Source of the DNA: Alistipes sp.
GTDB lineage: Bacteria; Bacteroidota; Bacteroidia; Bacteroidales; Rikenellaceae
Direction: 5' to 3'
NCBI GenBank assembly: GCA_017559615.1
Contig: JAFYRB010000087.1
Span: 31,557-95,556, forward strand
Length of the DNA stretch: 64,000 nucleotides
Below are positions 1 through 64,000 of this stretch, piece after piece (positions within the stretch are counted from its first letter, which is position 1; the number at the start of each line of letters is the position of its first letter). Position numbers and translations under genes: made by a program. Below the pieces are notes generated by a model. That model ran no database searches, was not told the origin of the DNA, and saw only the letters and a list, made by a program, of their open reading frames with translations.

Positions 1-439
1 TTATCTCCACAAGGCCCGTACCCATCGCGATAATCTCGTTGATGCGCTCCATAGCCTGGCGATAAAGCTCATCCTCCGAGGTGTCGTGAAGGCGGTCCGC
101 AGAGTTTAGGATACCACCGCCACGCTTGGCAATCTCCTCGTACGAGAGACCATTAATCTTATCGAGGAACTCCTGCTCGCGGCTACCAGCATAGACTATA
201 TGTGTATGAGAGTCGCAGAACGAAGGGAAGAGCCAGCCACCCTCGGCATCGAGGATTTCGCAATCCTCGACGCTGGGTAGCGTTTCCATAGTTCCGTAAT
301 CCTTAATACGCTCACCATCAGTAAGCAACCACGCATTCTCAAGAGTGGCAATTTCGGCCATTGCCTTACCCTCGACCTTCACACGGCCACTCTCGTCGAT
401 ACCTACGAGCGTACCGATGTTTTTAACGAGCAAGTTCAT
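1..439 (-). CDS. hutI: Imidazolonepropionase, N-terminal part (gene runs off the left edge)
   Basis: The first 146 codons are present and the rest lies beyond base 1. The enzyme hydrolyses 4-imidazolone-5-propanoate to N-formimino-glutamate, the third step of histidine breakdown, in the cytosol. The visible protein starts MNLLVKNIGTLVGID and carries the amidohydrolase metal-site motif FCDSHTHIVYAGSR, with the HxH pair that binds the metal, followed by EEIAKRGGGI, typical of HutI. The ATG at 439 overlaps the end of hutH by 17 bases, so the two are translationally coupled. It is the last visible gene of the hut operon. The identification rests on the HxH region and on context and is firm. Confidence 0.93.
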   Translation of the reverse strand, partial: MNLLVKNIGTLVGIDESGRVKVEGKAMAEIATLENAWLLTDGERIKDYGTMETLPSVEDCEILDAEGGWLFPSFCDSHTHIVYAGSREQEFLDKINGLSYEEIAKRGGGILNSADRLHDTSEDELYRQAMERINEIIAMGTGLVEI

Positions 440-1919
440 AATCGTTTAGGAACTTTACAGATGTTGCGATATGTGGATACATCACCGTATCGTTGTCCAC
501 GAATGGCACAACCTTACGATAAGCCTCGAACATAGCCTCAACTACCTCCGAAGAGCGCAAATCGTTGCGGTGACGGAACTCCAAAGCCTGTGCCGAGTTC
601 ATAAGCTCGATAGCGAGTACACGCTCGGTATTCTGCACAACCTTCCAGAGCTTTGTAGCGGCGTTAGAGCCCATACTTACGTGATCCTCCTGACCCTGTG
701 ACGAAGGGATAGAGTCGCACGATGCTGGCCAGCACAAGCCCTTTGACTGGCTCACGATAGATGCAGCAGTGTACTGTGGAATCATAAAGCCAGAGTTAAG
801 ACCTGGGTTAGCAACAAGGAAGTTAGGCAACTCGCGAGCACCCGAGATAAGCTTATAGGTACGACGCTCCGAGATATTACCAAGCTCGGCAACAGCAATC
901 GCCAAGAAGTCCATAGCTACAGCAATAGGCTGACCGTGGAAGTTACCCGCAGAGATTACCTCGTCGGTATCTGGGAAGATAGTTGGGTTATCGGTAGCAG
1001 AGTTAATCTCAGTCTCGAGGACAGATGCTACGTAGGCGATAGTATCCTTCGATGCACCGTGTACCTGTGGGATACAACGGAACGAGTAAGGGTCCTGAAC
1101 GTGCTTCTTTGGACGAGAGCCGAGAGGGCTACCCGCCAAAATCTCGCGGAAGTTCTTAGCAGTCTCAATCTGACCGTTATGAGGACGAATAGCGTGTACG
1201 TTATGTTCAAATGGCTCCATACGGCCATCGAAAGCATCCAACGACATAGCACCGATGTGGTCTGCCCAACGGCTGAGGCGCTGCGCGTTAATCAACGAGT
1301 AAACGCCATAAGCCGACATAAACTGTGTACCATTGAGGAGTGCAAGACCCTCCTTCGAGCAGAGTGTGATAGGCTTCCAGCCCATCTTCTCCATCATCAC
1401 GCTACCCTCAACAACCTCGCCGTCAATCTCCACGTGGCCCAAGCCCAAGAGTGGCAAGCACATATGTGCCAAAGGCGAAAGGTCACCCGAAGCACCCAAC
1501 GAGCCCTGCTCATATACCACAGGGATGATGCTGTTGTTGAACATATCGATGAGGCGCTCAACGGTGATAAGCTGAACACCAGAGTGGCCATAAGAGAGCG
1601 ACTGCACCTTAAGCAAAATCATAAGACGAGCAATCTCCGAAGGCACACGCTGACCTGTACCGCAGGCGTGCGACATCATCAAGTTCTTCTGCAACTGCGA
1701 CAAGCCCTCCTCCTCAACAGAGATGTTACACAACGAACCGAAGCCTGTGGTAACGCCATAGATAGGACGACCTACAGTCTTTGTCTTCTGGTCGAGATAC
1801 TCGCGGCACTTGATGATACGAGCCTTCGCATCGTCGCTCAATGCCAACTTATAACCCTTGGTCAAAATCTCCTCAACGCGTGCTATAGTAAGGCGCTCAG
1901 CACTAATATAATGAATCAT
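423..1919 (-). CDS. hutH: Histidine ammonia-lyase
   Basis: 498 aa, close to the usual size of about 510. It deaminates L-histidine to trans-urocanate and ammonia, the committed step of histidine catabolism. The Ala-Ser-Gly triad that cyclises to the MIO electrophile is at residues 143-145 (GSLGASGDLSPLAH), and the conserved YGVTTGFG loop that supplies the catalytic tyrosine is at 54-61. It lies 18 bases downstream of hutU and overlaps hutI by 17 bases, so it is in the middle of a tight operon. The start ATG at 1919 fits the family, with no long N-terminal extension. Nothing in it looks damaged. Confidence 0.97.
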   Translation of the reverse strand: MIHYISAERLTIARVEEILTKGYKLALSDDAKARIIKCREYLDQKTKTVGRPIYGVTTGFGSLCNISVEEEGLSQLQKNLMMSHACGTGQRVPSEIARLMILLKVQSLSYGHSGVQLITVERLIDMFNNSIIPVVYEQGSLGASGDLSPLAHMCLPLLGLGHVEIDGEVVEGSVMMEKMGWKPITLCSKEGLALLNGTQFMSAYGVYSLINAQRLSRWADHIGAMSLDAFDGRMEPFEHNVHAIRPHNGQIETAKNFREILAGSPLGSRPKKHVQDPYSFRCIPQVHGASKDTIAYVASVLETEINSATDNPTIFPDTDEVISAGNFHGQPIAVAMDFLAIAVAELGNISERRTYKLISGARELPNFLVANPGLNSGFMIPQYTAASIVSQSKGLCWPASCDSIPSSQGQEDHVSMGSNAATKLWKVVQNTERVLAIELMNSAQALEFRHRNDLRSSEVVEAMFEAYRKVVPFVDNDTVMYPHIATSVKFLNDYELAR

Positions 1920-1937
1920 AAACGTTCGTTTTTAACA

Positions 1938-3953
1938 TTACTTATTCTCGTTAAAAATCTTCTCGATAAGGCTCATATCTGCCAAGTTTGGAAGCGTAAC
2001 CTTAAGGAGTGGAGTGCGCTCCATCTGGCGCTTGATAGCAAACATAGCACCCTCGTTACGCGCCCAGCTGCGGCGTGCGATACCATTGTTCACATCCCAC
2101 AACAACATCTCCTCGATGTGGCGTGCAGAGTCCTCCGAGCCGTCGATAACCATACCGAAGCCACCGTTCATAACCTCGCCCCAGCCTACACCGCCACCGT
2201 TGTGGATAGATACCCACGTAGCACCGCGGAATGAGTCACCGATAACGTTGTGAACAGCCATATCAGCACAGAACGACGAGCCATCATAAATGTTCGAAGT
2301 CTCACGATATGGAGAGTCGGTACCTGATACATCGTGGTGGTCACGGCCAAGAACTACTGGAGCCGACAACTCGCCACGCTTGATAGCCTCGTTGAAGGCA
2401 AGAGCGATACGTGTACGGCCCTCTGAATCGGCATAGAGGATACGAGCCTGTGAGCCTACAACAAGTTTATTCTGCTTCGCCTCACGAATCCAGTGAAGGT
2501 TATCCTCCATCTGGCCCTGAATCTCACGTGGTGACTCCTTGAGCATCTCCTCCAAAACCTCTGCTGCGAGGCGGTCTGTAATCTCGAGATCCTCCTCCTT
2601 GCCCGATGTACATACCCAACGGAATGGGCCAAAGCCATAGTCGAAGAACATAGGGCCCATAATATCCTGAACGTATGATGGGTAGCGGAAACGGCCATTC
2701 TCGCCCATAACATCCGCACCAGCACGTGATGCCTCCAACAAGAATGCGTTACCATAGTCGAAGAAGTACATACCGCGAGCTGCCAACTTATTAACCGCAG
2801 CAACGTGGCGACGCAACGACTCGCGTACACACTCGTGGAAACGCTCTGGCTCCTCGGCCATCATACGGTTAGACTCCTCGTAAGAGTAACCCACAGGGTA
2901 GTAACCACCAGCCCAAGGGTTATGCAACGATGTCTGGTCAGAGCCGAGGTCTACGTTGATATCCTCCTCGGCAAGACGCTCCCAGAGGTCTACAACGTTA
3001 CCTACGTATGCAAACGAGATAACCTCCTTATTCTCCACAGCCTTGCGAACACGTGGGATAAGCTCGTCGAGTGATGAGTATAGCTCATCTACCCAGCCCT
3101 GTGCGTGACGCTTCTCGGCAGCAGCGATGTTAATCTCGGCGGTGATGCTCACAACACCAGAGATGTTACCCGCCTTTGGCTGTGCGCCCGACATACCACC
3201 AAGACCTGCGGTTACGAACAACATACCACGCAAATCCTTCTGGCCATCCTTCATACGCTTACGTGCAGCGTTCATAACGGTAATTGTAGTACCGTGAACG
3301 ATACCCTGTGGGCCAATGTACATATACGAGCCAGCGGTCATCTGACCATACTGCGATACACCCATAGCGTTGAAGCGCTCCCAATCATCCTGTGATGAGT
3401 GGTTAGGGATAACCATACCGTTGGTAACAATAACACGTGGAGCATCCTTATGCGATGGGAAGAGGCCGAGTGGGTGACCAGAGTACATAACCAAAGTCTG
3501 CTCGTCGGTCATCTCCGCGAGGTACTTCATAGCCAAGCGATACTGCGCCCAGTTCTGGAATACCGCACCGTTACCACCATAGGTGATAAGCTCGTGTGGA
3601 TGCTGCGCAACAGCCTTATCGAGGTTATTCTGAATCATAAGCATAATCGCTGCAGCCTGACGTGAGCGTGCTGGATACTCGTCAATCGAGCGAGCATACA
3701 TCTCATACTCTGGGCGTAGGCGATACATATAGATACGGCCATACGTTTTCAACTCCTCCAAGAACTCTGGAGCCAACTCGGCGTGATACTTCTCTGGGAA
3801 GTAGCGCAAAGCATTTGCCAACGCGAGCTTCTTCTCCTCGTCGGTGAGGATATCCTTACGCTTTGGGGCGTGGTTTGCCGCAGGGTCATAAGGGCGTGGC
3901 GCTGGTAGTGGATCAGGAATACCTGCCAATATATCTTTCTGAAAATCTGTCAT
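1938..3953 (-). CDS. hutU: Urocanate hydratase
   Basis: 671 aa. It adds water to urocanate to give 4-imidazolone-5-propanoate, using tightly bound NAD+. Recognisable blocks are YGGNGAVFQNW (about 125), YGQMTAGSYMYIGPQGIVHGT (202-222) and the glycine-rich segment GLGGMSGAQP (250-259). Classical bacterial urocanases are about 550-560 aa, so this is the longer form; the extra length is spread over the N-terminal region and internal segments rather than being an obvious added domain. It sits 25 bases after ftcD and 18 bases before hutH in the same operon. Function is secure from the motifs and from its hut neighbours. Confidence 0.95.
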   Translation of the reverse strand: MTDFQKDILAGIPDPLPAPRPYDPAANHAPKRKDILTDEEKKLALANALRYFPEKYHAELAPEFLEELKTYGRIYMYRLRPEYEMYARSIDEYPARSRQAAAIMLMIQNNLDKAVAQHPHELITYGGNGAVFQNWAQYRLAMKYLAEMTDEQTLVMYSGHPLGLFPSHKDAPRVIVTNGMVIPNHSSQDDWERFNAMGVSQYGQMTAGSYMYIGPQGIVHGTTITVMNAARKRMKDGQKDLRGMLFVTAGLGGMSGAQPKAGNISGVVSITAEINIAAAEKRHAQGWVDELYSSLDELIPRVRKAVENKEVISFAYVGNVVDLWERLAEEDINVDLGSDQTSLHNPWAGGYYPVGYSYEESNRMMAEEPERFHECVRESLRRHVAAVNKLAARGMYFFDYGNAFLLEASRAGADVMGENGRFRYPSYVQDIMGPMFFDYGFGPFRWVCTSGKEEDLEITDRLAAEVLEEMLKESPREIQGQMEDNLHWIREAKQNKLVVGSQARILYADSEGRTRIALAFNEAIKRGELSAPVVLGRDHHDVSGTDSPYRETSNIYDGSSFCADMAVHNVIGDSFRGATWVSIHNGGGVGWGEVMNGGFGMVIDGSEDSARHIEEMLLWDVNNGIARRSWARNEGAMFAIKRQMERTPLLKVTLPNLADMSLIEKIFNENK

Positions 3954-3978
3954 AGTAGTAAATGTGTTGTGGGCGAAA

Positions 3979-5685
3979 TTACTGAATCTTGCTCTCTACA
4001 ACTGCCAAAATCTCAGCCTCGGCCTTCTGTGCTGCTGCCTGAATCTCCATAGCCTCGTTAACCAAAGCCTCGGCCATAGCACGATCCTTCAAGCCTGCTG
4101 CGTTAATCTTAACATTGAGGCAAGCACCCATAACTGCAGAGCGAGCAGCCAAAGCACCTACACCAGCATCAGACACAGAGTTAGGGTTACCCTCCTCGGC
4201 CATAGCACGAACAACGTCGAATGCCTTGTATGCAGCCTTCATAGTGCGAAGTGGCACCTGTGTAGCGTAGAGCGTTGCAACCTCCATAGCCTCGGCACGT
4301 GCAGCCTTCTCCTCCTCAGTACCCTTTGGCATACCGAATACGTCCATAATCTTGTTGAACGCCGCAGTATCCTCGTCTACCAAGTAGAGCAACTCGTTCA
4401 TAACAGCCATACCGTTATCTGCCCAATCAGAGAAGAACTCCCAACGGTCATCCCAACCAGCCTTGTGTGACGAGAGGTTAGCAACCATAGTACCGAGCGC
4501 AGCAGCCAAAGCACCCATATATGCAGAGATAGAGCCACCACCAGGTGCTGGAGACTCGCTTGCTGTCTCCTCGGCAAAGCCTGTGCAGGTCATATCTACC
4601 AACTTCTTAACGCCCTTCATCTCCTCAGCCTCGAGCATATACTCGATAACCTTCTCCTCTGGCTTGAATGGCTTCAAGTTCGACAAGCCCATAGACTCGA
4701 TAGCGATACGTACCAACTCACGCTCTGGAAGACCTGTTGAACGGTTCTGCTTGCGCAAGAAGTGACGACCAGCATCCAACAATACGCTCTTTGGAACAAG
4801 ACCTACGATCTCGGCACCTGTAACGCGAACACCACGAGCCTCCGCAGCGCGACATACCTCGTCGAAGGCTACGTGCAAAGGCGTTACAGCAAGGTTAGTC
4901 ATATTCATAGACACCTGTGCGATGCCATACTCCTCGATGAACCAGCCGATAGCCTTACAAGCCTTCAACGTACCTGGCTTCATTACAGGATTACCCTTCT
5001 CGTCCTTAATAATCTTACCTGTGATAGGATTACCCTCACGCATAGGACGGCCCTTCTCACGAACGTCAAACGCAATGGCGTTAGCACGACGTGTAGATGT
5101 GGTATTGAGGTTGTAGTTTACCGCTACCAAGAAGTCACGAGCGCCAACCGCCGTAGCACCACTCTTTGCAACAGCCTCGTCGAATGGGCGAGCGCCAAAG
5201 TCTGGCTTACGCTTCTCGTCGGTCATCTTCTCTGGCAATGCCTCATACTCACCAGCGCGGCAAACTGCCAAGTTACGACGCTCTGGAGTGAATGCAGCAG
5301 CCTCGTAGCAATATGTAGGTACGCCAAGCTCCTCCGAGATACGCTTTGCAAGTGCGCGTGCCAACTCTGCACACTCCTCCAAAGTGATGCCTGAAACTGG
5401 GATAAGAGGACATACGTCGCAAGCACCCATACGTGGATGAGCACCCTTATGCTGACGCATATCGATAAGCTCCGTAGCACGCTTGATAGCCGCTACCGCA
5501 GCGTTACATACTGCCTCTGGCTCACCTACGAAGGTTACAACAGTACGGTTTGTTGCCTCACCTGGGTCAACATCCAAAAGTTTAACACCCTTCGATGCCT
5601 CGATAACATCTGTAATCTGCTTAATAGTCTCCAAGTTGCGACCCTCCGAGAAGTTAGGTACACACTCTACAATTCTCTTCTGCAT
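3979..5685 (-). CDS. ftcD: Glutamate formimidoyltransferase / formimidoyl-THF cyclodeaminase (bifunctional)
   Basis: 568 aa fusion. Residues 1 to about 330 are the formiminotransferase: it begins IVECVPNFSEGRN and has GAHPRMGACDVCPLIP, with His82 at the position of the catalytic histidine of the mammalian enzyme. Residues about 360-568 are the cyclodeaminase, with the ESPAPGGGSISAYMG folate-binding loop (377-391). The protein moves the formimino group from formiminoglutamate to tetrahydrofolate, then releases ammonia to give 5,10-methenyl-THF. The pathway here therefore ends in glutamate plus a one-carbon unit rather than formamide. The fused arrangement is like that of vertebrates. It is the second gene of the operon, after the Dabb protein. 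Confidence 0.95.
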   Translation of the reverse strand: MQKRIVECVPNFSEGRNLETIKQITDVIEASKGVKLLDVDPGEATNRTVVTFVGEPEAVCNAAVAAIKRATELIDMRQHKGAHPRMGACDVCPLIPVSGITLEECAELARALAKRISEELGVPTYCYEAAAFTPERRNLAVCRAGEYEALPEKMTDEKRKPDFGARPFDEAVAKSGATAVGARDFLVAVNYNLNTTSTRRANAIAFDVREKGRPMREGNPITGKIIKDEKGNPVMKPGTLKACKAIGWFIEEYGIAQVSMNMTNLAVTPLHVAFDEVCRAAEARGVRVTGAEIVGLVPKSVLLDAGRHFLRKQNRSTGLPERELVRIAIESMGLSNLKPFKPEEKVIEYMLEAEEMKGVKKLVDMTCTGFAEETASESPAPGGGSISAYMGALAAALGTMVANLSSHKAGWDDRWEFFSDWADNGMAVMNELLYLVDEDTAAFNKIMDVFGMPKGTEEEKAARAEAMEVATLYATQVPLRTMKAAYKAFDVVRAMAEEGNPNSVSDAGVGALAARSAVMGACLNVKINAAGLKDRAMAEALVNEAMEIQAAAQKAEAEILAVVESKIQ

Positions 5686-5757
5686 AATAGTTTTAAGTTT
5701 TAATTATTGTTTGTTATTATTTTGTATTTTCTCTTTCTCGTTTGCTATGACTCTCGA

Positions 5758-6060
5758 CTAATCAATCTGATAGTCTACATCGACACGCTCCAGGCGGCGG
5801 CTCTTGCAGTAGTCGCTGATTACGACGTGGAGAGGGTTTACCTTATACGCCTCCATAGCCTCCCACGATGGGAAATCGGCAGTAAGCACAGCATCGAACG
5901 ACGATGCACTCTCCTTGAGGTTGATACCCACCTCGGCGCGCAAAAGGCCCTCAATCTTACCATTCAAGCCCTCCAAACGGCTCTTCATCTCTGCTGCAAT
6001 CTGCTGTGGTGTCTCCTCCAAATCGCGGCGGAACTTCCACATTACGATGTGACGAATCAT
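5758..6060 (-). CDS. Dabb (stress-responsive alpha/beta barrel) family protein
   Basis: 100 aa from the ATG at 6060. An upstream in-frame ATG would add 14 residues, but MIRHIVMWKF is the usual start of Dabb proteins. Dimeric alpha+beta barrel proteins of this family begin with I(R/K)H(I/V)V.WK and have a central GVN/F...A.L.ADF.SWEAM..Y block, which is seen here as VGINLKES and LTADFPSWEAMEAY. Roles differ between members (ligand binding, small-molecule cyclisation), and none is established for hut operons. It is the first gene of the hut transcript, 72 bases ahead of ftcD. No function is assigned beyond family membership. Confidence 0.85.
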   Translation of the reverse strand: MIRHIVMWKFRRDLEETPQQIAAEMKSRLEGLNGKIEGLLRAEVGINLKESASSFDAVLTADFPSWEAMEAYKVNPLHVVISDYCKSRRLERVDVDYQID

Positions 6061-6103
6061 ATTTCGAAGTTTTAAGTTTGTTTTAACGGTTATGTAAATC
6101 ATA

Positions 6104-6111
6104 CAAATATA
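6104..6111 (-). promoter_or_regulatory. Candidate -7 element of the Dabb-hut operon
   Basis: Read on the minus strand the bases are TATATTTG, a match to the Bacteroidetes -7 consensus TAnnTTTG, 44 bases ahead of the Dabb start. No clear -33 TTTG is present at the usual spacing. Confidence 0.5.
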
Positions 6112-6132
6112 GGAACTTTTTTTGAATTTATA

Positions 6133-6147
6133 ATCACCTACGGTGAT
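6133..6147. promoter_or_regulatory. Palindrome ATCACC-tac-GGTGAT, possible operator of the hut promoter
   Basis: A perfect 6-bp inverted repeat with a 3-base centre, lying about 22 bases upstream of the hut -7 element, where a -33-binding factor or repressor would sit. A T-run follows on the plus strand, but no plus-strand gene upstream would need a terminator. Confidence 0.35.
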
Positions 6148-6215
6148 ATTTTTTCGTACGGCAAAAAATATTTTTTATTTATCAATTTTTATTTTTTATT
6201 TTAACAAATATATGT

Positions 6216-6223
6216 TATATTTG
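6216..6223 (+). promoter_or_regulatory. Candidate -7 element for the 6283 lipoprotein gene
   Basis: TATATTTG matches TAnnTTTG, 59 bases before the start codon. The -33 position holds only a T-run. Confidence 0.5.
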
Positions 6224-6282
6224 CAATGAAGCGTAAAAATCGACTTTTTCTGAGAATTATTAACTTTTAAATATTCAATATT

Positions 6283-6906
6283 ATGAAAAAGACTATTTTA
6301 CTTTTAGCGAGTATAATTTGTTTGGTTTCTTGTTTTAAGGAGAATAACATTATTGATTTGGGAGAAGATATAAGTATCGAAACTATAAATGAGATGATAG
6401 AAAATCAAAAAGATTTTGATGATGACAAGATGCTTAAGTCGCTATCTTCTGGTGTGATACTTTTTGATACCGCATATATCAAACGTGATGGAGAATGGGT
6501 TAATTATAGGAAGTTCATAGGATTAGGTAGTCCACACAAACCATTTGTATATGATGGTGAAACATTTAAGTATCTATATTACGAGGGAAGCTTTGATGAT
6601 GGCTCTGATTGGATGGAGTTTCTTGCAGAGACTGGAATTAAATACTATGTAGAGAGACAATGTGTTTATGACAGAGAAAAGAACTCTTTCATAGATGTCG
6701 CAAACAACTCTGTATTAATGGAGATACTATATTACAAGGATGATAAATTCATTATTTTGCACAACTCTGGTAAAGTACTATCTTACTCTAATTCAGACAA
6801 TAAGAATATAGACGAGGCAATGGCTGACAGATTGACATACGAAGAGGTGGTGAAATTGTTTATAGAGGCCGGATATAATGAATCTGATGCTATAAAACAT
6901 TATTAA
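6283..6906 (+). CDS. Putative lipoprotein of unknown function
   Basis: 207 aa. The N-terminus MKKTILLLASIICLVSCFKEN is a lipoprotein signal peptide with lipobox LVSC, Cys17 becoming the lipidated residue. The mature part is acidic, rich in Asp, Tyr and Lys, with no motif I recognise. The coding sequence is clearly more AT-rich than its neighbours and uses A/T-ending codons, which suggests recent acquisition or weak expression. It is flanked by its own promoter-like element and by a terminator-like hairpin, so it is probably monocistronic. The ATG at 6283 gives a perfect signal peptide. Confidence 0.8.
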   Translation: MKKTILLLASIICLVSCFKENNIIDLGEDISIETINEMIENQKDFDDDKMLKSLSSGVILFDTAYIKRDGEWVNYRKFIGLGSPHKPFVYDGETFKYLYYEGSFDDGSDWMEFLAETGIKYYVERQCVYDREKNSFIDVANNSVLMEILYYKDDKFIILHNSGKVLSYSNSDNKNIDEAMADRLTYEEVVKLFIEAGYNESDAIKHY

Positions 6907-6938
6907 TAGGATATCTACGTTAAATTACTTTTAGTTAC

Positions 6939-6971
6939 ACATCCCGACTGCGAATATCGTAGTCGGGATGT
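6939..6971 (+). terminator. Hairpin after the AT-rich lipoprotein gene
   Basis: ACATCCCGACT pairs perfectly with AGTCGGGATGT, and the stem extends by three more pairs (one G-U) around an AATAT loop. The following T-run is weak (TTCGTT), so termination may be incomplete. Confidence 0.65.
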
Positions 6972-7034
6972 TCGTTATAGGTTAGAGTAGATAGCTTCAA
7001 CAGAGCTTAACTTTCTGTTTTTTTTGCAGAATAG

Positions 7035-7066
7035 TTTGTAAAGATGTTATTTGTTTATTACCTTTG
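7035..7066 (+). promoter_or_regulatory. Promoter of the NfeD-SPFH operon
   Basis: TTTG at 7035-7038, a 20-base spacer, then TACCTTTG at 7059-7066: a complete Bacteroidetes sigma-ABfr-type promoter, 48 bases ahead of the NfeD start. Confidence 0.75.
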
Positions 7067-7113
7067 ATAGAAATTAAACCCCAAGTGCGTCTATAATACT
7101 AAAACTTAACAAT

Positions 7114-7548
7114 ATGGAAATTTGGCTTTATTGGATTATCGCAGCGTTGATACTCTTCATCGTGGAGCTTTTCACCGCAGGATTCGCGGTTATCTGCCTC
7201 TCGATAGGCGCTGGAGGTGCGGCTATCGCGGCGGCGTGTGACGCATCGTTAGAGATGCAGTTTCTCACCTTTGCCATCGTTACTATTATCGCCCTCGCGG
7301 GTGTTCGCCCACTGCTAAAGCGCGCCTTCTACAAAGGTGGCGAGAAGGTGGCTACAAACGCCTCGGCTATGATTGGCAAGCGTGGCGTAGTGTGCGAGGA
7401 GGTAGATGGCGACCTCGAAGGTGGCAGAGTGATGATTGAGGGCGTCGACTGGCGCGCTATAACCGCTGATGGTGAGACTCTTACGAAGGGTACAAAGGTC
7501 GAGGTGGTGGCAATAGACAGCGTAGTACTAACCGTTAAAAAACTATAA
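7114..7548 (+). CDS. NfeD-like membrane protein
   Basis: 144 aa. Two or three hydrophobic segments fill residues 1-70 (IWLYWIIAALILFIVELFTAG, then MQFLTFAIVTIIALAGVRP). A C-terminal beta-rich OB-fold-like region follows from about residue 85 (IGKRGVVCEEVDGDLEGGRVMIEGVDWRA), typical of short NfeD proteins. NfeD proteins are nearly always encoded next to an SPFH/stomatin protein, and here the partner follows after 3 bases. The pair is thought to organise or protect membrane microdomains; the precise role is not known. Confidence 0.9.
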   Translation: MEIWLYWIIAALILFIVELFTAGFAVICLSIGAGGAAIAAACDASLEMQFLTFAIVTIIALAGVRPLLKRAFYKGGEKVATNASAMIGKRGVVCEEVDGDLEGGRVMIEGVDWRAITADGETLTKGTKVEVVAIDSVVLTVKKL

Positions 7549-7551
7549 ACT

Positions 7552-8541
7552 ATGGACTCTACATTAATTGTTTTTCTTATCATTGCAGCCATTGCGGTGA
7601 TATACGTTTTGAAGGGTTTCAAAATCGTTCCGCAGTCGGAGACCCGTGTTGTTGAGCGCTTAGGACGCTACGACAGAACGTTGCAGTCGGGTATCAACTT
7701 CATATTCCCTATCATCGACCGCGCACGCGAGGTTGTGCAGCGCGACGAGATTAAGTATGCCGATGGCTCGAAGAGCGTTGTTATGCGCGCCACATCGCGC
7801 ATCGACCTCCGTGAGCAGGTCTACGATTTCGACAAGCAGAGCGTGATTACGAAGGATAATGTTACTACGACTATCAATGCGTTGCTCTACTTCCAGATTG
7901 TGGACCCCGTAAAGTCAGTTTACGAGATTGACAACCTCCCTAACGCCATCGAGAAACTTACGCAGACAACACTCCGCAACGTGATTGGTGAGTTGGAGTT
8001 GGACGAGACTCTCACATCGCGCGATACCATCAACTCGAAGCTACGCATCGTTTTGGACGAGGCTACAAACAAATGGGGCGTAAAGGTTAACCGCGTGGAG
8101 TTGCAGGATATCACACCTCCAGAGTCGGTACGTCGCGCTATGGAGCAGCAGATGCAGGCAGAGCGTGAGCGTCGTGCTAAAGTCCTTGAGGCTAAGGGAC
8201 ATAAGGAGGCTATGATTCTCCAGTCGGAGGGTGAGAAGGAGTCGCAGATTAACCAGGCGGAGGCGGAGCGTCAGACACAGATTCTTCGTGCGCAGGGTGA
8301 GGCAGATGCCAAGATTTTGCAGGCTTCGGCAGAGGCAGAGGCTATCCGCAAGGTTGCCGAGGCGATTGCCGAGTCGAAGACCGACCCAGCGACATATATG
8401 CTTCTTATGAAGTATGTCGAGACATTGAAGGAGATTGGCGCGGGCGAGCAGGCAAAGACCGTATTCCTACCTTTCGAGGCGAGCAACCTTGTTGGTGCGC
8501 TTGGCTCACTCACCGAGCTACTTCCAAAGAGGGAGAAATAA
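7552..8541 (+). CDS. SPFH/Band 7 (stomatin-like, QmcA/paraslipin type) protein
   Basis: 329 aa. An N-terminal membrane anchor (residues 4-20, LIVFLIIAAIAVIYVLK) is followed by an SPFH domain at about 25-190: KIVPQSETRVVERLGRY, then DLREQVYDFDKQSVITKDNV. A long charged, Ala/Glu-rich coiled coil runs from about 195 to 285 (repeated QAEAERQTQILRAQGEA-like heptads). The protein forms large membrane-bound oligomeric rings with its NfeD partner. The start 3 bases after the NfeD stop implies coupling. Confidence 0.93.
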   Translation: MDSTLIVFLIIAAIAVIYVLKGFKIVPQSETRVVERLGRYDRTLQSGINFIFPIIDRAREVVQRDEIKYADGSKSVVMRATSRIDLREQVYDFDKQSVITKDNVTTTINALLYFQIVDPVKSVYEIDNLPNAIEKLTQTTLRNVIGELELDETLTSRDTINSKLRIVLDEATNKWGVKVNRVELQDITPPESVRRAMEQQMQAERERRAKVLEAKGHKEAMILQSEGEKESQINQAEAERQTQILRAQGEADAKILQASAEAEAIRKVAEAIAESKTDPATYMLLMKYVETLKEIGAGEQAKTVFLPFEASNLVGALGSLTELLPKREK

Positions 8542-8557
8542 TCCTCCCCTCACAAAC

Positions 8558-8594
8558 AAAAAAAAGAGACCGTTTTATGCGGCCTCTTTTTTTT
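8558..8594. terminator. Bidirectional terminator between convergent SPFH and O-methyltransferase genes
   Basis: An A-run, then GAGACCG, loop TTTTATG, CGGCCTC (one G-U pair) and a run of eight Ts. It can end both converging transcripts. Confidence 0.85.
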
Positions 8595-9228
8595 ATTTTA
8601 CCCTTATCATATTGATTCCGTCACGGATTGGAACGATGACGTTATCTACCCTATCATCCTGCACAACCATACGGTTAAACTCCACGATAGCCTGCGTATG
8701 GTGGTCGGTACGTGCAATAGGCTCGGCAACCTTACCATACCACAAAATGTTGTCAGCCAACATTATAGAGCCACTGCGGACATAGCCTCCATCCATCAGC
8801 ATATTATAGTAGGCAGGATACTCGCGCTTATCGCCGTCGATAAACACCATATCGTAAACCTCGCCCAACGTAGGCACTACATCCAACGCCGAGCCGATAT
8901 GCTGGCGGATGCGGTGACCATACTCCGACTTCTCGAAATATTTAGCTGCTATATCCTCCAACTCATCATCCACCTCGATAGTATCGAGATACGCACCATC
9001 CTCCAAGCCACGCGCGATACTGAGTCCCGAGTAACCTGTGAAAGTTCCAATCTCCAACACTCGCTTTGGGCGCATCATACGCACCAGCATCTCCAAGAGT
9101 TTACCCTGAAGATGGCCCGATATCATACGCGGGTTAATAACACGCAGGTATGTCTCGCGCTCGAGTTGGTGCATAAGCGCCTCCTCGGGCTTCGTATTAT
9201 CCAAGATATATTGCTCTAAGTTATTCAT
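8593..9228 (-). CDS. SAM-dependent O-methyltransferase, class I
   Basis: 211 aa. SAM-binding motif I is VLEIGTFTGYSGLSIARGL (about residue 56), the acidic strand-2 residue falls in LDTIEVDDEL, and the metal-site block is VYDMVFIDGDKREYPAYY. This is the layout of the caffeoyl-CoA O-methyltransferase / TrmR family (O-methyltransferase family 3). Bacterial members methylate small molecules or tRNA uridine derivatives; the substrate cannot be told here. It is the last gene of the dapB operon, 11 bases after the M16 peptidase. Confidence 0.88.
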   Translation of the reverse strand: MNNLEQYILDNTKPEEALMHQLERETYLRVINPRMISGHLQGKLLEMLVRMMRPKRVLEIGTFTGYSGLSIARGLEDGAYLDTIEVDDELEDIAAKYFEKSEYGHRIRQHIGSALDVVPTLGEVYDMVFIDGDKREYPAYYNMLMDGGYVRSGSIMLADNILWYGKVAEPIARTDHHTQAIVEFNRMVVQDDRVDNVIVPIRDGINMIRVK

Positions 9229-9239
9229 TTTTAGAATAT

Positions 9240-10460
9240 TTATTTTCCGTAAACAAGACGCGACAGATGTCCCAAGCTATCCTCCGCAACAGCCATAATC
9301 TGCTCGGCGGTGATACCCATAACCTTCTTATAAGCCTCCTCCAGAGTATCGATATCCTTGTAGAGAAGATAACTCTTTCCCGCACCAAGCATATAACCCT
9401 CGTTCGACTCCATAGATATTGCCATCTGCGCCACAAACTGACGCTTCGCAATAGCCAGACGGCGTGGCGAGATAACCTCCTTGGCAAGCATCGCAACCTT
9501 CTGCTCGATAAGCTCCACGCACTGCGACATATTATCGTGGTCGGACGAGAAGTAGATGCCCACAATACCACAATCGGAGTATGGCGTGTAGGTAGCTTCG
9601 ACATTATACGACAAGCCTCGCTTCTCACGTAACTCAATGTTTAAAAGTGAGTTAGCCGAAGGACCACCCAAGATATTCACCAACAGCGCCAACGGCAAAC
9701 GTCGCTCATCCGAGATACTATAACCTCGCGTGCCGATGATGCCGTGCGCCTGATGCGTATGGCGTGCAAGATGCACATCGAAAGGCTCATACGCCAACGG
9801 CTGCTGACGCACAAAACCGCGCTCGGTAGGCGCTACACAGCCGAGATATCGCTCCGCAACAGCACGTGCCGTAGCCACCGAGAAGTTACCTATCGACGAG
9901 AATACCATCTGGTCGGTGGTATAGGTGCGCTCCACAAATCGGTGCAGCGCCGCGCTATCGAAACGTGCGATAGAGGCCTTCGAGCCGAGGATATTATGTC
10001 CCAACTCCGAGCCTCGAAATATCAAATCCTCGAAGTCATCGTAGATACGCTCCGAAGGGGAGTCCTTATATGAGTTTATCTCGTCGGCAATAACCTCACG
10101 CTCCTTACGAAGCTCCTTATCGGGGAACGACGAGCGAAAGATAACATCTGCAATAAGCTCCACAGCACGCTGAAAATCACGCCTTAGGACCGTTGCGTGG
10201 AGCGTAGTATCCTCCTTTGTGGTGTAGGCATTCAGCTCGCCACCGAGGTTCTCCAAGCGGCAGTTTACCTGATAGGCCCTACGGCGCTCCGTACCCTTGA
10301 AGAGTGCGTGTTCGGCAAAGTGCGCGATGCCATACTCACCCTTCAGCTCATCACGACAACCAGCATTCACCACCAACGCACAGTGTGCCACACCGCTACG
10401 TACCTGACGGTGAATACCACGAATACCATTTGAAAGTGTATATGTTTCGAACTCTGCCAT
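9240..10460 (-). CDS. M16 family zinc metallopeptidase
   Basis: 406 aa from the ATG at 10460. An upstream in-frame ATG would add 16 residues inside uvrA, but [15 protein letters not shown] is the normal start. The inverted zinc motif HxxEH is HFAEH at residues 47-51 (the two His bind zinc and Glu50 is the base); the downstream ligand glutamate lies in ENLGGELNAYTTKEDT. A second, inactive M16 domain fills the C-terminal half. The family degrades peptides or processes exported proteins. The start codon overlaps the uvrA stop (TAATG), showing tight coupling. No signal peptide is seen, so it is probably cytosolic. Confidence 0.92.
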   Translation of the reverse strand: MAEFETYTLSNGIRGIHRQVRSGVAHCALVVNAGCRDELKGEYGIAHFAEHALFKGTERRRAYQVNCRLENLGGELNAYTTKEDTTLHATVLRRDFQRAVELIADVIFRSSFPDKELRKEREVIADEINSYKDSPSERIYDDFEDLIFRGSELGHNILGSKASIARFDSAALHRFVERTYTTDQMVFSSIGNFSVATARAVAERYLGCVAPTERGFVRQQPLAYEPFDVHLARHTHQAHGIIGTRGYSISDERRLPLALLVNILGGPSANSLLNIELREKRGLSYNVEATYTPYSDCGIVGIYFSSDHDNMSQCVELIEQKVAMLAKEVISPRRLAIAKRQFVAQMAISMESNEGYMLGAGKSYLLYKDIDTLEEAYKKVMGITAEQIMAVAEDSLGHLSRLVYGK

Positions 10461-13237
10461 TACTCCATATGTTGTTTTAGGAACTGTCCCGTATAGCTCT
10501 CCTTGCACTCTACGACCATCTCTGGTGTGCCTGCGACAACCACACGACCTCCCTCCTTACCCGCCTCTGGGCCAAGGTCAACAACCCAATCGGCGCTCTT
10601 TATCACATCCATATTATGCTCCACAACCACCACCGTATGACCACGTTCGATAAGGGCATCGAACGCTCCCAAGAGTCGGCGGATATCGTGGAAGTGAAGG
10701 CCCGTTGTAGGCTCATCGAAGATAAACATTATACGCTCCTCACTGCGCTCCTTCGTGAGGAACGAGGCGAGCTTAACACGCTGCGACTCACCACCTGAGA
10801 GTGTCGATGATGACTGTCCGAGTTTGACATATCCGAGGCCCACCTGCTGCAACGTGCGGATGCGCTCCACGATACGCTTACACGTCGTATTCGACGAGTC
10901 AGCCGAGAAGAACTCCACAGCCTCGTCAACCGACATATTCAGGATATCGTAGATATTCTTATCGCGATACTTAACATCCAGAATCTCAGACTTAAAGCGC
11001 ATACCACCACACGCCTCACACTGCAACTCCACATCGGCCATAAACTGCATACTCACCTTGATAACACCCTCGCCCTCACACTCCTCACAGCGGCCTCCAG
11101 GCACGTTGAACGAGAACGACGCAGCGCCGATGCCATTATGCTTCGAGTAAGGCTGGTCGGCAAAGAGCTTACGAATCTCATCATAGGCCTTGATGTAGGT
11201 TACGGGGTTGGAGCGCGTAGACTTGCCAATTGGCGACTGCGACACCATCTCCACGCCCTGCAACAGATGCGTGTCGACATCTATGCCATCGTGGTCGCCT
11301 GGCGTGAGCGTAGTCTCCGAGAGTTTACGCTTTAGTGCTGGGAACAGCACATCATCGGCAAGCGACGACTTTCCCGAACCTGACACACCTGTGATACACG
11401 TGAGGACTCCGATAGGAATCTCCACGTCGATATTTTTGAGGTTGTTATGTCTTGCGCCACGCACACGCACCACACCCGATGAGGCACGTCTGCGCTTTGG
11501 AATATCAATCGTGCGGCGTCCCGTAAGGTAGTCTGCCGTAAGCGACTTCTCGGCATCTACGATACCCTCGGCAGGGCCATTATAGACCACCTCGCCACCG
11601 CCAATACCCGCCTCTGGGCCCATATCCACTATCCAGTCGGCAGCACGCATAACCTCCTCCTCGTGCTCCACAACGATAACCGTATTATCCAAATCTCGAA
11701 GCTGCTTCAAGACTCCGATAAGGCGATTCGTATCCCTCGGATGCAGACCAATACTTGGCTCATCGAGGATATACATCGAGCCTACGAGGTTGCTACCCAG
11801 CGACGTAGAGAGGTTTATACGCTGCGACTCACCACCCGACAACGTAACTGACAAACGGTCGAGGGTTAGGTAGTGAAGTCCCACCTCCATAAGGTAGTTT
11901 AGGCGGTTGCGAATCTCCACCAACACACGCTCTGCAGTTTTTGAGTCGTGTTCATCGAGCCTCAAATTGCTGAAGAACTCCACCAACTCGCCAATGGTCA
12001 TAGCCACAATCTCGGCGATATTCTTACCTCCAACCTTGACATAAAGCACCTCCTTACGTAGACGTGCGCCGTGACACTCTGGGCAGAGCGTCTTACCCAT
12101 ATATCTCGCCTTCAGAACTCTATATTGAACCTTATGTCGCTGCATATCGACATAGGCGAAGAAGTCGTCAATGCCATAGAAATGCTCGTTACCACGCCAC
12201 AGCATCTCCCTATGCTCATCGCTAAGAGCGTGGTAAGGGGTATGTATCGGGAAGCCACACTTCGACGATGCCAGAATCAACTCGCTCTTCCAGCGTCCCA
12301 TCGTAGCACCATTCCAGCACGCCACAGCACCGTCATATATACTCTTCGACTTATCTGGAATTACCAGATTCTCGTCAATGCCCGTAACCTTGCCATAGCC
12401 CTCACAGACGGGGCAAGCACCAAGTGGGTTATTAAACGAGAAGAGGTGTTCGGTAGGTCGCTCATAGGTCACGCCATCCTCATCGTAGCGCGACGAGAAG
12501 CTCTCAACCCTATCGGTAATGATATGCACCACACCCGCGCCATAGCCCATAGCACGTGCTACGGAATCGGTCAAGCGCGAAATAGTGTCGCTATCGTGGC
12601 GCAACACCACGCGGTCGACAACAATCATAACATCCTCAAGTGCCATATCATCCGACACACGAGGCAGGAACTCCTCGACAAGCATCATCTCATCGCGGTA
12701 GCGCACGCGGTTGACACCATCCTCAATCAGCGTGAGCATACGCTCGACAATACCCTCGGAGTGCTTCAGCAGCAGTGGCGCTGCGACAACAACGCGACTC
12801 TCCTCTGCCATCTCGGCGACGTGATTTACCACATCCTCAACCTCATAGCAGCGAATCTCCATACCCGTCTTTGGCGAGTAGGTCTTGCCGATACGGGCAA
12901 AGAGGAGCTTCAGGTAGTCGTAAATCTCCGTCGTAGTACCCACCGTCGAGCGAGGGTTTTTCGAGATTACCTTCTGCTCGATAGCAATAGCTGGCGCAAC
13001 GCCCTCTATAAGGTCGACATCCGGCTTCTCGACACGTCCCAAGAACTGACGCGCATAGGCCGAGAGGCTCTCGACATAGCGACGCTGTCCCTCGGCAAAA
13101 ATTGTATCGAATGCGAGTGTTGACTTTCCCGAACCTGAAAGGCCCGTAACCACAACGAATTGAGAGTGCGGAATCTCAACATCCACACTCTTGAGGTTAT
13201 GCACCCTCGCACCCTTTATCTTTATCTTGTTATCCAA
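10460..13237 (-). CDS. uvrA: Excinuclease ABC subunit A
   Basis: 925 aa, the usual size. UvrA is the DNA-damage sensor of nucleotide excision repair; it binds as a dimer and loads UvrB. It is a double ABC ATPase: Walker A at 32-40 (GLSGSGKST) and again in the second half (GVSGSGKSS), with signatures LSGGESQRI and LSGGESQRV and the DEPSIGLHP / DEPTTGLH Walker B regions. Zinc-finger cysteine pairs are visible ([24 protein letters not shown]...CEACGG), as is the insertion-domain motif PRSTVGT. It lies 13 bases after yigZ. Confidence 0.98.
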
Positions 13238-13250
13238 AACTTCAAATCAT

Positions 13251-13856
13251 TTACTCCAGCACCTCAACCGTAGCACCTTCAACCTTCTCCAGACGACCTA
13301 TCAACTGCTCCGAGTCACCCTGACGAATCGAGAGTGTCATAGTGCAGAGGTTATCAAACTCCTGACCAAGCACCCGCGGTTGCATATCCTTCACAATGCG
13401 CATCACGTCGTTCATAACGACATAGGAGAAGGCCACCGAGATACGTACATCCACCGTACGCTCCACAATCTCACACTCGGCCAAAACCTGTGCCGTAGAC
13501 TCCTTATACGCCGCTATAAGGCCAGGAACACCGAGTTTCGTACCGCCAAAGTAACGCACCACAACGACCAAGCAGTTGGTAACCTCCTGCGAGAGCAACT
13601 GTCCAAGGATAGGCTTTCCCGCAGTAGAGGATGGCTCGCCATCGTCATTAGCACGAAAATGCTCTCCCTGAGGACCTAAACGCCAAGCATAGCAGTGGTG
13701 CGTAGCATCGAACCACCTCTTGCGCAGAGCATCGAGGTGTGTCTTGATCTCCTCCTCGCTCTCCACAGGGTAGGCATAGACCAAGAACTTACTACTTAGC
13801 TGTCGGTAGGTAGTCTCGGCAGGTTGCGCAATAGTCTTATAGCTATCCGTAGCCAC
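13251..13856 (-). CDS. YigZ/IMPACT family protein
   Basis: 201 aa. The signature motifs of the UPF0029/IMPACT fold are present: DDGEPSSTAGKPIL (about 73-86) and VVRYFGGTKLGVPGLI (about 98-113), followed by the small C-terminal DUF1949-like domain. Bacterial YigZ proteins may act on translation elongation or as peptidase-associated factors, but no biochemical role is settled. It sits between lepB (20 bases) and uvrA (13 bases) in the operon. Confidence 0.9.
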   Translation of the reverse strand: MATDSYKTIAQPAETTYRQLSSKFLVYAYPVESEEEIKTHLDALRKRWFDATHHCYAWRLGPQGEHFRANDDGEPSSTAGKPILGQLLSQEVTNCLVVVVRYFGGTKLGVPGLIAAYKESTAQVLAECEIVERTVDVRISVAFSYVVMNDVMRIVKDMQPRVLGQEFDNLCTMTLSIRQGDSEQLIGRLEKVEGATVEVLE

Positions 13857-13876
13857 GATAAAATCTCTTTTTGAGG

Positions 13877-15370
13877 TTACTTAATGGAACTAAAGATACG
13901 GTTCCAGCGCACACCACCCTTCGCAGGATCGACCGAGAACCAGATATACGAAGCCTTACCAACGATATGATCCTCCGGCACAAAGCCCCAGAAGCGAGAG
14001 TCGAGCGAGCCGTGACGGTTATCACCCATCATAAAGTAGTAGTCCTGCTCGAAGGTGTAGGTCGTAGCAAGCTCGCCATCGATATATACCTCCTCTCCAC
14101 GGCGCTCCACGGCGTGTCCCTCGTAGACCGCGATACAACGCTCATACATCGCCATATTCTCATCGTTAAGTTCTATCGTAGCACCCGCCTGTGGCACCCA
14201 GATAGGGCCCATATCGTCAATCGTCCAGCGCTGACCACGCTTAGGCGTAGTATGTGGGATAAGCGCACTTCCCGACACCGCACCGCCAATCTTCTTAAGG
14301 CTATAACGTGTCGAATCGGCATACTGTGCCAACTCATCATCTGTAACAGGAAGCTCCATATACTCTCCCGTCGAAGCATCTATACCCACCTTCAAAGGCT
14401 TGGCTGTAAGCTCGTTGTAGTAGATATACTGACGCTTTGGCACGAAGCTCTCCTTCTGTCCGTTATGGTACACCGCGCCATCAATAATCTGCAACGTATC
14501 GCCAGGGATACCCACGCAGCGCTTGATGTAGTTCTCCTTCTTATCCAAAGGTCGTACGGCAAGTGTAAAGTTATCGGCGATGTTTCTGCGACGCTCCTCG
14601 ACACTCTTACCCAATCGCTCGTCGCGCAACAACTCATAGTAGCTCATTGCTGCCATCTCCAACACCACAGTATCGCCCTCTGGGAAGTTGAAGACCACAA
14701 CATCATCGCGCTCCACCTTGCCACACGCCGCCAAGCGACGATACTTCCTCTCCCACGCCGTAGAGAACGACGCCTTCTCGGGATTCATAGGCATTGTGTT
14801 ATGCACGAAGGGGAACGAGAGCGGAGTCATAGGCACACGTGGGCCATACGACACCTTATTCACGAGGATGTAGTCACCCGCCAAGAGCGTACTCTCCATC
14901 GAACCCGTAGGGATGACAAACATCTGAAACCAATACAACTGGATAAGCGTTGCCACAACCGTAGCAAAGAGTATGGCGTGTACCCAGCCGTAAATCCAAA
15001 GATATATCTTCGACTGATTCTTCAACTCCGACCATAGTGCCACGGCCATAACTACACCAAAGGTGAGAAGGAATGGCTTCTCCCAGCGGAAGAGGAGCAT
15101 ATGTATGATAACACCCACAACAAGTGCGAATACCGCAGCGCACCACACCGCCCAGAGTATCTGATACCAGCGATGCTTCTCATACATCTTGGCGTGAAAC
15201 CTCTTGATATTACCTCCGATGTAGTAGTCGTAGACGATAGGCAGCGCCACAAAGAGCGACCACCACGCACCATACCACAAGGCAAAGAGCGTAACGATAA
15301 CAGCCACAATAGCGGCCATAACCCACGGACTTGCAAAAAACTGCTTTAGCGCAGCAATAATCTTACTCAT
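13877..15370 (-). CDS. lepB: Signal peptidase I (long Bacteroidetes form)
   Basis: 497 aa, against about 180-320 in many bacteria. It cleaves signal peptides from exported proteins at the inner membrane. Four or five hydrophobic segments precede the catalytic region. The nucleophile Ser is in VIPTGSMESTLLAGD (box B), the general-base Lys in NYIKRCVGIPGD (box D), and box E is GDNRHGSLDSRFWG. About 150 residues separate boxes B and D, more than usual. It is the second gene of the operon, 9 bases after dapB. Confidence 0.96.
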   Translation of the reverse strand: MSKIIAALKQFFASPWVMAAIVAVIVTLFALWYGAWWSLFVALPIVYDYYIGGNIKRFHAKMYEKHRWYQILWAVWCAAVFALVVGVIIHMLLFRWEKPFLLTFGVVMAVALWSELKNQSKIYLWIYGWVHAILFATVVATLIQLYWFQMFVIPTGSMESTLLAGDYILVNKVSYGPRVPMTPLSFPFVHNTMPMNPEKASFSTAWERKYRRLAACGKVERDDVVVFNFPEGDTVVLEMAAMSYYELLRDERLGKSVEERRRNIADNFTLAVRPLDKKENYIKRCVGIPGDTLQIIDGAVYHNGQKESFVPKRQYIYYNELTAKPLKVGIDASTGEYMELPVTDDELAQYADSTRYSLKKIGGAVSGSALIPHTTPKRGQRWTIDDMGPIWVPQAGATIELNDENMAMYERCIAVYEGHAVERRGEEVYIDGELATTYTFEQDYYFMMGDNRHGSLDSRFWGFVPEDHIVGKASYIWFSVDPAKGGVRWNRIFSSIK

Positions 15371-15379
15371 AGAACTCTA

Positions 15380-16096
15380 CTACAACAAGTTATCCATACT
15401 ATAAACTCCGCCCTCTGCGACCTTCGAGAGATACTCACCTGCAAGCACCGCACCCATAGCCAATGCTCGGCGGTTAGTAATTGAGTGCTTCAACTCAATA
15501 AAATCATCCTGCGATGTGTAGGTAACGGTGTGGATACCTGGCACCATACCCTCGCGGAACGACTCAATCTCCAACTCCTCGGCCGAGGATGGTGTGTTAT
15601 TCACCCACGACGACTTACGGTCGAGATTCTCGATAACGCCCTCGGCAAGTGTGATAGCCGTACCACTTGGCGCATCCTTCTTCCACATATGGTGAGTCTC
15701 CTCGATACGCACGTCATACTGCGAATATGGATTCATCAACTCGGCAAGACGGCGATTGAGGCGGAACATCATATTCACACCAATCGAGAAGTTCGAGGCG
15801 TAGAAGAGCGCACCACCCTTCGCTGCGGTAAGCTCCTTCATCTCGCCAAAGCGTGCGAGCCAGCCCGTAGTGCCACACACAACCTTACCTCCAGCGTTAA
15901 GCACCTTCGCAACATTATCCGCACCTGTCTCAGGCGTTGTGAACTCGAACGCCACATCCACCTTTGCGATATTCTCGGCTGTTAACTCCGCAGCATTCGC
16001 CTCATCAATCACCAACTCCACGTTGTGGCCACGCTCCACCAATATACGCTCAATCTCGCGTCCCATCTTTCCGTAGCCTATAATAGCACATTTCAT
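15380..16096 (-). CDS. dapB: 4-hydroxy-tetrahydrodipicolinate reductase
   Basis: 238 aa. It reduces the cyclic product of DapA with NAD(P)H on the way to diaminopimelate and lysine. The Rossmann motif is IIGYGKMGREIE at the N-terminus, followed by the conserved TTGW, the FYASNFSIGVNMMF block and the active-site segment EETHHMWKKDAPSGTA, with its catalytic His and Lys. It is the first gene of a six-gene operon (dapB-lepB-yigZ-uvrA-M16-OMT) whose spacings are all 20 bases or less. Confidence 0.97.
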   Translation of the reverse strand: MKCAIIGYGKMGREIERILVERGHNVELVIDEANAAELTAENIAKVDVAFEFTTPETGADNVAKVLNAGGKVVCGTTGWLARFGEMKELTAAKGGALFYASNFSIGVNMMFRLNRRLAELMNPYSQYDVRIEETHHMWKKDAPSGTAITLAEGVIENLDRKSSWVNNTPSSAEELEIESFREGMVPGIHTVTYTSQDDFIELKHSITNRRALAMGAVLAGEYLSKVAEGGVYSMDNLL

Positions 16097-16126
16097 ACTT
16101 CTATTTCATTTAAATAAATAACGCGG

Positions 16127-16134
16127 TAAAGATA
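16127..16134 (-). promoter_or_regulatory. Candidate -7 element of the dapB operon
   Basis: Minus-strand TATCTTTA, one base from the TAnnTTTG consensus, 31 bases ahead of the dapB start. Confidence 0.4.
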
Positions 16135-16176
16135 ATAAAATTTTCGCAATCGTAGTATCGTTCCACCATTTTTCGC

Positions 16177-16184
16177 TACCTTTG
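16177..16184 (+). promoter_or_regulatory. Candidate -7 element for the amidase-like gene
   Basis: TACCTTTG, a perfect TAnnTTTG match, 26 bases before the start codon. No -33 TTTG is present at the usual distance. Confidence 0.55.
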
Positions 16185-16209
16185 AAGCCTCAATTTAGAC
16201 CAAATTATT

Positions 16210-19194
16210 ATGCAACTATTCATTCGATATATCATCACGCTCGTGGGCGTAATCTCCATTGCGCTACCCTCGGCCTCGGCACAGGGCAAACTACCACGCA
16301 GCGTTAGCGACTCTATCTGCGTGGCACTTAGAGAGATAACCCTAAAGGAGGTGGCGGGTAGCTACGTCAAGGTAGAGAGCGTGCGTCTGCGCGAAAAGGG
16401 CAAATCTCACGTCGTAGAGGTACACACCTCGGTCGAGTTAGCCTACTACCCTATGCGCCCCGACAACCTCAAAAAATTCTACGATGCGGTGCGCGAGCAA
16501 CTCCCCAAGGAGTATCGCAACCACACGATTCTCATCTACGCCAAGGGCGAGCTTATCGACAACCTCGTTCCGCAATACTACCGCAAGGGCAAGGATGAGC
16601 GTAGCTTCACAAATAGCTCCCCAGAGCCTCTTATCACACGCCGCAGCAACATCTCGGAGCCATCGCAGGGACTTCTAAATCGCCATATCGCGCTATGGCA
16701 GAGCCACGGCAGATACTTCAACCAGAGTAGCAATATGTGGGTGTGGCAACGCTCACGTCTATGGGAAACGGTCGAGGATCTCTATACGCAGAGTTACGTT
16801 CTTCCCTACCTCGTTCCGATGTTGGAGCGTGCGGGAGCTACGGTGCTTCTACCACGTGAGCGAAGTGTGCAGAGTATCGAACTTATAGCCGACAACGACA
16901 AGGGCATCGACAACACCCATTACCGTGAGGAGAATGGCACCGAGAAGTGGCGCGAGGGCGGTGTTGGATTTGCTCATATTCAGGAGAGTTACGCCACGGG
17001 CGAGAACCCCTTTGATGATGGTACATCGCGTATTGCTACCGCAGTACCCGCCACACAATCAGCAAGTTGGGCGCATTGGGGTGGTAAAATCGAGAAGGCG
17101 GGAATATATAGCGTTTACGTTGCCTACACCTCTACGAAAAACTCCGTAACGGATGCTCAATACATCGTTCACTCGTCGGGTGGCGACAGGGAGTTTCACG
17201 TCAACCAGAAGATGGGTGGCTCGATGTGGGTATGCCTTGGAGATTTCTACTTCGAGGAGGGTAACCACACACGTCTTGTGAGCCTTAGCAATAGCTCTAC
17301 GCAGCGCGGCGTGGTCTCGGCAGATGCGGTAAAGATTGGTGGCGGAATGGGTAACATACGCCGTAGCGTCGAGGCAGAATTCCGCACCGAGGGCGAGGAG
17401 TATGAGGAGTCGGTAAGTGGCTATCCTCGCTTCACCGAGGGTGCGCGATATTGGTTGCAGTGGTCGGGATTCTCAACCGATGTATATGCCGCGAAGCAGA
17501 ATAAGGATGACTACAAGGAGGATTATATGTCGCGCTCGCATTGGATAAATGCACTGATGGGTGGCAGCGAGAGGCTTAAGCGCAAGGAGGGTAAAAATAT
17601 CCCTGTAGACCTCGCTTTGGCATTCCACTCCGATGCTGGCGTACGCCTCAACGATGACGTTATCGGCACGCTGGGAATCTACTGTACGAAGGAGGGCAAG
17701 GGTAAGTTCTCGAACAACGCCTCACGCCTCCGTTCCCGTGACCTTACCGACTTGGTAATGAGCCAGATAGTAGATGATATTCGCGCCAAGTATGAGCCTA
17801 ATTGGGTGCGTCGTGGTATGTGGGATAGAGCCTACTACGAGGCACGTATGGGTGCTTGTCCAACGATGCTCCTCGAACTCCTCTCTCACCAGAACTTTGC
17901 CGATATGCGCTATGGCCTTGACCCTTCGTTCCGCTTCGACGTAAGCCGCGCGATATACAAGGGCATACTGCGCTATCTATCAAGCCAATACGACACTCCA
18001 TACATCGTGCAGCCACTCCCCATAAATAGCTTTGCAATAGAGCTTGACGGCAACAAAGCGGAGCTTAGTTGGAGCGCTACGATTGACACGTTGGAGCCTT
18101 CGGCAGCCCCCGACTACTATATCTTATACACGCGCGTTGGCGATGCGGGCTTCGACTGCGGAGTGCGTATCGATGCAACCTCGACAACCCTAACCCTCGA
18201 GACAGGCAAGCGCTATGGCTTCCGCATTACGGCAGTGAACGAGGGTGGCGAGAGCTTCGACTCGGAGACTCTCTCGGCCTACGTTGCCAAGAATAGCAAG
18301 GGTACGGTGATGATTATCAATGGCTTCGACCGTGTCTCTGCGCCTATGAGCCAGCAGGGCGATTCGATAGCGGGTTTCTTCAACCACTACGACAGTGGCG
18401 TGGCGTACATTCAGGATATCTCGTTTATTGGCGAGCAGGTGATTTTCGACCGCGCGCTCTCGAAATCGGAGAACGACAACCACGCCCTCGGCACCTCGTA
18501 TAACGACTACGAGACACGTGTCTTAGCGGGTAATACGTTCGACTACCCAGCGCTACACGGTAAGGATATCGCCGAGGCGGGATACTCCTACACCTCGGCA
18601 TCGCAAAAGGCTGTGACAGAGCATCGTATATCCCTCGAGCGCTACCCTATCGTAGACCTTATCTTGGGCAAGCAGCGTGCTACGAAGATAGGTCGCGGCA
18701 CGTCGGGATACCACTTCGAGGTGCTTCCCGCAGAGCTACAACATACGCTTCGTGACTACACCCTAAATGGCGGTGCGCTGATGCTTAGCGGCAGCTACAC
18801 ACTCCAAGAGTTGTGGTACTCGCCGATTGCCACACAGGAGGACCGCGACTTTGCCGAGAAGGTCCTCAAGGTGCGCTTTGGCGGTGGTATGGCATCACGA
18901 AATGGCGAGGTGCGCAGCGCCCCTTCGCGCCTATCGCGCAAGAAGTTAGCCTTCGCATTCAACACCGAGCCTTCGGAGGAGATATACCCCGTAGAGTCGC
19001 CCGAGGTGGTGCAGCCAGCCGACAAAAAGGCCTTCACCATACTCCGCTACACCCACTCGCAGGAGTCGGCAGCGGTGGCATACGAGGGTGCGTATCGCAG
19101 CATCGTCGTAGGCTTCCCGATTGAGACAATCAAGGACGAGAAGCAACGAGCAAAATTTATGGAATCAGCACTTAATTTCCTTAATAATAAATAG
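16210..19194 (+). CDS. Secreted Amidase_3-like protein with golvesin/xanthan-lyase-type insert and FnIII domain
   Basis: 994 aa. Signal peptide at 1-25 (VISIALPSASAQG). A conserved Bacteroidetes N-terminal region precedes an Amidase_3-like fold that appears to be split. Its first half has WQSHGRYF (His166) and LWETVEDL (Glu186/189); its second half has LAFHSDAG (His473) and TMLLELLSHQN (Glu555), the positions expected for a zinc N-acetylmuramoyl-L-alanine amidase. Between them (about 245-380) sits a beta-rich domain with QSASWAHW, KAGIYSVYVAY and ADAVKIGGG, typical of golvesin/xanthan-lyase-like modules. An FnIII-like domain follows (about 610-695), then an uncharacterised C-terminal region. 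Homologues are often mislabelled xanthan lyase. The likely place is the periplasm, acting on peptidoglycan; this is inferred. Confidence 0.75.
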   Translation: MQLFIRYIITLVGVISIALPSASAQGKLPRSVSDSICVALREITLKEVAGSYVKVESVRLREKGKSHVVEVHTSVELAYYPMRPDNLKKFYDAVREQLPKEYRNHTILIYAKGELIDNLVPQYYRKGKDERSFTNSSPEPLITRRSNISEPSQGLLNRHIALWQSHGRYFNQSSNMWVWQRSRLWETVEDLYTQSYVLPYLVPMLERAGATVLLPRERSVQSIELIADNDKGIDNTHYREENGTEKWREGGVGFAHIQESYATGENPFDDGTSRIATAVPATQSASWAHWGGKIEKAGIYSVYVAYTSTKNSVTDAQYIVHSSGGDREFHVNQKMGGSMWVCLGDFYFEEGNHTRLVSLSNSSTQRGVVSADAVKIGGGMGNIRRSVEAEFRTEGEEYEESVSGYPRFTEGARYWLQWSGFSTDVYAAKQNKDDYKEDYMSRSHWINALMGGSERLKRKEGKNIPVDLALAFHSDAGVRLNDDVIGTLGIYCTKEGKGKFSNNASRLRSRDLTDLVMSQIVDDIRAKYEPNWVRRGMWDRAYYEARMGACPTMLLELLSHQNFADMRYGLDPSFRFDVSRAIYKGILRYLSSQYDTPYIVQPLPINSFAIELDGNKAELSWSATIDTLEPSAAPDYYILYTRVGDAGFDCGVRIDATSTTLTLETGKRYGFRITAVNEGGESFDSETLSAYVAKNSKGTVMIINGFDRVSAPMSQQGDSIAGFFNHYDSGVAYIQDISFIGEQVIFDRALSKSENDNHALGTSYNDYETRVLAGNTFDYPALHGKDIAEAGYSYTSASQKAVTEHRISLERYPIVDLILGKQRATKIGRGTSGYHFEVLPAELQHTLRDYTLNGGALMLSGSYTLQELWYSPIATQEDRDFAEKVLKVRFGGGMASRNGEVRSAPSRLSRKKLAFAFNTEPSEEIYPVESPEVVQPADKKAFTILRYTHSQESAAVAYEGAYRSIVVGFPIETIKDEKQRAKFMESALNFLNNK

Positions 19195-19196
19195 TT

Positions 19197-20102
19197 ATGG
19201 CACTTTCGAAACACGACATAAAGAGTATTGTTATGCCTCTGGCGATGGTTGTTGGAGCGTTGCTCTGTCGACCTTTGGCAGTTGTGGAGACGGCGACAAA
19301 TAATATGCTTACGCCGGTGCTTATCGCAGCGATGCTCTTTATCACCTTCTGTCGCATTGAGATTCGCGATATGCGTCTAAGTATCATCCACTTATGGATG
19401 CTTCTTATTCAGTTTCTCGGCTCCATCGTGGTATATTACATCGTTACGTTGCTACTCGGCGACACGGTAGGTCAGGGCGCTATGATATGTGTCCTTGCGC
19501 CTATTGCTATGGCTGCGGTGGTCATTGGCGGAATGCTCGGCGCGAACGTCACTACGATGGTGACTTACAGCCTTTTATGCAATCTCGTAACGGCAATCGT
19601 TGCGCCATTTATCCTCCACGCATTTGGTAATGGCACCTGCACGTTTTTGGGCATCATTGGCCGCGTGGCACCTACGCTTATCGCGCCATTTTTGGTAGCA
19701 CAGGTGCTTCGCTTCGTATGGCGTCGCGCGGCGGAGTGGGTTGCAGCACGCTCCTCGTTGTCGTTCTACCTTTGGCTAATATCGCTGGTATTGGTAATGG
19801 GCCGCACAACGGCATTTATCATCGACACGGATGCTGACATCATCGTGGAGGTGGAGTTGGCGCTGGTTGCTCTGGTGCTATGCCTCGTGCAGTTTAAGGT
19901 GGGACATATGCTTGGTCACGCATTGGGAGATGTCGTAGCGGGAGGACAGTCCGTAGGTCAGAAGAATACGATTTTGGCGATATGGATGACGCTCAACTTC
20001 CTTAACCCTATCGCCTCAATCGCACCTACGGCATATATCGTATGGCAGAACTTTGTGAATAGCTATCAAATCTATCGCACGAACCACAAGAGGCGAGCTT
20101 AA
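19197..20102 (+). CDS. BASS-family (bile acid:sodium symporter-like) transporter
   Basis: 301 aa, with nine or ten hydrophobic segments over the whole length. The pattern AMICVLAPIAMAAVVIGGMLGAN (about 95-117) and the later GQSVGQKNTILAIWMTLNFLNPIASIAPTAYI block are characteristic of the BASS/BART superfamily of sodium-coupled organic-anion carriers. The substrate cannot be read from sequence. It starts 2 bases after the amidase-like gene and shares its transcript, which ends at the strong hairpin at 20111. Confidence 0.75.
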   Translation: MALSKHDIKSIVMPLAMVVGALLCRPLAVVETATNNMLTPVLIAAMLFITFCRIEIRDMRLSIIHLWMLLIQFLGSIVVYYIVTLLLGDTVGQGAMICVLAPIAMAAVVIGGMLGANVTTMVTYSLLCNLVTAIVAPFILHAFGNGTCTFLGIIGRVAPTLIAPFLVAQVLRFVWRRAAEWVAARSSLSFYLWLISLVLVMGRTTAFIIDTDADIIVEVELALVALVLCLVQFKVGHMLGHALGDVVAGGQSVGQKNTILAIWMTLNFLNPIASIAPTAYIVWQNFVNSYQIYRTNHKRRA

Positions 20103-20110
20103 CGCAAAAA

Positions 20111-20143
20111 ATATGGTGTTGCTTACAGTAAGCAACACCATAT
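20111..20143. terminator. Strong bidirectional terminator
   Basis: A perfect 15-bp stem (ATATGGTGTTGCTTA against its complement) with a 3-base loop, A5 before and T4 after. It ends the BASS transcript (+) and can also end the convergent 20163 transcript (-). Confidence 0.9.
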
Positions 20144-20162
20144 TTTCTTCTCCCGTACAAGG

Positions 20163-20624
20163 TTACTTCTTACGCTCCTTCTCCTCGCTATGCTCCTCGG
20201 CCTTGATGCGAGCTATCTCGGCCTTTGCCTTTGCCTCCATACTCTTATACTCTGCCTCTACGGACTTTGTCTTTGCCTTTGCCGAGGCCATCTCCTGCTT
20301 ATACTGTGCCATCTGCTGCTTGTATGCTATATTGCCATTATCGTACTTGGCCTTAGCCTCCTTCACAATACGCTTCTGCTGCTCGATAGCCAACTTATAC
20401 TCCTCCTTAATGGCATCAAACTCCTTCTTTGCCAAGTCGATGCGGTCCTTCGCTGCATCAGTGATACGACGCTCCTCACTACGCACCTCCGCAATAGCAG
20501 TCTTACTCTCAGCAACAATACGGTCATACTCAATCTGTGCCTGCGCCAAGGTCTTCTCTGGCTCCTGTGCCGATGCCACCATAACAGACATTAAAGCGGC
20601 AAAAATCAATAAAAATCTCTTCAT
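20163..20624 (-). CDS. Exported small coiled-coil protein, function unknown
   Basis: 153 aa. Signal peptide at 1-19 (FLLIFAALMSVMVASAQ). The rest is almost pure charged helix rich in Ala, Glu and Lys with heptad-like spacing (KDRIDLAKKEFDAIKEEYKLA, then QMAQYKQEMASAKAKTKSVEAEY), predicting a long coiled coil in the periplasm. It ends in a basic/acidic tail (EEHSEEKERKK). I recognise no family, and a role as periplasmic scaffold or chaperone would be a guess. It is monocistronic, with its own promoter and terminator. Confidence 0.85.
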   Translation of the reverse strand: MKRFLLIFAALMSVMVASAQEPEKTLAQAQIEYDRIVAESKTAIAEVRSEERRITDAAKDRIDLAKKEFDAIKEEYKLAIEQQKRIVKEAKAKYDNGNIAYKQQMAQYKQEMASAKAKTKSVEAEYKSMEAKAKAEIARIKAEEHSEEKERKK

Positions 20625-20655
20625 ATCACTCTCAAGTTTTAAGTTCTTCGTAGTA

Positions 20656-20663
20656 CAAATGTA
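20656..20663 (-). promoter_or_regulatory. Candidate -7 element of the coiled-coil protein gene
   Basis: Minus-strand TACATTTG matches TAnnTTTG, 31 bases before the start codon. Confidence 0.5.
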
Positions 20664-20682
20664 AGAATTTTTATCCGCAGAA

Positions 20683-20716
20683 ACAAAAAAAAGTGGTGAT
20701 TATTTCATCACCACTT
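20683..20716 (-). terminator. Terminator at the 3' end of the PUL operon
   Basis: A 10-bp perfect stem (AAGTGGTGAT and ATCACCACTT) with a 6-base loop, followed on the minus strand by a T-run. It lies directly after the SusA-like gene. Confidence 0.88.
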
Positions 20717-20737
20717 CTTTATCCGTAGGTTTGTCGC

Positions 20738-22603
20738 CTATCGCTTAAACTCCACAATGAGAGTGGACATCGGCGCAACCTTCTTACCCTGCATCTTCAC
20801 AACCTCGCCCGAGATAACATCGCGTCCCTCGTTCAATTCGGCAGCAATCTCGGCGTAACGCGACCAAGGAATCTCTCGCTCCGCATCGGTATTGTTGATG
20901 TAGACAAAGACAACCTCCTCGTCGTTATAGCGGAAATAGGCATAGGTGTTATCGCGGTCAACAAAGTGCATAGTACTACCATTGTGGATAACATCCTTTG
21001 TCTTACGCCAATTCATAATCGTGCGTGTGAAGTCGAAGACCTCCTTCTGCGAGCCTACGTGCTGCGACTTATCGAAGAGATTCTGCTTATCGCCCTGCCA
21101 GCCTCCAGGGAAGTCAACACGGAGTGTTGGATGGCCCTTTGTGCGGTCCGTAGAGCGGAACATAAGCTCATCACCATAGAGAATCTGTGGCATACCACGA
21201 AGCGTTGCAAGAAGCGTATGCACAATCTTCATCTTACGGCTATCACCCTCGCAGACATCGCCAATACGGTCGGTGTCGTGGTTTGCAGCCATAATCATCA
21301 TATTCTGAAGGTCGTGGTACACGAAGTCGTGCGACAAAACATCGTAGATGCGTATCATACCCTTGCCCCACTCTACACGCGAGCCAGACTCGGTCATCGC
21401 AGCGCGGATAGCATCGTGAAGCGGGAAGTCCATAATAGACTTAAGGTGTGAGTCGAAGCCATCTTTATTTGCGTTACCACCCTGCCAATATGCCAGCTGT
21501 GGGATAGAGGATGTCCACACCTCGCCAACGATATTAAAGTTTGGATACTCCGCCATAACAGCCTCGCACCACTGGCTCATAGGCATCTTCTCGTTATATG
21601 GGTAGGTATCCACGCGGAAGCCATCCAAACCCGAATACTCTATCCACCACACTGCCCACTGCTTGAAGTAGTTCAACAGGAATGGGTTATCAAGGTTCAT
21701 ATCTGCCATCGAGCGGTCGAACCATCCACTCTCCATCTGATACAAGTCGGCTGCCGAGGCGTTGAAATCCATATTCGTTGAGAAGGTCCAATTCGACTGC
21801 GTATACTTCGACCACTGGTGTGTCCAATCCTCGAAAGGCTGGTCGTCGTACCACCAATGCGACGTTGAGCTATGGTTAGGCACGATATCCATAATAACCT
21901 TCAAGTCGCGCTTGTGACACTCCTCGACGTAACTCTTGAACAACTCGTTAGAGCCGTAGCGTGGGTCGATAAGGTAGTAGTCGCTGCACGAGTAGCCGTG
22001 ATACGAAGCACCATTCTCGTTATCGAGTAGAAGCGGCGTAGACCAGATAGCCGTAGCACCGAGGTCGGCAATATAGTCCAGATGGTCAATCATACCTTGC
22101 AAATCTCCACCGTGACGGCGACCAGGAATAGAGCGCTGTGCCTTCTCGGCGGTATCCTCCGTAGAGTCGTTATCAGGATTACCATTAGCAAAGCGGTCAG
22201 GCATAATGAGGTAGACCATATCTGCCGTGGTAAAACTTGTACGCTCACGTGAACCCTCCTTACGCTCGGCAATCTCATACTCATAATCGTAGTTGCGCTT
22301 GCCATCGCTGAAGCGCAACGTATATGTTCCCGCCTTGGCATCTACTGCCACCGCAACATCCACAAAGAGATAGTTAGGGCTATCGGCCTTATGCACTGCC
22401 GTAACCTCCACGCCACAAGCCTCTGGCAGAATCTCCACATCATATGCCGAGATACCATCGCCATTGACCATAAGCTGCAATGGGGTGTTCATACCCACCC
22501 ACCACGATAGTGGCTCAACGTGCTTAATCTCAAACTTTGGCTTCGCAGCCATCGCCGTAACGGCAACGCAGAGAAGCATAACAACACTAAATAGTCGTCT
22601 CAT
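20738..22603 (-). CDS. GH13 neopullulanase/cyclomaltodextrinase, SusA-like, exported
   Basis: 621 aa. Signal peptide at 1-20 (VAVTAMAAKPK, type I), so probably periplasmic. An N-terminal beta-sandwich (about 24-115) of the cyclomaltodextrinase type is followed by the GH13 barrel: MPDRFANGN and the VPNHSS region, catalytic nucleophile Asp332 (DGFRVD), acid/base Glu361 (VGEVW) and transition-state Asp443 (ANHDTDR). It should hydrolyse malto-oligosaccharides or pullulan fragments entering through SusC. It is the last gene of the nine-gene PUL operon and is followed by the terminator. Confidence 0.93.
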   Translation of the reverse strand: MRRLFSVVMLLCVAVTAMAAKPKFEIKHVEPLSWWVGMNTPLQLMVNGDGISAYDVEILPEACGVEVTAVHKADSPNYLFVDVAVAVDAKAGTYTLRFSDGKRNYDYEYEIAERKEGSRERTSFTTADMVYLIMPDRFANGNPDNDSTEDTAEKAQRSIPGRRHGGDLQGMIDHLDYIADLGATAIWSTPLLLDNENGASYHGYSCSDYYLIDPRYGSNELFKSYVEECHKRDLKVIMDIVPNHSSTSHWWYDDQPFEDWTHQWSKYTQSNWTFSTNMDFNASAADLYQMESGWFDRSMADMNLDNPFLLNYFKQWAVWWIEYSGLDGFRVDTYPYNEKMPMSQWCEAVMAEYPNFNIVGEVWTSSIPQLAYWQGGNANKDGFDSHLKSIMDFPLHDAIRAAMTESGSRVEWGKGMIRIYDVLSHDFVYHDLQNMMIMAANHDTDRIGDVCEGDSRKMKIVHTLLATLRGMPQILYGDELMFRSTDRTKGHPTLRVDFPGGWQGDKQNLFDKSQHVGSQKEVFDFTRTIMNWRKTKDVIHNGSTMHFVDRDNTYAYFRYNDEEVVFVYINNTDAEREIPWSRYAEIAAELNEGRDVISGEVVKMQGKKVAPMSTLIVEFKR

Positions 22604-22625
22604 ATCTCACAATTTTCAATAATTC

Positions 22626-23909
22626 TTACTTCACCAATATCTGATAGCTCCAAGGCTCTATATCACGCTCGACGTGGTCCGATAACTCAACGCGCTCACC
22701 CGAGATAGCATTCTTATAGACTCCTGCGTAGATTCCCGTGCGGAAGTCGGCGTGAATAGTATATGGCGAGAGGTTTACGATAGCCACAACACGGCTACCA
22801 TCTACCTCCCTCACGAAGGTCATCATACAATCCTTGGCGTTATTCTCAATCTCTATCATCTCGCCGCCACGCTCTCCCGCCGCCAACGCTCGCTCCCTAT
22901 GCTTTAGGGCGCAAAGGCTTCGGTATAGCTTCGTGGCGTAGGTCTCGGTATATCGCTCCTGAGGTATCGCATCGCGCTCGAAGAACTCAAACGAGTGGTC
23001 GTAGCCCACCTCCTGACCTGTGTAGATAAGCGGCATTGTCGAAGGCATAAGGAATGTCATAGCGGTCATAACCTCCAGCGCACGACCGAAACGCGACTGC
23101 TCTGAGCCACTCCACGAATTTTCGTCGTGGTTCGACGTGAAGCTCATACGCATAGCCTCGCGAGGATAACGCGCACGCTCCGCGTGGATAGCATTTCGCA
23201 AGTCCCACACGCGGCGAGCACCCTTCGCGATATCGACCATAATGTGATGCACGTTCCACTGATAGCTCATATTGAAGGCCATATCGAAGAGGTTATCCTC
23301 CTCGGCCTCGGCAAGCATAAAGATATCCTCCTTGATGCTATGCAGCTCCGCAGATACCTCCTGCCAGAACTCAATAGGCACCAACATCGCCATATCGCAA
23401 CGGAAGCCATCAACGCCAAACTCCTCAACCCAGTAGCGCATAGCATCTATCTGGCCACGCCATACATCGTGGTTTGCATAGTTTAGCTTCGCAGTATCGG
23501 TCCAATCCCAAGGCACCTTCGCCTCGCCATTCTCATCACGTTCGTACCAATCTGCGGGCTTCTCGCTAATCCACCTTGCATCACGTGCCGTATGGTTAGC
23601 AACCCAGTCAAGCAACACGCGGATACCCATAGCGTGGGCAGCAGAGACAAAAGCGCGAAAATCATCCGACGTACCAAACTCCGAGTTTACAGCCGTATAA
23701 TCTTTGATAGAGTAGTAGGAGCCGAGCGTGCCTTTGCGTCCCTCTTCGCCGATTGGGTAGATAGGCATAAGCCAGATAGCGTCGATGCCTATGGCGCGGA
23801 GGAATGGAAGGCGCTCGATAGCGGCATTGAACGTACCCTCGGGGGTGAACTGCCTAACGTTCAACTCATAAAGTACCGCAGAATAACTCCATTCAGGATT
23901 CTTATACAT
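22626..23909 (-). CDS. GH13 alpha-amylase-family enzyme without signal peptide
   Basis: 427 aa. It starts directly with MYKNPEWSYSAVLYELNVRQ, with no signal peptide or lipobox, so it is probably cytosolic. The catalytic set is complete: Asp172 (DGFRCD), Glu201 (LAEAEE) and Asp262 (TSNHDENSW). It is clearly paralogous to the upstream lipoprotein enzyme (same LYELNVRQ opening, LGSYYSI.DY, DWVANHT and TSNHDENSW blocks). The pair looks like a duplication with different cell addresses. It would finish oligosaccharides imported by the MFS transporter (inferred). A terminator-like hairpin precedes it. Confidence 0.9.
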   Translation of the reverse strand: MYKNPEWSYSAVLYELNVRQFTPEGTFNAAIERLPFLRAIGIDAIWLMPIYPIGEEGRKGTLGSYYSIKDYTAVNSEFGTSDDFRAFVSAAHAMGIRVLLDWVANHTARDARWISEKPADWYERDENGEAKVPWDWTDTAKLNYANHDVWRGQIDAMRYWVEEFGVDGFRCDMAMLVPIEFWQEVSAELHSIKEDIFMLAEAEEDNLFDMAFNMSYQWNVHHIMVDIAKGARRVWDLRNAIHAERARYPREAMRMSFTSNHDENSWSGSEQSRFGRALEVMTAMTFLMPSTMPLIYTGQEVGYDHSFEFFERDAIPQERYTETYATKLYRSLCALKHRERALAAGERGGEMIEIENNAKDCMMTFVREVDGSRVVAIVNLSPYTIHADFRTGIYAGVYKNAISGERVELSDHVERDIEPWSYQILVK

Positions 23910-23924
23910 ATAATCACATATAAA

Positions 23925-23956
23925 AACATCTGGCAGGGACTACCCTACCAGATGTT
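23925..23956 (-). terminator. Terminator-like hairpin inside the PUL operon
   Basis: On the minus strand AACATCTGGTAGGG, loop TAGT, CCCTGCCAGATGTT: 14 pairs with one U-G, followed by a T-run (five Ts counting the stem end) before the 22626 gene. No new promoter is evident in the gap, so this is likely an attenuator or leaky terminator. Confidence 0.7.
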
Positions 23957-23971
23957 GTATTAGGGATAGGT

Positions 23972-25369
23972 TTACTTCGCCAAAAGGTAGAACTGCCAAG
24001 GTGCCAACTCCAAAGACTCACCAGCCTCCAAAGTAACATCCTTGCCACAAGCGCAGCGATACTCACCTGCTACAGCCTCCGCAACTACGAAAGTCTGTGG
24101 CTCTGCAGAGAAGTTGAATACGCAGAATACGTAGTTCTCCTCGTTCTGGCGTGTGAATGCCAATACTGCCTCTGGAGCCTCCTCGATGATAGTCATAGGA
24201 GCTACATCCTTACCAGCTGCAAGAGCAGAGTTATCGTGACGGAATGCGCAGAGGTTCTTATAGAACTCGCGGTACTCCTTACCATACTCCAAATCTACAA
24301 GCTCCTCGATAGAGTCCTTCTCGAAGAATGCCAAGCGGCGGTCGAGACCAATCTCCTGACCTGTGTAGATAAGTGGCTGTGACTTTGGAAGTACGAATGT
24401 AAGAGCTGCGAAGGTCTTGTGAGCATCGCCCATACGCTCCATCTCGGTACCAGCCCAAGAGTTCTCGTCGTGGTTAGAGGTAAACATAAGACGCATTGCA
24501 GGTGCAGGATACTTCTCATCGTCGCGTACGAGATACTCCTTCAAATCCTTAACGCTCTTTGCATCGGTCTTGATAGTGCCATCACCTGCTACGTTCTTAG
24601 TCTCGCTACCACCCTTTGCCATAGCGTTGAAGATGTGGTGAAGCTCCCAAGCGTAAGTAGCCTCGAAGCCACAGCGGTGCAACCACTGCTCCTCACCCTC
24701 GGCCAATAGGTATACGTCAGGGTTAATCTTGCGAATCTCCTTCCAAGCGTTTGCCCAAAAATTACCAGGAACGTTCATAGCAACATCGCAACGGTAGCCA
24801 TCCACGCCCTTCTCAATCCAGAACTTCAACGCGTCGAGCATAGCAAGGCGCATCTCCTCATTATCATAGTTGAGCTTCGCGATATCTGTCCAGTCGTACT
24901 CCACGATAGGAAGGCCTGTAGAGTCGTCCATAACGTACCAATCCTTCTTACCCTCGTTCCACCAGTTAGCATCGCGTGATGTGTGGTTAGCAACCCAGTC
25001 GATGATAACCTTCATACCGAGGTCGTGAGCCGTAGCAAGGAAGTGGTCGAAATCCTCCATAGTACCAAACTCAGGGTTGATAGCCTTGTAGTCGATGATT
25101 GAGTAGTATGAGCCAAGTGAACCCTTACGCTCCTCGATACCGATAGGGCTTACAGGCATAAGCCACAAGATATCAACACCCATATCCTTCAACTCTGGAA
25201 GATACTTCTCCGCAGCGGCGAAGGTACCCTCAACGGTTGCCTGACGGATGTTAAGCTCATAAACTACCGAGTTAAACTTGTTGAACTCACGCTGTGCCTC
25301 CTGCTTTGGGCAGTTGCAGCAGCTTACGAATGTCGCGATAGCTGCGACGAACAATAAAAACTTCTTCAT
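23972..25369 (-). CDS. GH13 alpha-amylase-family lipoprotein
   Basis: 465 aa from the ATG at 25369. An upstream ATG would add 10 residues ahead of the signal peptide and is unlikely. The signal ends in lipobox FVSC with Cys17. Catalytic residues are Asp195 (DGYRCD), Glu224 (LLAEGEE) and Asp301 (TSNHDENSW). It is membrane-anchored, on the outer membrane or the periplasmic face; no clear lipoprotein-export signal is visible after the cysteine. It is paralogous to the 22626 enzyme. It lies 16 bases downstream of the larger GH13 lipoprotein gene. Confidence 0.92.
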   Translation of the reverse strand: MKKFLLFVAAIATFVSCCNCPKQEAQREFNKFNSVVYELNIRQATVEGTFAAAEKYLPELKDMGVDILWLMPVSPIGIEERKGSLGSYYSIIDYKAINPEFGTMEDFDHFLATAHDLGMKVIIDWVANHTSRDANWWNEGKKDWYVMDDSTGLPIVEYDWTDIAKLNYDNEEMRLAMLDALKFWIEKGVDGYRCDVAMNVPGNFWANAWKEIRKINPDVYLLAEGEEQWLHRCGFEATYAWELHHIFNAMAKGGSETKNVAGDGTIKTDAKSVKDLKEYLVRDDEKYPAPAMRLMFTSNHDENSWAGTEMERMGDAHKTFAALTFVLPKSQPLIYTGQEIGLDRRLAFFEKDSIEELVDLEYGKEYREFYKNLCAFRHDNSALAAGKDVAPMTIIEEAPEAVLAFTRQNEENYVFCVFNFSAEPQTFVVAEAVAGEYRCACGKDVTLEAGESLELAPWQFYLLAK

Positions 25370-25385
25370 ATTATTTAGATTTAAT

Positions 25386-27503
25386 TTATTTGTTTGCAAT
25401 TACATAGCCGTACGCAGGAATTGTAACCTCGATAGTGTTACGCTCTACCATCTGCGCATTACCGCCCTCGGTAGCAATCGCTACGTTCACGCTCTCAGCC
25501 TCCATAAACTCTGGAAGTGTAACCTGAATGCTCTTCTCTGCGCCACGAACGTTCAACGCCACAACGACATATTCGCCCATATAGTGACGTACGAATACCC
25601 AAGCCTCATCGTCGACATACAACGTACGGAAATCACCATACATCAATGGCATAGACGAGCGGCGATACTTCAACAATGCCTGTGTCTGCGCAAACTCCTT
25701 CACCTGATGGTCGTTGCTGCACTCGAAGGTCATCATATCGCGGTTATCAGGGTCGTTAGCACCTGGAACACCATACTCATCACCCTGATAGATACAAGGA
25801 ACACCAGGAACGGTAGTTATGATAGCCTTCAACAACTGCAAGCCTGCGTGGCCCTTATCCATATCGCCAACCACAACCTCGCGGTGCCAACCCTCGGCCT
25901 TATCGTCGATACCCCAAAGAGGCATATCGCCACCAGCCAATGAGATGAAACGTGGCTTATCGTGGTTACCTGTGATGTTACCCATAGTGTGGTGTGAGCC
26001 ATAAGCAGCCTCCGACTCCTCAACGGTAGCAGCGATAGTACGCATCGAACGGCTCTCATCTACGATAACGTCGCGTGAGTTGTGATAGAGGTTGAAGTCG
26101 AACTGCGAGTCGATCATACCACTCTTAACATACGAGCCGATAAGCTCCACAGAGCCATAGGTCTCGCCAATCTGCCACATATTACGCTCTGGCATCGCCG
26201 ACTTCATCTTATGAGTAAGCATACGCCAGTAGTTCAATGGAATATGCTTGCACGCATCGTGACGGTAGCCATCGAAGTCGAAATTCTTAACCCAGTGTAA
26301 TGCCGAGTCGGTCATAGGCTCGCACACCTCCTCACGCTCCAAGTCGAGTGTTGGGATATGCTTATCGAACCACGTTGTAAGACGCTGCTCATCCCACAAA
26401 CCGATATTCTCACGGCCATCAGGCAAGATAAGCTGTGTGGTCCAATCAGGATGCTCCTGAAGAACTGGAGAGTTGATATGAAGGTGGTTAGCAACATAGT
26501 CGAGAATCACGTTGAACTCATTGTCGTGAGCCGTAGCAAGCATCTCGCGAAGCTCATCCTCGGTACCGAAGCGCTTATCCACGACAGTGCTATATATAGG
26601 CCAGTAGCCGTGGTAGCCCGAGAACTTCGTATCTGGGTTTACATTCTGGCCCCACGCATCGTAAGGGTTCTGCGTGATAGGCGAAATCCAGATTGTTGTA
26701 ATACCCAAATCCTCAAAGAAGCCATCGTTGATTTTTGCTGTGATACCTGCAAGGTCACCACCCTGATAGTCAACCTTATCCAACACCTCTGGAGAGTTAA
26801 TCTTCCAGTCGTTAGCGGTGTTACCATTGTTGAAACGGTCAATCATCAACGAGTACAAAATCTGTGACTGGTGGTCTGTACGACGAATATCCTCGGCTGA
26901 TGTAACAACCTCACCGCGCTCCAAAGGAATCAACACATCGTTGAAGCGGCCATCTGCAGATGCTGCATATACGCGGATTACAGAGCGCTCATACTCCTTT
27001 GCGCACTCTGGGATAAAGACAATAATCACACCGCCATCTACCACAACATCCTCAATAACACGATTCTGCCACATTGCCAAAGCCTCAACAACAGGCTTAT
27101 TAACAGCAACTCGAACACAACCCTCATCCGCGCTATAGCTTGACATATAGCTATCCTTATCGCGATTACCGCCAAGTGTCACGATAGAGAGTGGCTCGCC
27201 ATCGTGCCATACCTCAACAGTAGATACCAAAACCTCGGCCTCGGTTGCTACCGCGAACTCCGACCAGTCGCCGCTAAGATTCTGAAGCACAAGGCGCTCA
27301 TCCTCGGTTGTAACGTTGTCAGCACCAACCCACTGTGGGTAGTAGTCGGTAAGATAGTGTGTAGTCTCGCCCTTCATAACGCCCATAGGCATTACAGGAG
27401 CAATAGCGTCAAGATTGAACTTGACCTCGCCACTCGCACACGACACCATCACGAATGATAGTACCGCAGCGGCAGCTACTCGAAAAATTGATGTAACTCT
27501 CAT
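25386..27503 (-). CDS. GH13 alpha-amylase lipoprotein (SusG-position enzyme)
   Basis: 705 aa. Lipoprotein signal with lipobox VMVSC, Cys22. About 180 residues of beta-rich N-terminal region precede the GH13 barrel, which begins near 213 (QILYSLMIDRFNNGN). Catalytic residues are Asp416 (DGYRHD), Glu447 (QIGETYG) and Asp515 (TGNHDKPR). Size and lipid anchor resemble SusG, the surface amylase of the B. thetaiotaomicron starch system, though the N-terminal region differs from SusG's inserted CBM58. It probably makes the first cuts on the bound glucan at the surface (inferred). Confidence 0.9.
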   Translation of the reverse strand: MRVTSIFRVAAAAVLSFVMVSCASGEVKFNLDAIAPVMPMGVMKGETTHYLTDYYPQWVGADNVTTEDERLVLQNLSGDWSEFAVATEAEVLVSTVEVWHDGEPLSIVTLGGNRDKDSYMSSYSADEGCVRVAVNKPVVEALAMWQNRVIEDVVVDGGVIIVFIPECAKEYERSVIRVYAASADGRFNDVLIPLERGEVVTSAEDIRRTDHQSQILYSLMIDRFNNGNTANDWKINSPEVLDKVDYQGGDLAGITAKINDGFFEDLGITTIWISPITQNPYDAWGQNVNPDTKFSGYHGYWPIYSTVVDKRFGTEDELREMLATAHDNEFNVILDYVANHLHINSPVLQEHPDWTTQLILPDGRENIGLWDEQRLTTWFDKHIPTLDLEREEVCEPMTDSALHWVKNFDFDGYRHDACKHIPLNYWRMLTHKMKSAMPERNMWQIGETYGSVELIGSYVKSGMIDSQFDFNLYHNSRDVIVDESRSMRTIAATVEESEAAYGSHHTMGNITGNHDKPRFISLAGGDMPLWGIDDKAEGWHREVVVGDMDKGHAGLQLLKAIITTVPGVPCIYQGDEYGVPGANDPDNRDMMTFECSNDHQVKEFAQTQALLKYRRSSMPLMYGDFRTLYVDDEAWVFVRHYMGEYVVVALNVRGAEKSIQVTLPEFMEAESVNVAIATEGGNAQMVERNTIEVTIPAYGYVIANK

Positions 27504-27551
27504 ATTGTTTATGTTTTTAGTTTGTTTTCATCGTAATGTTACCCCCATAGG

Positions 27552-28814
27552 CTACAAATCGCCCATCCAGTCGATACCCTCGTGGAGGTTATTCTCATTG
27601 GTAAAGTCCCAGTAGGAGTTATTCTCCCACGTAGACCCATAGCCCCACGCCGCAGGATAGGTGTACAATCCCAAGCCGTGGCCCTGCTGCTTACCCTCCA
27701 GCAAGTCGGGCAGCGACTCCGTACCCCACGTGATGACACCTATGCCACCTCCAGCCTTAACATCCTTTGCCAACGCCAAGAGCCACTCACGCTGACGCTG
27801 TGGAGTGTAGTTTGTAGCATTCGTAGCGTCGTTCCAATCGGGATAGTTGTAGGAGTTGTCACACCAATCGCCCATCCACTTTCCCGCTACGGTACCCGTA
27901 GTAAACGAGTGCGCGGTCTCAAGAATCATAATTCGTTTGCCATACTTCTCTATCATCGCCTTACCCAGCGTCTCGAAGTTAGCGTACGAGCCCATCGAGT
28001 GGCCAATGTTGGTACCTGGATACCACGACAGTGCGATGATATCGTAGTTCGTGCAACCCGCCTGCTGGTATGTATCCACATAGCCAATCTTCGATGGGTT
28101 AGCGATATGGAGCGCCGAAAGCACCTCGACGCCACACTCCTGCGCATACTTACGCACCGCATTATGGCCATAATTTAGAAGACGCGCTGTGCGTGCTGCG
28201 TCGTGCGAGCCATTGAGCAAGAAGCCGATGTTCACCTCGTTACCCACCGCCACAATCTTGGGGTCTATGCCCTCGTTGTGGAGCGCCATAAGGGAGCTAT
28301 AAACCCAATTATAGAGTTCACCACCAATCTCCACCTCGTTCTTCGACTTCCACTCCTCGGGGATGTTGTTATGCGTAGCCGAGGTAGAGGTATATTTATC
28401 GTAGTCGGGCTTTAGCGTAAGCATAATGTCGAGCCCCTCGGCCTTTGCCATCTTCGCATCCTTAACCACACGCTCCCACTGCTGCCAGTCGATAGTGACA
28501 CCATTAATCTCGTTAAATGCCACGCGGTCGAGCTGCAAGCGCACGATGTTTGCACCGTGATTCTTGACCGAGGTATAAGGATTTGTCACCTCGCCACCCT
28601 CGCGGTACACCAAGCCAAAGTCAAGCATATAGTTTGCAAACGACATAGTCGTACCCTTGTAGAACACCTCAACATCAGGAGTTGGCTCTGGTTCTGGTTC
28701 TGGAGTTGGTTGCTCCTTATTAGGATCCTCGGGAATCACAAAGTTATCCTTGTCGCCACACGCCACCAAGGCTACGACAGCGACAAACATCAGCACCCAC
28801 GTAAGTTTTTTCAT
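27552..28814 (-). CDS. GH53 family glycoside hydrolase lipoprotein (endo-galactanase-like)
   Basis: 420 aa from the ATG at 28814; an upstream ATG would add 15 non-signal residues. Lipobox ALVAC, Cys19, then a Pro/Glu-rich linker (31-47). The GH53 barrel shows VAVGNEVNIG (acid/base Glu193) and MILETAHSF (nucleophile Glu299), plus HGANIVRLQL and the C-terminal WGTESLPD. Known GH53 enzymes are endo-beta-1,4-galactanases. The usual LDFHYSDxWADP block is replaced by a quite different LTLKPDYDKYTS, so the substrate may differ. Its place amid alpha-glucan genes is unexpected. Confidence 0.85.
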   Translation of the reverse strand: MKKLTWVLMFVAVVALVACGDKDNFVIPEDPNKEQPTPEPEPEPTPDVEVFYKGTTMSFANYMLDFGLVYREGGEVTNPYTSVKNHGANIVRLQLDRVAFNEINGVTIDWQQWERVVKDAKMAKAEGLDIMLTLKPDYDKYTSTSATHNNIPEEWKSKNEVEIGGELYNWVYSSLMALHNEGIDPKIVAVGNEVNIGFLLNGSHDAARTARLLNYGHNAVRKYAQECGVEVLSALHIANPSKIGYVDTYQQAGCTNYDIIALSWYPGTNIGHSMGSYANFETLGKAMIEKYGKRIMILETAHSFTTGTVAGKWMGDWCDNSYNYPDWNDATNATNYTPQRQREWLLALAKDVKAGGGIGVITWGTESLPDLLEGKQQGHGLGLYTYPAAWGYGSTWENNSYWDFTNENNLHEGIDWMGDL

Positions 28815-28871
28815 AGTAGCACTCTTTAAATTAGGGGTTGGGCAGTCGGTCAAAACCACCCAACCTAAGGG

Positions 28872-28903
28872 ATATCACGTGCGCACGCAGGCGCACGTGA
28901 TAT
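28872..28903 (-). other. Very strong intercistronic hairpin between SusE/F-like and GH53 genes
   Basis: ATATCACGTGCGC pairs perfectly with GCGCACGTGATAT (13 bp) around the loop ACGCAG. No T-run follows on the minus strand, so it reads as an RNA processing or stability element rather than an intrinsic terminator. Confidence 0.8.
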
Positions 28904-28912
28904 TTAAAGGAA

Positions 28913-31387
28913 TTAGAATACTGGAGTCTCGCCAGCCTCTACAACGCAAACCTTCTTGTTAGCACCATCGATATAGATATCGTATGATGAATTAGGATCT
29001 ACGTCCATACGGATGTTACCACCACCTGTAGAGATTGCGATAACCTCACCTACAGAGTTAATGCCATCTGCAGCGCCATACCAAGTACCGTTCTCAAGTA
29101 CCTTGAAGTTGTAACCCTCTCCGTATGAGTCCTGGAATGATACGTTCTTTGCAACGTACAAGTTACCAACAGCCTCGGTTGGAACGTCTGTACCCCACTG
29201 TGTACCGTTAACGTCACCCTTGATAGTCCAAACGTCAGATACGCCTGCTGTTGGATCCTCACCACCTGCTACAACAAGGAACAACTTTGAAGTTGTTGGG
29301 TTGAAGTAGAAGTCGTAAGTACCAGCGTCGATCCACATATCAGCACCACCGTAAGTCAAAGTATTCTCACCAAGAGAGAGCTTCGAGCCGTCGTTACCGA
29401 ACTTCTCATCCCAAGCATCATTCAAGCGGATAAGAAGCTTACCCTCTGCTGCGATCTCAAGAGCCTCGGTTACATACCAACCGTCGCCACGTGCTACGAG
29501 GTCAACGTCACTACCCCAACCATTGAATTCACCGATAAGACCATATGTAGTCTCGGCTGGCTTCTCTGGCTCTACTGGTGCCTCACCATTTACGGTAGCA
29601 GCCCACTTGCCGTCGCCACCCTTCTCGGTAAGAGTGATAACAACATTGTCGTTCAACTCAACTGCCTTGATATCTACAGTCTGCTCAGAGCCGTTGTTGA
29701 AGATAACGTTAACGGTCTTACCCATCATCTCAGTGATGTCGAATACGTAGTACTCCTTGCCATCAACAGTCTCAGTAGCGAGTGCCTGACCAGGCCAATT
29801 ACCACCAGTGTAGTTAGCACCACCATCATCCCAAATCCAAGCGTTGCAGTTTGTCCAGCCAGTAGCTGATACATCACCATAGATCTTGTATGACTTAACC
29901 TCAACGCCACCAGGAGTCTCGCCCTCTGGCATTACCCACATCTTGAAGTCAACGATGTTGAAGTAGATGTCGTATGTGCCAGCAGGAGCAGAGAGGTTCT
30001 TACCACCTGAAATAAGTGTCATCTCCTCGCCTACGGTAACTGCGAAAGGCTCAACATCGCCAGCAGCACCATAGTTGATATCCCAGCCATTGTTGAAGCG
30101 TACCTTGAACTGATCAGCCTCAGTAACAGTAACACCCTTACGAACGTAGAGGTTCTCGCCTACCTCGCTCATATAGAGATCAGGAGTACCACCCCAGCTG
30201 TTGATAGTACCTACAACGCCCCAACGGTTCTCCTCAATACCTGGCTGTGGCTCTGGCTCTGGAGTTGTACCACCACCATTAGCAGCAGTATCCTCAGTTG
30301 TGCCGTAGTTCTTTGCGTTGAACTCGATAAGGCCAGTTACAGGGTTGAAGTATACACGATACTTACCAGCAGCAACAGCGATATTGTCACCACCCTGAGC
30401 GCAGTTAGCACCCCAGTTGAGGTCCCAACCAGCATCAGCACGGAACTTCATCTCTGTAGCATCAGCAGCCTCGATATCAGCATAGAAGCGAGTCCACTTA
30501 GCGTTGTACTCCATAACGATATCAGTATTCCAGTCGCCATTCAAGCCGATGATACCAATCTGGTCAGCACCCCAAGACTTCTTCAATACCAAAGTGGTCT
30601 TGTCGAACTCGAAGCCATAGAAACGCTTAGCGTAACGCTTGATATCCTGTGAACCACCGCCATCGATAAGCTGAATAGATGAAGGCTCGTCAGCCTCCTC
30701 GGCCTTGGTCTCCTCACCGTAGTTACCATCATCCCAGCCTGCCGATGCAGTAAGCTTGAAGCCATCAGCAGCCATAGATACGCCATCAGCATCTGCGAAG
30801 TCTACAATACCAGCGTATGTAGTGCCAGATGCAGCGTAGTCGAAGAGGAACTGTGTCTTGTCGTGTGACCAACCGCAGTAGTTACCGATAACCCAAACCT
30901 TATCGAACTTCTCGGTAGGAAGAACGTCAGCTACGTATGACTTGAAGGTAGCCTTAACGATGTTTGAGTAAGTCTCTGTGCCTGCTACTGTAGCACCCTT
31001 ATCTGTAATAAGGTTAGCAACAACTGCAAAGTACATATCCAACTCTGCGCCAGCCTCGGCAAAGTCCAAAGCTACGACGTTAAGGTCGGCCTGTTTAAGA
31101 GTGATAGTGTTACCCTCGAACGAAGCCTTTGCCTTCTTCATATCGGCCATATCCTCCGACTTTGAGATGTAGAGGTTATGAGCCTTTGCGGTAGCAACAC
31201 CAAAGTCTGCCTCGGTAAACTCAACAACGATGTCGTTGCCGCCCTCAGAGAGGTCGCAACCCTCGATAGTGCCGAGCGTTGGAGCTACGACATTACCAGG
31301 GATATACTGCACCTCAACGTGCTCCTGCGTACACGATGTGGCAACCACACCCGCAAGAGCCAAAATGCTATATAATAACTTTTTCAT
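28913..31387 (-). CDS. SusE/SusF-like multi-module starch-binding lipoprotein
   Basis: 824 aa, against about 390 and 485 for B. thetaiotaomicron SusE and SusF. Lipobox VATSC, Cys19. Apparent modules: SusE N-terminal Ig-like domain (about 25-150), then binding-type repeats at about 160-278, 279-365, 388-487, 608-703 and 708-824, each with a W-rich 'G..N.W' start and an AG(T/K)Y..YFN-type end. A CBM26-like module falls at about 495-596 (YKIYGDVSATGW...WIWDDGG...WPGQ). Pro/Glu linkers (TPEPEPQPG) separate blocks. It probably holds glucan at the surface beside SusC/SusD, one large protein replacing separate SusE and SusF. Confidence 0.88.
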   Translation of the reverse strand: MKKLLYSILALAGVVATSCTQEHVEVQYIPGNVVAPTLGTIEGCDLSEGGNDIVVEFTEADFGVATAKAHNLYISKSEDMADMKKAKASFEGNTITLKQADLNVVALDFAEAGAELDMYFAVVANLITDKGATVAGTETYSNIVKATFKSYVADVLPTEKFDKVWVIGNYCGWSHDKTQFLFDYAASGTTYAGIVDFADADGVSMAADGFKLTASAGWDDGNYGEETKAEEADEPSSIQLIDGGGSQDIKRYAKRFYGFEFDKTTLVLKKSWGADQIGIIGLNGDWNTDIVMEYNAKWTRFYADIEAADATEMKFRADAGWDLNWGANCAQGGDNIAVAAGKYRVYFNPVTGLIEFNAKNYGTTEDTAANGGGTTPEPEPQPGIEENRWGVVGTINSWGGTPDLYMSEVGENLYVRKGVTVTEADQFKVRFNNGWDINYGAAGDVEPFAVTVGEEMTLISGGKNLSAPAGTYDIYFNIVDFKMWVMPEGETPGGVEVKSYKIYGDVSATGWTNCNAWIWDDGGANYTGGNWPGQALATETVDGKEYYVFDITEMMGKTVNVIFNNGSEQTVDIKAVELNDNVVITLTEKGGDGKWAATVNGEAPVEPEKPAETTYGLIGEFNGWGSDVDLVARGDGWYVTEALEIAAEGKLLIRLNDAWDEKFGNDGSKLSLGENTLTYGGADMWIDAGTYDFYFNPTTSKLFLVVAGGEDPTAGVSDVWTIKGDVNGTQWGTDVPTEAVGNLYVAKNVSFQDSYGEGYNFKVLENGTWYGAADGINSVGEVIAISTGGGNIRMDVDPNSSYDIYIDGANKKVCVVEAGETPVF

Positions 31388-31418
31388 TTCTTGTTAGTTT
31401 TATTCGTTAGACGACAAA

Positions 31419-32987
31419 CTATTTTGCAGATGCGTAACCTGGGTTCTGATCCAACTTGCCATTTGCATTAACATCTGCTGGTGGCAATGGGAAGAGGTTA
31501 CGATAGTCAGCAACTGCTACACCCTCGTAAACAGCACCCTTGAACTCCCAAAGGTAAGCATCGGTAGTAAACTGACCGAAACGGATAAGGTCAGAACGAC
31601 GGTGGCCCTCCCACAAAAGCTCACGTGAACGCTCGTCGAGAACATCCTGAGCAGTGAAAGAAGATACCGCATCCAAACCTGCACGCTCACGAACAGCGTT
31701 CAACGATGCAAGGCCCTTTGCGTTGTCAGCCTTACCACGTGCAGCACACTCGGCAAGCATAAGGTGAGCATCAGCAACACGGAACAATGGGAAGTCTGTA
31801 TCTACGAAACCTGTGGTCTGAGCAGCTGAACCATCACTATTAACGTTACGGAACTTAACAGACTTGTAACCACCTGAAGTAAATACCTCGCGGTCAGCGA
31901 TTGCAGTACCGTAATCTGTGAAGAACATAGCACGAGCATCACCATCGGCGTAGCGCTCTGCAACCTGCTTTGTAACAGACAAACCACCCCAACCAGATGA
32001 GATACCTGCGGCAGCTGCGTTCATATCACCACCTGTACCAGCGAAGATAAGGAAGTTTGTACCACCATAAGATGTTGTGTTGATACCATCGTGAGGAACA
32101 GCGAAGATAATCTCCTGTGTACCTACAGCGAAACGGTCGTTATCAGCAGCGAACAAATCAGCAAAGTTCTCAGCCAAAGTGTACTTACCTACCAAGTCCT
32201 CGCAAAGAGCAGCAGCCTCAGCATAGCGATCCTGACCTACGTAAACCTCTGCGTTGAGATACAACTTCGCAAGAATCATCTTCACGAAGCCCTTGTCGCA
32301 ACGGCCATATACGTTTGTACCCTCAGCAGCGAGGTCGTTACCCTCGATAAGCTCCTTACACTCCTTCTCGATATACTCGAAGAGCTCTGGACGCATAATC
32401 TGACGTGGACCTACAGCACCTACAGAGTCGTGCTCAGTAGCGAAAGGAACGTTACCGAACATATCAATAGCGTGGTAGTAAGACAAAGCACGTAATGCGC
32501 GAGCCTCGGCGATAAGAGCGCCCTTGTTCTGGAATACTACGCCCGCAGGGTTAGCATTCACCTGACGGATAAGCTCGTTACAAAGGCTCACCTGATAGAA
32601 AATACGATAGTACATCGCTACGATAAACTGGTTTGAAGCCTGCCAGTTCATATTGTGCATATCTGGCAAACCAGTATCGTTCCAGCAACATACAGCCTCG
32701 TCAGTGGTCAAACACTGCAAGTTAAAGTAAGCACGAAGGTACTGACCGAAACCACCATCAACACCGTTGATATCTGGGCCAGCGTTAGCACCATCCGATG
32801 ACGAACAAGCAAGTCCCTGATAGCACTTTGCCAACAAAGCCTCGAAAGCCGCCTCATCCTTCAATACGTCTCCTGGAAGCTCAATGTTTGGATCGATTGG
32901 CGTAGTCTCCAAGTCCTGAACACACGAGCTAAGGCCGAGCGTTGCCACTGCGGCGAAAGACATCATCAAAATCTTGATATTTTTCAT
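31419..32987 (-). CDS. SusD/RagB-family nutrient-binding lipoprotein
   Basis: 522 aa. Lipobox LGLSSC, Cys22. Typical SusD features are present: an N-terminal helical TPR-like scaffold (AFEALLAKCYQGLA, then ARALRALSYYHAIDMFGNVPF) and the C-terminal RDLIRFG and LFPLPPADVNANGKLDQNPGY blocks near the end. It caps the SusC barrel and captures glucan chains at the cell surface. It sits 23 bases after susC and 31 before the SusE/F-like gene. Confidence 0.96.
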   Translation of the reverse strand: MKNIKILMMSFAAVATLGLSSCVQDLETTPIDPNIELPGDVLKDEAAFEALLAKCYQGLACSSSDGANAGPDINGVDGGFGQYLRAYFNLQCLTTDEAVCCWNDTGLPDMHNMNWQASNQFIVAMYYRIFYQVSLCNELIRQVNANPAGVVFQNKGALIAEARALRALSYYHAIDMFGNVPFATEHDSVGAVGPRQIMRPELFEYIEKECKELIEGNDLAAEGTNVYGRCDKGFVKMILAKLYLNAEVYVGQDRYAEAAALCEDLVGKYTLAENFADLFAADNDRFAVGTQEIIFAVPHDGINTTSYGGTNFLIFAGTGGDMNAAAAGISSGWGGLSVTKQVAERYADGDARAMFFTDYGTAIADREVFTSGGYKSVKFRNVNSDGSAAQTTGFVDTDFPLFRVADAHLMLAECAARGKADNAKGLASLNAVRERAGLDAVSSFTAQDVLDERSRELLWEGHRRSDLIRFGQFTTDAYLWEFKGAVYEGVAVADYRNLFPLPPADVNANGKLDQNPGYASAK

Positions 32988-33010
32988 AATACTTAGTCGA
33001 TTTTAGGCGA

Positions 33011-36000
33011 TTAGAAATTAAACTTCAAACCGAGGATATAGGTACGAGGACGTGGATACATATTGTTGTCAATACCACCAGCGATCTCAGGATCGATACC
33101 CTTATAACCTGTAAATGTCGCTACGTTCGATACAGTACCGAACAAGTCGAGTGTAAGGTCACGGTTGCTTGCATTGCCAAGGTTGAAGCGATAGCTCAAA
33201 GTGATGTTATCGAGCTTCAAGAACGATGCGTTGCGTACATAGTAGTCAGAGAGATACTGACCAGATGAACGGAAGTTTGTCATAGGAGCAGTAACAACAC
33301 GGTTGTTTGTGAAGTTATTAGTCCAAAGATCGGTCAACAACTCGCCATTTGAAGAGATGTTATCGTAAACATAGTTACCAATGTTTGCGTGAGCCGATAC
33401 AGCCAATGTAAGAGCCTTCCAAGAGAGCTGTGTGTTGAAGCCGATAGTTACATCTGGCGCAGCCTTCTTGTAAACATACTTATCCTGCTCGTTAACAGTA
33501 CCATCACCATTGCGGTCTACGTACAAGCCCTCGATAGGACGACCATTCTCGTCGTAAATCTGCTGATATACGTAGAATGAGTGTGTAGGCTGACCTGTCT
33601 GGTGAACCTGGCAAGTACCACCAACACCACCTGAGTAACCACCAGTATCAACACCGTAGTAACCCTCAGCCTCGTCGTCGTTAGTAAGACGAGTAATCTC
33701 GTTCTTGTTCCAAGCTACGTTAGCACCGATGTTCCAGTACCAATCCTTAGTCTGGATAGCAACAGCGTTAATCTCATACTCAACACCGATATTCTTCAAG
33801 TCACCGATGTTTGCGTTGAGGTAGTTGGTGAGGTTAGCACCCGCAGGAACTGGAGTAAAGTTCAACAAGTCCTTTGTAGCGCGATAGTAGAAGTCGGCGC
33901 TCATTGTGATACGGTTATCCAAGAAACCGAAGTCAAGACCTGCGTTGTAAGTAGTAGTTGTCTCCCACTTAAGGTCGGCGTTGTAACCTACTGGCTTAAT
34001 TGGGTGAACAAGACCTGTCTCGTCGGTATAACCACCGAATGGGTAGTAAGAACCGAGAGTATTATGATAATAGGTAGGAAGTGCGTCGTATACGCCACCT
34101 ACATCCTGCTGACCAGTCTGACCGTAGCTCAAACGAAGCTTCATTGCAGATACTGCGTCAACATCCTCCAAGAATGACTCATTCTTAATGTTCCAAGCCA
34201 ACGCTACTGATGGGAAGATACCCCACTTGTTGTTAGCAAAACGTGATGTACCATCGGCACGAAGAGTAGCGGTGATAGAGTAACGGTTTGCGTAAGAGTA
34301 GTTAGCACGACCGAAGAATGATACGAGGAAGTACTCGCTCTTTGAAATCTTAGGCTCTGAGAGGTAGTAGTTATTAGCTGTTGGCTCCAAAGCGATGTAA
34401 GGCTCGCCGCTGTCAACCTTCCACTTGCTTACGTCAGCTACACGGTTTGTAGCGTTGTAAGACTGAGTGTAGTACCACTGCCAAGAGTAACCAGCCATAA
34501 TATCGAACTGGTGGTCACCCCACTTCTCAGCGTATGCTACGTAAGCCTCCAAAGTCTGGTCGCGACGCAACTGTGAGTAGTCGGTGTGAGAACCTGAACC
34601 TGCCTCTGCAGTAGCGTGACGTGACTGCTCAACACCTGGAGCTACGTCTACTGAACCGTTTGACTTCGATACGTCAACACCGAGGTTGAGGTTGAAGCGA
34701 AGGCTCTCCAAACCGTGAATCTTGTAATCGAACGATGCGTTACCTACGAAACGCTTAGCGTTAGATACGTCATACTTATCGTTAAGCAACGCTACAGGGT
34801 TCTGGTTAGCCATTGTGTTGTGGTTACCATCAACACCACGCCAAGTGTAGTAGCCATTGATACCACCCTCCTCATCAGAGAGATATACTGGCTTAGTTGG
34901 GTCGAACTGAACAGCCTGTGATACAGCGCCAGTGTTAGCAAAGCGTGTATCCATAATCATACCCTTACCGTTAAGGCTAATAGTAAGGTGGTTGTTCAAG
35001 AGCTGTGGGTTAAGGTTCACAGACATTGTGTGACGAGACATATTAGATGTCTTCAAAGTACCGTCCTGATTCAAGTAACCATAAGAAACACGGTATGGGA
35101 GATTGTTCTTATCACCCATCTTGATGTTACCTGAAAGTGCTACGTTACCCTCGTAAGACTGTGCAAGCTGATAAATCTCACGCTGCCAGTCAGTGTTGAT
35201 GTAGTTACCATTAGCATCTGTATACTTTGTAGCAGAACGGTAAGCATCAGTATCCTGTGTACCGTAGTACCACTCCAAAGTCTGACGCATCTGGTCACCT
35301 GTCATAACGTCTACATAGCGAGCGTTCTGGCTCAACGATGCTGTGAAGTCTACAGATACGTGTGGAGCGCCAGTGTCGTACTTCGAACCCTTCTTTGTAG
35401 TGATGATGATGACACCGTTAGACGCACGCGAACCGTAGATAGCAGTAGCAGATGCATCCTTCAATACGGTGAATGACTCGATATCTGATGGGTTGATAGA
35501 TGCCAAAGCATTTGAAGTACCGCTGATACCTGAGTTTGAGATAGGAAGACCATCAACAACTACCAATGGGTCGTTAGAGGCGTTGAGTGACGAACCACCA
35601 CGGATACGAATCTGTGCTGCAGAACCTGGAGCACCATCGCCAGAGGTGATAACAACACCCGCACTCTTACCACGAAGCAAGTCGGTTGGAGATGTTGCAA
35701 GACCCTTGTTAGTCTGGTCTGCCTTAACTGTAGAGATAGAACCTGTAAGGTCGTCCTTCTTTACAGTACCATAACCGATGACAACAACGTCATCAATCAT
35801 AGCAGAATCCTCCTCAAGAACTACGTTCAGCAACTCTGGTGAGTTAGCAACGAGTGCCTTTGTGAGGTAGCCAATGTAGCTGATAGTTACAATTGACTGG
35901 TCACTGTTAACCTTCAGTACGAACTGACCGTTAACATCGGTGGTGATACCGTTTGTCGTGCCCTGCTCCAAAACAGTAGCTCCGATAACCGGCGTTCCGG

Positions 36001-36115
36001 TAGTATCAACTACCACACCTTTGACCTCGTATTTACCCGATTGGGCAAACACTTGGGCAGGAATAGCCATTGCGATAATGGCCAAACCCAAACACATAGT
36101 TAAGAATTTTCTCAT
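33011..36115 (-). CDS. SusC/RagA-family TonB-dependent outer-membrane transporter
   Basis: 1034 aa. Signal peptide (MAIPAQVFAQ) followed by a carboxypeptidase-regulatory-like domain (YEVKGVVVDTTGTPVIGATV, about 28-105), a TonB-box-like DDVVVIGYG, the plug domain (LLRGKSAGVVITSGDGAPGSA, then ASATAIYGSRASNGVIIITTKKG) and a beta-barrel ending in the aromatic TYILGLKFNF. It imports oligosaccharides with SusD, powered by TonB. It is the second gene of the operon, 72 bases after the MFS gene. Confidence 0.97.
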   Translation of the reverse strand: MRKFLTMCLGLAIIAMAIPAQVFAQSGKYEVKGVVVDTTGTPVIGATVLEQGTTNGITTDVNGQFVLKVNSDQSIVTISYIGYLTKALVANSPELLNVVLEEDSAMIDDVVVIGYGTVKKDDLTGSISTVKADQTNKGLATSPTDLLRGKSAGVVITSGDGAPGSAAQIRIRGGSSLNASNDPLVVVDGLPISNSGISGTSNALASINPSDIESFTVLKDASATAIYGSRASNGVIIITTKKGSKYDTGAPHVSVDFTASLSQNARYVDVMTGDQMRQTLEWYYGTQDTDAYRSATKYTDANGNYINTDWQREIYQLAQSYEGNVALSGNIKMGDKNNLPYRVSYGYLNQDGTLKTSNMSRHTMSVNLNPQLLNNHLTISLNGKGMIMDTRFANTGAVSQAVQFDPTKPVYLSDEEGGINGYYTWRGVDGNHNTMANQNPVALLNDKYDVSNAKRFVGNASFDYKIHGLESLRFNLNLGVDVSKSNGSVDVAPGVEQSRHATAEAGSGSHTDYSQLRRDQTLEAYVAYAEKWGDHQFDIMAGYSWQWYYTQSYNATNRVADVSKWKVDSGEPYIALEPTANNYYLSEPKISKSEYFLVSFFGRANYSYANRYSITATLRADGTSRFANNKWGIFPSVALAWNIKNESFLEDVDAVSAMKLRLSYGQTGQQDVGGVYDALPTYYHNTLGSYYPFGGYTDETGLVHPIKPVGYNADLKWETTTTYNAGLDFGFLDNRITMSADFYYRATKDLLNFTPVPAGANLTNYLNANIGDLKNIGVEYEINAVAIQTKDWYWNIGANVAWNKNEITRLTNDDEAEGYYGVDTGGYSGGVGGTCQVHQTGQPTHSFYVYQQIYDENGRPIEGLYVDRNGDGTVNEQDKYVYKKAAPDVTIGFNTQLSWKALTLAVSAHANIGNYVYDNISSNGELLTDLWTNNFTNNRVVTAPMTNFRSSGQYLSDYYVRNASFLKLDNITLSYRFNLGNASNRDLTLDLFGTVSNVATFTGYKGIDPEIAGGIDNNMYPRPRTYILGLKFNF

Positions 36116-36187
36116 AGTGTTTTAGTGTTAGTTAATAAATTAGTGAATGAATATGTGTGTTTCTTAAGTTTCAACCTTAAAAAAGCG

Positions 36188-37516
36188 TTACTCCGCGCGC
36201 TTTGTCGAGATGCCGAACACGGCAACTGCACCGAGCAACAACGCAACACCTGCTACTACAAGCATAGCAATCTGTCCTGTCTGCACGCCGTCAACAACCT
36301 CACCACCGACAATGCCGAGGATAAGACCACCAACCAACGATGCCACAATCTGTGGCAAGCAGATAGTGCAGTTAAACAAGCCGAGGTAAGTACCCATAGC
36401 CTTACCCGAGAGTGAGTTTGTGAGGAGTGCAAATGGCATTGCCAACATTGCAGCCCACGCACAACCTACGAGCAAGAACGACACGAAGAGCATATACTGG
36501 TCGTGGATGAAGTAGGTAGAGATAAAACCTACGGCACCCAACACAAGGCTCAATGAGTAGCCCACCTTCGCGCTCTTAAACTGTGGCAAAATCATAGCCC
36601 ACAAGATTGAGCCTACGGCCTGCACCGCAAAGAGAACACCGGTCCAGTCACCCGCAGCCTGATAGCCCTCGGTAGCAGGGTTTGTAGTACCCCATACAGT
36701 CTCGGCGATACCTCCTGTGGTATAGGTCCACATATAGAGGAATGCAAACCACGAGAAGAACTGCACAAGACCAATCTGCCAGAATGCCTTTGGAGCCTTG
36801 ACCAAAAGCTGGAAGATATTCTCCTTCTCGCCCTTCTCCTCCTGCTTGATGCCGTTATACTTCGCGTAATCCTCAGGATTCCACTCCTTAACCTTCGCAC
36901 CAGTGTAGAGCACACAGAAGATGAGAATTGCAGCGCCGATGTAGAACGACCACGTCACAGAGTCTGGCACCACGCCCTCTGGAGCAACGTTGCGAACACC
37001 AATCCAAGTGAAGAAGTATGGGAACAAGTAACCCACCAACGAACCTGCGTTGCACAACAAACTCTGGATAGAGTATGCCTTTGTCTTCTGCTCCTCGTTG
37101 ACCATATCGCCGACCATCATCTTGAATGGCTGCATAGCCATATTGATTGACGTGTCGAGCAACATCAGCATAATAGCACCGAATGCCAACGCCGCCTTAA
37201 CGGTCATCTCGAAGCTACCCGAATTTGGCAACAACGCCATAACGATGATAGCAACCAAAGCACCGATGTAGAGGTATGGCTTACGACGGCCCCACTTGCA
37301 CCAAGTCTTATCGCTCATTGCGCCCACGATAGGCTGAACAATCATACCCATCAATGGAGGCAAAACCCAGAAAAAGCTCAACGTGTGAGGATCTGCACCC
37401 AACGTTGCGAAGATACGGCTGATGTTTGCGCTCTGCAGAGCATAGGCAATCTGCACGCCGAAGAATCCGAAACTGAGATTCCACATCTGCCAGAATGAAA
37501 GATTAGGTTTTTGCAT
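36188..37516 (-). CDS. MFS sugar transporter (maltose/malto-oligosaccharide type)
   Basis: 442 aa with twelve predicted membrane segments. It opens with SFWQMWNLSFGFFGVQIAYALQSAN and has the MFS loop motif GAMSDKTWCKWGRRKPYL, close to the SLC45/GPH-like transporters found in bacterial maltose loci. It would carry maltose or short glucans across the inner membrane after periplasmic digestion. It is the first gene of the PUL operon, unlike the sus locus of B. thetaiotaomicron, where susR and susA lead. The assigned substrate is inferred from neighbours. Confidence 0.88.
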   Translation of the reverse strand: MQKPNLSFWQMWNLSFGFFGVQIAYALQSANISRIFATLGADPHTLSFFWVLPPLMGMIVQPIVGAMSDKTWCKWGRRKPYLYIGALVAIIVMALLPNSGSFEMTVKAALAFGAIMLMLLDTSINMAMQPFKMMVGDMVNEEQKTKAYSIQSLLCNAGSLVGYLFPYFFTWIGVRNVAPEGVVPDSVTWSFYIGAAILIFCVLYTGAKVKEWNPEDYAKYNGIKQEEKGEKENIFQLLVKAPKAFWQIGLVQFFSWFAFLYMWTYTTGGIAETVWGTTNPATEGYQAAGDWTGVLFAVQAVGSILWAMILPQFKSAKVGYSLSLVLGAVGFISTYFIHDQYMLFVSFLLVGCAWAAMLAMPFALLTNSLSGKAMGTYLGLFNCTICLPQIVASLVGGLILGIVGGEVVDGVQTGQIAMLVVAGVALLLGAVAVFGISTKRAE

Positions 37517-37923
37517 AAAAATTTAATATTTGTTTTGTTCGAAATTTCAATCAGTTATAACAGTTGCGAGTTATGTTATTTAAAATTTTTAAAAACTACA
37601 CAACATTTACACTACAAATTTTACGAAAATTTACCAATATTCCAAATGTTCACAGACAAAATGACATAATAGAGTGACGAATTGCAATATTTTTGGAATG
37701 AATGGTTATTTTTTGGTATCTCCGAACTTGGTGTACAAGCGACACAAAACCTGAATTCGCTACGTTACCCCTCTAAAGAGAGATGACCTCGAAGCGTTAA
37801 AATCGGGGCAAAATATGCACTACTCGCAGCACCGACATCCGCCCTATTTCGACGACTGATATAGGCAAAAAATTCCACAATTTACCCACTCCAGCAGCAG
37901 AAAAATTGGCAGAAAATCGGAGC

Positions 37924-37942
37924 CAAAAGTAAAATTACTTTT
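37924..37942 (-). promoter_or_regulatory. Minus-strand -7-like element inside a perfect palindrome
   Basis: The minus strand reads TACTTTTG at 37924-37931 (TAnnTTTG). It overlaps AAAAGTAA-AA-TTACTTTT (37925-37942), an 8-bp inverted repeat that could be an operator. It may serve the PUL operon about 400 bases away, but this is unproven. Confidence 0.35.
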
Positions 37943-38027
37943 AGAACATTTACTCATCTATTTTTCGCATATAAAGCAGCACATTATTTGCACCGATTAG
38001 CAATAAAAAATTTCAGCGCTCGCAAAA

Positions 38028-38059
38028 TTTTGAAATTTGAGTTTTTATTTTTAAATTTG
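38028..38059 (+). promoter_or_regulatory. Promoter of the LytS/LytTR operon
   Basis: TTTG at 38028-38031, a 20-base spacer, TAAATTTG at 38052-38059: both elements at ideal spacing. The start codon at 38066 is only 6 bases further on, so the mRNA would be leaderless or nearly so. An inverted repeat (AAATTTCA at 38008, TGAAATTT at 38031) overlaps the -33 element. Confidence 0.7.
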
Positions 38060-38065
38060 CAAAGT

Positions 38066-39454
38066 ATGATAAATATTCGCAACATAAACAATATTGTCAT
38101 AATTATGCTATTCGCAGCGCTCCATTTTGGTGTTGCGATAGTGAGTCGTGTGCTGGAATATTACGACGATATTCTGCTTACAATCCTCACCATTACGATG
38201 GTCATTATCGTGGCTATGCGCAACAACGTGCGTGTGGAGATTATGGCAATTATGACGATGGTCGTAACGCTACTTGGCTATGTTATAGGCACTTGGCTAC
38301 AAGAGCCATTGATGGCGATTCTCAACAACGCGACACTTGCATCGGCTGTTGCAACGTTTCTTGTAACCACCACCCTTGGACTTACAACCGACTACATCAC
38401 ACGCAAGGCGGAGCGCCTTCAAAACCGTGACATAAATTTCACTTTCTCATCTACAAAAATCATTGGCGTGGCGCTGTCGATTCTTGTGCTACGTTTGGTT
38501 TACGTACTGATGGACCGCGCGGAAATCTTCTCCGATGGTATGCTTCTGGACAACATCATCGCCATTACGAGCAACAGTTGGGCGCTGCTTCTAATTCTTG
38601 CCAGCAACATTGCGATCTCGCGCCGCCTAACACCCAAGCGCGATGTGCAGCAGCACCACCAACGTCTTCAAATTCTCAAGATTGCGGTGTTTGTAGTTGT
38701 CATATCGCTACTCACCACGGCCATCGTCTACTTCGATATTCCGAGCCTCAACCACCCTCTTTCGGGCATCGAAGCCTTCATTCGCGCACTATCAGCATCG
38801 CTACTCATAGACCTAATAGTATTGACGCTATGCTACATCGCAACGCTCTACATCACCTCCCAGAGGGAACTGCGTGAGGAGCGCGAGCAGAAGCACCTCA
38901 GCCAATATCGCTACGAGCGTCTTAAGCAGCAGATAACACCCCACTTCCTCTTCAACTCGCTGGGCATCCTCGACTATCTGGTTCAGGAGCATCAGACCGA
39001 GCGCGCGAGTGCCTTCATCCACAAGTTTGCCGACATATATAGATATATGCTCAACAACGACCAGAAGAGTCTTGTGAAGGTTGCCGACGAGCTGGAGTTC
39101 ACGATGAAGTATATCGACCTTCTTAAGGAGCGCTTTGCCGAAGGAATGGTATTTGAGATATGCGTAGAGCAGCAATATATGAGCGACTATGTTGTCCCCT
39201 GCTCGTTGCAGATGCTTGTGGAGAATGCCGCGAAGCACAATATCGTAAGTAGCGAGATGCCTCTGCGTGTGAGCATCACCACGGAGTCGAACCTCCTTGT
39301 GGTGCGCAACAACCTACAACCACGCACCCACGGACAACCCTCGACACATCTGGGCTTGGAGAGCATACGTCAGCAATATCGCGATGTTGCGAACCACGAC
39401 ATCATCGTCGAGAAGAGCGAAAGTGAATTTATAGTAAAACTCCCAATAGTATGA
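38066..39454 (+). CDS. LytS/YehU-type sensor histidine kinase
   Basis: 462 aa from the ATG at 38066; a longer frame from 37988 would begin upstream of the promoter and is rejected. About eight hydrophobic segments fill residues 1-263, with no periplasmic sensor domain visible. The His_kinase domain has QQITPHFLFNSLG (His293, phosphorylated), and the ATPase-like N box is LQMLVENAAKHN. A glycine motif HLGLESIRQQY follows. It phosphorylates the LytTR regulator encoded next, whose ATG overlaps its stop (ATGA). The signal is unknown; targets may be the adjacent PUL or the export genes. Confidence 0.93.
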   Translation: MINIRNINNIVIIMLFAALHFGVAIVSRVLEYYDDILLTILTITMVIIVAMRNNVRVEIMAIMTMVVTLLGYVIGTWLQEPLMAILNNATLASAVATFLVTTTLGLTTDYITRKAERLQNRDINFTFSSTKIIGVALSILVLRLVYVLMDRAEIFSDGMLLDNIIAITSNSWALLLILASNIAISRRLTPKRDVQQHHQRLQILKIAVFVVVISLLTTAIVYFDIPSLNHPLSGIEAFIRALSASLLIDLIVLTLCYIATLYITSQRELREEREQKHLSQYRYERLKQQITPHFLFNSLGILDYLVQEHQTERASAFIHKFADIYRYMLNNDQKSLVKVADELEFTMKYIDLLKERFAEGMVFEICVEQQYMSDYVVPCSLQMLVENAAKHNIVSSEMPLRVSITTESNLLVVRNNLQPRTHGQPSTHLGLESIRQQYRDVANHDIIVEKSESEFIVKLPIV

Positions 39455-40227
39455 TAAAGGTACTAATTGTAGAGGATGAAATCCCCGCACAAGTAAACCT
39501 CAAAAAACTCATAGAGAAGTGTTGCGACAATAGCCAGATTGTTACGACACTCACCTCCGTACGTTCGACCATCAAGTGGCTCGAGGAGAATCCTCACGGT
39601 GCCGACGTCATATTCCTCGACGTGGAGCTCTCGGACGGCATCTCGTTCGACATCTTCGATAAGGTGGAGATTAACGCACAGGTAATCATCACTACGGCCT
39701 ACGACAACTATGCCGTAAATGCCTTCCGCGTAAAGACTCTCGACTATCTGCTTAAGCCTATCACCGAGAGCGACATCCGCCGTGCGTGGGCGCGATGCAA
39801 GGAGCGCATCGAGCAGCAATCAGCCCCCAACCTTGAGAGACTCCTCGACATCGTGTCGAAGGCTAACGCAACGAAAGACAAGGAGTACAAGAAGCGCTTT
39901 ATCGTGAAGATGGGCGAGAAGATAATCATCATCCCAGTGGAGGATATCGCCTACTGCTACTCGGAGGATAAGAGTACCTATGCCGTAAATCGCAATGGCA
40001 CACGCCGACTTCTGGACTACTCGCTGGATACGGTGCAGGAGATGCTCGACCCTAAAATCTTCTTCCGCATCTCGCGTAGCTACATCGTCTCGATAAACTC
40101 GATTGAGAATATCTCGAAGCATCTGGGTACGCGCCTAAAGCTACAACTGAACCCTCATACCGAGGATGAGGTTGTGGTGAGCCGCAGTCGCACCTCCGAC
40201 TTTTTGGAGTGGCTCGACAACAACTAA
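39451..40227 (+). CDS. LytTR-family response regulator
   Basis: 258 aa. Receiver domain at 1 to about 120 with acidic pair Glu8-Asp9 (VEDE), phospho-acceptor Asp57 (VIFLDVEL) and Lys in YLLKPI. LytTR DNA-binding domain at about 148-258 (KRFIVKMGEKIIIIPVEDIAYCYSED, then FFRISRSYIVSINSI and VVVSRSRTSDFLEWL). Such domains bind 9-bp direct repeats about one or two helical turns apart. Its targets are not obvious: I found no clear pair of repeats in the flanking gaps. Translationally coupled to the kinase. Confidence 0.95.
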   Translation: MIKVLIVEDEIPAQVNLKKLIEKCCDNSQIVTTLTSVRSTIKWLEENPHGADVIFLDVELSDGISFDIFDKVEINAQVIITTAYDNYAVNAFRVKTLDYLLKPITESDIRRAWARCKERIEQQSAPNLERLLDIVSKANATKDKEYKKRFIVKMGEKIIIIPVEDIAYCYSEDKSTYAVNRNGTRRLLDYSLDTVQEMLDPKIFFRISRSYIVSINSIENISKHLGTRLKLQLNPHTEDEVVVSRSRTSDFLEWLDNN

Positions 40228-40244
40228 ACATCGACATCGAGGCT

Positions 40245-40252
40245 GGGGGGGG
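40245..40252 (+). repeat. G8 homopolymer between the regulator and the export genes
   Basis: Eight consecutive Gs, 17 bases after the response-regulator stop and 130 bases before the Wza-like start. It can also pair (with G-U) with CACCTTCC about 20 bases on. Such tracts are prone to length change. Confidence 0.6.
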
Positions 40253-40337
40253 TGCAGTGAATATTATAACGCCACCTTCCTCGCTACAAAATAACCCTTT
40301 TGGGGTACTCCGCCACATCGGCGTAGCACAATCTTTG

Positions 40338-40379
40338 CTCATCGGCACTAAAATCATTAAAGAGTTAGTTGCCGATGAG
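40338..40379 (+). promoter_or_regulatory. Hairpin that buries the start codon of the Wza-like gene
   Basis: CTCATCGGCA (40338-40347) is the exact complement of TGCCGATGAG (40370-40379); CTAA/TTAG adds four pairs after a one-base bulge. The start ATG (40375-40377) is inside the right arm. Formation would block translation initiation. Confidence 0.7.
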
Positions 40380-41166
40380 ACTTTTTTATTTTACTGCGAT
40401 TATGGCTATGTGGCTTGCTGTGGGGTGTAACGCACAGCGCAACGTCCTCTACCTTCAGGATATGGAGGATGGAGAGATGGTCGAACTCCCCGAGAGCTAC
40501 CTTATACGCCTAAAACCCCACGACCAGATTCGCGTGGTGGTAAATAGCAAAAACCCCGAACTTGCCGCACAGTTTAACTCCTCGACAAGCTATAACTCGC
40601 TATCGGGCGGAGCAACAACGGGAACACCCTCGGAAGGGAATCTGCAGATTCTAACCATCGACGCCGAGGGATTCGTCACCCTTCCTATTATTGGCAAGAT
40701 TCAGTGCCAAGGCCTTACACGCCAGCAACTTGAGAGCGCTATCGAGGCAAAGATTCGCGATGAAGGGTATATCCAAGACCCTCACGTCAGCGTGCGCTTT
40801 GCCGAGCTTATGATATCGGTTATGGGCGAGGTGAACAGACCTGGGCGCTACGTCATTCCCAAGGACCAACTAACGCTCCTCGAGGCCCTCGCCTTGGCGG
40901 GAGATATGACCATCTATGGCAATCGCTCGAATGTTGCCGTAGTACGCGAACGGGGTGGCAAAAACTATATCACACGCATCGACCTACGCAGCGAGGAGAC
41001 TCTACGCTCCACCTGCTACTACATCGAGCAGAACGACATTATCATCGTAAGTCCCAATAAGTATAGGGCCGCCACGGCGGAGATAAACCAAAACCGCTCG
41101 TTCTGGGTATCGCTCACCACAACAGCAATATCGGTTGCCACCTTCCTTGTAACCCTCCTAAAGTAG
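40375..41166 (+). CDS. Polysaccharide export lipoprotein (Wza-like)
   Basis: 263 aa from the ATG at 40375; a TTG six bases upstream is in frame but less likely. Lipoprotein-type signal (AMWLAVGC, Cys18). Polysaccharide-export domain: SYLIRLKPHDQIRVVV, with the SLBB-type blocks VTLPIIGKI and ISVMGEVNRPGRYVIP. A hydrophobic C-terminal helix (WVSLTTTAISVATFLVTLL) would cross the outer membrane. It forms the export channel with the Wzc-like protein encoded 9 bases on. Its start codon is sequestered in a hairpin. Confidence 0.92.
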   Translation: MRLFYFTAIMAMWLAVGCNAQRNVLYLQDMEDGEMVELPESYLIRLKPHDQIRVVVNSKNPELAAQFNSSTSYNSLSGGATTGTPSEGNLQILTIDAEGFVTLPIIGKIQCQGLTRQQLESAIEAKIRDEGYIQDPHVSVRFAELMISVMGEVNRPGRYVIPKDQLTLLEALALAGDMTIYGNRSNVAVVRERGGKNYITRIDLRSEETLRSTCYYIEQNDIIIVSPNKYRAATAEINQNRSFWVSLTTTAISVATFLVTLLK

Positions 41167-41175
41167 CCGCACGGT

Positions 41176-43527
41176 ATGGAATCTACAAACAAATTCACGA
41201 TACACGACGCTCTACACCTCGCCCTTGCGAATTGGTATTGGTTTCTGCTATCGTTAGCACTCTGCATCGGCATCGCCCTTCTCTACCTCGCTTGCCGCAC
41301 ACCTCTCTATGAGCGCTCGGCGACGGTGCTTGTAAAGGACTCTCGTAAAGGTTCGGGTAGTGATGTTACGGCATTCGACGATATCATCGGAGGTGTGGGA
41401 GGCCGCTCGGTGGATAACGAGCTACACATCTTCAAATCGCGGCATATTATGGAGCAGGTGGCCAAGAAGTACGACCTTACGACGCGCTACCTCACCACAC
41501 AGGGACTACGCACCATAGATCTCTATGGCCGTATGCCCGTCATCGTTTCGCTCATAAATGCCACACCCTCGGAAGGTGCGCGATTTAAGTACCGCATCGA
41601 GGGCGAGGAGGTTATACTCTCCGAGTTCGAAGGGTATGATGGCTTTGAGGTAAGAGCCGCGCTCGGGGATACAATATCGACACCTCTGGGCGAGATAACG
41701 ACCATTGCCACACCCTACTTCGACAAGCATAATGGCACAGAGATAACGGTCAAGAAACTCCCTATGAATGAGGTAGTTGAAGAGTATCGCGAGCGCCTAC
41801 GGTGTGAGATTTCCAATAAGCAAGCCTCTGTAATTACGCTCTCGCTCGCGGACCCCGTAGCGCTACGTGCCGAGAACATCATAAACGGAATTATAGATGT
41901 CTACAACGTCGATGCCATTAGCGACAAGCAGGCGATATCGAACCTTACCGAAGATTTCATCAGCGAGCGTCTGGTAACCCTCGGCGAGGAGCTGAATATT
42001 GCCGATGGCGACATAGCCTCGTTCAAGCGCGAGAATAGGCTCTACAGCCTTGAGAAGGAGGCATCGCTGAGTGCCGAGGAGGCCAAGCGCCTAAAGGAGG
42101 ATAGGCTCTCACTCGAAGCAAACCTCAAGATGGCGGAGTATATATTGAGTTATCTCCACGATAGCAACCACTCGCTGATTCCCGCATCGACAGTCTCGAT
42201 GAGCGGAGCCTCGCCAACCCTCGCAACGCAGATTGAGCAGTACAACACCAACCTTCTATACTACCAGCGGCTGCTGGGTGCTTCGAGCGAGACGAACCCG
42301 ATGATTATTGACCTCTCGAACCAGATTACGGTTGTTCGCAACGCCATAATATCCTCGTTAGAGTCTCATATCGAGGGACTTAAGTTACAGATTGAGCAAC
42401 TTTCGCACGAGCAACTTATAGCCGACAAGCGCATACAGAGTTCACCCACAAAGGAGAAGGAGCTACTCTCGAAGGCGCGTCAGCAGAAGGTGAAGGAGGA
42501 GCTATACATCTACCTCCTTACGAAACTCGAGGAGAATGCGCTGATGGGTGCTACGGCCGAGAGCAACGCACGAATAATAGACCGCGCTTATGGCAGCAAC
42601 CGAGCGATAAACCCCAGCGCCGCGGCGATAGTTGCAGTAGCTATCATAATGGGACTTCTCATCCCTATTGCCATACTCTATCTGCGTGAGAGACTGAACA
42701 CTATGGTGCGTACACGCCGCGACATAGAGCAGGCGCTGACCATACCCTACTTGGGCGATATCCCCTACTACGATGGCGACAAGGGCAATGGCATTGTGGT
42801 ACGTGAGACGAGCCGCGATGCCCTCTCCGAGTCGTTCCGTATACTTCGCACGAATCTCGGCTTTATGGCCGTAGATAGGGAGATAAAGGTTATTATGTCG
42901 ACCTCGTCGATACCCCATAGTGGCAAGACGTTTATCTCCGCGAACCTCGCAATGACACTCGCAGCATCGGGAAAGCGAGTACTTCTTATAGATATTGACC
43001 TGCGGCGCCGCACACTCTCCAAAAGCCTCGGACACAGCAACGACCGCAGAGGCTTGACAAGCTACCTTACGGGTAAGCTCACGTCGCTAAACGATATAAT
43101 CACGCGAAGCACCATAGAGCCAAACTTGGAGTTTATCTTCTCGGGCCCACAACCTCCAAACCCCGCCGAGATACTACTCTCGGAGCGGATGGATGCGCTT
43201 ATCGAGAAGCTACGCCAACGCTACGACTACATCATCCTCGACAGCGTTCCTGCGATGGTGGTTGCCGATGCGGTGATTATAGATAGGCTCGTAGACCTCA
43301 CGATATACGTTATCCGCGAGGGTAATCTCGACCGCCGTCATCTACCTGATATAGAGAGTCTTTACCGCGAGAAGAAGTTTCGAAATATGTGTGTTGTGCT
43401 AAATGGCGTAACGGCGACAAAGCGCGGCTACGGCTATGGTTATGGCTACGGCTATGGCTACCTCAACGATGAGGAAAAACCATCATCGTGGCGACGCATA
43501 AAAGGGCTTATAAAGAGCAAAGCGTAG
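41176..43527 (+). CDS. Wzc-like polysaccharide co-polymerase with BY-kinase domain
   Basis: 783 aa. An N-terminal Wzz-type domain with a membrane segment near 18-37 is followed by a long periplasmic coiled-coil region and a second membrane segment near 475-495 (AAAIVAVAIIMGLLIPIAILYL). The cytosolic BY-kinase has a Walker A at about 576-583 (SIPHSGKT), Walker A' (VLLIDIDLRR) and Walker B (YDYIILDS). The C-terminus has six tyrosines in a strict Gly-Tyr alternation (about 751-762), the autophosphorylated tail. It controls chain length and export of an exopolysaccharide. Confidence 0.93.
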   Translation: MESTNKFTIHDALHLALANWYWFLLSLALCIGIALLYLACRTPLYERSATVLVKDSRKGSGSDVTAFDDIIGGVGGRSVDNELHIFKSRHIMEQVAKKYDLTTRYLTTQGLRTIDLYGRMPVIVSLINATPSEGARFKYRIEGEEVILSEFEGYDGFEVRAALGDTISTPLGEITTIATPYFDKHNGTEITVKKLPMNEVVEEYRERLRCEISNKQASVITLSLADPVALRAENIINGIIDVYNVDAISDKQAISNLTEDFISERLVTLGEELNIADGDIASFKRENRLYSLEKEASLSAEEAKRLKEDRLSLEANLKMAEYILSYLHDSNHSLIPASTVSMSGASPTLATQIEQYNTNLLYYQRLLGASSETNPMIIDLSNQITVVRNAIISSLESHIEGLKLQIEQLSHEQLIADKRIQSSPTKEKELLSKARQQKVKEELYIYLLTKLEENALMGATAESNARIIDRAYGSNRAINPSAAAIVAVAIIMGLLIPIAILYLRERLNTMVRTRRDIEQALTIPYLGDIPYYDGDKGNGIVVRETSRDALSESFRILRTNLGFMAVDREIKVIMSTSSIPHSGKTFISANLAMTLAASGKRVLLIDIDLRRRTLSKSLGHSNDRRGLTSYLTGKLTSLNDIITRSTIEPNLEFIFSGPQPPNPAEILLSERMDALIEKLRQRYDYIILDSVPAMVVADAVIIDRLVDLTIYVIREGNLDRRHLPDIESLYREKKFRNMCVVLNGVTATKRGYGYGYGYGYGYLNDEEKPSSWRRIKGLIKSKA

Positions 43528-43528
43528 T

Positions 43529-43915
43529 ATGAAACGAGGTTTGACTATTGCCATAGATTTCGATGGCACGTGCGTGGAGCACGACTACCCAGCAGTGGGT
43601 ATGGATGTGGCGGGTGCGGCGGAGACACTGCGACAATTACAGGCCAAGGGGCATCGCTTGATACTCTATACTATGCGTTCGGGAGAGCTTCTCAAGGCGG
43701 CAGTAGAGTGGTTTCATAGCCACAATATAGAGCTTTGGGCGATAAACGAAAACCCCGAGCAGAGGGCGTGGAGCGCATCGCCAAAGGTATATGCCGACTA
43801 CTACATCGACGACGCGGCACTCGGCACACCTATTATATATATAGATGGTGCGCCACGTCCTGTGGTTGACTGGACGAGGCTTCGCGAGTTATTGGAGTAT
43901 AATAGGATTTTGTAA
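43529..43915 (+). CDS. Small HAD-superfamily hydrolase
   Basis: 128 aa. Motif I is IAIDFDGTCVEHDYP (Asp10 nucleophile, Asp12 general acid), motif II Thr falls in LILYTMRSGE, and the acidic motif is DYYIDDAALG. It has no cap domain, so it may act on macromolecular or exposed substrates; a nearby role in sugar-phosphate turnover is possible but unproven. It starts one base after the Wzc-like stop, so it belongs to the same operon. Similar short HAD proteins are encoded in other Bacteroidetes polysaccharide loci. Confidence 0.85.
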   Translation: MKRGLTIAIDFDGTCVEHDYPAVGMDVAGAAETLRQLQAKGHRLILYTMRSGELLKAAVEWFHSHNIELWAINENPEQRAWSASPKVYADYYIDDAALGTPIIYIDGAPRPVVDWTRLRELLEYNRIL

Positions 43916-43926
43916 AAAAAGAGAAT

Positions 43927-43959
43927 GGGGCGACTAATCATCATAGGATTAGCCTCCCC
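43927..43959 (-). terminator. Terminator between the HAD gene and the transglycosylase gene
   Basis: GGGG-cga-CTAATC, 7-base loop, GATTAG-cct-CCCC, with seven Ts following on the minus strand. It mainly ends the minus-strand pssA-porin-transglycosylase transcript. Confidence 0.75.
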
Positions 43960-43966
43960 ACTGTTT

Positions 43967-44671
43967 CTATGCGGTAATGCTACAATAGTAGTTGTACTTA
44001 CGCATCACTTCATCGACATAGTTAATTGTCTGACCGCTGCCGGTAAACTTACCACTCTTAACCACCTCCAACTCATAATAGGCTGGATCGGACATAAGCT
44101 TCAAATAGCGGCTTACATCGCTCCACGCATTAGGGTTAGCACCCTCCGAGCGTGCCAAGCGGCGTGCATCAAGAACGTGACCTATACCCGCATTATAGCT
44201 GGCAAGGATGATGCTCATACGGTCGGCATACGGCGTAGACTTTGGCAAGCGGAGCATATCATCAAGCTCCGAGAGCAACATTCCCGCAAGTCGAATGTTT
44301 GTCTCCGTATCGTCCAACGACTCTACTGGCATATTAAAATGTCGTGCTACAACAGGGCGAATCTGCATAATACCCTTTGCACCACGTGACGACGACAGGT
44401 TTTCGATAAAGCGTGACTCGCTATAAGCAATAGCACTCATCAATCGCCAATCCTGGCCCTCCTCATTACCTACTTTGCGCATTATATTATCAAAGCGCGA
44501 AATTACACAAGGCAGATCTACCGTCGCGGCGTTCTGCTTCTCAAAGGCCTTATCTGCAGCTATAGCCTCCTCAACATTAGGAGTATCTATAGGACGTGCC
44601 TGGCCCAACTGTGACTCATATCCTGCCAATAGTGCAGCAGAAAGAATCACGAATGATACCTTTTTTAACAT
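43967..44671 (-). CDS. Lytic transglycosylase (SLT domain)
   Basis: 234 aa. N-terminal signal sequence (FVILSAALLAGYESQLGQA) without a lipobox. SLT domain with catalytic Glu in MSAIAYSESRF, then SSSRGAKGIMQIRP and the YNAGIGHVLDARRLA block. It cleaves peptidoglycan glycan strands in the periplasm. It resembles the catalytic half of MltF but lacks a solute-binding domain. It is encoded 44 bases after the porin gene. Confidence 0.9.
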   Translation of the reverse strand: MLKKVSFVILSAALLAGYESQLGQARPIDTPNVEEAIAADKAFEKQNAATVDLPCVISRFDNIMRKVGNEEGQDWRLMSAIAYSESRFIENLSSSRGAKGIMQIRPVVARHFNMPVESLDDTETNIRLAGMLLSELDDMLRLPKSTPYADRMSIILASYNAGIGHVLDARRLARSEGANPNAWSDVSRYLKLMSDPAYYELEVVKSGKFTGSGQTINYVDEVMRKYNYYCSITA

Positions 44672-44715
44672 TGTTTAGCATTTTGTGGGCAGCTTATCGT
44701 GGGCAAAACACACCA

Positions 44716-46872
44716 TTAGTCGTAGAACGACCACGAGATACCAAACTTGAACATACGTGGATTTAGTGGATAGTGAGCCACCTGGAAGTACTCACCATTA
44801 CCAAATAGGTTCTGGTTTAGGTGTTGCAACTTAAGCAAAATACGCATACGCTTCCACTTCGCCGACAAAAAGAGATCGAGATATGGATAGTTACCTATCC
44901 TAACCTCGCGCTGATTGTAGAAGGCCGAAAGTGCAGGATTGTAGCTTGGAGCGTAGTATGCCGTATTGAAACGGCCGTCCAAACCTATCTGCACACGTAA
45001 CACATCGCGCACAACCCAGAACTCGTAGTAGTACGAGAGGAAGGCGCTGAAGAGTGGTACGGGAAGCACGCTCTCATTGGATGTGATTTGCACCAATGCC
45101 CTATGGTCTAAGTGGACTCCCGCAAAACGGAAATCCTTGCGAGCATACAAACTCGTGAGGCTCACATTTCCTGAGTTCTGTGCCACGCGGCTATCAGCGC
45201 CATAGTACACCATATTGCCTATGACACCCTGCCAAGCACCCAACTCAAGGGCGATATCAGGAACCGAGAAGTTCACCTCGAAACGAGTTTCAGACTCCTT
45301 ATCGAAGGAGTTAAACCACACATAGTGGTTTGAGAATAGATTCTCCTGCCAATAGGATGGCGTGCGAAGCTCCTGACTGAAGCTACCACGAAGAATCAAA
45401 GGAAGTTCACGAATATAGGCTCTAAGGGTGATATCAGCACCCAAAGATAGATCTCCACCACGATATCCCGAAGGGTAGTACTTTGCATTCACACCCCAAT
45501 CGGCATAGCGCTTTATCTTACCACCCGTGGCACCATACACATACCACGAAGTGCGTTTATCGCGAGTCATACCACCTCGGAGGTAATCCTCGAGGCGCAA
45601 ATAGGAGTAGGTATGAAGGTCCACACCGATACCAGCATCAATAGTCGACACCACACCATCACGATCCCAAGGCTGCAACTGCACAAAGACCTTATTCGAG
45701 AGCAGACGCTCCGAGATAGAGTCGCGCGTGGTCTCAGGATCGATAAACCAATCGTCGTAGTACGACAAATCTCTCGCAGGCTCCCACTTCTCGGTCTCCT
45801 CGTTATATTGACCGCGCTGGTTGGTATACGTACCGCGCTTATCTCTATAAATCTTCGACCACGTGTTATACTCGAGCTGATGACCTACGTACACCGCAGG
45901 GATATCAGCCAACGAGAAGTCATACTCCGTAACACGCTGCAACGGAATGGCAATAGCCTGCTTAATGAAGAGGGCGTTGTTGCGATAGGTATTCTGCGCC
46001 TCCGACGATGAGAGTCGCATAGGCACACCCGAAGGCATCTCAAAAACTGTATCGGCGATAGCCCACTCACCTACGACACCACCATTCTCGCGAGCCTCAA
46101 TCTTATTGTTCATATACGCCGCGTGAACCGAATAGCGCTTACCCGTATATGCCACACCCACCGAGAGGTTATGATTTTTGGTGCGCTGCCACTCGTAGAG
46201 GCCCATCGTACCACGCGACTTATAGTTGACGTTGAAGGAGAGCGATGGCGAGATATTCTGCGAATGGACAATCTCGAAATGCTCCTCACGATAACGCTTC
46301 TGTCCCGACTCCAAGTAGGTCATATTCGTAAGCGCAGTCTTACCGTTGTAGAACGGCACGTTGTCGATACGCGAGGTATAGGCATCGTAGCTACGGGCAA
46401 AGATAAAGTCGGGGTCCTGACGGCGGTCAAACCAATTGACAGCCTGGGTAGATTGTCCAAGACCACCAAGAGCCATATCACCCACACCCTTGCGATAGAA
46501 GACATAGTCCAAGCGCCAATCAGCGAGTGTGGTATCCAGTGGCATAATATTCACGCGGTTGTAGTGCGTGTCGATGGTCCACTTCCAGTTCTTGAGCGCA
46601 CGCACCGTATCCGAGAAGTAGTACGACTCCAAGGCTCTGCGCTCACGTCTTTTACCCGTCTCGGTGGTATCGGCACCCTCGCCTTCCATACCCTCTTCGC
46701 CCTCCATCATTCCGGTATTATCCATACCAGGGATGCCGGCGCCGAACATATCATTGCCCTGACCGCCACGCTGTGCGCGGGCCAACGATGCAGCATCGAG
46801 CTGGGCATACGCAACGTGTGGTAACAAGAGTGCTACCACCGCGCTAAGGAGTATGACCTTCAACCACTGCAT
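44716..46872 (-). CDS. Putative outer-membrane porin (Porin_10-like)
   Basis: 718 aa. Signal peptide (LLPHVAYAQ), then a Gly/Met/Glu-rich low-complexity segment (about 35-75: GMDNTGMMEGEEGMEGEG), then a long beta-rich region with alternating aromatic residues and conserved NWFDRRQDPDFIFA near residue 145. It ends in an aromatic strand (MFKFGISWSFYD) typical of outer-membrane barrels. Proteins of this type are widespread in Bacteroidetes and labelled putative porins; substrate unknown. It lies 14 bases downstream of pssA. Confidence 0.85.
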   Translation of the reverse strand: MQWLKVILLSAVVALLLPHVAYAQLDAASLARAQRGGQGNDMFGAGIPGMDNTGMMEGEEGMEGEGADTTETGKRRERRALESYYFSDTVRALKNWKWTIDTHYNRVNIMPLDTTLADWRLDYVFYRKGVGDMALGGLGQSTQAVNWFDRRQDPDFIFARSYDAYTSRIDNVPFYNGKTALTNMTYLESGQKRYREEHFEIVHSQNISPSLSFNVNYKSRGTMGLYEWQRTKNHNLSVGVAYTGKRYSVHAAYMNNKIEARENGGVVGEWAIADTVFEMPSGVPMRLSSSEAQNTYRNNALFIKQAIAIPLQRVTEYDFSLADIPAVYVGHQLEYNTWSKIYRDKRGTYTNQRGQYNEETEKWEPARDLSYYDDWFIDPETTRDSISERLLSNKVFVQLQPWDRDGVVSTIDAGIGVDLHTYSYLRLEDYLRGGMTRDKRTSWYVYGATGGKIKRYADWGVNAKYYPSGYRGGDLSLGADITLRAYIRELPLILRGSFSQELRTPSYWQENLFSNHYVWFNSFDKESETRFEVNFSVPDIALELGAWQGVIGNMVYYGADSRVAQNSGNVSLTSLYARKDFRFAGVHLDHRALVQITSNESVLPVPLFSAFLSYYYEFWVVRDVLRVQIGLDGRFNTAYYAPSYNPALSAFYNQREVRIGNYPYLDLFLSAKWKRMRILLKLQHLNQNLFGNGEYFQVAHYPLNPRMFKFGISWSFYD

Positions 46873-46886
46873 CTTAAGTCAAAAAA

Positions 46887-47615
46887 TTATCGGTTACGAC
46901 CTACGAACAACCATCTGAGTGTCGACACCACGATATAGAGAACGATAATCGACAGCACAGCGTATGTAGGAACTAAAATAATAATCAACAACGACACCAA
47001 AATAAAGCCATAGCGAAGCTCATTACCACGCCATCCGAAGCCCTTGAACTTGAGGGCAAACATACGAATTGGACTGATAAGAAGCACCGCAGCAGCGATG
47101 CTTATTGCGAGGATATGCTCCTGATAGAGAGCCACACTACCCTGCTCATACAACATTGCTAACGACAATAACATCAACGCATTAGCAGGCGTAGGCAAGC
47201 CACAAAACTCGGTCGCCTGAGTAGTGTCGATATTGAACTTCGCGAGGCGCAACACCGAGAATGCCGCGATGATAAGCACCACGTACGAGGCATATCCCAT
47301 CCACTCCGCATTAAGGCCATAGAACGACGTTGTGTGGATATAGATATCGTACATCACCACCGCTGGCACAACGCCAAAGGTCACATCGTCGGCCAACGAG
47401 TCGAGCTGCACTCCGAGTGGCGACTGCTGCTTCATAAGGCGCGCCACAAAGCCATCGAAAAAGTCGAAGACCGAAGCGGCAATGATAAGCCAAAACGCTG
47501 TCTCGTAGGCGTGATAGCGGAGTGTCACGATGAGTGCCACAACGCCCGCCAAGAGGTTGCAGAGCGTGAGCAGGTTTGCTGGCGTGAAGAGCCTGATGTT
47601 TTTAACCTCGTTCAT
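46887..47615 (-). CDS. pssA: CDP-diacylglycerol-serine O-phosphatidyltransferase
   Basis: 242 aa integral membrane enzyme making phosphatidylserine from CDP-diacylglycerol and serine. The CDP-alcohol phosphotransferase signature DG-x2-AR-x8-G-x3-D-x3-D is complete in FFDGFVARLMKQ...LGVQLDSLAD (about 52-75). Six to eight hydrophobic segments are visible. It is the first gene of a minus-strand unit with the porin and the transglycosylase. Divergent from manC, with back-to-back promoters. Confidence 0.94.
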   Translation of the reverse strand: MNEVKNIRLFTPANLLTLCNLLAGVVALIVTLRYHAYETAFWLIIAASVFDFFDGFVARLMKQQSPLGVQLDSLADDVTFGVVPAVVMYDIYIHTTSFYGLNAEWMGYASYVVLIIAAFSVLRLAKFNIDTTQATEFCGLPTPANALMLLSLAMLYEQGSVALYQEHILAISIAAAVLLISPIRMFALKFKGFGWRGNELRYGFILVSLLIIILVPTYAVLSIIVLYIVVSTLRWLFVGRNR

Positions 47616-47677
47616 AGTTTTGTCCTAATTTTTTTCGATATTTTGGCACGGTAATAGTTTTTAAAAGTGCCAAATAT

Positions 47678-47709
47678 TTTGCAAAGATACAAAAATAATT
47701 TTATCTTTG
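47678..47709 (+). promoter_or_regulatory. Promoter of manC, overlapping the divergent pssA -7 element
   Basis: TTTG at 47678-47681, 20 bases, TATCTTTG at 47702-47709. The minus-strand TATCTTTG for pssA lies at 47682-47689, inside the spacer, so the two promoters occupy the same DNA. Confidence 0.75.
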
Positions 47710-47743
47710 TGTAAATTTTATAAAATTTAAGAGACAAAAAGCA

Positions 47744-48817
47744 ATGAAGAGTAATCGCTATTGTGTAATTATGGCGGGTGGCATAGGCACACGCTTCTGG
47801 CCGATGAGTCGCAAAAAGTGTCCAAAGCAGTTCCTCGACATACTCGGCACGGGACGTTCGTTCATCCGTCACACATTCGAGAGATTTGCCAATATTATCC
47901 CAATAGAGAACTTCATAGTAGTAACAAATAAGAGCTATAAGGAGCTTGTGATGCAGCACATCCCTGAGCTTACCGAGGAGCAGATTCTCTGTGAGCCAAT
48001 AGGTCGCAATACTGCACCCTGCATCGCCTATGCTGCATATACGTTGCTTAAGAAAAATCCTAATGCCGAGATGGTCGTTACACCATCTGACCACCTCATA
48101 CTCAACGAAGTAGAGTTTACGCGTGTTGTCGAGAGTTCACTCGAATTTGTGCAATATCGCAACGCCCTGATGACCATCGGCATACAGCCCACACGCCCCG
48201 AAACAGGCTACGGATATATCCAGAAATCGAACCTCGAGGAGATATGCAAGGTGAAGTGTTTCACCGAGAAACCTAACCGCGAAATGGCCGAGGCATTTTT
48301 GGAGTGTGGCGAATTTTTGTGGAACTCTGGAATCTTCATCTGGAAGGTGCGCGACATCATCGAGGCTTTCGAGAAGCATCTTCCAAATCACGCCGCGCTG
48401 TTTAGCAACATCTCGGAGCTTCTCGGCACCGCACGCGAGGAGCAGGCCATAGCTGAAGTATTCTCGGAGTGTCGTGCAATCTCCATCGACTATGGTGTGA
48501 TGGAGATGGCCGATAACGTCTACGTACACTGCGGCGACTTCGGTTGGAGCGACGTGGGAACGTGGGGTTCGATATATCAGCACTCGCGCAAGGATAAGTA
48601 TGCCAACGCGATGAGTAGCGACAAAATTAAGGTTTACGACACTCGTAACTCGTTGATTACCATACCAGAGGAGAAAATCGCAGTGGTAAGCGGATTGAAG
48701 GATTATATCGTTGTTGACACGCCCGACGTGCTGATGATTTGCCCTATGAGCGACGAGCAGAACATCAAGAGTTTCATCGAGGATGTGAAATTCGACATCG
48801 GCGATAAGCATATCTAA
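47744..48817 (+). CDS. manC: Mannose-1-phosphate guanylyltransferase
   Basis: 357 aa. Nucleotidyltransferase motif MAGGIGTRFWPMSRKKCPKQFLD (about 10-32), followed by the EPIGRNTAPCIAYAA, VTPSDHLI and FTEKPNREMAE blocks. It makes GDP-mannose from mannose 1-phosphate and GTP, feeding GDP-sugar pathways for surface glycans. Length is that of the single-domain enzymes without an isomerase half. Monocistronic, with a full promoter and a strong terminator. Confidence 0.94.
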   Translation: MKSNRYCVIMAGGIGTRFWPMSRKKCPKQFLDILGTGRSFIRHTFERFANIIPIENFIVVTNKSYKELVMQHIPELTEEQILCEPIGRNTAPCIAYAAYTLLKKNPNAEMVVTPSDHLILNEVEFTRVVESSLEFVQYRNALMTIGIQPTRPETGYGYIQKSNLEEICKVKCFTEKPNREMAEAFLECGEFLWNSGIFIWKVRDIIEAFEKHLPNHAALFSNISELLGTAREEQAIAEVFSECRAISIDYGVMEMADNVYVHCGDFGWSDVGTWGSIYQHSRKDKYANAMSSDKIKVYDTRNSLITIPEEKIAVVSGLKDYIVVDTPDVLMICPMSDEQNIKSFIEDVKFDIGDKHI

Positions 48818-48858
48818 ATCGCCAAGCGGCAACACATAACATTACAAAACAGAGTAAG

Positions 48859-48892
48859 GGTGTTCACTTTCGAGGTGGGCACCTTTTTTTTT
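48859..48892 (+). terminator. Terminator of manC
   Basis: GGTGTTCAC pairs with GTGGGCACC (two G-U pairs), loop TTTCGAG, followed by nine Ts. Confidence 0.85.
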
Positions 48893-49022
48893 CACGATGC
48901 AAAGTGTAAAATGAGTATTTCGAGGGCAATTGTAACGGCAAAGCGGACTTGTTAGACAATTTTTGTGGATAAAATGTTATAAACAAACCCTCCGCTCCCT
49001 CTTATTTCTATGAAATAATATC

Positions 49023-49030
49023 TATTTTTG
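49023..49030 (+). promoter_or_regulatory. Candidate -7 element of lon
   Basis: TATTTTTG fits TAnnTTTG, 93 bases before the lon start. The 306-bp gap 48818-49123 otherwise holds the manC terminator and two short inverted repeats in the lon leader (CACC-aaa-GGTG and TTGCA-N7-TGCAA); no gene is seen. Confidence 0.45.
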
Positions 49031-49123
49031 CACGTTGAGTAGTTATAACCCCACCAAAGGTGAGGTGTTTGCATTTAGATTGCAACTTTAAAATAGCGAG
49101 AATAAGAATAAAAACATATTGAT

Positions 49124-51544
49124 ATGAAGAAGAAGGAGAACGAATTTGATGATTTGGGACTTGTCCCAGAGCTCTTCGATGGTAAGCACCAGGTGATACC
49201 TATCATCTCGGGTGGCGATGACACCATCGAGGATGTTACACTACCAGAGGTGTTGCCTATCCTCACACTCCGCAGCTCGGTAATCTTCCCTGGCTCGGTA
49301 ACCCCTATCACCGTAGGTCGCGCGAAGTCTATCGCATTGGTACGCGCCGTAGAGGCTGCAGATGGCCTACTTGGTGCTGTGCTTCAGACCGATAGCTCGA
49401 TTGAGGACCCACAGCCTAACGATATGCACAAGGTGGGAACGTCGGCACGCATCCTCAAGATTTTGGAGATGCCTAATGGCAACCTTACCGTAATTCTCTC
49501 GGGCTTGGAGAAGATTGAGGTTGGCGAGTATATCTCTACGCAGCCATACTTCAAGGCCACCGTAACCCCTATTCAGGATAGCACTCCCGATGCGAAGAAC
49601 GTGGAGTTTATGGCCCTTGTGGACTCTATCAAGGAGGTTGCGCTCAACATTATCAACATCTCGCAGTCGATGCCAAAGGAGGCTGCGTTTGCCATCAAGA
49701 ACCTCGATTCGAGCCGCGCTATCGTGAACTTCATCTGCTCGAATATGGACCTTACCGACGATGACCGTCAGTATCTCCTCGAGGCTCCAGGACTCCTCGC
49801 ACGCTCACGCCGTCTGCTTGAGATTTTGGTTCGCGAGCAGCAGTTGGCAGAGCTTAAGAACGATATTCAGAATCGCATGAAGCGCGACATAGATAAGCAG
49901 CAGAAGGACTACTACCTCCAGCAGCAGATGCGTGTTATTCAGGATGAGCTTGGCGACGGTATGGATGCCGACGTGGAGCGTCTCCGTGAGGCCGCGAAGG
50001 AGAAGAAGTGGTCGCAGGCTACGGCCGAGTTGTTCGAGAAGGAGGTTGCAAAGCTCGAGCGCCTCAACCCTGCGGTTGCGGAGTACTCGGTGCAGATTAA
50101 CTACCTTCAGCTTATGCTCGACCTTCCTTGGGATGTGATGACCGAGGACCACCTCGACCTTACGGCAGTTAAGGCGCAGCTCGACAAGGATCACTTTGGC
50201 CTCGACGAGGTGAAGGAGCGTCTGTTGGAGCATCTCGCAGTTATCAAGCTCAAGGGCGACCTTAAGTCACCTATTCTCTGCCTCTATGGCCCTCCAGGAG
50301 TTGGTAAGACATCGTTGGGTAAGTCTGTTGCCGAGGCTATGGGACGTAAGTTTGGCCGCATATCTCTCGGTGGCTTGCACGACGAGTCGGAGATTCGTGG
50401 TCACCGCCGTACGTATATCGGTGCTATGCCAGGCCGTATCATCGAGACTATCAAGCGTTGTGGCGCGTCGAACCCTGTAATCATCCTCGACGAGATTGAC
50501 AAGGTATCTCGTTCGAACCACGGCGACCCATCGAGCGCACTTTTGGAGGTTCTGGACCCAGAGCAGAACACTACGTTCCACGATAACTACCTCGATACGG
50601 AGTACGACCTCTCGAAGGTGTTGTTCATCGCTACGGCAAACAACATCGAGAATATCTCGGCAGCGTTGCGCGACCGTATGGAGATGATTAACATCCCTGG
50701 CTATATTCTTGAGGATAAGGTACATATCGCACAGGAGCATCTCGTAAAGAAGCAGCGCGAGGCACACGGCGTAGCAGAGGAGCAGCTCAGCCTTACGGAC
50801 GAGGCCGTAGTACGTATCATCGAGGATTACACCCGCGAGTCGGGCGTTCGTACCCTCGATAAGGGCATCGCAAAGATTGCGCGTCACAGAGCCAAGGCTA
50901 TCGCCTTCGAGGAGGAGATTAAGCCTACGATTGAGGCTGATATGTTGGAGCCTATCTTGGGTAAGCCAATCTTCCGTAACGACCGCTACGACATCGCAGG
51001 TATGCGTGGCGTGGTGACAGGTTTGGCGTGGACACAGGTGGGTGGCGACATTCTCTACATCGAGTCTATCCTCACGCCAGGTAAGGGTAAGCTCTCGCTT
51101 ACGGGTAACCTCGGTGACGTGATGAAGGAGTCAGCAACCATAGCCTTCGAGTGGGTTAAGGCTCACCACGAGGAGTTGGGCATCGAGGCCAAGAAGTTCG
51201 AGGAGTATGACCTCAACATCCACGTTCCAGAGGGTGCAGTACCTAAGGATGGCCCTTCAGCGGGTATCACAATGGTAACATCCATCGTTTCGACATACAC
51301 AGGCCGCGAGGTTAAGGAGCGTGTTGCGATGACGGGTGAGACAACGTTGCGTGGTCGTGTGACTGCCGTGGGTGGCATCCGCGAGAAGATTCTTGCTGCG
51401 AAGCGTGCGGGTATCACCGAGCTTATCCTCTCGGAGGAGAATCGCAAGGATATCGAGGAGATTAAGCCTGACTACGTTGCGGGACTTTCATTCCACTACG
51501 TTAGAACCAACGACGAGGTGCTGGAGTTGGCACTTTTGAAATAA
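49124..51544 (+). CDS. lon: ATP-dependent protease Lon
   Basis: 806 aa, standard size. Substrate-binding N-domain (about 40-240), central coiled coil, AAA+ module with Walker [14 protein letters not shown] and Walker [10 protein letters not shown], and a C-terminal protease domain with the Ser-Lys dyad: Ser in [10 protein letters not shown] and Lys in ILAAKRAGI. It degrades damaged and regulatory proteins in the cytosol. It heads a plus-strand run with the UbiD-like and HhH genes (spacings 13 and 3 bases). Confidence 0.98.
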
Positions 51545-51557
51545 ACCGAATATAGTT

Positions 51558-53399
51558 ATGAGACTCCGCGAGTTTATAGCAAAACTGGAGGCCGAGGGCG
51601 AGCTTCTACGCATCAAGAGCAAGGTCGACACACGTCTTGAGATGTGTGAGATTGTAGACCGCATTTCGAAGTGCGAGGGTGGCGGCAAGGCTGTACTCTT
51701 CGAGAATACAGGCACCGACTACCCTGTACTTATGAATATGATGGGCTCGGATAGGCGTATGGCGATGGCTCTCGGCGTGGACTCCCTCGAGGAGATTTCA
51801 ACACGCATAGATAACCTCCTAAAGGGCGCTATGTCGCCCAAGAACTCACTCTGGGAGAAGCTACAGATGCTACCTCTGTTGAAGGATGTGGCGAAGTGGT
51901 TTCCAAAGCGTAGCACCCAGCGTGGCGAGTGTCAGGAGGTGGTATGGCAGGGCGAGGATGTGGACCTCGGAAAAATTCCTATCATCACCTCGTGGCCATA
52001 CGATGGTGGAGCCTTCATAACCCTTCCGATGGTTGCAACGCAGGACCCCGAAACGGGAATCCCAAACCTCGGAATGTACCGTATGCAGATTTTCGATAAG
52101 CGCACTACGGGAATGCATTGGCACCGCCATAAGACTGGTGCGCGCCACTACGATGCTTATAAGCGTCTGGGCAAGCGTATGCCCGTAAGTGTGGCTATTG
52201 GTGGTGACCCTGCCTATATCTACTCCGCTACGGCACCTATGCCCGATAATATGGACGAGATGCTGCTGGCGGGTATGCTACGCCAGAAGCCCGTAAAGTT
52301 GGTGAAGTGCCTGACGAATGATTTGTGGGTGCCTGCCGACTGCGACTTTGTATTGGAGGGATATGTGGATACCTCCGAGGAGCTTACCGTGGAGGGACCT
52401 TTTGGCGACCACACGGGTTTCTACTCCCTTACGGACCTCTACCCAAAGTTCCACATCGAGGCAATCACCGCGCGCCGCGATGCCGTCTACCCCGCTACTA
52501 TCGTGGGTGTACCACCTATGGAGGATGCCTACATCGCAAAGGCCACCGAGCGCATATTCCTCGCGCCAATTCGCCTTGCCGTACAACCCGAGGTGCGTGA
52601 CCTCTATATGCCTATCGAGGGTACGGCACACAACATCGCTCTTGTATCTATCGTAAAGCGATACCTCGGACAGCCTAACAAGGTGGCACAGGGGCTTTGG
52701 GGCGCGGGACAGATGATGTTTAACAAATATATGGTCGTAGCACCCGAGGAGTGTGACATACGCTCGAAGGAGGGTGTGCTGCGCCGCATTGCAAATATCA
52801 ACCCACAGCGCAACCTCATCTGGTCAGAGGGCATTCTTGATGTCTTGGACCACGCAACAAAGACTACAGGCTACGGCTCGAAGCTCGCAATAGATATTAC
52901 GGATGTGGAGGCCACACCACGTAGCTTCAACGTGCCACGCACGGCACATCCAGCGGGTGGCGTGGAGTTGTTCAACACCGAACTTGCGAAGGAGTATGGT
53001 ATCTTGATTCTCTATGCCGAGCGAGAGTGGCGAGAGAAAATTGACGTGGAGGCATATATCGAGCAGAATGGCTTTACGGATATGAAGGTTGTTGCACTCT
53101 TCGACCGCGGAGCTGCGGGAAGTATGACGCTATCGGATTTGTTGTGGCTTGCTGCGGCAAACACCGACCCTAAGCGCGACATCCGCATCCACGAGGGTAT
53201 GATAATCGTCGATGCTCGCTCGAAGCGCCCAGGATATGGCGACAACCCTTCGCGATTCCCAAATGCTGTGACATCACTCCCCGAGACCATTCATCTTGTT
53301 GACGAGCGTTGGCAGGAGTATGGCATTGGCGAACTTATCGAGTCACCATCGCGCCGCTACCGCAAGATATGGCTCTCGGATAGCGAACAATGGCTCTAA
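51558..53399 (+). CDS. UbiD-family decarboxylase
   Basis: 613 aa. UbiD-type (de)carboxylases use prenylated FMN. Recognisable blocks are MRLREFIAKLEAEGELLRI at the start, WPYDGGAFITLPMV, MYRMQIFDKRTTGMHWHRHKTGARHY, EGPFGDHTGFYS (with the conserved acidic region) and WSEGILDVLDHA. Homologues in Bacteroidetes are often called menaquinone biosynthesis decarboxylase, but the substrate is not shown by sequence, and no menaquinone genes or UbiX flavin prenyltransferase are in the window. Confidence 0.9.
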   Translation: MRLREFIAKLEAEGELLRIKSKVDTRLEMCEIVDRISKCEGGGKAVLFENTGTDYPVLMNMMGSDRRMAMALGVDSLEEISTRIDNLLKGAMSPKNSLWEKLQMLPLLKDVAKWFPKRSTQRGECQEVVWQGEDVDLGKIPIITSWPYDGGAFITLPMVATQDPETGIPNLGMYRMQIFDKRTTGMHWHRHKTGARHYDAYKRLGKRMPVSVAIGGDPAYIYSATAPMPDNMDEMLLAGMLRQKPVKLVKCLTNDLWVPADCDFVLEGYVDTSEELTVEGPFGDHTGFYSLTDLYPKFHIEAITARRDAVYPATIVGVPPMEDAYIAKATERIFLAPIRLAVQPEVRDLYMPIEGTAHNIALVSIVKRYLGQPNKVAQGLWGAGQMMFNKYMVVAPEECDIRSKEGVLRRIANINPQRNLIWSEGILDVLDHATKTTGYGSKLAIDITDVEATPRSFNVPRTAHPAGGVELFNTELAKEYGILILYAEREWREKIDVEAYIEQNGFTDMKVVALFDRGAAGSMTLSDLLWLAAANTDPKRDIRIHEGMIIVDARSKRPGYGDNPSRFPNAVTSLPETIHLVDERWQEYGIGELIESPSRRYRKIWLSDSEQWL

Positions 53400-53402
53400 G
53401 GT

Positions 53403-54458
53403 ATGCATAACACCGCCTCGCAACATAAACGTGGAGCGCTCATAACAATCCTTCTTGTGGTTGTTATAGTGGTTGTTGGCTCGCTATCTCACCCAAGAGC
53501 AAAGATAGCAAGGCATCAGGCAGTGACTGAAAGTGCAGTGACGAAAGATAGCGTCGTCCTACATCTGCACGCCTTCGACCCTAACGAGGTGGAGTATCTC
53601 GAACTTACCGAGATGGGCATCGAGCGCGACATCGCCGTAAGCATCATCCGCTGGAGGGAGGCGGGCAAGGTCTATCGCATAAAGGAGGATGTGGCACTCT
53701 GCCACGCGATGACCGACTCGCTATACACCATCCTCGAACCATATATTATAATAGGTGAGAAGTATCGCTTTCATCCCAAGAGTTACGACAATGCCGAGAA
53801 GCGCAATATCGCAACCGTAACCATCACCCCATTCCGCATCGACACTGCAACGGTGGAGTATCTCCAGACGCTTGGCTTCACCGCTCGTCAGGCGGCGCTT
53901 GTTGTGCGATACCGCGATATGATTGGTGGCTACCGCAACTTTGCGGAGTTTAAGGAGTGCTACGCCGTGGATAGCACGATGGCCGAGCGACTAAAGCCAT
54001 ACATCATCTTCCCCAAGGAGGAGACTCCCTTGATAGTTGCAACACCCGAGCTTGTCGACATCAATACTGCCGACTCGGCAACCCTCGTACGCCTACCTGG
54101 CATCGGGGCAAAGAGCGCACAAGCAATCATCGAATATCGCAAATTGCTGGGTGGTTACTACGATATTTCGCAAATAAAGGCACTTTCGGTGGTTACGGAG
54201 GAGAATTTTTGCAAATTTTCACAACAAATTTACTGTGATAGTGCGAGAATTGAGAAAATTTATATTAACTTTGCACGCCCTAAAGAGTTAGAGGTTCATC
54301 CATATTTATCGAACCGAATGCTCAGGCAGATTATTAACCACAGAGAATTGAAAGGAGGTTGGAGTACCATAGAAGAGATGATAGACTCTAAAATATTTAA
54401 CACAGAGGAGGCTGCGCGAATAGCGCCGTATCTCGATTTTGGTACACCAGAGGCATAG
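53403..54458 (+). CDS. Membrane-anchored helix-hairpin-helix (ComEA-like) protein
   Basis: 351 aa. One N-terminal membrane segment (ALITILLVVVIVVVGSL, about 13-29). Several HhH units follow: FDPNEVEYLELTEMGIERDIAVSIIRWR, FRIDTATVEYLQTLGFTARQAALVVRYR, the canonical VDINTADSATLVRLPGIGAKSAQAIIEYR near 215-243, and a last degenerate one near the C-terminus. HhH repeats bind DNA backbone without sequence preference; ComEA uses them for DNA uptake, but most Bacteroidetes members have no known role. Encoded 3 bases after the UbiD-like gene. Confidence 0.85.
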   Translation: MHNTASQHKRGALITILLVVVIVVVGSLSHPRAKIARHQAVTESAVTKDSVVLHLHAFDPNEVEYLELTEMGIERDIAVSIIRWREAGKVYRIKEDVALCHAMTDSLYTILEPYIIIGEKYRFHPKSYDNAEKRNIATVTITPFRIDTATVEYLQTLGFTARQAALVVRYRDMIGGYRNFAEFKECYAVDSTMAERLKPYIIFPKEETPLIVATPELVDINTADSATLVRLPGIGAKSAQAIIEYRKLLGGYYDISQIKALSVVTEENFCKFSQQIYCDSARIEKIYINFARPKELEVHPYLSNRMLRQIINHRELKGGWSTIEEMIDSKIFNTEEAARIAPYLDFGTPEA

Positions 54459-54485
54459 CTATAAGACCACCTTACAAGAACATTA

Positions 54486-54559
54486 GCCTGCGAGGTATTA
54501 GGAATACTCAAACGTAGGCACCGCCTAACGAATTAGGCAACCGCCATAGAAGATATGGC
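54486..54559 (+). promoter_or_regulatory. Structured rpsU leader with three stem-loops
   Basis: Hairpin 1: GCCTGCG/CGTAGGC (54486-54519) with inner GTATT/AATAC. Hairpin 2: GCCTAA-cgaa-TTAGGC (54523-54538). Hairpin 3: GCCATA-gaaga-TATGGC (54543-54559). Each begins GCC, ends GGC, and they are separated by ACC or AACC. A candidate ribosomal-protein autoregulatory leader. Confidence 0.65.
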
Positions 54560-54606
54560 AACCACAACAAACAAGATTTTTAAAAACTAAAAAAAAGAAT
54601 AGAACT

Positions 54607-54798
54607 ATGATTATTATGAAGTTGCAGGAGGGTGAGAACATCGAGCGCGCCCTTAAGAAGTTTAAGAGAAAGTATGAGCGTACAGGCGTATTGAAGGAGC
54701 TTCGTCGTCGTCAGTACTTCACAAAGCCTTCAATTGCAAAGCGTGAGGCTATGCAGCACGCAATCTATGTTGAGCATACTTACCGTCAGGAGGAGTAA
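54607..54798 (+). CDS. rpsU: 30S ribosomal protein bS21
   Basis: 63 aa. The sequence MIIMKLQEGENIERALKKFKRK and the basic RRRQYFTKPS stretch are those of Bacteroidetes bS21. It binds near the 3' end of 16S rRNA, and in Bacteroidetes ribosomes it helps to cover the anti-Shine-Dalgarno. The first ATG is preferred over the one three codons on because it aligns with other bS21 proteins. There is no Shine-Dalgarno upstream, but AGGAGG occurs inside the gene at 54626-54631. It is preceded by a three-hairpin leader and followed by two G-tract terminators. Confidence 0.96.
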   Translation: MIIMKLQEGENIERALKKFKRKYERTGVLKELRRRQYFTKPSIAKREAMQHAIYVEHTYRQEE

Positions 54799-54844
54799 TA
54801 ATCAATATCTTATGTGAGTTGCCTTGTGCAACACATCACAAACA

Positions 54845-54881
54845 GGGGGGGGGTAGAGAAATAAAGACCTCTCCTTTTTTT
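54845..54881 (+). terminator. G-tract terminator 1 after rpsU
   Basis: A G9 run can pair (G-C and G-U) with CCTCTCC at 54868-54874, followed by seven Ts. Confidence 0.65.
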
Positions 54882-54894
54882 GTGGAATAAATGA

Positions 54895-54922
54895 GGGGGG
54901 GGAATAAAACCTCTCCTTTTTT
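54895..54922 (+). terminator. G-tract terminator 2 after rpsU
   Basis: A G8 run, AATAAAA loop, CCTCTCC at 54910-54916, then six Ts. A near copy of the preceding unit; the two are about 50 bases apart. Confidence 0.65.
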
Positions 54923-54934
54923 ATACCTTCATAT

Positions 54935-54968
54935 AAAAAGACCACCCAAGCATACGCTCGGGTGGTCT
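54935..54968 (-). terminator. Terminator of proS
   Basis: AGACCACCC and GGGTGGTCT (9 bp, extended inward by AAGC/GCTC-type pairs) around ATAC, with a T-run on the minus strand. Confidence 0.85.
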
Positions 54969-55002
54969 AATATTATATATCGCAGAGTGCGACGTTGCTC
55001 GA

Positions 55003-56487
55003 TTAGTAAGACTTCGCGAACAACACACGGAACTTCGAAGGCTTGCCAGAGAATACACAAGTACCCTCCTCCTCAACAACATCCATAGGGATACAGCGGA
55101 TAGTTGCCTTTGTAGCCTCCTTGATAGCCTGCTCGGTCTCTGGTGTACCATCCCAGTGTGCAGAGATGAAACCACCCTTCTCGTTGAGTACCTGCTGGAA
55201 CTCCTCCCAAGTGTCGACCTTGGTAATCATTGAGTTACGGTAGTCAAGAGCCTTCTTGAAGATATTAGCCTGAATCTCGTCCAACAACGCTACGATACGG
55301 TCCGAGAGTCCCTCCATTGACACAACCTCCTTTGTGAGGGTATCGCGGCGTGCAAGCTCGATAGTACCATTCTGAAGGTCACGTGGACCGAGTGCCAAAC
55401 GCACTGGAACACCCTTCAACTCATACTCCGCAAACTTAAAGCCCGAACGTACATTATCACGAGCATCAACCTTTACAGATACGCCCTTCGCACGAAGCTC
55501 CTTTGCCAACTCCTCGAAGCGTGCAACAACCTCCTGGCGCTGCTCCTCGCCCTTATAGATAGGCACCATAACAACCTGAATAGGAGCCAACTTTGGAGGC
55601 AACACAAGACCATTGTTATCCGAGTGAGCCATAATCAACGCACCCATAAGACGTGTTGACACACCCCAAGATGTAGCCCAAACGTACTCCTGCTTACCCT
55701 CCTTATTGGTATACTGCACATCGAAAGCCTTTGCGAAGTTCTGACCAAGGAAGTGTGAAGTACCACTCTGGAGTGCCTTACCATCCTGCATCAACGCCTC
55801 GATAGTGAGAGTATCCACAGCACCTGCGAAACGCTCGTTAGGCGACTTGTGGCCAACAACCACAGGAACACCCATCCACTCCTCGGCGAAGGTCTTATAG
55901 ACGTTAATCATACGCTCTGTCTCCTCGATAGCCTCCTGGGCTGTAGCGTGTGCCGTATGGCCCTCCTGCCACAAGAACTCGGCTGTACGGAGGAACAAGC
56001 GGGTACGCATCTCCCAACGAACTACGTTAGCCCACTGGTTGCAGAGGATTGGAAGGTCACGATATGAGGTAATCCAATTCTTATACGTATTCCAGATAAT
56101 AGTCTCCGATGTAGGACGCACGATAAGCTCCTCCTCGAGGCGTGCTGCAGGGTCCACAACGATACCCTTACCCTCCTCATCGTTCTTAAGACGATAGTGT
56201 GTAACTACGGCACACTCCTTTGCGAAGCCCTCAACGTGGCTTGCCTCACGCGAGAAGAACGACTTTGGGATAAAGAGTGGGAAGTAGGCATTCTCGTGGC
56301 CTGTCTCCTTGAACATTCTATCCAATACGTCGCGCATCTTCTCCCAGATAGCGTAGCCATAAGGCTTGATAACCATACATCCGCGAACCGCAGAGTTCTC
56401 CGCGAGGCCCGCCTTAATAACCAAGTCGTTGTACCACTGCGAATAGTTCTCGTCGCTCTTGGTCAAATCTTTAAGTTCTACTGCCAT
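55003..56487 (-). CDS. proS: Prolyl-tRNA synthetase, archaeal/eukaryotic-like type
   Basis: 494 aa from the ATG at 56487. A longer frame would add 20 residues, but [21 protein letters not shown] is the usual opening. Class II aminoacyl-tRNA synthetase charging tRNA-Pro. Motif 2 is in [28 protein letters not shown] and the proline-site block [15 protein letters not shown] is present. The anticodon-binding domain (about 285-390) is followed by the extra C-terminal zinc-type domain of the eukaryote-like form, lacking the editing insert of the E. coli form. Confidence 0.95.
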
Positions 56488-56544
56488 TGTATATCTATTT
56501 TTGTTACTATTTTCTCGTTCTGTGACGATATGTATATATCGTGG

Positions 56545-56552
56545 CAAAGATA
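56545..56552 (-). promoter_or_regulatory. Candidate -7 element of proS
   Basis: Minus-strand TATCTTTG matches TAnnTTTG, 57 bases before the proS start. Confidence 0.55.
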
Positions 56553-56596
56553 ATAAAAATTTTGCGAACAGTAAAATGTGTGGTCAAGAAATGATA

Positions 56597-56633
56597 CAAA
56601 AAGAGAGCTGCCACCCCGCAAAGGATGGCAGCC
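56597..56633 (-). terminator. Terminator of the S9 peptidase gene
   Basis: GCTGCCA (56607-56613) pairs with TGGCAGC (56626-56632); on the minus strand the stem is followed by CTCTTTTT. Confidence 0.75.
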
Positions 56634-56655
56634 CCACTCACTATCGTTCCTACGA

Positions 56656-59088
56656 CTACAAATCGTTGTTAAGCTGTGGGATATCTGTTGTTCTCTCACG
56701 CTCACCCAAGAGATGCTCCGAGAAGTAGTCGGCCATACGCCAGAAGAAGTACTCGTTCATATCGCCGAAGCCGTGACGCTGACCTGGCAAGAGAAGCATA
56801 TCGAAACGCTTATTCGAGCGAATCAACGCATCCACAACGCGAAGTGTACAGCCAGGGTGTACGTTCTCGTCGATATCGCCGTGTACGAGCAACAAGTTAC
56901 CCTTGAGGCGCGCTGCAAGCTCGTGGTTAGCCGAGATGTGATACTCAAAGATAGTCTCGCCATCCTTCTCCACCTCGCGGATACCGTGGTGCTTCTCGCT
57001 CCACCAGCGGTTGTAGATATTGTTATCGTGGTTACCTGCGCACGATACCGCTACGTCGAAGAAGTCAGGGTACATCAAAATCGCTGCGGTAGACATAAAG
57101 CCACCACCCGAGTGACCGTGGATACCTACGCGAGAGATATCGATGAAGCTGTGGCGTGCTGCGAGCTGCTGCGCTGCAACAACCTTATCCTTCAAACCAT
57201 AGTCACGCAAGTTGCCATAGCCATAGTTGTGATACCACTTCGAGCGGTCTGGGTGACCACCGCGGTTACCTACGGTGATTACGATGAAGCCCATCTGTGC
57301 AAGACGGTCGGTGCGAATCTGTGGGCGATACCACGACTGCTCAACAGCCTCGGTCTGTGGACCTGGGTAGACGTACTCGATGATTGGGTACTTCTTCGAA
57401 GGGTCGAAATCGTAAGGCTTGTACATCACACCGTGAAGGTCTGTGATGCCATCAGCAGCCTTAACAACGAAGCGCTCTGGGTATGTGTAACCCATTGCGA
57501 AGAGTGGCTCAAGGTCTACGCTCTCCAACGCCATAACTCGCTTACCCTCTGTGGTATAAAGCTCCGAAACAGGCGCTGCGTCAACACGCGAGTAGGTAGT
57601 TGTGAAGTAACGCTTATCGTCCGACATCGAGAACTCGCCATTGAAGCCCATAGGGTCGAGCTGCTTGAGGCCCGAGCCATCGTAGTTCACGCGGAAAAGG
57701 TGCAAGTAGTATGGATTCTCATCCTTGTTGTAACCCGTAGCAGTGAAGTAGATTACGCGCTTTGCATCGTCAGCGCCAAGGACATTCGACACGTGCCACT
57801 CACCCTTTGTGATGGCGTTAAGGAGGTTACCCTCCGCGTCGTAACGATAGAGGTGCGCCCAGCCAGTACGCTCCGACCACTGGATAATCTCCTTGTCGTT
57901 AGATACGAGCGTTGGCATCTGCCACTCGATAGAGGTATTCATCTCCTCGACGATAAGGTCCTTCGCCGTTGCCGAAGCCACATCTACCACGCAGAGGTCT
58001 GCACGCTGGATATCGCGGCTCTGACGAACAACGTAGAACTTCGAGTCGTCACCCATCCAAATTGCACGCATAGGACGCTGATAGCGCTCGGCATTTGTAC
58101 GTGCCTTTGGTGCTATGAAGAGCATCTGCTCCTTATACTTTGGCATCTCCACCACGCGGCGCTCGAAGGTCTCGGCGCTGAACAACTCAAGGTTGAACTC
58201 TGGGCTCTGCTCGCCAGGCATCTGATACTTATATGTGAACAACTCTGGGCGTGGCTTAAGCACGTTGATAACCCAGAAATCCTTTAACATCTCAGTGTTG
58301 CAACGTACTGTAGCAAAGTGCTTTGAGTCTGGTGACCACTGCAAGAATACGTGATAGCGCTCATCCTCCTTAATCTGCTCGATGCTATCCTCATACCAGT
58401 GGTATGCCGTATGCTCCGTAGCATCGAAGGTAATCTGATGCTCCACGATTGTGCTATCCTTCGCATCCTTTGCCAACTTCTCGACATCCTCCATCGACAT
58501 ATACCAGAGGTTAGAGTTCTTCTGATATACCGCAATCTTACCATCTGGCGATACGTTAGCCCAACGTGGGATGCGTGACTCACGCTCCTCAATCTTTGTT
58601 AGCTCCTGCTTCTTGATATCCCACTGGAAGTGGAACACCACAGGCTTACCCTTCTCATCCTTTGGTGCGTAGTCGTTATTCTCGACCATAACCTTGTGTG
58701 GCGCAACAGAGAACAACACGAGATTATCCTCCTTAAGCTGGATGTTGTCGATAGGAAGGTGCTGCGCGTCGAAAGGATAGTTCGTTGCGAGTGTCACCTT
58801 CTCGGCGAGGTCGCCCATAGACCACATCTCGCTCTTCTTACCCGTCGCTGGGTCTACAACGTAGTAGTGGATGTCGTTGACGCTCTGCCACGAATACCAG
58901 AACTTGTTGCTCTTCTCAAACCACGATGGGCGTACCGAAGTCTGTGGCACCACGCGGCGCATTTTGTCTGTTGAGAAGCGCTCTGCAAGCTCGTAGTTAG
59001 GCGACGCGAGTGGCTCCTCGGCCTTAAGTGTAGCTGCGGTGGTAAGTGTCGCCACGGCAGCCAAGATAAGAGTTAGTTTTTTAATCAT
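56656..59088 (-). CDS. Prolyl oligopeptidase family S9 (DPP IV-like) exported peptidase
   Basis: 810 aa. Signal peptide (LAAVATLTTAATLKA). An N-terminal beta-propeller of the DPP-IV type (about 35-540) is followed by an alpha/beta-hydrolase domain. The nucleophile Ser is in GIHGHSGGGFMS, the Asp in LLVHGDIDENVHP and the His in LPGQRHGFGD. It probably trims proline-containing dipeptides or oligopeptides in the periplasm. Monocistronic: it has its own -7 element and terminator. Confidence 0.94.
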   Translation of the reverse strand: MIKKLTLILAAVATLTTAATLKAEEPLASPNYELAERFSTDKMRRVVPQTSVRPSWFEKSNKFWYSWQSVNDIHYYVVDPATGKKSEMWSMGDLAEKVTLATNYPFDAQHLPIDNIQLKEDNLVLFSVAPHKVMVENNDYAPKDEKGKPVVFHFQWDIKKQELTKIEERESRIPRWANVSPDGKIAVYQKNSNLWYMSMEDVEKLAKDAKDSTIVEHQITFDATEHTAYHWYEDSIEQIKEDERYHVFLQWSPDSKHFATVRCNTEMLKDFWVINVLKPRPELFTYKYQMPGEQSPEFNLELFSAETFERRVVEMPKYKEQMLFIAPKARTNAERYQRPMRAIWMGDDSKFYVVRQSRDIQRADLCVVDVASATAKDLIVEEMNTSIEWQMPTLVSNDKEIIQWSERTGWAHLYRYDAEGNLLNAITKGEWHVSNVLGADDAKRVIYFTATGYNKDENPYYLHLFRVNYDGSGLKQLDPMGFNGEFSMSDDKRYFTTTYSRVDAAPVSELYTTEGKRVMALESVDLEPLFAMGYTYPERFVVKAADGITDLHGVMYKPYDFDPSKKYPIIEYVYPGPQTEAVEQSWYRPQIRTDRLAQMGFIVITVGNRGGHPDRSKWYHNYGYGNLRDYGLKDKVVAAQQLAARHSFIDISRVGIHGHSGGGFMSTAAILMYPDFFDVAVSCAGNHDNNIYNRWWSEKHHGIREVEKDGETIFEYHISANHELAARLKGNLLLVHGDIDENVHPGCTLRVVDALIRSNKRFDMLLLPGQRHGFGDMNEYFFWRMADYFSEHLLGERERTTDIPQLNNDL

Positions 59089-59121
59089 TTTGTTATAGTT
59101 TTATTCACGGTTTCACATCTG

Positions 59122-59129
59122 CAAAGATA
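59122..59129 (-). promoter_or_regulatory. Candidate -7 element of the S9 peptidase gene
   Basis: Minus-strand TATCTTTG, 33 bases before the start codon. Confidence 0.55.
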
Positions 59130-59216
59130 CTAAAAATATATGAAACATAAAAGCGCAGAAAGGGTAGAAAGAGATATTTCCCTCTCTACCCTACCAACAT
59201 TCACTTCCACAAAGGG

Positions 59217-61334
59217 TTAATACCTCTGAAGATGTATATTATAATCTATAAACACATCACAGTGTCCACACACAAAATCTGCTCTTTCGGTTGAGTAATA
59301 CCTCTCGTAGATTGTACGATAGTTACCCAACTCGTAGTGTAGCTCTGCGGCAAGCTCATCATCCGTAACCTCGAACAACGTCTGCGAGATTAGCGAGTGT
59401 GCGCGTGTCATCGCCTCTCGCATCTGCTCGCCATCCATCCACTGCTCCTCGTAGTATAATCCCTCGCCGCAGCAACCCCTGTAATACTGCGTAAGAGTCC
59501 AACACTTATTAAACGAGTTGAGAATACCGATAGCATAGCGCATAGCAATAGGTGCGCGGCGGTTAGGGTCCGAGATACGCTCCATATCCTGCTCCAATGC
59601 TGCCATCTCGCGGGCAAACTGATAGCGGAAGTCGTTATTATTCACAGCATTAGGTAGCGACACTGACTTTACACTAAATGGGTTATAGTTAAGCACCACG
59701 TTGAGTTTAAAGCCATACTCCACCTTGGCAAAGACATCTCGTGCCTCGGCATAGCGCATCTCGCGCAGCAGCTGCGTGCCGAGGATATCGTAGAGGTAAC
59801 TAAGGTTGACATATCCCTTCTCGCAGACAAACCTATCGAGGGCATCCTGTGGCCTCTCGACACGCTCCACAAAGGCTCGAGTCTGCTCGGGCGTAGACTT
59901 ATTTATAAGCACAAAGAACTGATTTTTGTAGTCCACCTCGTTGAAGAGATAGCTACTCTCGCGCATATCCTTCACCGTATATGTCCAGCAGCTGCCATAC
60001 CCACACATATCTGCACTCTTATAAGAGCCATACCATATATCTTTATCCTCGGGCATAAAGCGGTAGTAACCATAGTTGGCAAGCTGCAACGCACGAAGAT
60101 GCTTACCCTCGCTATGGAATCGTGGCACGAGAATCTCAAAGAATAGGCGGTTATGCGCCCTCTTCCAGAACTCATCCGACGTACTCTCATACGCCGCACA
60201 CATCCTATCGAGCCACTTCAGCTCCTCGACAAGATGACGCTCGAAGGCCGAGTCTAACTTCGCGGTACGCGCATAGAGAGCCAAATCCAAGAGGCGGATG
60301 GAGTTTGCAATGGTCTCTGTTGTAGGATATTGCTTCGCAAGACGGAGCAGTCGCTGCGCCTCACCGAAGTTTTGCTCCATAGCGTAGAGATAGGCCGCAG
60401 TGTAGTACCACATCGCCCTATCCTTACTCTCCGACTCGCGGGCAAACTCCGATGCTACCACACACACCCTATGTAGCTCCTCATCGATAGTCTCCCCATT
60501 ATCGCCAAACCGATTCATATCCTCCTCCGTATAGCAAATCGTGCGCTCGAGGGCATTGCGGATATAGGTTGTAGAGGAGTAGTTGCGATAGACAATCGAG
60601 ATAATCTCCGCAGCACCCATACGTATATTCTCACGCTTGGCGATATACTTCAACGAGCCAATATCCACCGCCTTGGCGTAGTAGTCCAAAGCCTCCATAG
60701 AGCGTGAAGTGCGGTATAACGCTCCCGCAACATAACTTGCAATATACTGACGCATAATATTATCGGCAGGCAGCGACTCTACCCTATCCCACAGTGCAAT
60801 AACCTCTTCGTAGCGGCCCAGCGTAAAGAGCGCACGCACGGCTTGCAGAAGGTAACGCTCCCCGAGGCGTCCCTCGCTACGTGATAGTGCCACCTCGACA
60901 ATCTGCTCGAGGCTCATATCGCCTGGCGTAGGCATCGAGGGGTAGTACCAACGTGAGTGGATGTGGAAGCGCACATCCTCGTTGCGCTTGGCAAGGAGCA
61001 GAAAGTCGACAATATCCGAGGCATTGCGCTTAATGTATCGAGCAAAGAGGTTATCGCCACCATACACCGAACTCTCGGCAAAGGCCTGATACTCCTCCAT
61101 ACTCCACTCGTAGACCACCTCGGTAATATCCTTCGTGGGGATACTCTTGGAGGTCTGCTGCTGCCAATAGAGGCAGTTATCCATCGACATCGTATTCTCG
61201 CTCTCGGACTGCTCCACAAGGCGATACATCGACGTACCTGTGAAGTGATGCCACGGATCGTAGTAACAAGCGCGGCTAATTGCGGGTTGTAGTATCGCTA
61301 TGCTCATTATGAGCAAACATCTCAAAAATCTCAT
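59217..61334 (-). CDS. Large exported helical-repeat protein, function unknown
   Basis: 705 aa from the ATG at 61334 (MRFLRCLLIMSIAILQPAISRA, a good signal peptide). An ATG at 61307 is also possible; the 728-aa frame from 61403 has a poor N-terminus. It overlaps the upstream lipoprotein gene by 59 bases, so the two are coupled. The middle (about 170-400) has TPR-like helices (LFTLGRYEEVIALWDRVE, then EALDYYAKAVDIGSLKYIAKRENIRMGAAEI). Many Tyr and Trp are present, and a CxxC (CGHC) lies near the C-terminus. I recognise no enzyme motif. It is likely a periplasmic or outer-membrane scaffold working with the TIM-barrel-like lipoprotein. Confidence 0.75.
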   Translation of the reverse strand: MRFLRCLLIMSIAILQPAISRACYYDPWHHFTGTSMYRLVEQSESENTMSMDNCLYWQQQTSKSIPTKDITEVVYEWSMEEYQAFAESSVYGGDNLFARYIKRNASDIVDFLLLAKRNEDVRFHIHSRWYYPSMPTPGDMSLEQIVEVALSRSEGRLGERYLLQAVRALFTLGRYEEVIALWDRVESLPADNIMRQYIASYVAGALYRTSRSMEALDYYAKAVDIGSLKYIAKRENIRMGAAEIISIVYRNYSSTTYIRNALERTICYTEEDMNRFGDNGETIDEELHRVCVVASEFARESESKDRAMWYYTAAYLYAMEQNFGEAQRLLRLAKQYPTTETIANSIRLLDLALYARTAKLDSAFERHLVEELKWLDRMCAAYESTSDEFWKRAHNRLFFEILVPRFHSEGKHLRALQLANYGYYRFMPEDKDIWYGSYKSADMCGYGSCWTYTVKDMRESSYLFNEVDYKNQFFVLINKSTPEQTRAFVERVERPQDALDRFVCEKGYVNLSYLYDILGTQLLREMRYAEARDVFAKVEYGFKLNVVLNYNPFSVKSVSLPNAVNNNDFRYQFAREMAALEQDMERISDPNRRAPIAMRYAIGILNSFNKCWTLTQYYRGCCGEGLYYEEQWMDGEQMREAMTRAHSLISQTLFEVTDDELAAELHYELGNYRTIYERYYSTERADFVCGHCDVFIDYNIHLQRY

Positions 61335-62271
61335 CGTCGGTATAGTTATTAAGTTCGTTAATATCAAGGTGATACAAAATATTAGATTGGTATGGTGCGC
61401 CAAAGGTCTTCTCTACAAGTGCCTTAACCTCAAGCACCTCCTTGGCCGAAGCACGCTCCTTACGCAGCGTCTCACCCTCGCCCACATCCTCGCTATTCTC
61501 GTCACTTACAAGCGCCACGAACTGCTTATCGCGGAACTTAACACCCCAGCCATAGGCGGGATAGGCGTAGTCCAGAGGCAGAGCATACTCCCTTGGGTGC
61601 ATATATGGCTCAACATCTGCAATGTCGAGGATGGAGTTACGCGTGTTGAAGCTCTTGATAGCACCCGTATTGTAGAGCATCAGCACGCCACGTGCCACCT
61701 CGGGAGCCTCCTCACGAAGCTGATGCAGACGCACCGTAACGCTCAACTCTATACCCTTCTCTTTGAGAAGCTCGCGAGCTACACGGCAGAGTTCGAAGTA
61801 GCTGTCGCGCGTTGTGGCAGTCCAATCGCAGTCGAACTGCACCTCACGAATCTCACCGCAGTTGTTATACGACGCCATAGCAAGCAGCCTCTGCACCAGC
61901 AACTCGGCATATTCACTCTCCAAGTCCTTCATAATCTTCAAACCCTCGAGCGTGATGTAGGTTACGGGAATCACCTCAACACCCTCGGGAATAGGAGCCT
62001 TGAAGCGAGTGGTGGCAATAGGTACCGCCTCGATATCATCGCGTTCATAATCGTAGTCCGCCACAACGTCGAACATACGGATGTAGAGGCGGCCAATGTT
62101 GTGACGCTCCAGAAAGGCAAGCTCCTCGGCCGTAGGTTCGAAACTACCCTTCCAATGGTAAATCGCATTGGTAGGCTCGGGATGATGTAGCGCGCGCTGC
62201 TGCGACGTGGAGTCGTGACACCCTGTGGCAACTATTGCCACAGAGAGTAGCATAAAAAAGAGTCTTCGCAT
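61276..62271 (-). CDS. Lipoprotein with TIM-barrel (glycoside-hydrolase-like) appearance, function unknown
   Basis: 331 aa. Lipobox IVATGC, Cys18. The mature part alternates strands and helices as in a TIM barrel: HNIGRLYIRMFDVVADYDY, then EIREVQFDCDWTATTRDSYFELCRVARELL (an acidic DCDW at a strand end), then IELSVTVRLHQLRE and GVLMLYNTGAI. This pattern recalls uncharacterised families (DUF3142-like) distantly related to glycoside hydrolases; catalysis is unproven. It heads a two-gene unit with the helical-repeat protein and is preceded by LytTR-type direct repeats and a terminator. Confidence 0.7.
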   Translation of the reverse strand: MRRLFFMLLSVAIVATGCHDSTSQQRALHHPEPTNAIYHWKGSFEPTAEELAFLERHNIGRLYIRMFDVVADYDYERDDIEAVPIATTRFKAPIPEGVEVIPVTYITLEGLKIMKDLESEYAELLVQRLLAMASYNNCGEIREVQFDCDWTATTRDSYFELCRVARELLKEKGIELSVTVRLHQLREEAPEVARGVLMLYNTGAIKSFNTRNSILDIADVEPYMHPREYALPLDYAYPAYGWGVKFRDKQFVALVSDENSEDVGEGETLRKERASAKEVLEVKALVEKTFGAPYQSNILYHLDINELNNYTDDEIFEMFAHNEHSDTTTRN

Positions 62272-62299
62272 ATTGTTATGATTTAGAATTTCCGTTATG

Positions 62300-62307
62300 C
62301 AAAACTG
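62300..62307 (-). promoter_or_regulatory. Weak -7-like element of the lipoprotein unit
   Basis: Minus-strand CAGTTTTG, one base from TAnnTTTG, 29 bases before the start of the lipoprotein gene. It lies 49 bases from the upstream direct repeats, against 48 for the LytTR gene's own promoter. Confidence 0.4.
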
Positions 62308-62325
62308 CTAAAAAAAGCGAAAAAA

Positions 62326-62348
62326 AGCCAAGGAAAAACTCCTTGGCT
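62326..62348 (-). terminator. Terminator after the phosphodiester-glycosidase-like gene
   Basis: AGCCAAGGA pairs perfectly with TCCTTGGCT (9 bp, loop AAAAC), followed by six Ts on the minus strand. It separates the regulator unit from the lipoprotein unit. Confidence 0.85.
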
Positions 62349-62378
62349 GTATGAAATCCCAGATTGGGTGTATGAACT
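62349..62378 (-). promoter_or_regulatory. LytTR-type direct repeat pair, site 2
   Basis: GTATGAAAT (62349-62357), 12-base spacer, GTATGAACT (62370-62378) on the plus strand: a 21-bp period. It lies upstream of the lipoprotein gene and matches site 1 in repeat sequence and spacing. Confidence 0.7.
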
Positions 62379-62398
62379 CCTCGGCGTAGTGCGATTTG

Positions 62399-63328
62399 CT
62401 AATCGTTCTTCGCACGCCAGATTATGTAGTTTGTATTTTTAGGCATACGTCTGCGGCCTGTGTAGTAGTTCGGAATTCCAAATTCGCGGCACTCGCCAAG
62501 CTCATCCACCGCCCAGCCATAAGACTCACTACCAGGCAGATTGATAGCATTGTCGATGCCCAAATCGACGAGTGCTTGTGTGAAGTCGTGGAACGACTCC
62601 TTCGTAAGGCACTCAACCATAAATGTCTCGTCATCACGCTGACAGATGGCACGGCGCACAGACTTATTTTTAGGCTCGTTCTCGACAAACTCTCCGTTAT
62701 CAACCAGCGGATACTGACGGAAGAAGTAGCCACCTCGCTCGGTAGCCTGCTCGAAGAGTGGCGAGTTATCTGCCACGCCCACCGTAACCTTGCCATCTAT
62801 AACCGCGCAGTAGCCACGCACCGAAAGTCCCCAAGCACGAGGCTCACCACCCAGAACGAAAGCACCGACAATACCTCCATTATCCGAGCGGATAAATGCC
62901 GCCTCGGCGACATAGACAATCGCCTTATCATCCTTCGAGACCTTGCCAATGTGCAACGACATCTCGGCGTTATGTGGGATGTAAATCTTCAGCGGAACAT
63001 CGTTTATCGTGGTATCACGAATCTCTGTAAATGAGCCACTTACCTCACCCTCCGCAATACGTGACATTCGCTCGCGTGGTGCCTCCACAGGCTCCTTCAT
63101 AGCCTCAACAGGCACAACAACATTACCCTCCTCGACGTACATAACCTGCTCCTCGATTGACTCCGTGCGTAGCGCAAACATCAGCGCAACCGCTACCGTT
63201 ACCACCGCGACGATAAGGCCAACAAAAAGCCACAAGCGCTTCACGCCACCCTGCTTCTTCGCCGTTGGGTGACCGATGATGCGAATCTCATTCTCGCCAA
63301 TATCGTTATAGTTATTTCTCCTACTCAT
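62399..63328 (-). CDS. Membrane-anchored phosphodiester-glycosidase-like (NAGPA domain) protein
   Basis: 309 aa. A basic cytosolic N-terminus, one membrane helix (RLWLFVGLIVAVVTVAVALMFAL, about 31-53), a linker, then an extracytoplasmic domain from about 100. Its blocks IRSDNGGIVGAF, PRAWGLSVRGYCAVIDGKVTVGVADNSPLFEQA, and the C-terminal FTQALVDLGIDNAINLPGSESYGWAVDE are like the phosphodiester glycosidase (NAGPA) family, which removes GlcNAc from phosphodiesters. The exact substrate is unknown. It is encoded 2 bases after the LytTR regulator. Confidence 0.7.
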   Translation of the reverse strand: MSRRNNYNDIGENEIRIIGHPTAKKQGGVKRLWLFVGLIVAVVTVAVALMFALRTESIEEQVMYVEEGNVVVPVEAMKEPVEAPRERMSRIAEGEVSGSFTEIRDTTINDVPLKIYIPHNAEMSLHIGKVSKDDKAIVYVAEAAFIRSDNGGIVGAFVLGGEPRAWGLSVRGYCAVIDGKVTVGVADNSPLFEQATERGGYFFRQYPLVDNGEFVENEPKNKSVRRAICQRDDETFMVECLTKESFHDFTQALVDLGIDNAINLPGSESYGWAVDELGECREFGIPNYYTGRRRMPKNTNYIIWRAKND

Positions 63329-63330
63329 TG

Positions 63331-63693
63331 CTATTTAACCTCCATTTCGATATGCTCCTTGAGCTGCTTCAGAGCCTCCTTCGATGCCGACACCGTATGG
63401 CTGAACGAGACTGCGTCGCTAAGCACAAGTTTCTGTTTTGTGATGTTTATATAGTAGATATATGAGCGATTGATAATCAAACTCTTACCAATGCGGATAA
63501 ACTGCTCGCCAGCGCTGCCCAGCTGCGTGAATATCATCCTCTCGATTTGGCCAAGCTGATACGACAGCATACGCATCTCGCCATCGGCCTGCACCATTGT
63601 CGAGTAGTTGCCATCGGACGAGATGTAGACTATACGCTCGGGCGCGATACGCACCAAATCGTTAGCAGTAGATATGATAAGATGTTTGGTCAT
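63331..63693 (-). CDS. Stand-alone LytTR DNA-binding regulator
   Basis: 120 aa, all LytTR domain with no receiver. It opens with HLIISTANDLVRIAPERIVYISSDGNYST, then FIRIGKSLIINRSYIYYIN and the helical tail KEALKQLKEHIEM. Such one-domain LytTR proteins bind 9-bp direct repeats and are controlled by levels or partner proteins. Here a matching direct repeat lies upstream of its own gene and again before the downstream lipoprotein gene, so autoregulation and control of the cassette are likely. It is first in the unit, followed by the membrane phosphodiester-glycosidase-like gene. Confidence 0.92.
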   Translation of the reverse strand: MTKHLIISTANDLVRIAPERIVYISSDGNYSTMVQADGEMRMLSYQLGQIERMIFTQLGSAGEQFIRIGKSLIINRSYIYYINITKQKLVLSDAVSFSHTVSASKEALKQLKEHIEMEVK

Positions 63694-63711
63694 AGTTTCT
63701 GTTTACGTAGG

Positions 63712-63719
63712 CAAAATTA
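63712..63719 (-). promoter_or_regulatory. -7 element of the LytTR gene
   Basis: Minus-strand TAATTTTG matches TAnnTTTG, 18 bases before the start codon; a weak GTTG sits 19 bases upstream in the -33 position. Confidence 0.55.
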
Positions 63720-63759
63720 CAATCTTTTTTCTGATAGACAACCCCAAACTGCGGGGAAT

Positions 63760-63789
63760 GTATGAAATATAGGATGGGACGTATGAAAT
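63760..63789 (-). promoter_or_regulatory. LytTR-type direct repeat pair, site 1
   Basis: GTATGAAAT at 63760-63768 and again, identical, at 63781-63789, with a 12-base spacer. It lies about 40 bases upstream of the -7 element of the LytTR gene. Confidence 0.75.
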
Positions 63790-63802
63790 GAATCTATCAC
63801 CA

Positions 63803-63838
63803 CAAAAAAAAGAGTCAATCCACTTTGGACTGACTCTT
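63803..63838 (-). terminator. Terminator of rpmE
   Basis: AGAGTCA (63811-63817) and TGACTCT (63831-63837), with inner CCA/TGG pairs, followed on the minus strand by eight Ts. Confidence 0.85.
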
Positions 63839-63859
63839 ACTTTGCGAACCAAGTAACTA

Positions 63860-64000
63860 TTACTTGTTCTTCTTATCGTAGCGCTTTGCGTAACGGCTCA
63901 TAAACTTATCCACACGACCTGCGGTATCTACCAACTTCATCTTACCTGTGTAGAATGGGTGAGATGTGTTAGAGATTTCCATCTTATACACGGGATAGGT
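63860..64000 (-). CDS. rpmE: 50S ribosomal protein bL31, C-terminal part (start beyond the right edge)
   Basis: The last 46 codons plus stop are present. They read [20 protein letters not shown], then [18 protein letters not shown] and a Lys-rich end, which is the zinc-independent (type B) form of bL31. The 5' part lies outside the window. It is followed by a strong terminator. Confidence 0.95.

Follow-up and report, generated by a model that had tools for sequence, protein, structure and literature searches.

The window analysed here, the whole 64-kb stretch of DNA, carries near its far end a small set of genes on the minus strand, in which a LytTR-type regulator, a membrane protein and a predicted lipoprotein are accompanied by two paired direct-repeat sites, referred to as operators 1 and 2. 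In the direction of the genes, the features are as follows.

63757..63789, minus strand: operator 1, ahead of the LytTR operon, a pair of half-sites whose 9-mers lie at 63781-63789 and 63760-63768, conserved in relatives
63712..63719, minus strand: -7 element TAATTTTG of the predicted promoter of the LytTR operon, located 37 bp past the 12-mer half-site
63331..63693, minus strand: gene for a LytTR DNA-binding protein of 120 aa (PF04397, E 9.6e-10, residues 13-115)
62399..63328, minus strand: gene for a single-pass membrane protein of 309 aa, with a short cytoplasmic tail, a helix at residues 29-53 (model) and a periplasmic domain of predicted NAGPA/DUF2233 fold
63272..63289, minus strand: EIRIIG tail motif, codons 14-19 of the membrane-protein gene, conserved, a candidate LytTR-binding peptide
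62346..62378, minus strand: operator 2, in the interval that separates the membrane-protein gene from the lipoprotein gene, a pair of half-sites whose 9-mers lie at 62370-62378 and 62349-62357
62326..62348, minus strand: terminator-like hairpin closing the LytTR/membrane-protein operon, its stem beginning within the extended promoter-proximal half-site of operator 2
62300..62307, minus strand: -7-like element CAGTTTTG of the predicted lipoprotein promoter, 38 bp after operator 2
61276..62271, minus strand: target gene for a 331-aa predicted lipoprotein (by eye) of GH18-like fold, with DCDWT where GH18 has DxDxE
59217..61403, minus strand: gene for a 728-aa protein of no clear family, probably second in the target operon and with a doubtful start codon

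The perfect pair in operator 1, two copies of GTATGAAAT separated by a 12-base spacer and thus repeating with a period of 21 bp, is present as the preliminary description had it, and so is the pair GTATGAAAT/GTATGAACT in operator 2, which has one difference and the same spacer and period. The one further single copy of GTATGAAAT claimed for the 64 kb was also recovered, on the minus strand near position 16090. Read in the sense of the genes, the site is ATTTCATAC-N12-ATTTCATAC. This pair pattern, with up to three mismatches allowed, has two matches in the window, neither of which contains a mismatch; when the window was shuffled 100 times, the mean was 0.19 such matches, and two of the 100 shuffles reached two. 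A weight-matrix scan of the whole window returned operators 1 and 2 only, with no third site. Operator 1 sits just past the terminator-like hairpin of the preceding gene for ribosomal protein L31.

In the 120-aa LytTR protein Pfam found PF04397 alone, with no receiver domain. A search of PDB sequences with the LytTR alignment gave no match at E 0.01, and NCBIfam gave no useful match for the regulator or for its membrane partner. The gene had been taken to stand alone, a view that has to be given up: the gene for the 309-aa membrane protein begins 2 bases after the LytTR stop codon, and a homologue of this membrane protein is found in 77 of 81 loci (the window and the best 80 of 112 relatives, with partial and split genes counted). 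Judged from gene arrangement, the LytTR and membrane-protein genes form a two-gene operon.

Relatives were collected by a LytTR profile search, of which the best 80 of 112 were kept (records labelled as Bacteroidales groups or broader), giving 81 loci with the window. One of these loci, L071, comes from an isolate of Parabacteroides. The sites of these loci share the consensus ATTTCRTACA, recurring every 21 bp, and an iterated half-site model places a paired site upstream of the LytTR gene in 50 of the 81. At a stricter score, and with 10 of the 81 loci left out for short flank, 71 loci including the window were eligible. Site 1, upstream of the LytTR gene, is present in 43 of these and absent in 28, and site 2, downstream of the partner gene, is present in 49; the two sites occur together in 30 loci, while 19 have site 2 alone, 13 have site 1 alone and 9 lack both. 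Where there is site 2 only, it lies 1.0-3.2 kb after the LytTR start. The loci lacking site 1 are mostly those with more diverged LytTRs: among the best 80 of 112 relatives (L050 excluded), site 1 accompanies 38 of 46 LytTRs with at least 65% identity and 10 of 33 more diverged ones. LytTRs found beside conserved sites in this set are 51-83% identical to that of the window. In 869 kb of Markov-shuffled loci, approximately 2 matches reached score 18. Conservation upstream of orthologous loci, the check that had been named as capable of refuting the proposal, was favourable to it, the site recurring at the LytTR promoter and at a second, downstream promoter with the -7 element in register.

The membrane protein shows a second conserved element. 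Its cytoplasmic tail bears an EIR[VI]IG-like motif or a close variant in all 74 orthologues compared (from the window and the best 80 of 112 relatives, 7 of the 81 loci being left out for contig ends, split genes or ORFs under 270 aa). Mean column identity is 80% in the motif versus 32% in the rest of the tail and 29% in the membrane helix (L038 excluded). Retention of the motif in a tail that otherwise varies points to a cytoplasmic partner. The predicted fold of the periplasmic domain in the window protein is that of the NAGPA/DUF2233 phosphodiester glycosidases (3ohg, 6pkg, 5h3k). The window protein passes the cut-off of PF09992, and among 26 aligned orthologues 21 give a match to this family at E 0.01. 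An active-site motif of NLDGG type is characteristic of the NAGPA/DUF2233 phosphodiester glycosidases. No such motif was found in the window protein: in an alignment to 5h3k, the NLDGG of that enzyme corresponds to NLPGS in the window protein, and in most of the orthologues to YLVG[S/G], with V at position 265 in 68 of 74 and D never among the five commonest letters. Glycosidase activity of the membrane protein appears doubtful on these grounds, and we propose that it serves as tether or inhibitor of the LytTR protein and as sensor.

By analogy, the closest precedent for such an arrangement is the LytTR Regulatory System (LRS) of S. mutans, e.g. HdrRM and BrsRM, in which the regulator is kept inactive by its membrane partner and positive feedback runs through the repeats (PMC6193735). 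Common to both are a soluble LytTR regulator without receiver domain, encoded directly upstream of a membrane protein (here with a 2-base gap); pairs of 9-bp repeats ahead of the operon promoter, separated in most cases by 12 bp, a feature found here in the window and in 43 of the 71 eligible loci and absent in 28 (window and best 80 of 112 relatives); and further repeat-bearing targets. Unlike the S. mutans systems, in which the repeat is ACCnCTTAT-like, the locus described here has the repeat ATTTCATAC and a promoter of the main Bacteroides type, and its partner is a single-pass protein with a NAGPA-fold periplasmic domain and an EIR[VI]IG tail, a type that does not occur among the LRS partners in the excerpted text of PMC6193735. 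The autoregulatory site is missing in many relatives here, and inhibition by the partner is in our case a proposal. The ‘LRS-like’ operons of Bacteroides (PMC6193735) belong to the same phylum and likewise combine a LytTR with a membrane protein and repeats upstream of the promoter, but in these the membrane protein (NfeD/DUF2154) comes first, the LytTR is itself membrane-spanning, and the repeats are of 11 bp with 11-bp gaps (TCCGG...). Response regulators of the AgrA type (PMC4227749) resemble the present system in their LytTR domain and in the direct repeats that precede the promoter, whereas the 120-aa protein has no receiver domain and no histidine kinase was found among the five window genes scanned. 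A literature search on LytTR in Bacteroidales or Alistipes and on DUF2233 gave no paper on the pair among the matches listed (titles and abstract starts, with subscription journals mostly outside its coverage).

We consider it probable that the locus represents an LRS of a new Bacteroidales type, in which a membrane-held LytTR protein activates its own operon and the adjacent operon for an exported protein. The 120-aa LytTR protein would bind half-sites paired at a distance of 21 bp, ahead of promoters of the main (sigma-ABfr) type, and would activate two of these promoters, that of its own operon through operator 1 and that of the exported-protein operon through operator 2. The single-pass membrane protein would hold LytTR inactive via the EIR[VI]IG tail; an envelope ligand, probably an amino-sugar glycan, would bind the NAGPA-fold periplasmic domain and relax this hold, and positive feedback through operator 1 would then amplify the response. 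Such feedback would not be universal, operator 1 being absent in 28 of the 71 eligible loci. It is tempting to speculate further, with rather less assurance, that a new class of signalling across the membrane is at work in Bacteroidota, in which the degenerate periplasmic glycosidase is the ligand sensor, the six-residue EIR[VI]IG peptide beside the helix tethers LytTR, and release drives a plug-in promoter, consisting of paired ATTTCRTACA with the second 12-mer ending 37 bp before TAnnTTTG. The genes that this promoter has captured in different lineages would in this tentative version encode GH18-like lipoprotein, alpha-2-macroglobulin, WG-repeat, lipocalin/NlpE-like, TPR and other proteins, mostly exported. 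In the excerpted text of PMC6193735, the bench-characterised LRS of that time are those of S. mutans only, and how the membrane partner holds the regulator is left unsettled. The conserved peptide and the folded periplasmic domain provide a concrete, testable candidate for both halves of such a switch.

It is less likely that LytTR binds both operators while the membrane protein is no inhibitor, acting instead as a co-activator, as an anchor that brings LytTR to the membrane, or as an output enzyme. The enzyme fold of the periplasmic domain would suit such a role, and the layout of the Bacteroides LRS-like operons does differ (PMC6193735). Several points favour the inhibitor proposal over this alternative: the tail motif or a close variant persists in 74 of 74 orthologues while the other tail columns vary, the NLDGG of the NAGPA-fold relative is not kept, and removal of each of five S. 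mutans membrane partners led to increased operon expression (PMC6193735).

The main sigma factor of Bacteroides (sigma-ABfr type) uses a -7 element TAnnTTTG and a -33 element TTTG (PMC7366714). The distances of 48 and 49 bases from repeats to -7 elements given in the preliminary description hold when measured to the far end of TAATTTTG and CAGTTTTG. Counting period-21 sites only and identical promoter stretches once, the -7 element starts 37 bp past the site in 84 of 97 distinct copies of sites 1 and 2 taken together. For site 1, TAnnTTTG lies at 37 bp in 40 of 47 distinct copies and within 36-39 bp in all 47; for site 2, it lies at 37 bp in 44 of 50 and within 36-38 bp in 48, none being found in 2. 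The search used a loosened TAnnTTTG (one of the first two letters free) and chose the element nearest to 37, which flatters the small tail; the exact 37-bp peak is not accounted for by this choice. Site 1 also shows a T-rich position that resembles a -33 element. The half-sites are conserved and the spacer is not: information content reaches 2 bits at the invariant T and TAC positions of the half-sites, and does not exceed 0.68 bit in the 9-base spacer at site 1. Operator 2 of the window itself combines an imperfect pair with a weak -7 element 1 bp off the usual register.

Since the paired site lies wholly upstream of the -33 and -7 elements and at a fixed distance from them, its placement fits activation. 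It does so also in view of the promoter-proximal AgrA repeats, centred near -60 (PMC4227749), and of the LRS repeats, which lie just upstream of the promoter (PMC6193735). LytTR bound to half-sites that are spaced by two turns and precede the promoter is most likely an activator. That LytTR is mainly a repressor at the paired sites seems improbable. Operator 2 does abut a terminator-like hairpin, and CTGTAY, the inverse of the TACAG end of the half-site, follows within 42 nt in 13 of 50 distinct copies of site 2, which would suit repression; but a whole paired site at a fixed place upstream of -33 and -7 is in the usual position for an activator, and the -7 element at operator 2 of the window is weak. 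The overlap of the hairpin with the half-site, noted at the corresponding place in relatives as well, might conceivably couple termination to binding and so affect read-through.

The occurrence of the site in whole genomes was assessed with a composite of the paired site, 39 free bases and TAnnTTTG. In 50 genomes of relatives, which include some used in building the site model, the composite with at most three mismatches is present in 45, from 0 to 6 times per genome and mostly 1 to 3 times (reversed control, 0 of 50), in keeping with the small regulon that had been suggested. A fairer test is provided by a draw of 295 genomes from the order of genome G001, with only G001 shared with the training set. 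The LytTR protein (E 1e-15) is found in 18 of these, and the composite with at most one mismatch in 8 of the 18 LytTR-positive genomes, being missing from the other 10, versus 0 of the 277 negative ones (Fisher p 3e-11, and 6e-10 without the centre genome G001). Two LytTR-negative genomes, G044 and G248, also match at up to two mismatches, and at up to three the composite is found in 12 of 18 positives and 18 of 277 negatives, i.e. in 30 of 295 genomes overall (reversed control, 2 of 295). The denominator of 18 includes what looks like another LytTR type, to judge from 4 of the 18 positives (G171, G215, G312 and G321) in which the best LytTR match is followed by a gene for an FHA-like protein (by eye).

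In genomes G237 and G137, a second LytTR match is likewise followed by an FHA-like protein (by eye). The more distant small LytTR genes with such a neighbour (by eye) are L145, L146, L147, L148, L150 and L151. Perhaps these distant LytTR and FHA-like genes constitute a second kind of LytTR pair.

The pair pattern alone was rejected as a predictor of the regulon. At three mismatches it matches 32 of 32 relatives' genomes, with the reversed control hitting several, and at two mismatches it matches 108 of the 295 genomes drawn from the order. Far greater specificity is reached by the composite that includes the -7 element. Many of the two-mismatch matches to the pair pattern are a recurring ATTTCGTTnAC...ATTTCATACA sequence or copies of a repeat in genome G172, which has many site-like repeats, lacks this LytTR and gives a single composite match, at three mismatches. 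The G172 repeats probably belong to a different repeat family.

Another DNA-binding protein of the same genomes, e.g. a LytTR paralogue, might be imagined to read the sites, as a second, more distant LytTR match exists in four genomes (G001, G237, G137 and G143). We regard this as very unlikely, in that the sites track the present LytTR (8 of 18 versus 0 of 277 genomes at one mismatch or fewer) and are found at the promoter of its own gene in 43 of the 71 eligible loci (window and best 80 of 112 relatives), and none of the second matches (L149-L152) is preceded within 300 bases by a perfect pair of 9-mers at period 20-22. Chance repeats without function, which 2 of 100 window shuffles with at least two pair-pattern matches (up to three mismatches) might bring to mind, deserve hardly any credence given conservation beside LytTRs of 51-83% identity, the fixed promoter register and the co-occurrence at genome level; the earlier claim that the pairs are not due to chance therefore stands, the window evidence being suggestive by itself and conservation in relatives decisive.

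As to the predicted targets, the 331-aa target of the window shows a GH18-like fold. The catalytic motif of GH18 is DxxDxDxE. It was not found in the 331-aa lipoprotein: DCDWT is invariant in 17 of 17 aligned lipoprotein sequences, with Thr in place of the usual catalytic Glu (matched by motif). A search of PDB sequences with the lipoprotein alignment gave nothing credible (best E 0.095), and Pfam, run on all 17 members of the family, gave nothing convincing. The 728-aa ORF behind it has a TTG start and overlaps the end of the lipoprotein gene, and its true start probably lies further in.

The gene following site 2 varies by lineage. With target families defined by sequence clusters and by Pfam matches of representatives, the 52 of 81 loci with a site-2 match (window and best 80 of 112 relatives) comprise the lipoprotein family (20), WG-repeat proteins (11), alpha-2-macroglobulin-like proteins (8) and others (13, including 3 without an assigned ORF). 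In two loci (L038 and L073) the lipoprotein gene lies further from the regulator, yet the site still precedes the gene; at L031, no site was found directly before the distant lipoprotein gene. Single genomes add remote targets, among them a protein kinase pair and TPR, M23 peptidase, DarT-domain, SIMPL and VWA proteins. Judged by eye, most targets appear to be exported proteins; exceptions are the kinase, DarT-domain, VWA and DUF1848 proteins. A fixed operator-promoter module of this kind makes the regulon readable from sequence across Bacteroidales known only as metagenome assemblies.

Some further arrangements were noted among the genomes. On contig 34 of genome G020, five composite sites fall within approximately 17 kb (L111, at 8575-9813 and 14995-15507, and L112) and precede, among others, genes for an M23 peptidase, a DarT-domain protein and a homologue of the window lipoprotein; going by its sites, this cluster is an expanded local regulon. 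Genome G001 has two related genes on different contigs (L120 and L121) with one variant operator, TTTCCTACTT...ATTTCGTACA, in the standard register, and the one of these that was scanned encodes a Ser/Thr-type protein kinase. In genome G237, two opposed operators approximately 25 bp apart lie between the LytTR gene and a divergent lipoprotein-like gene (L132/L198), and this site may drive divergent promoters.
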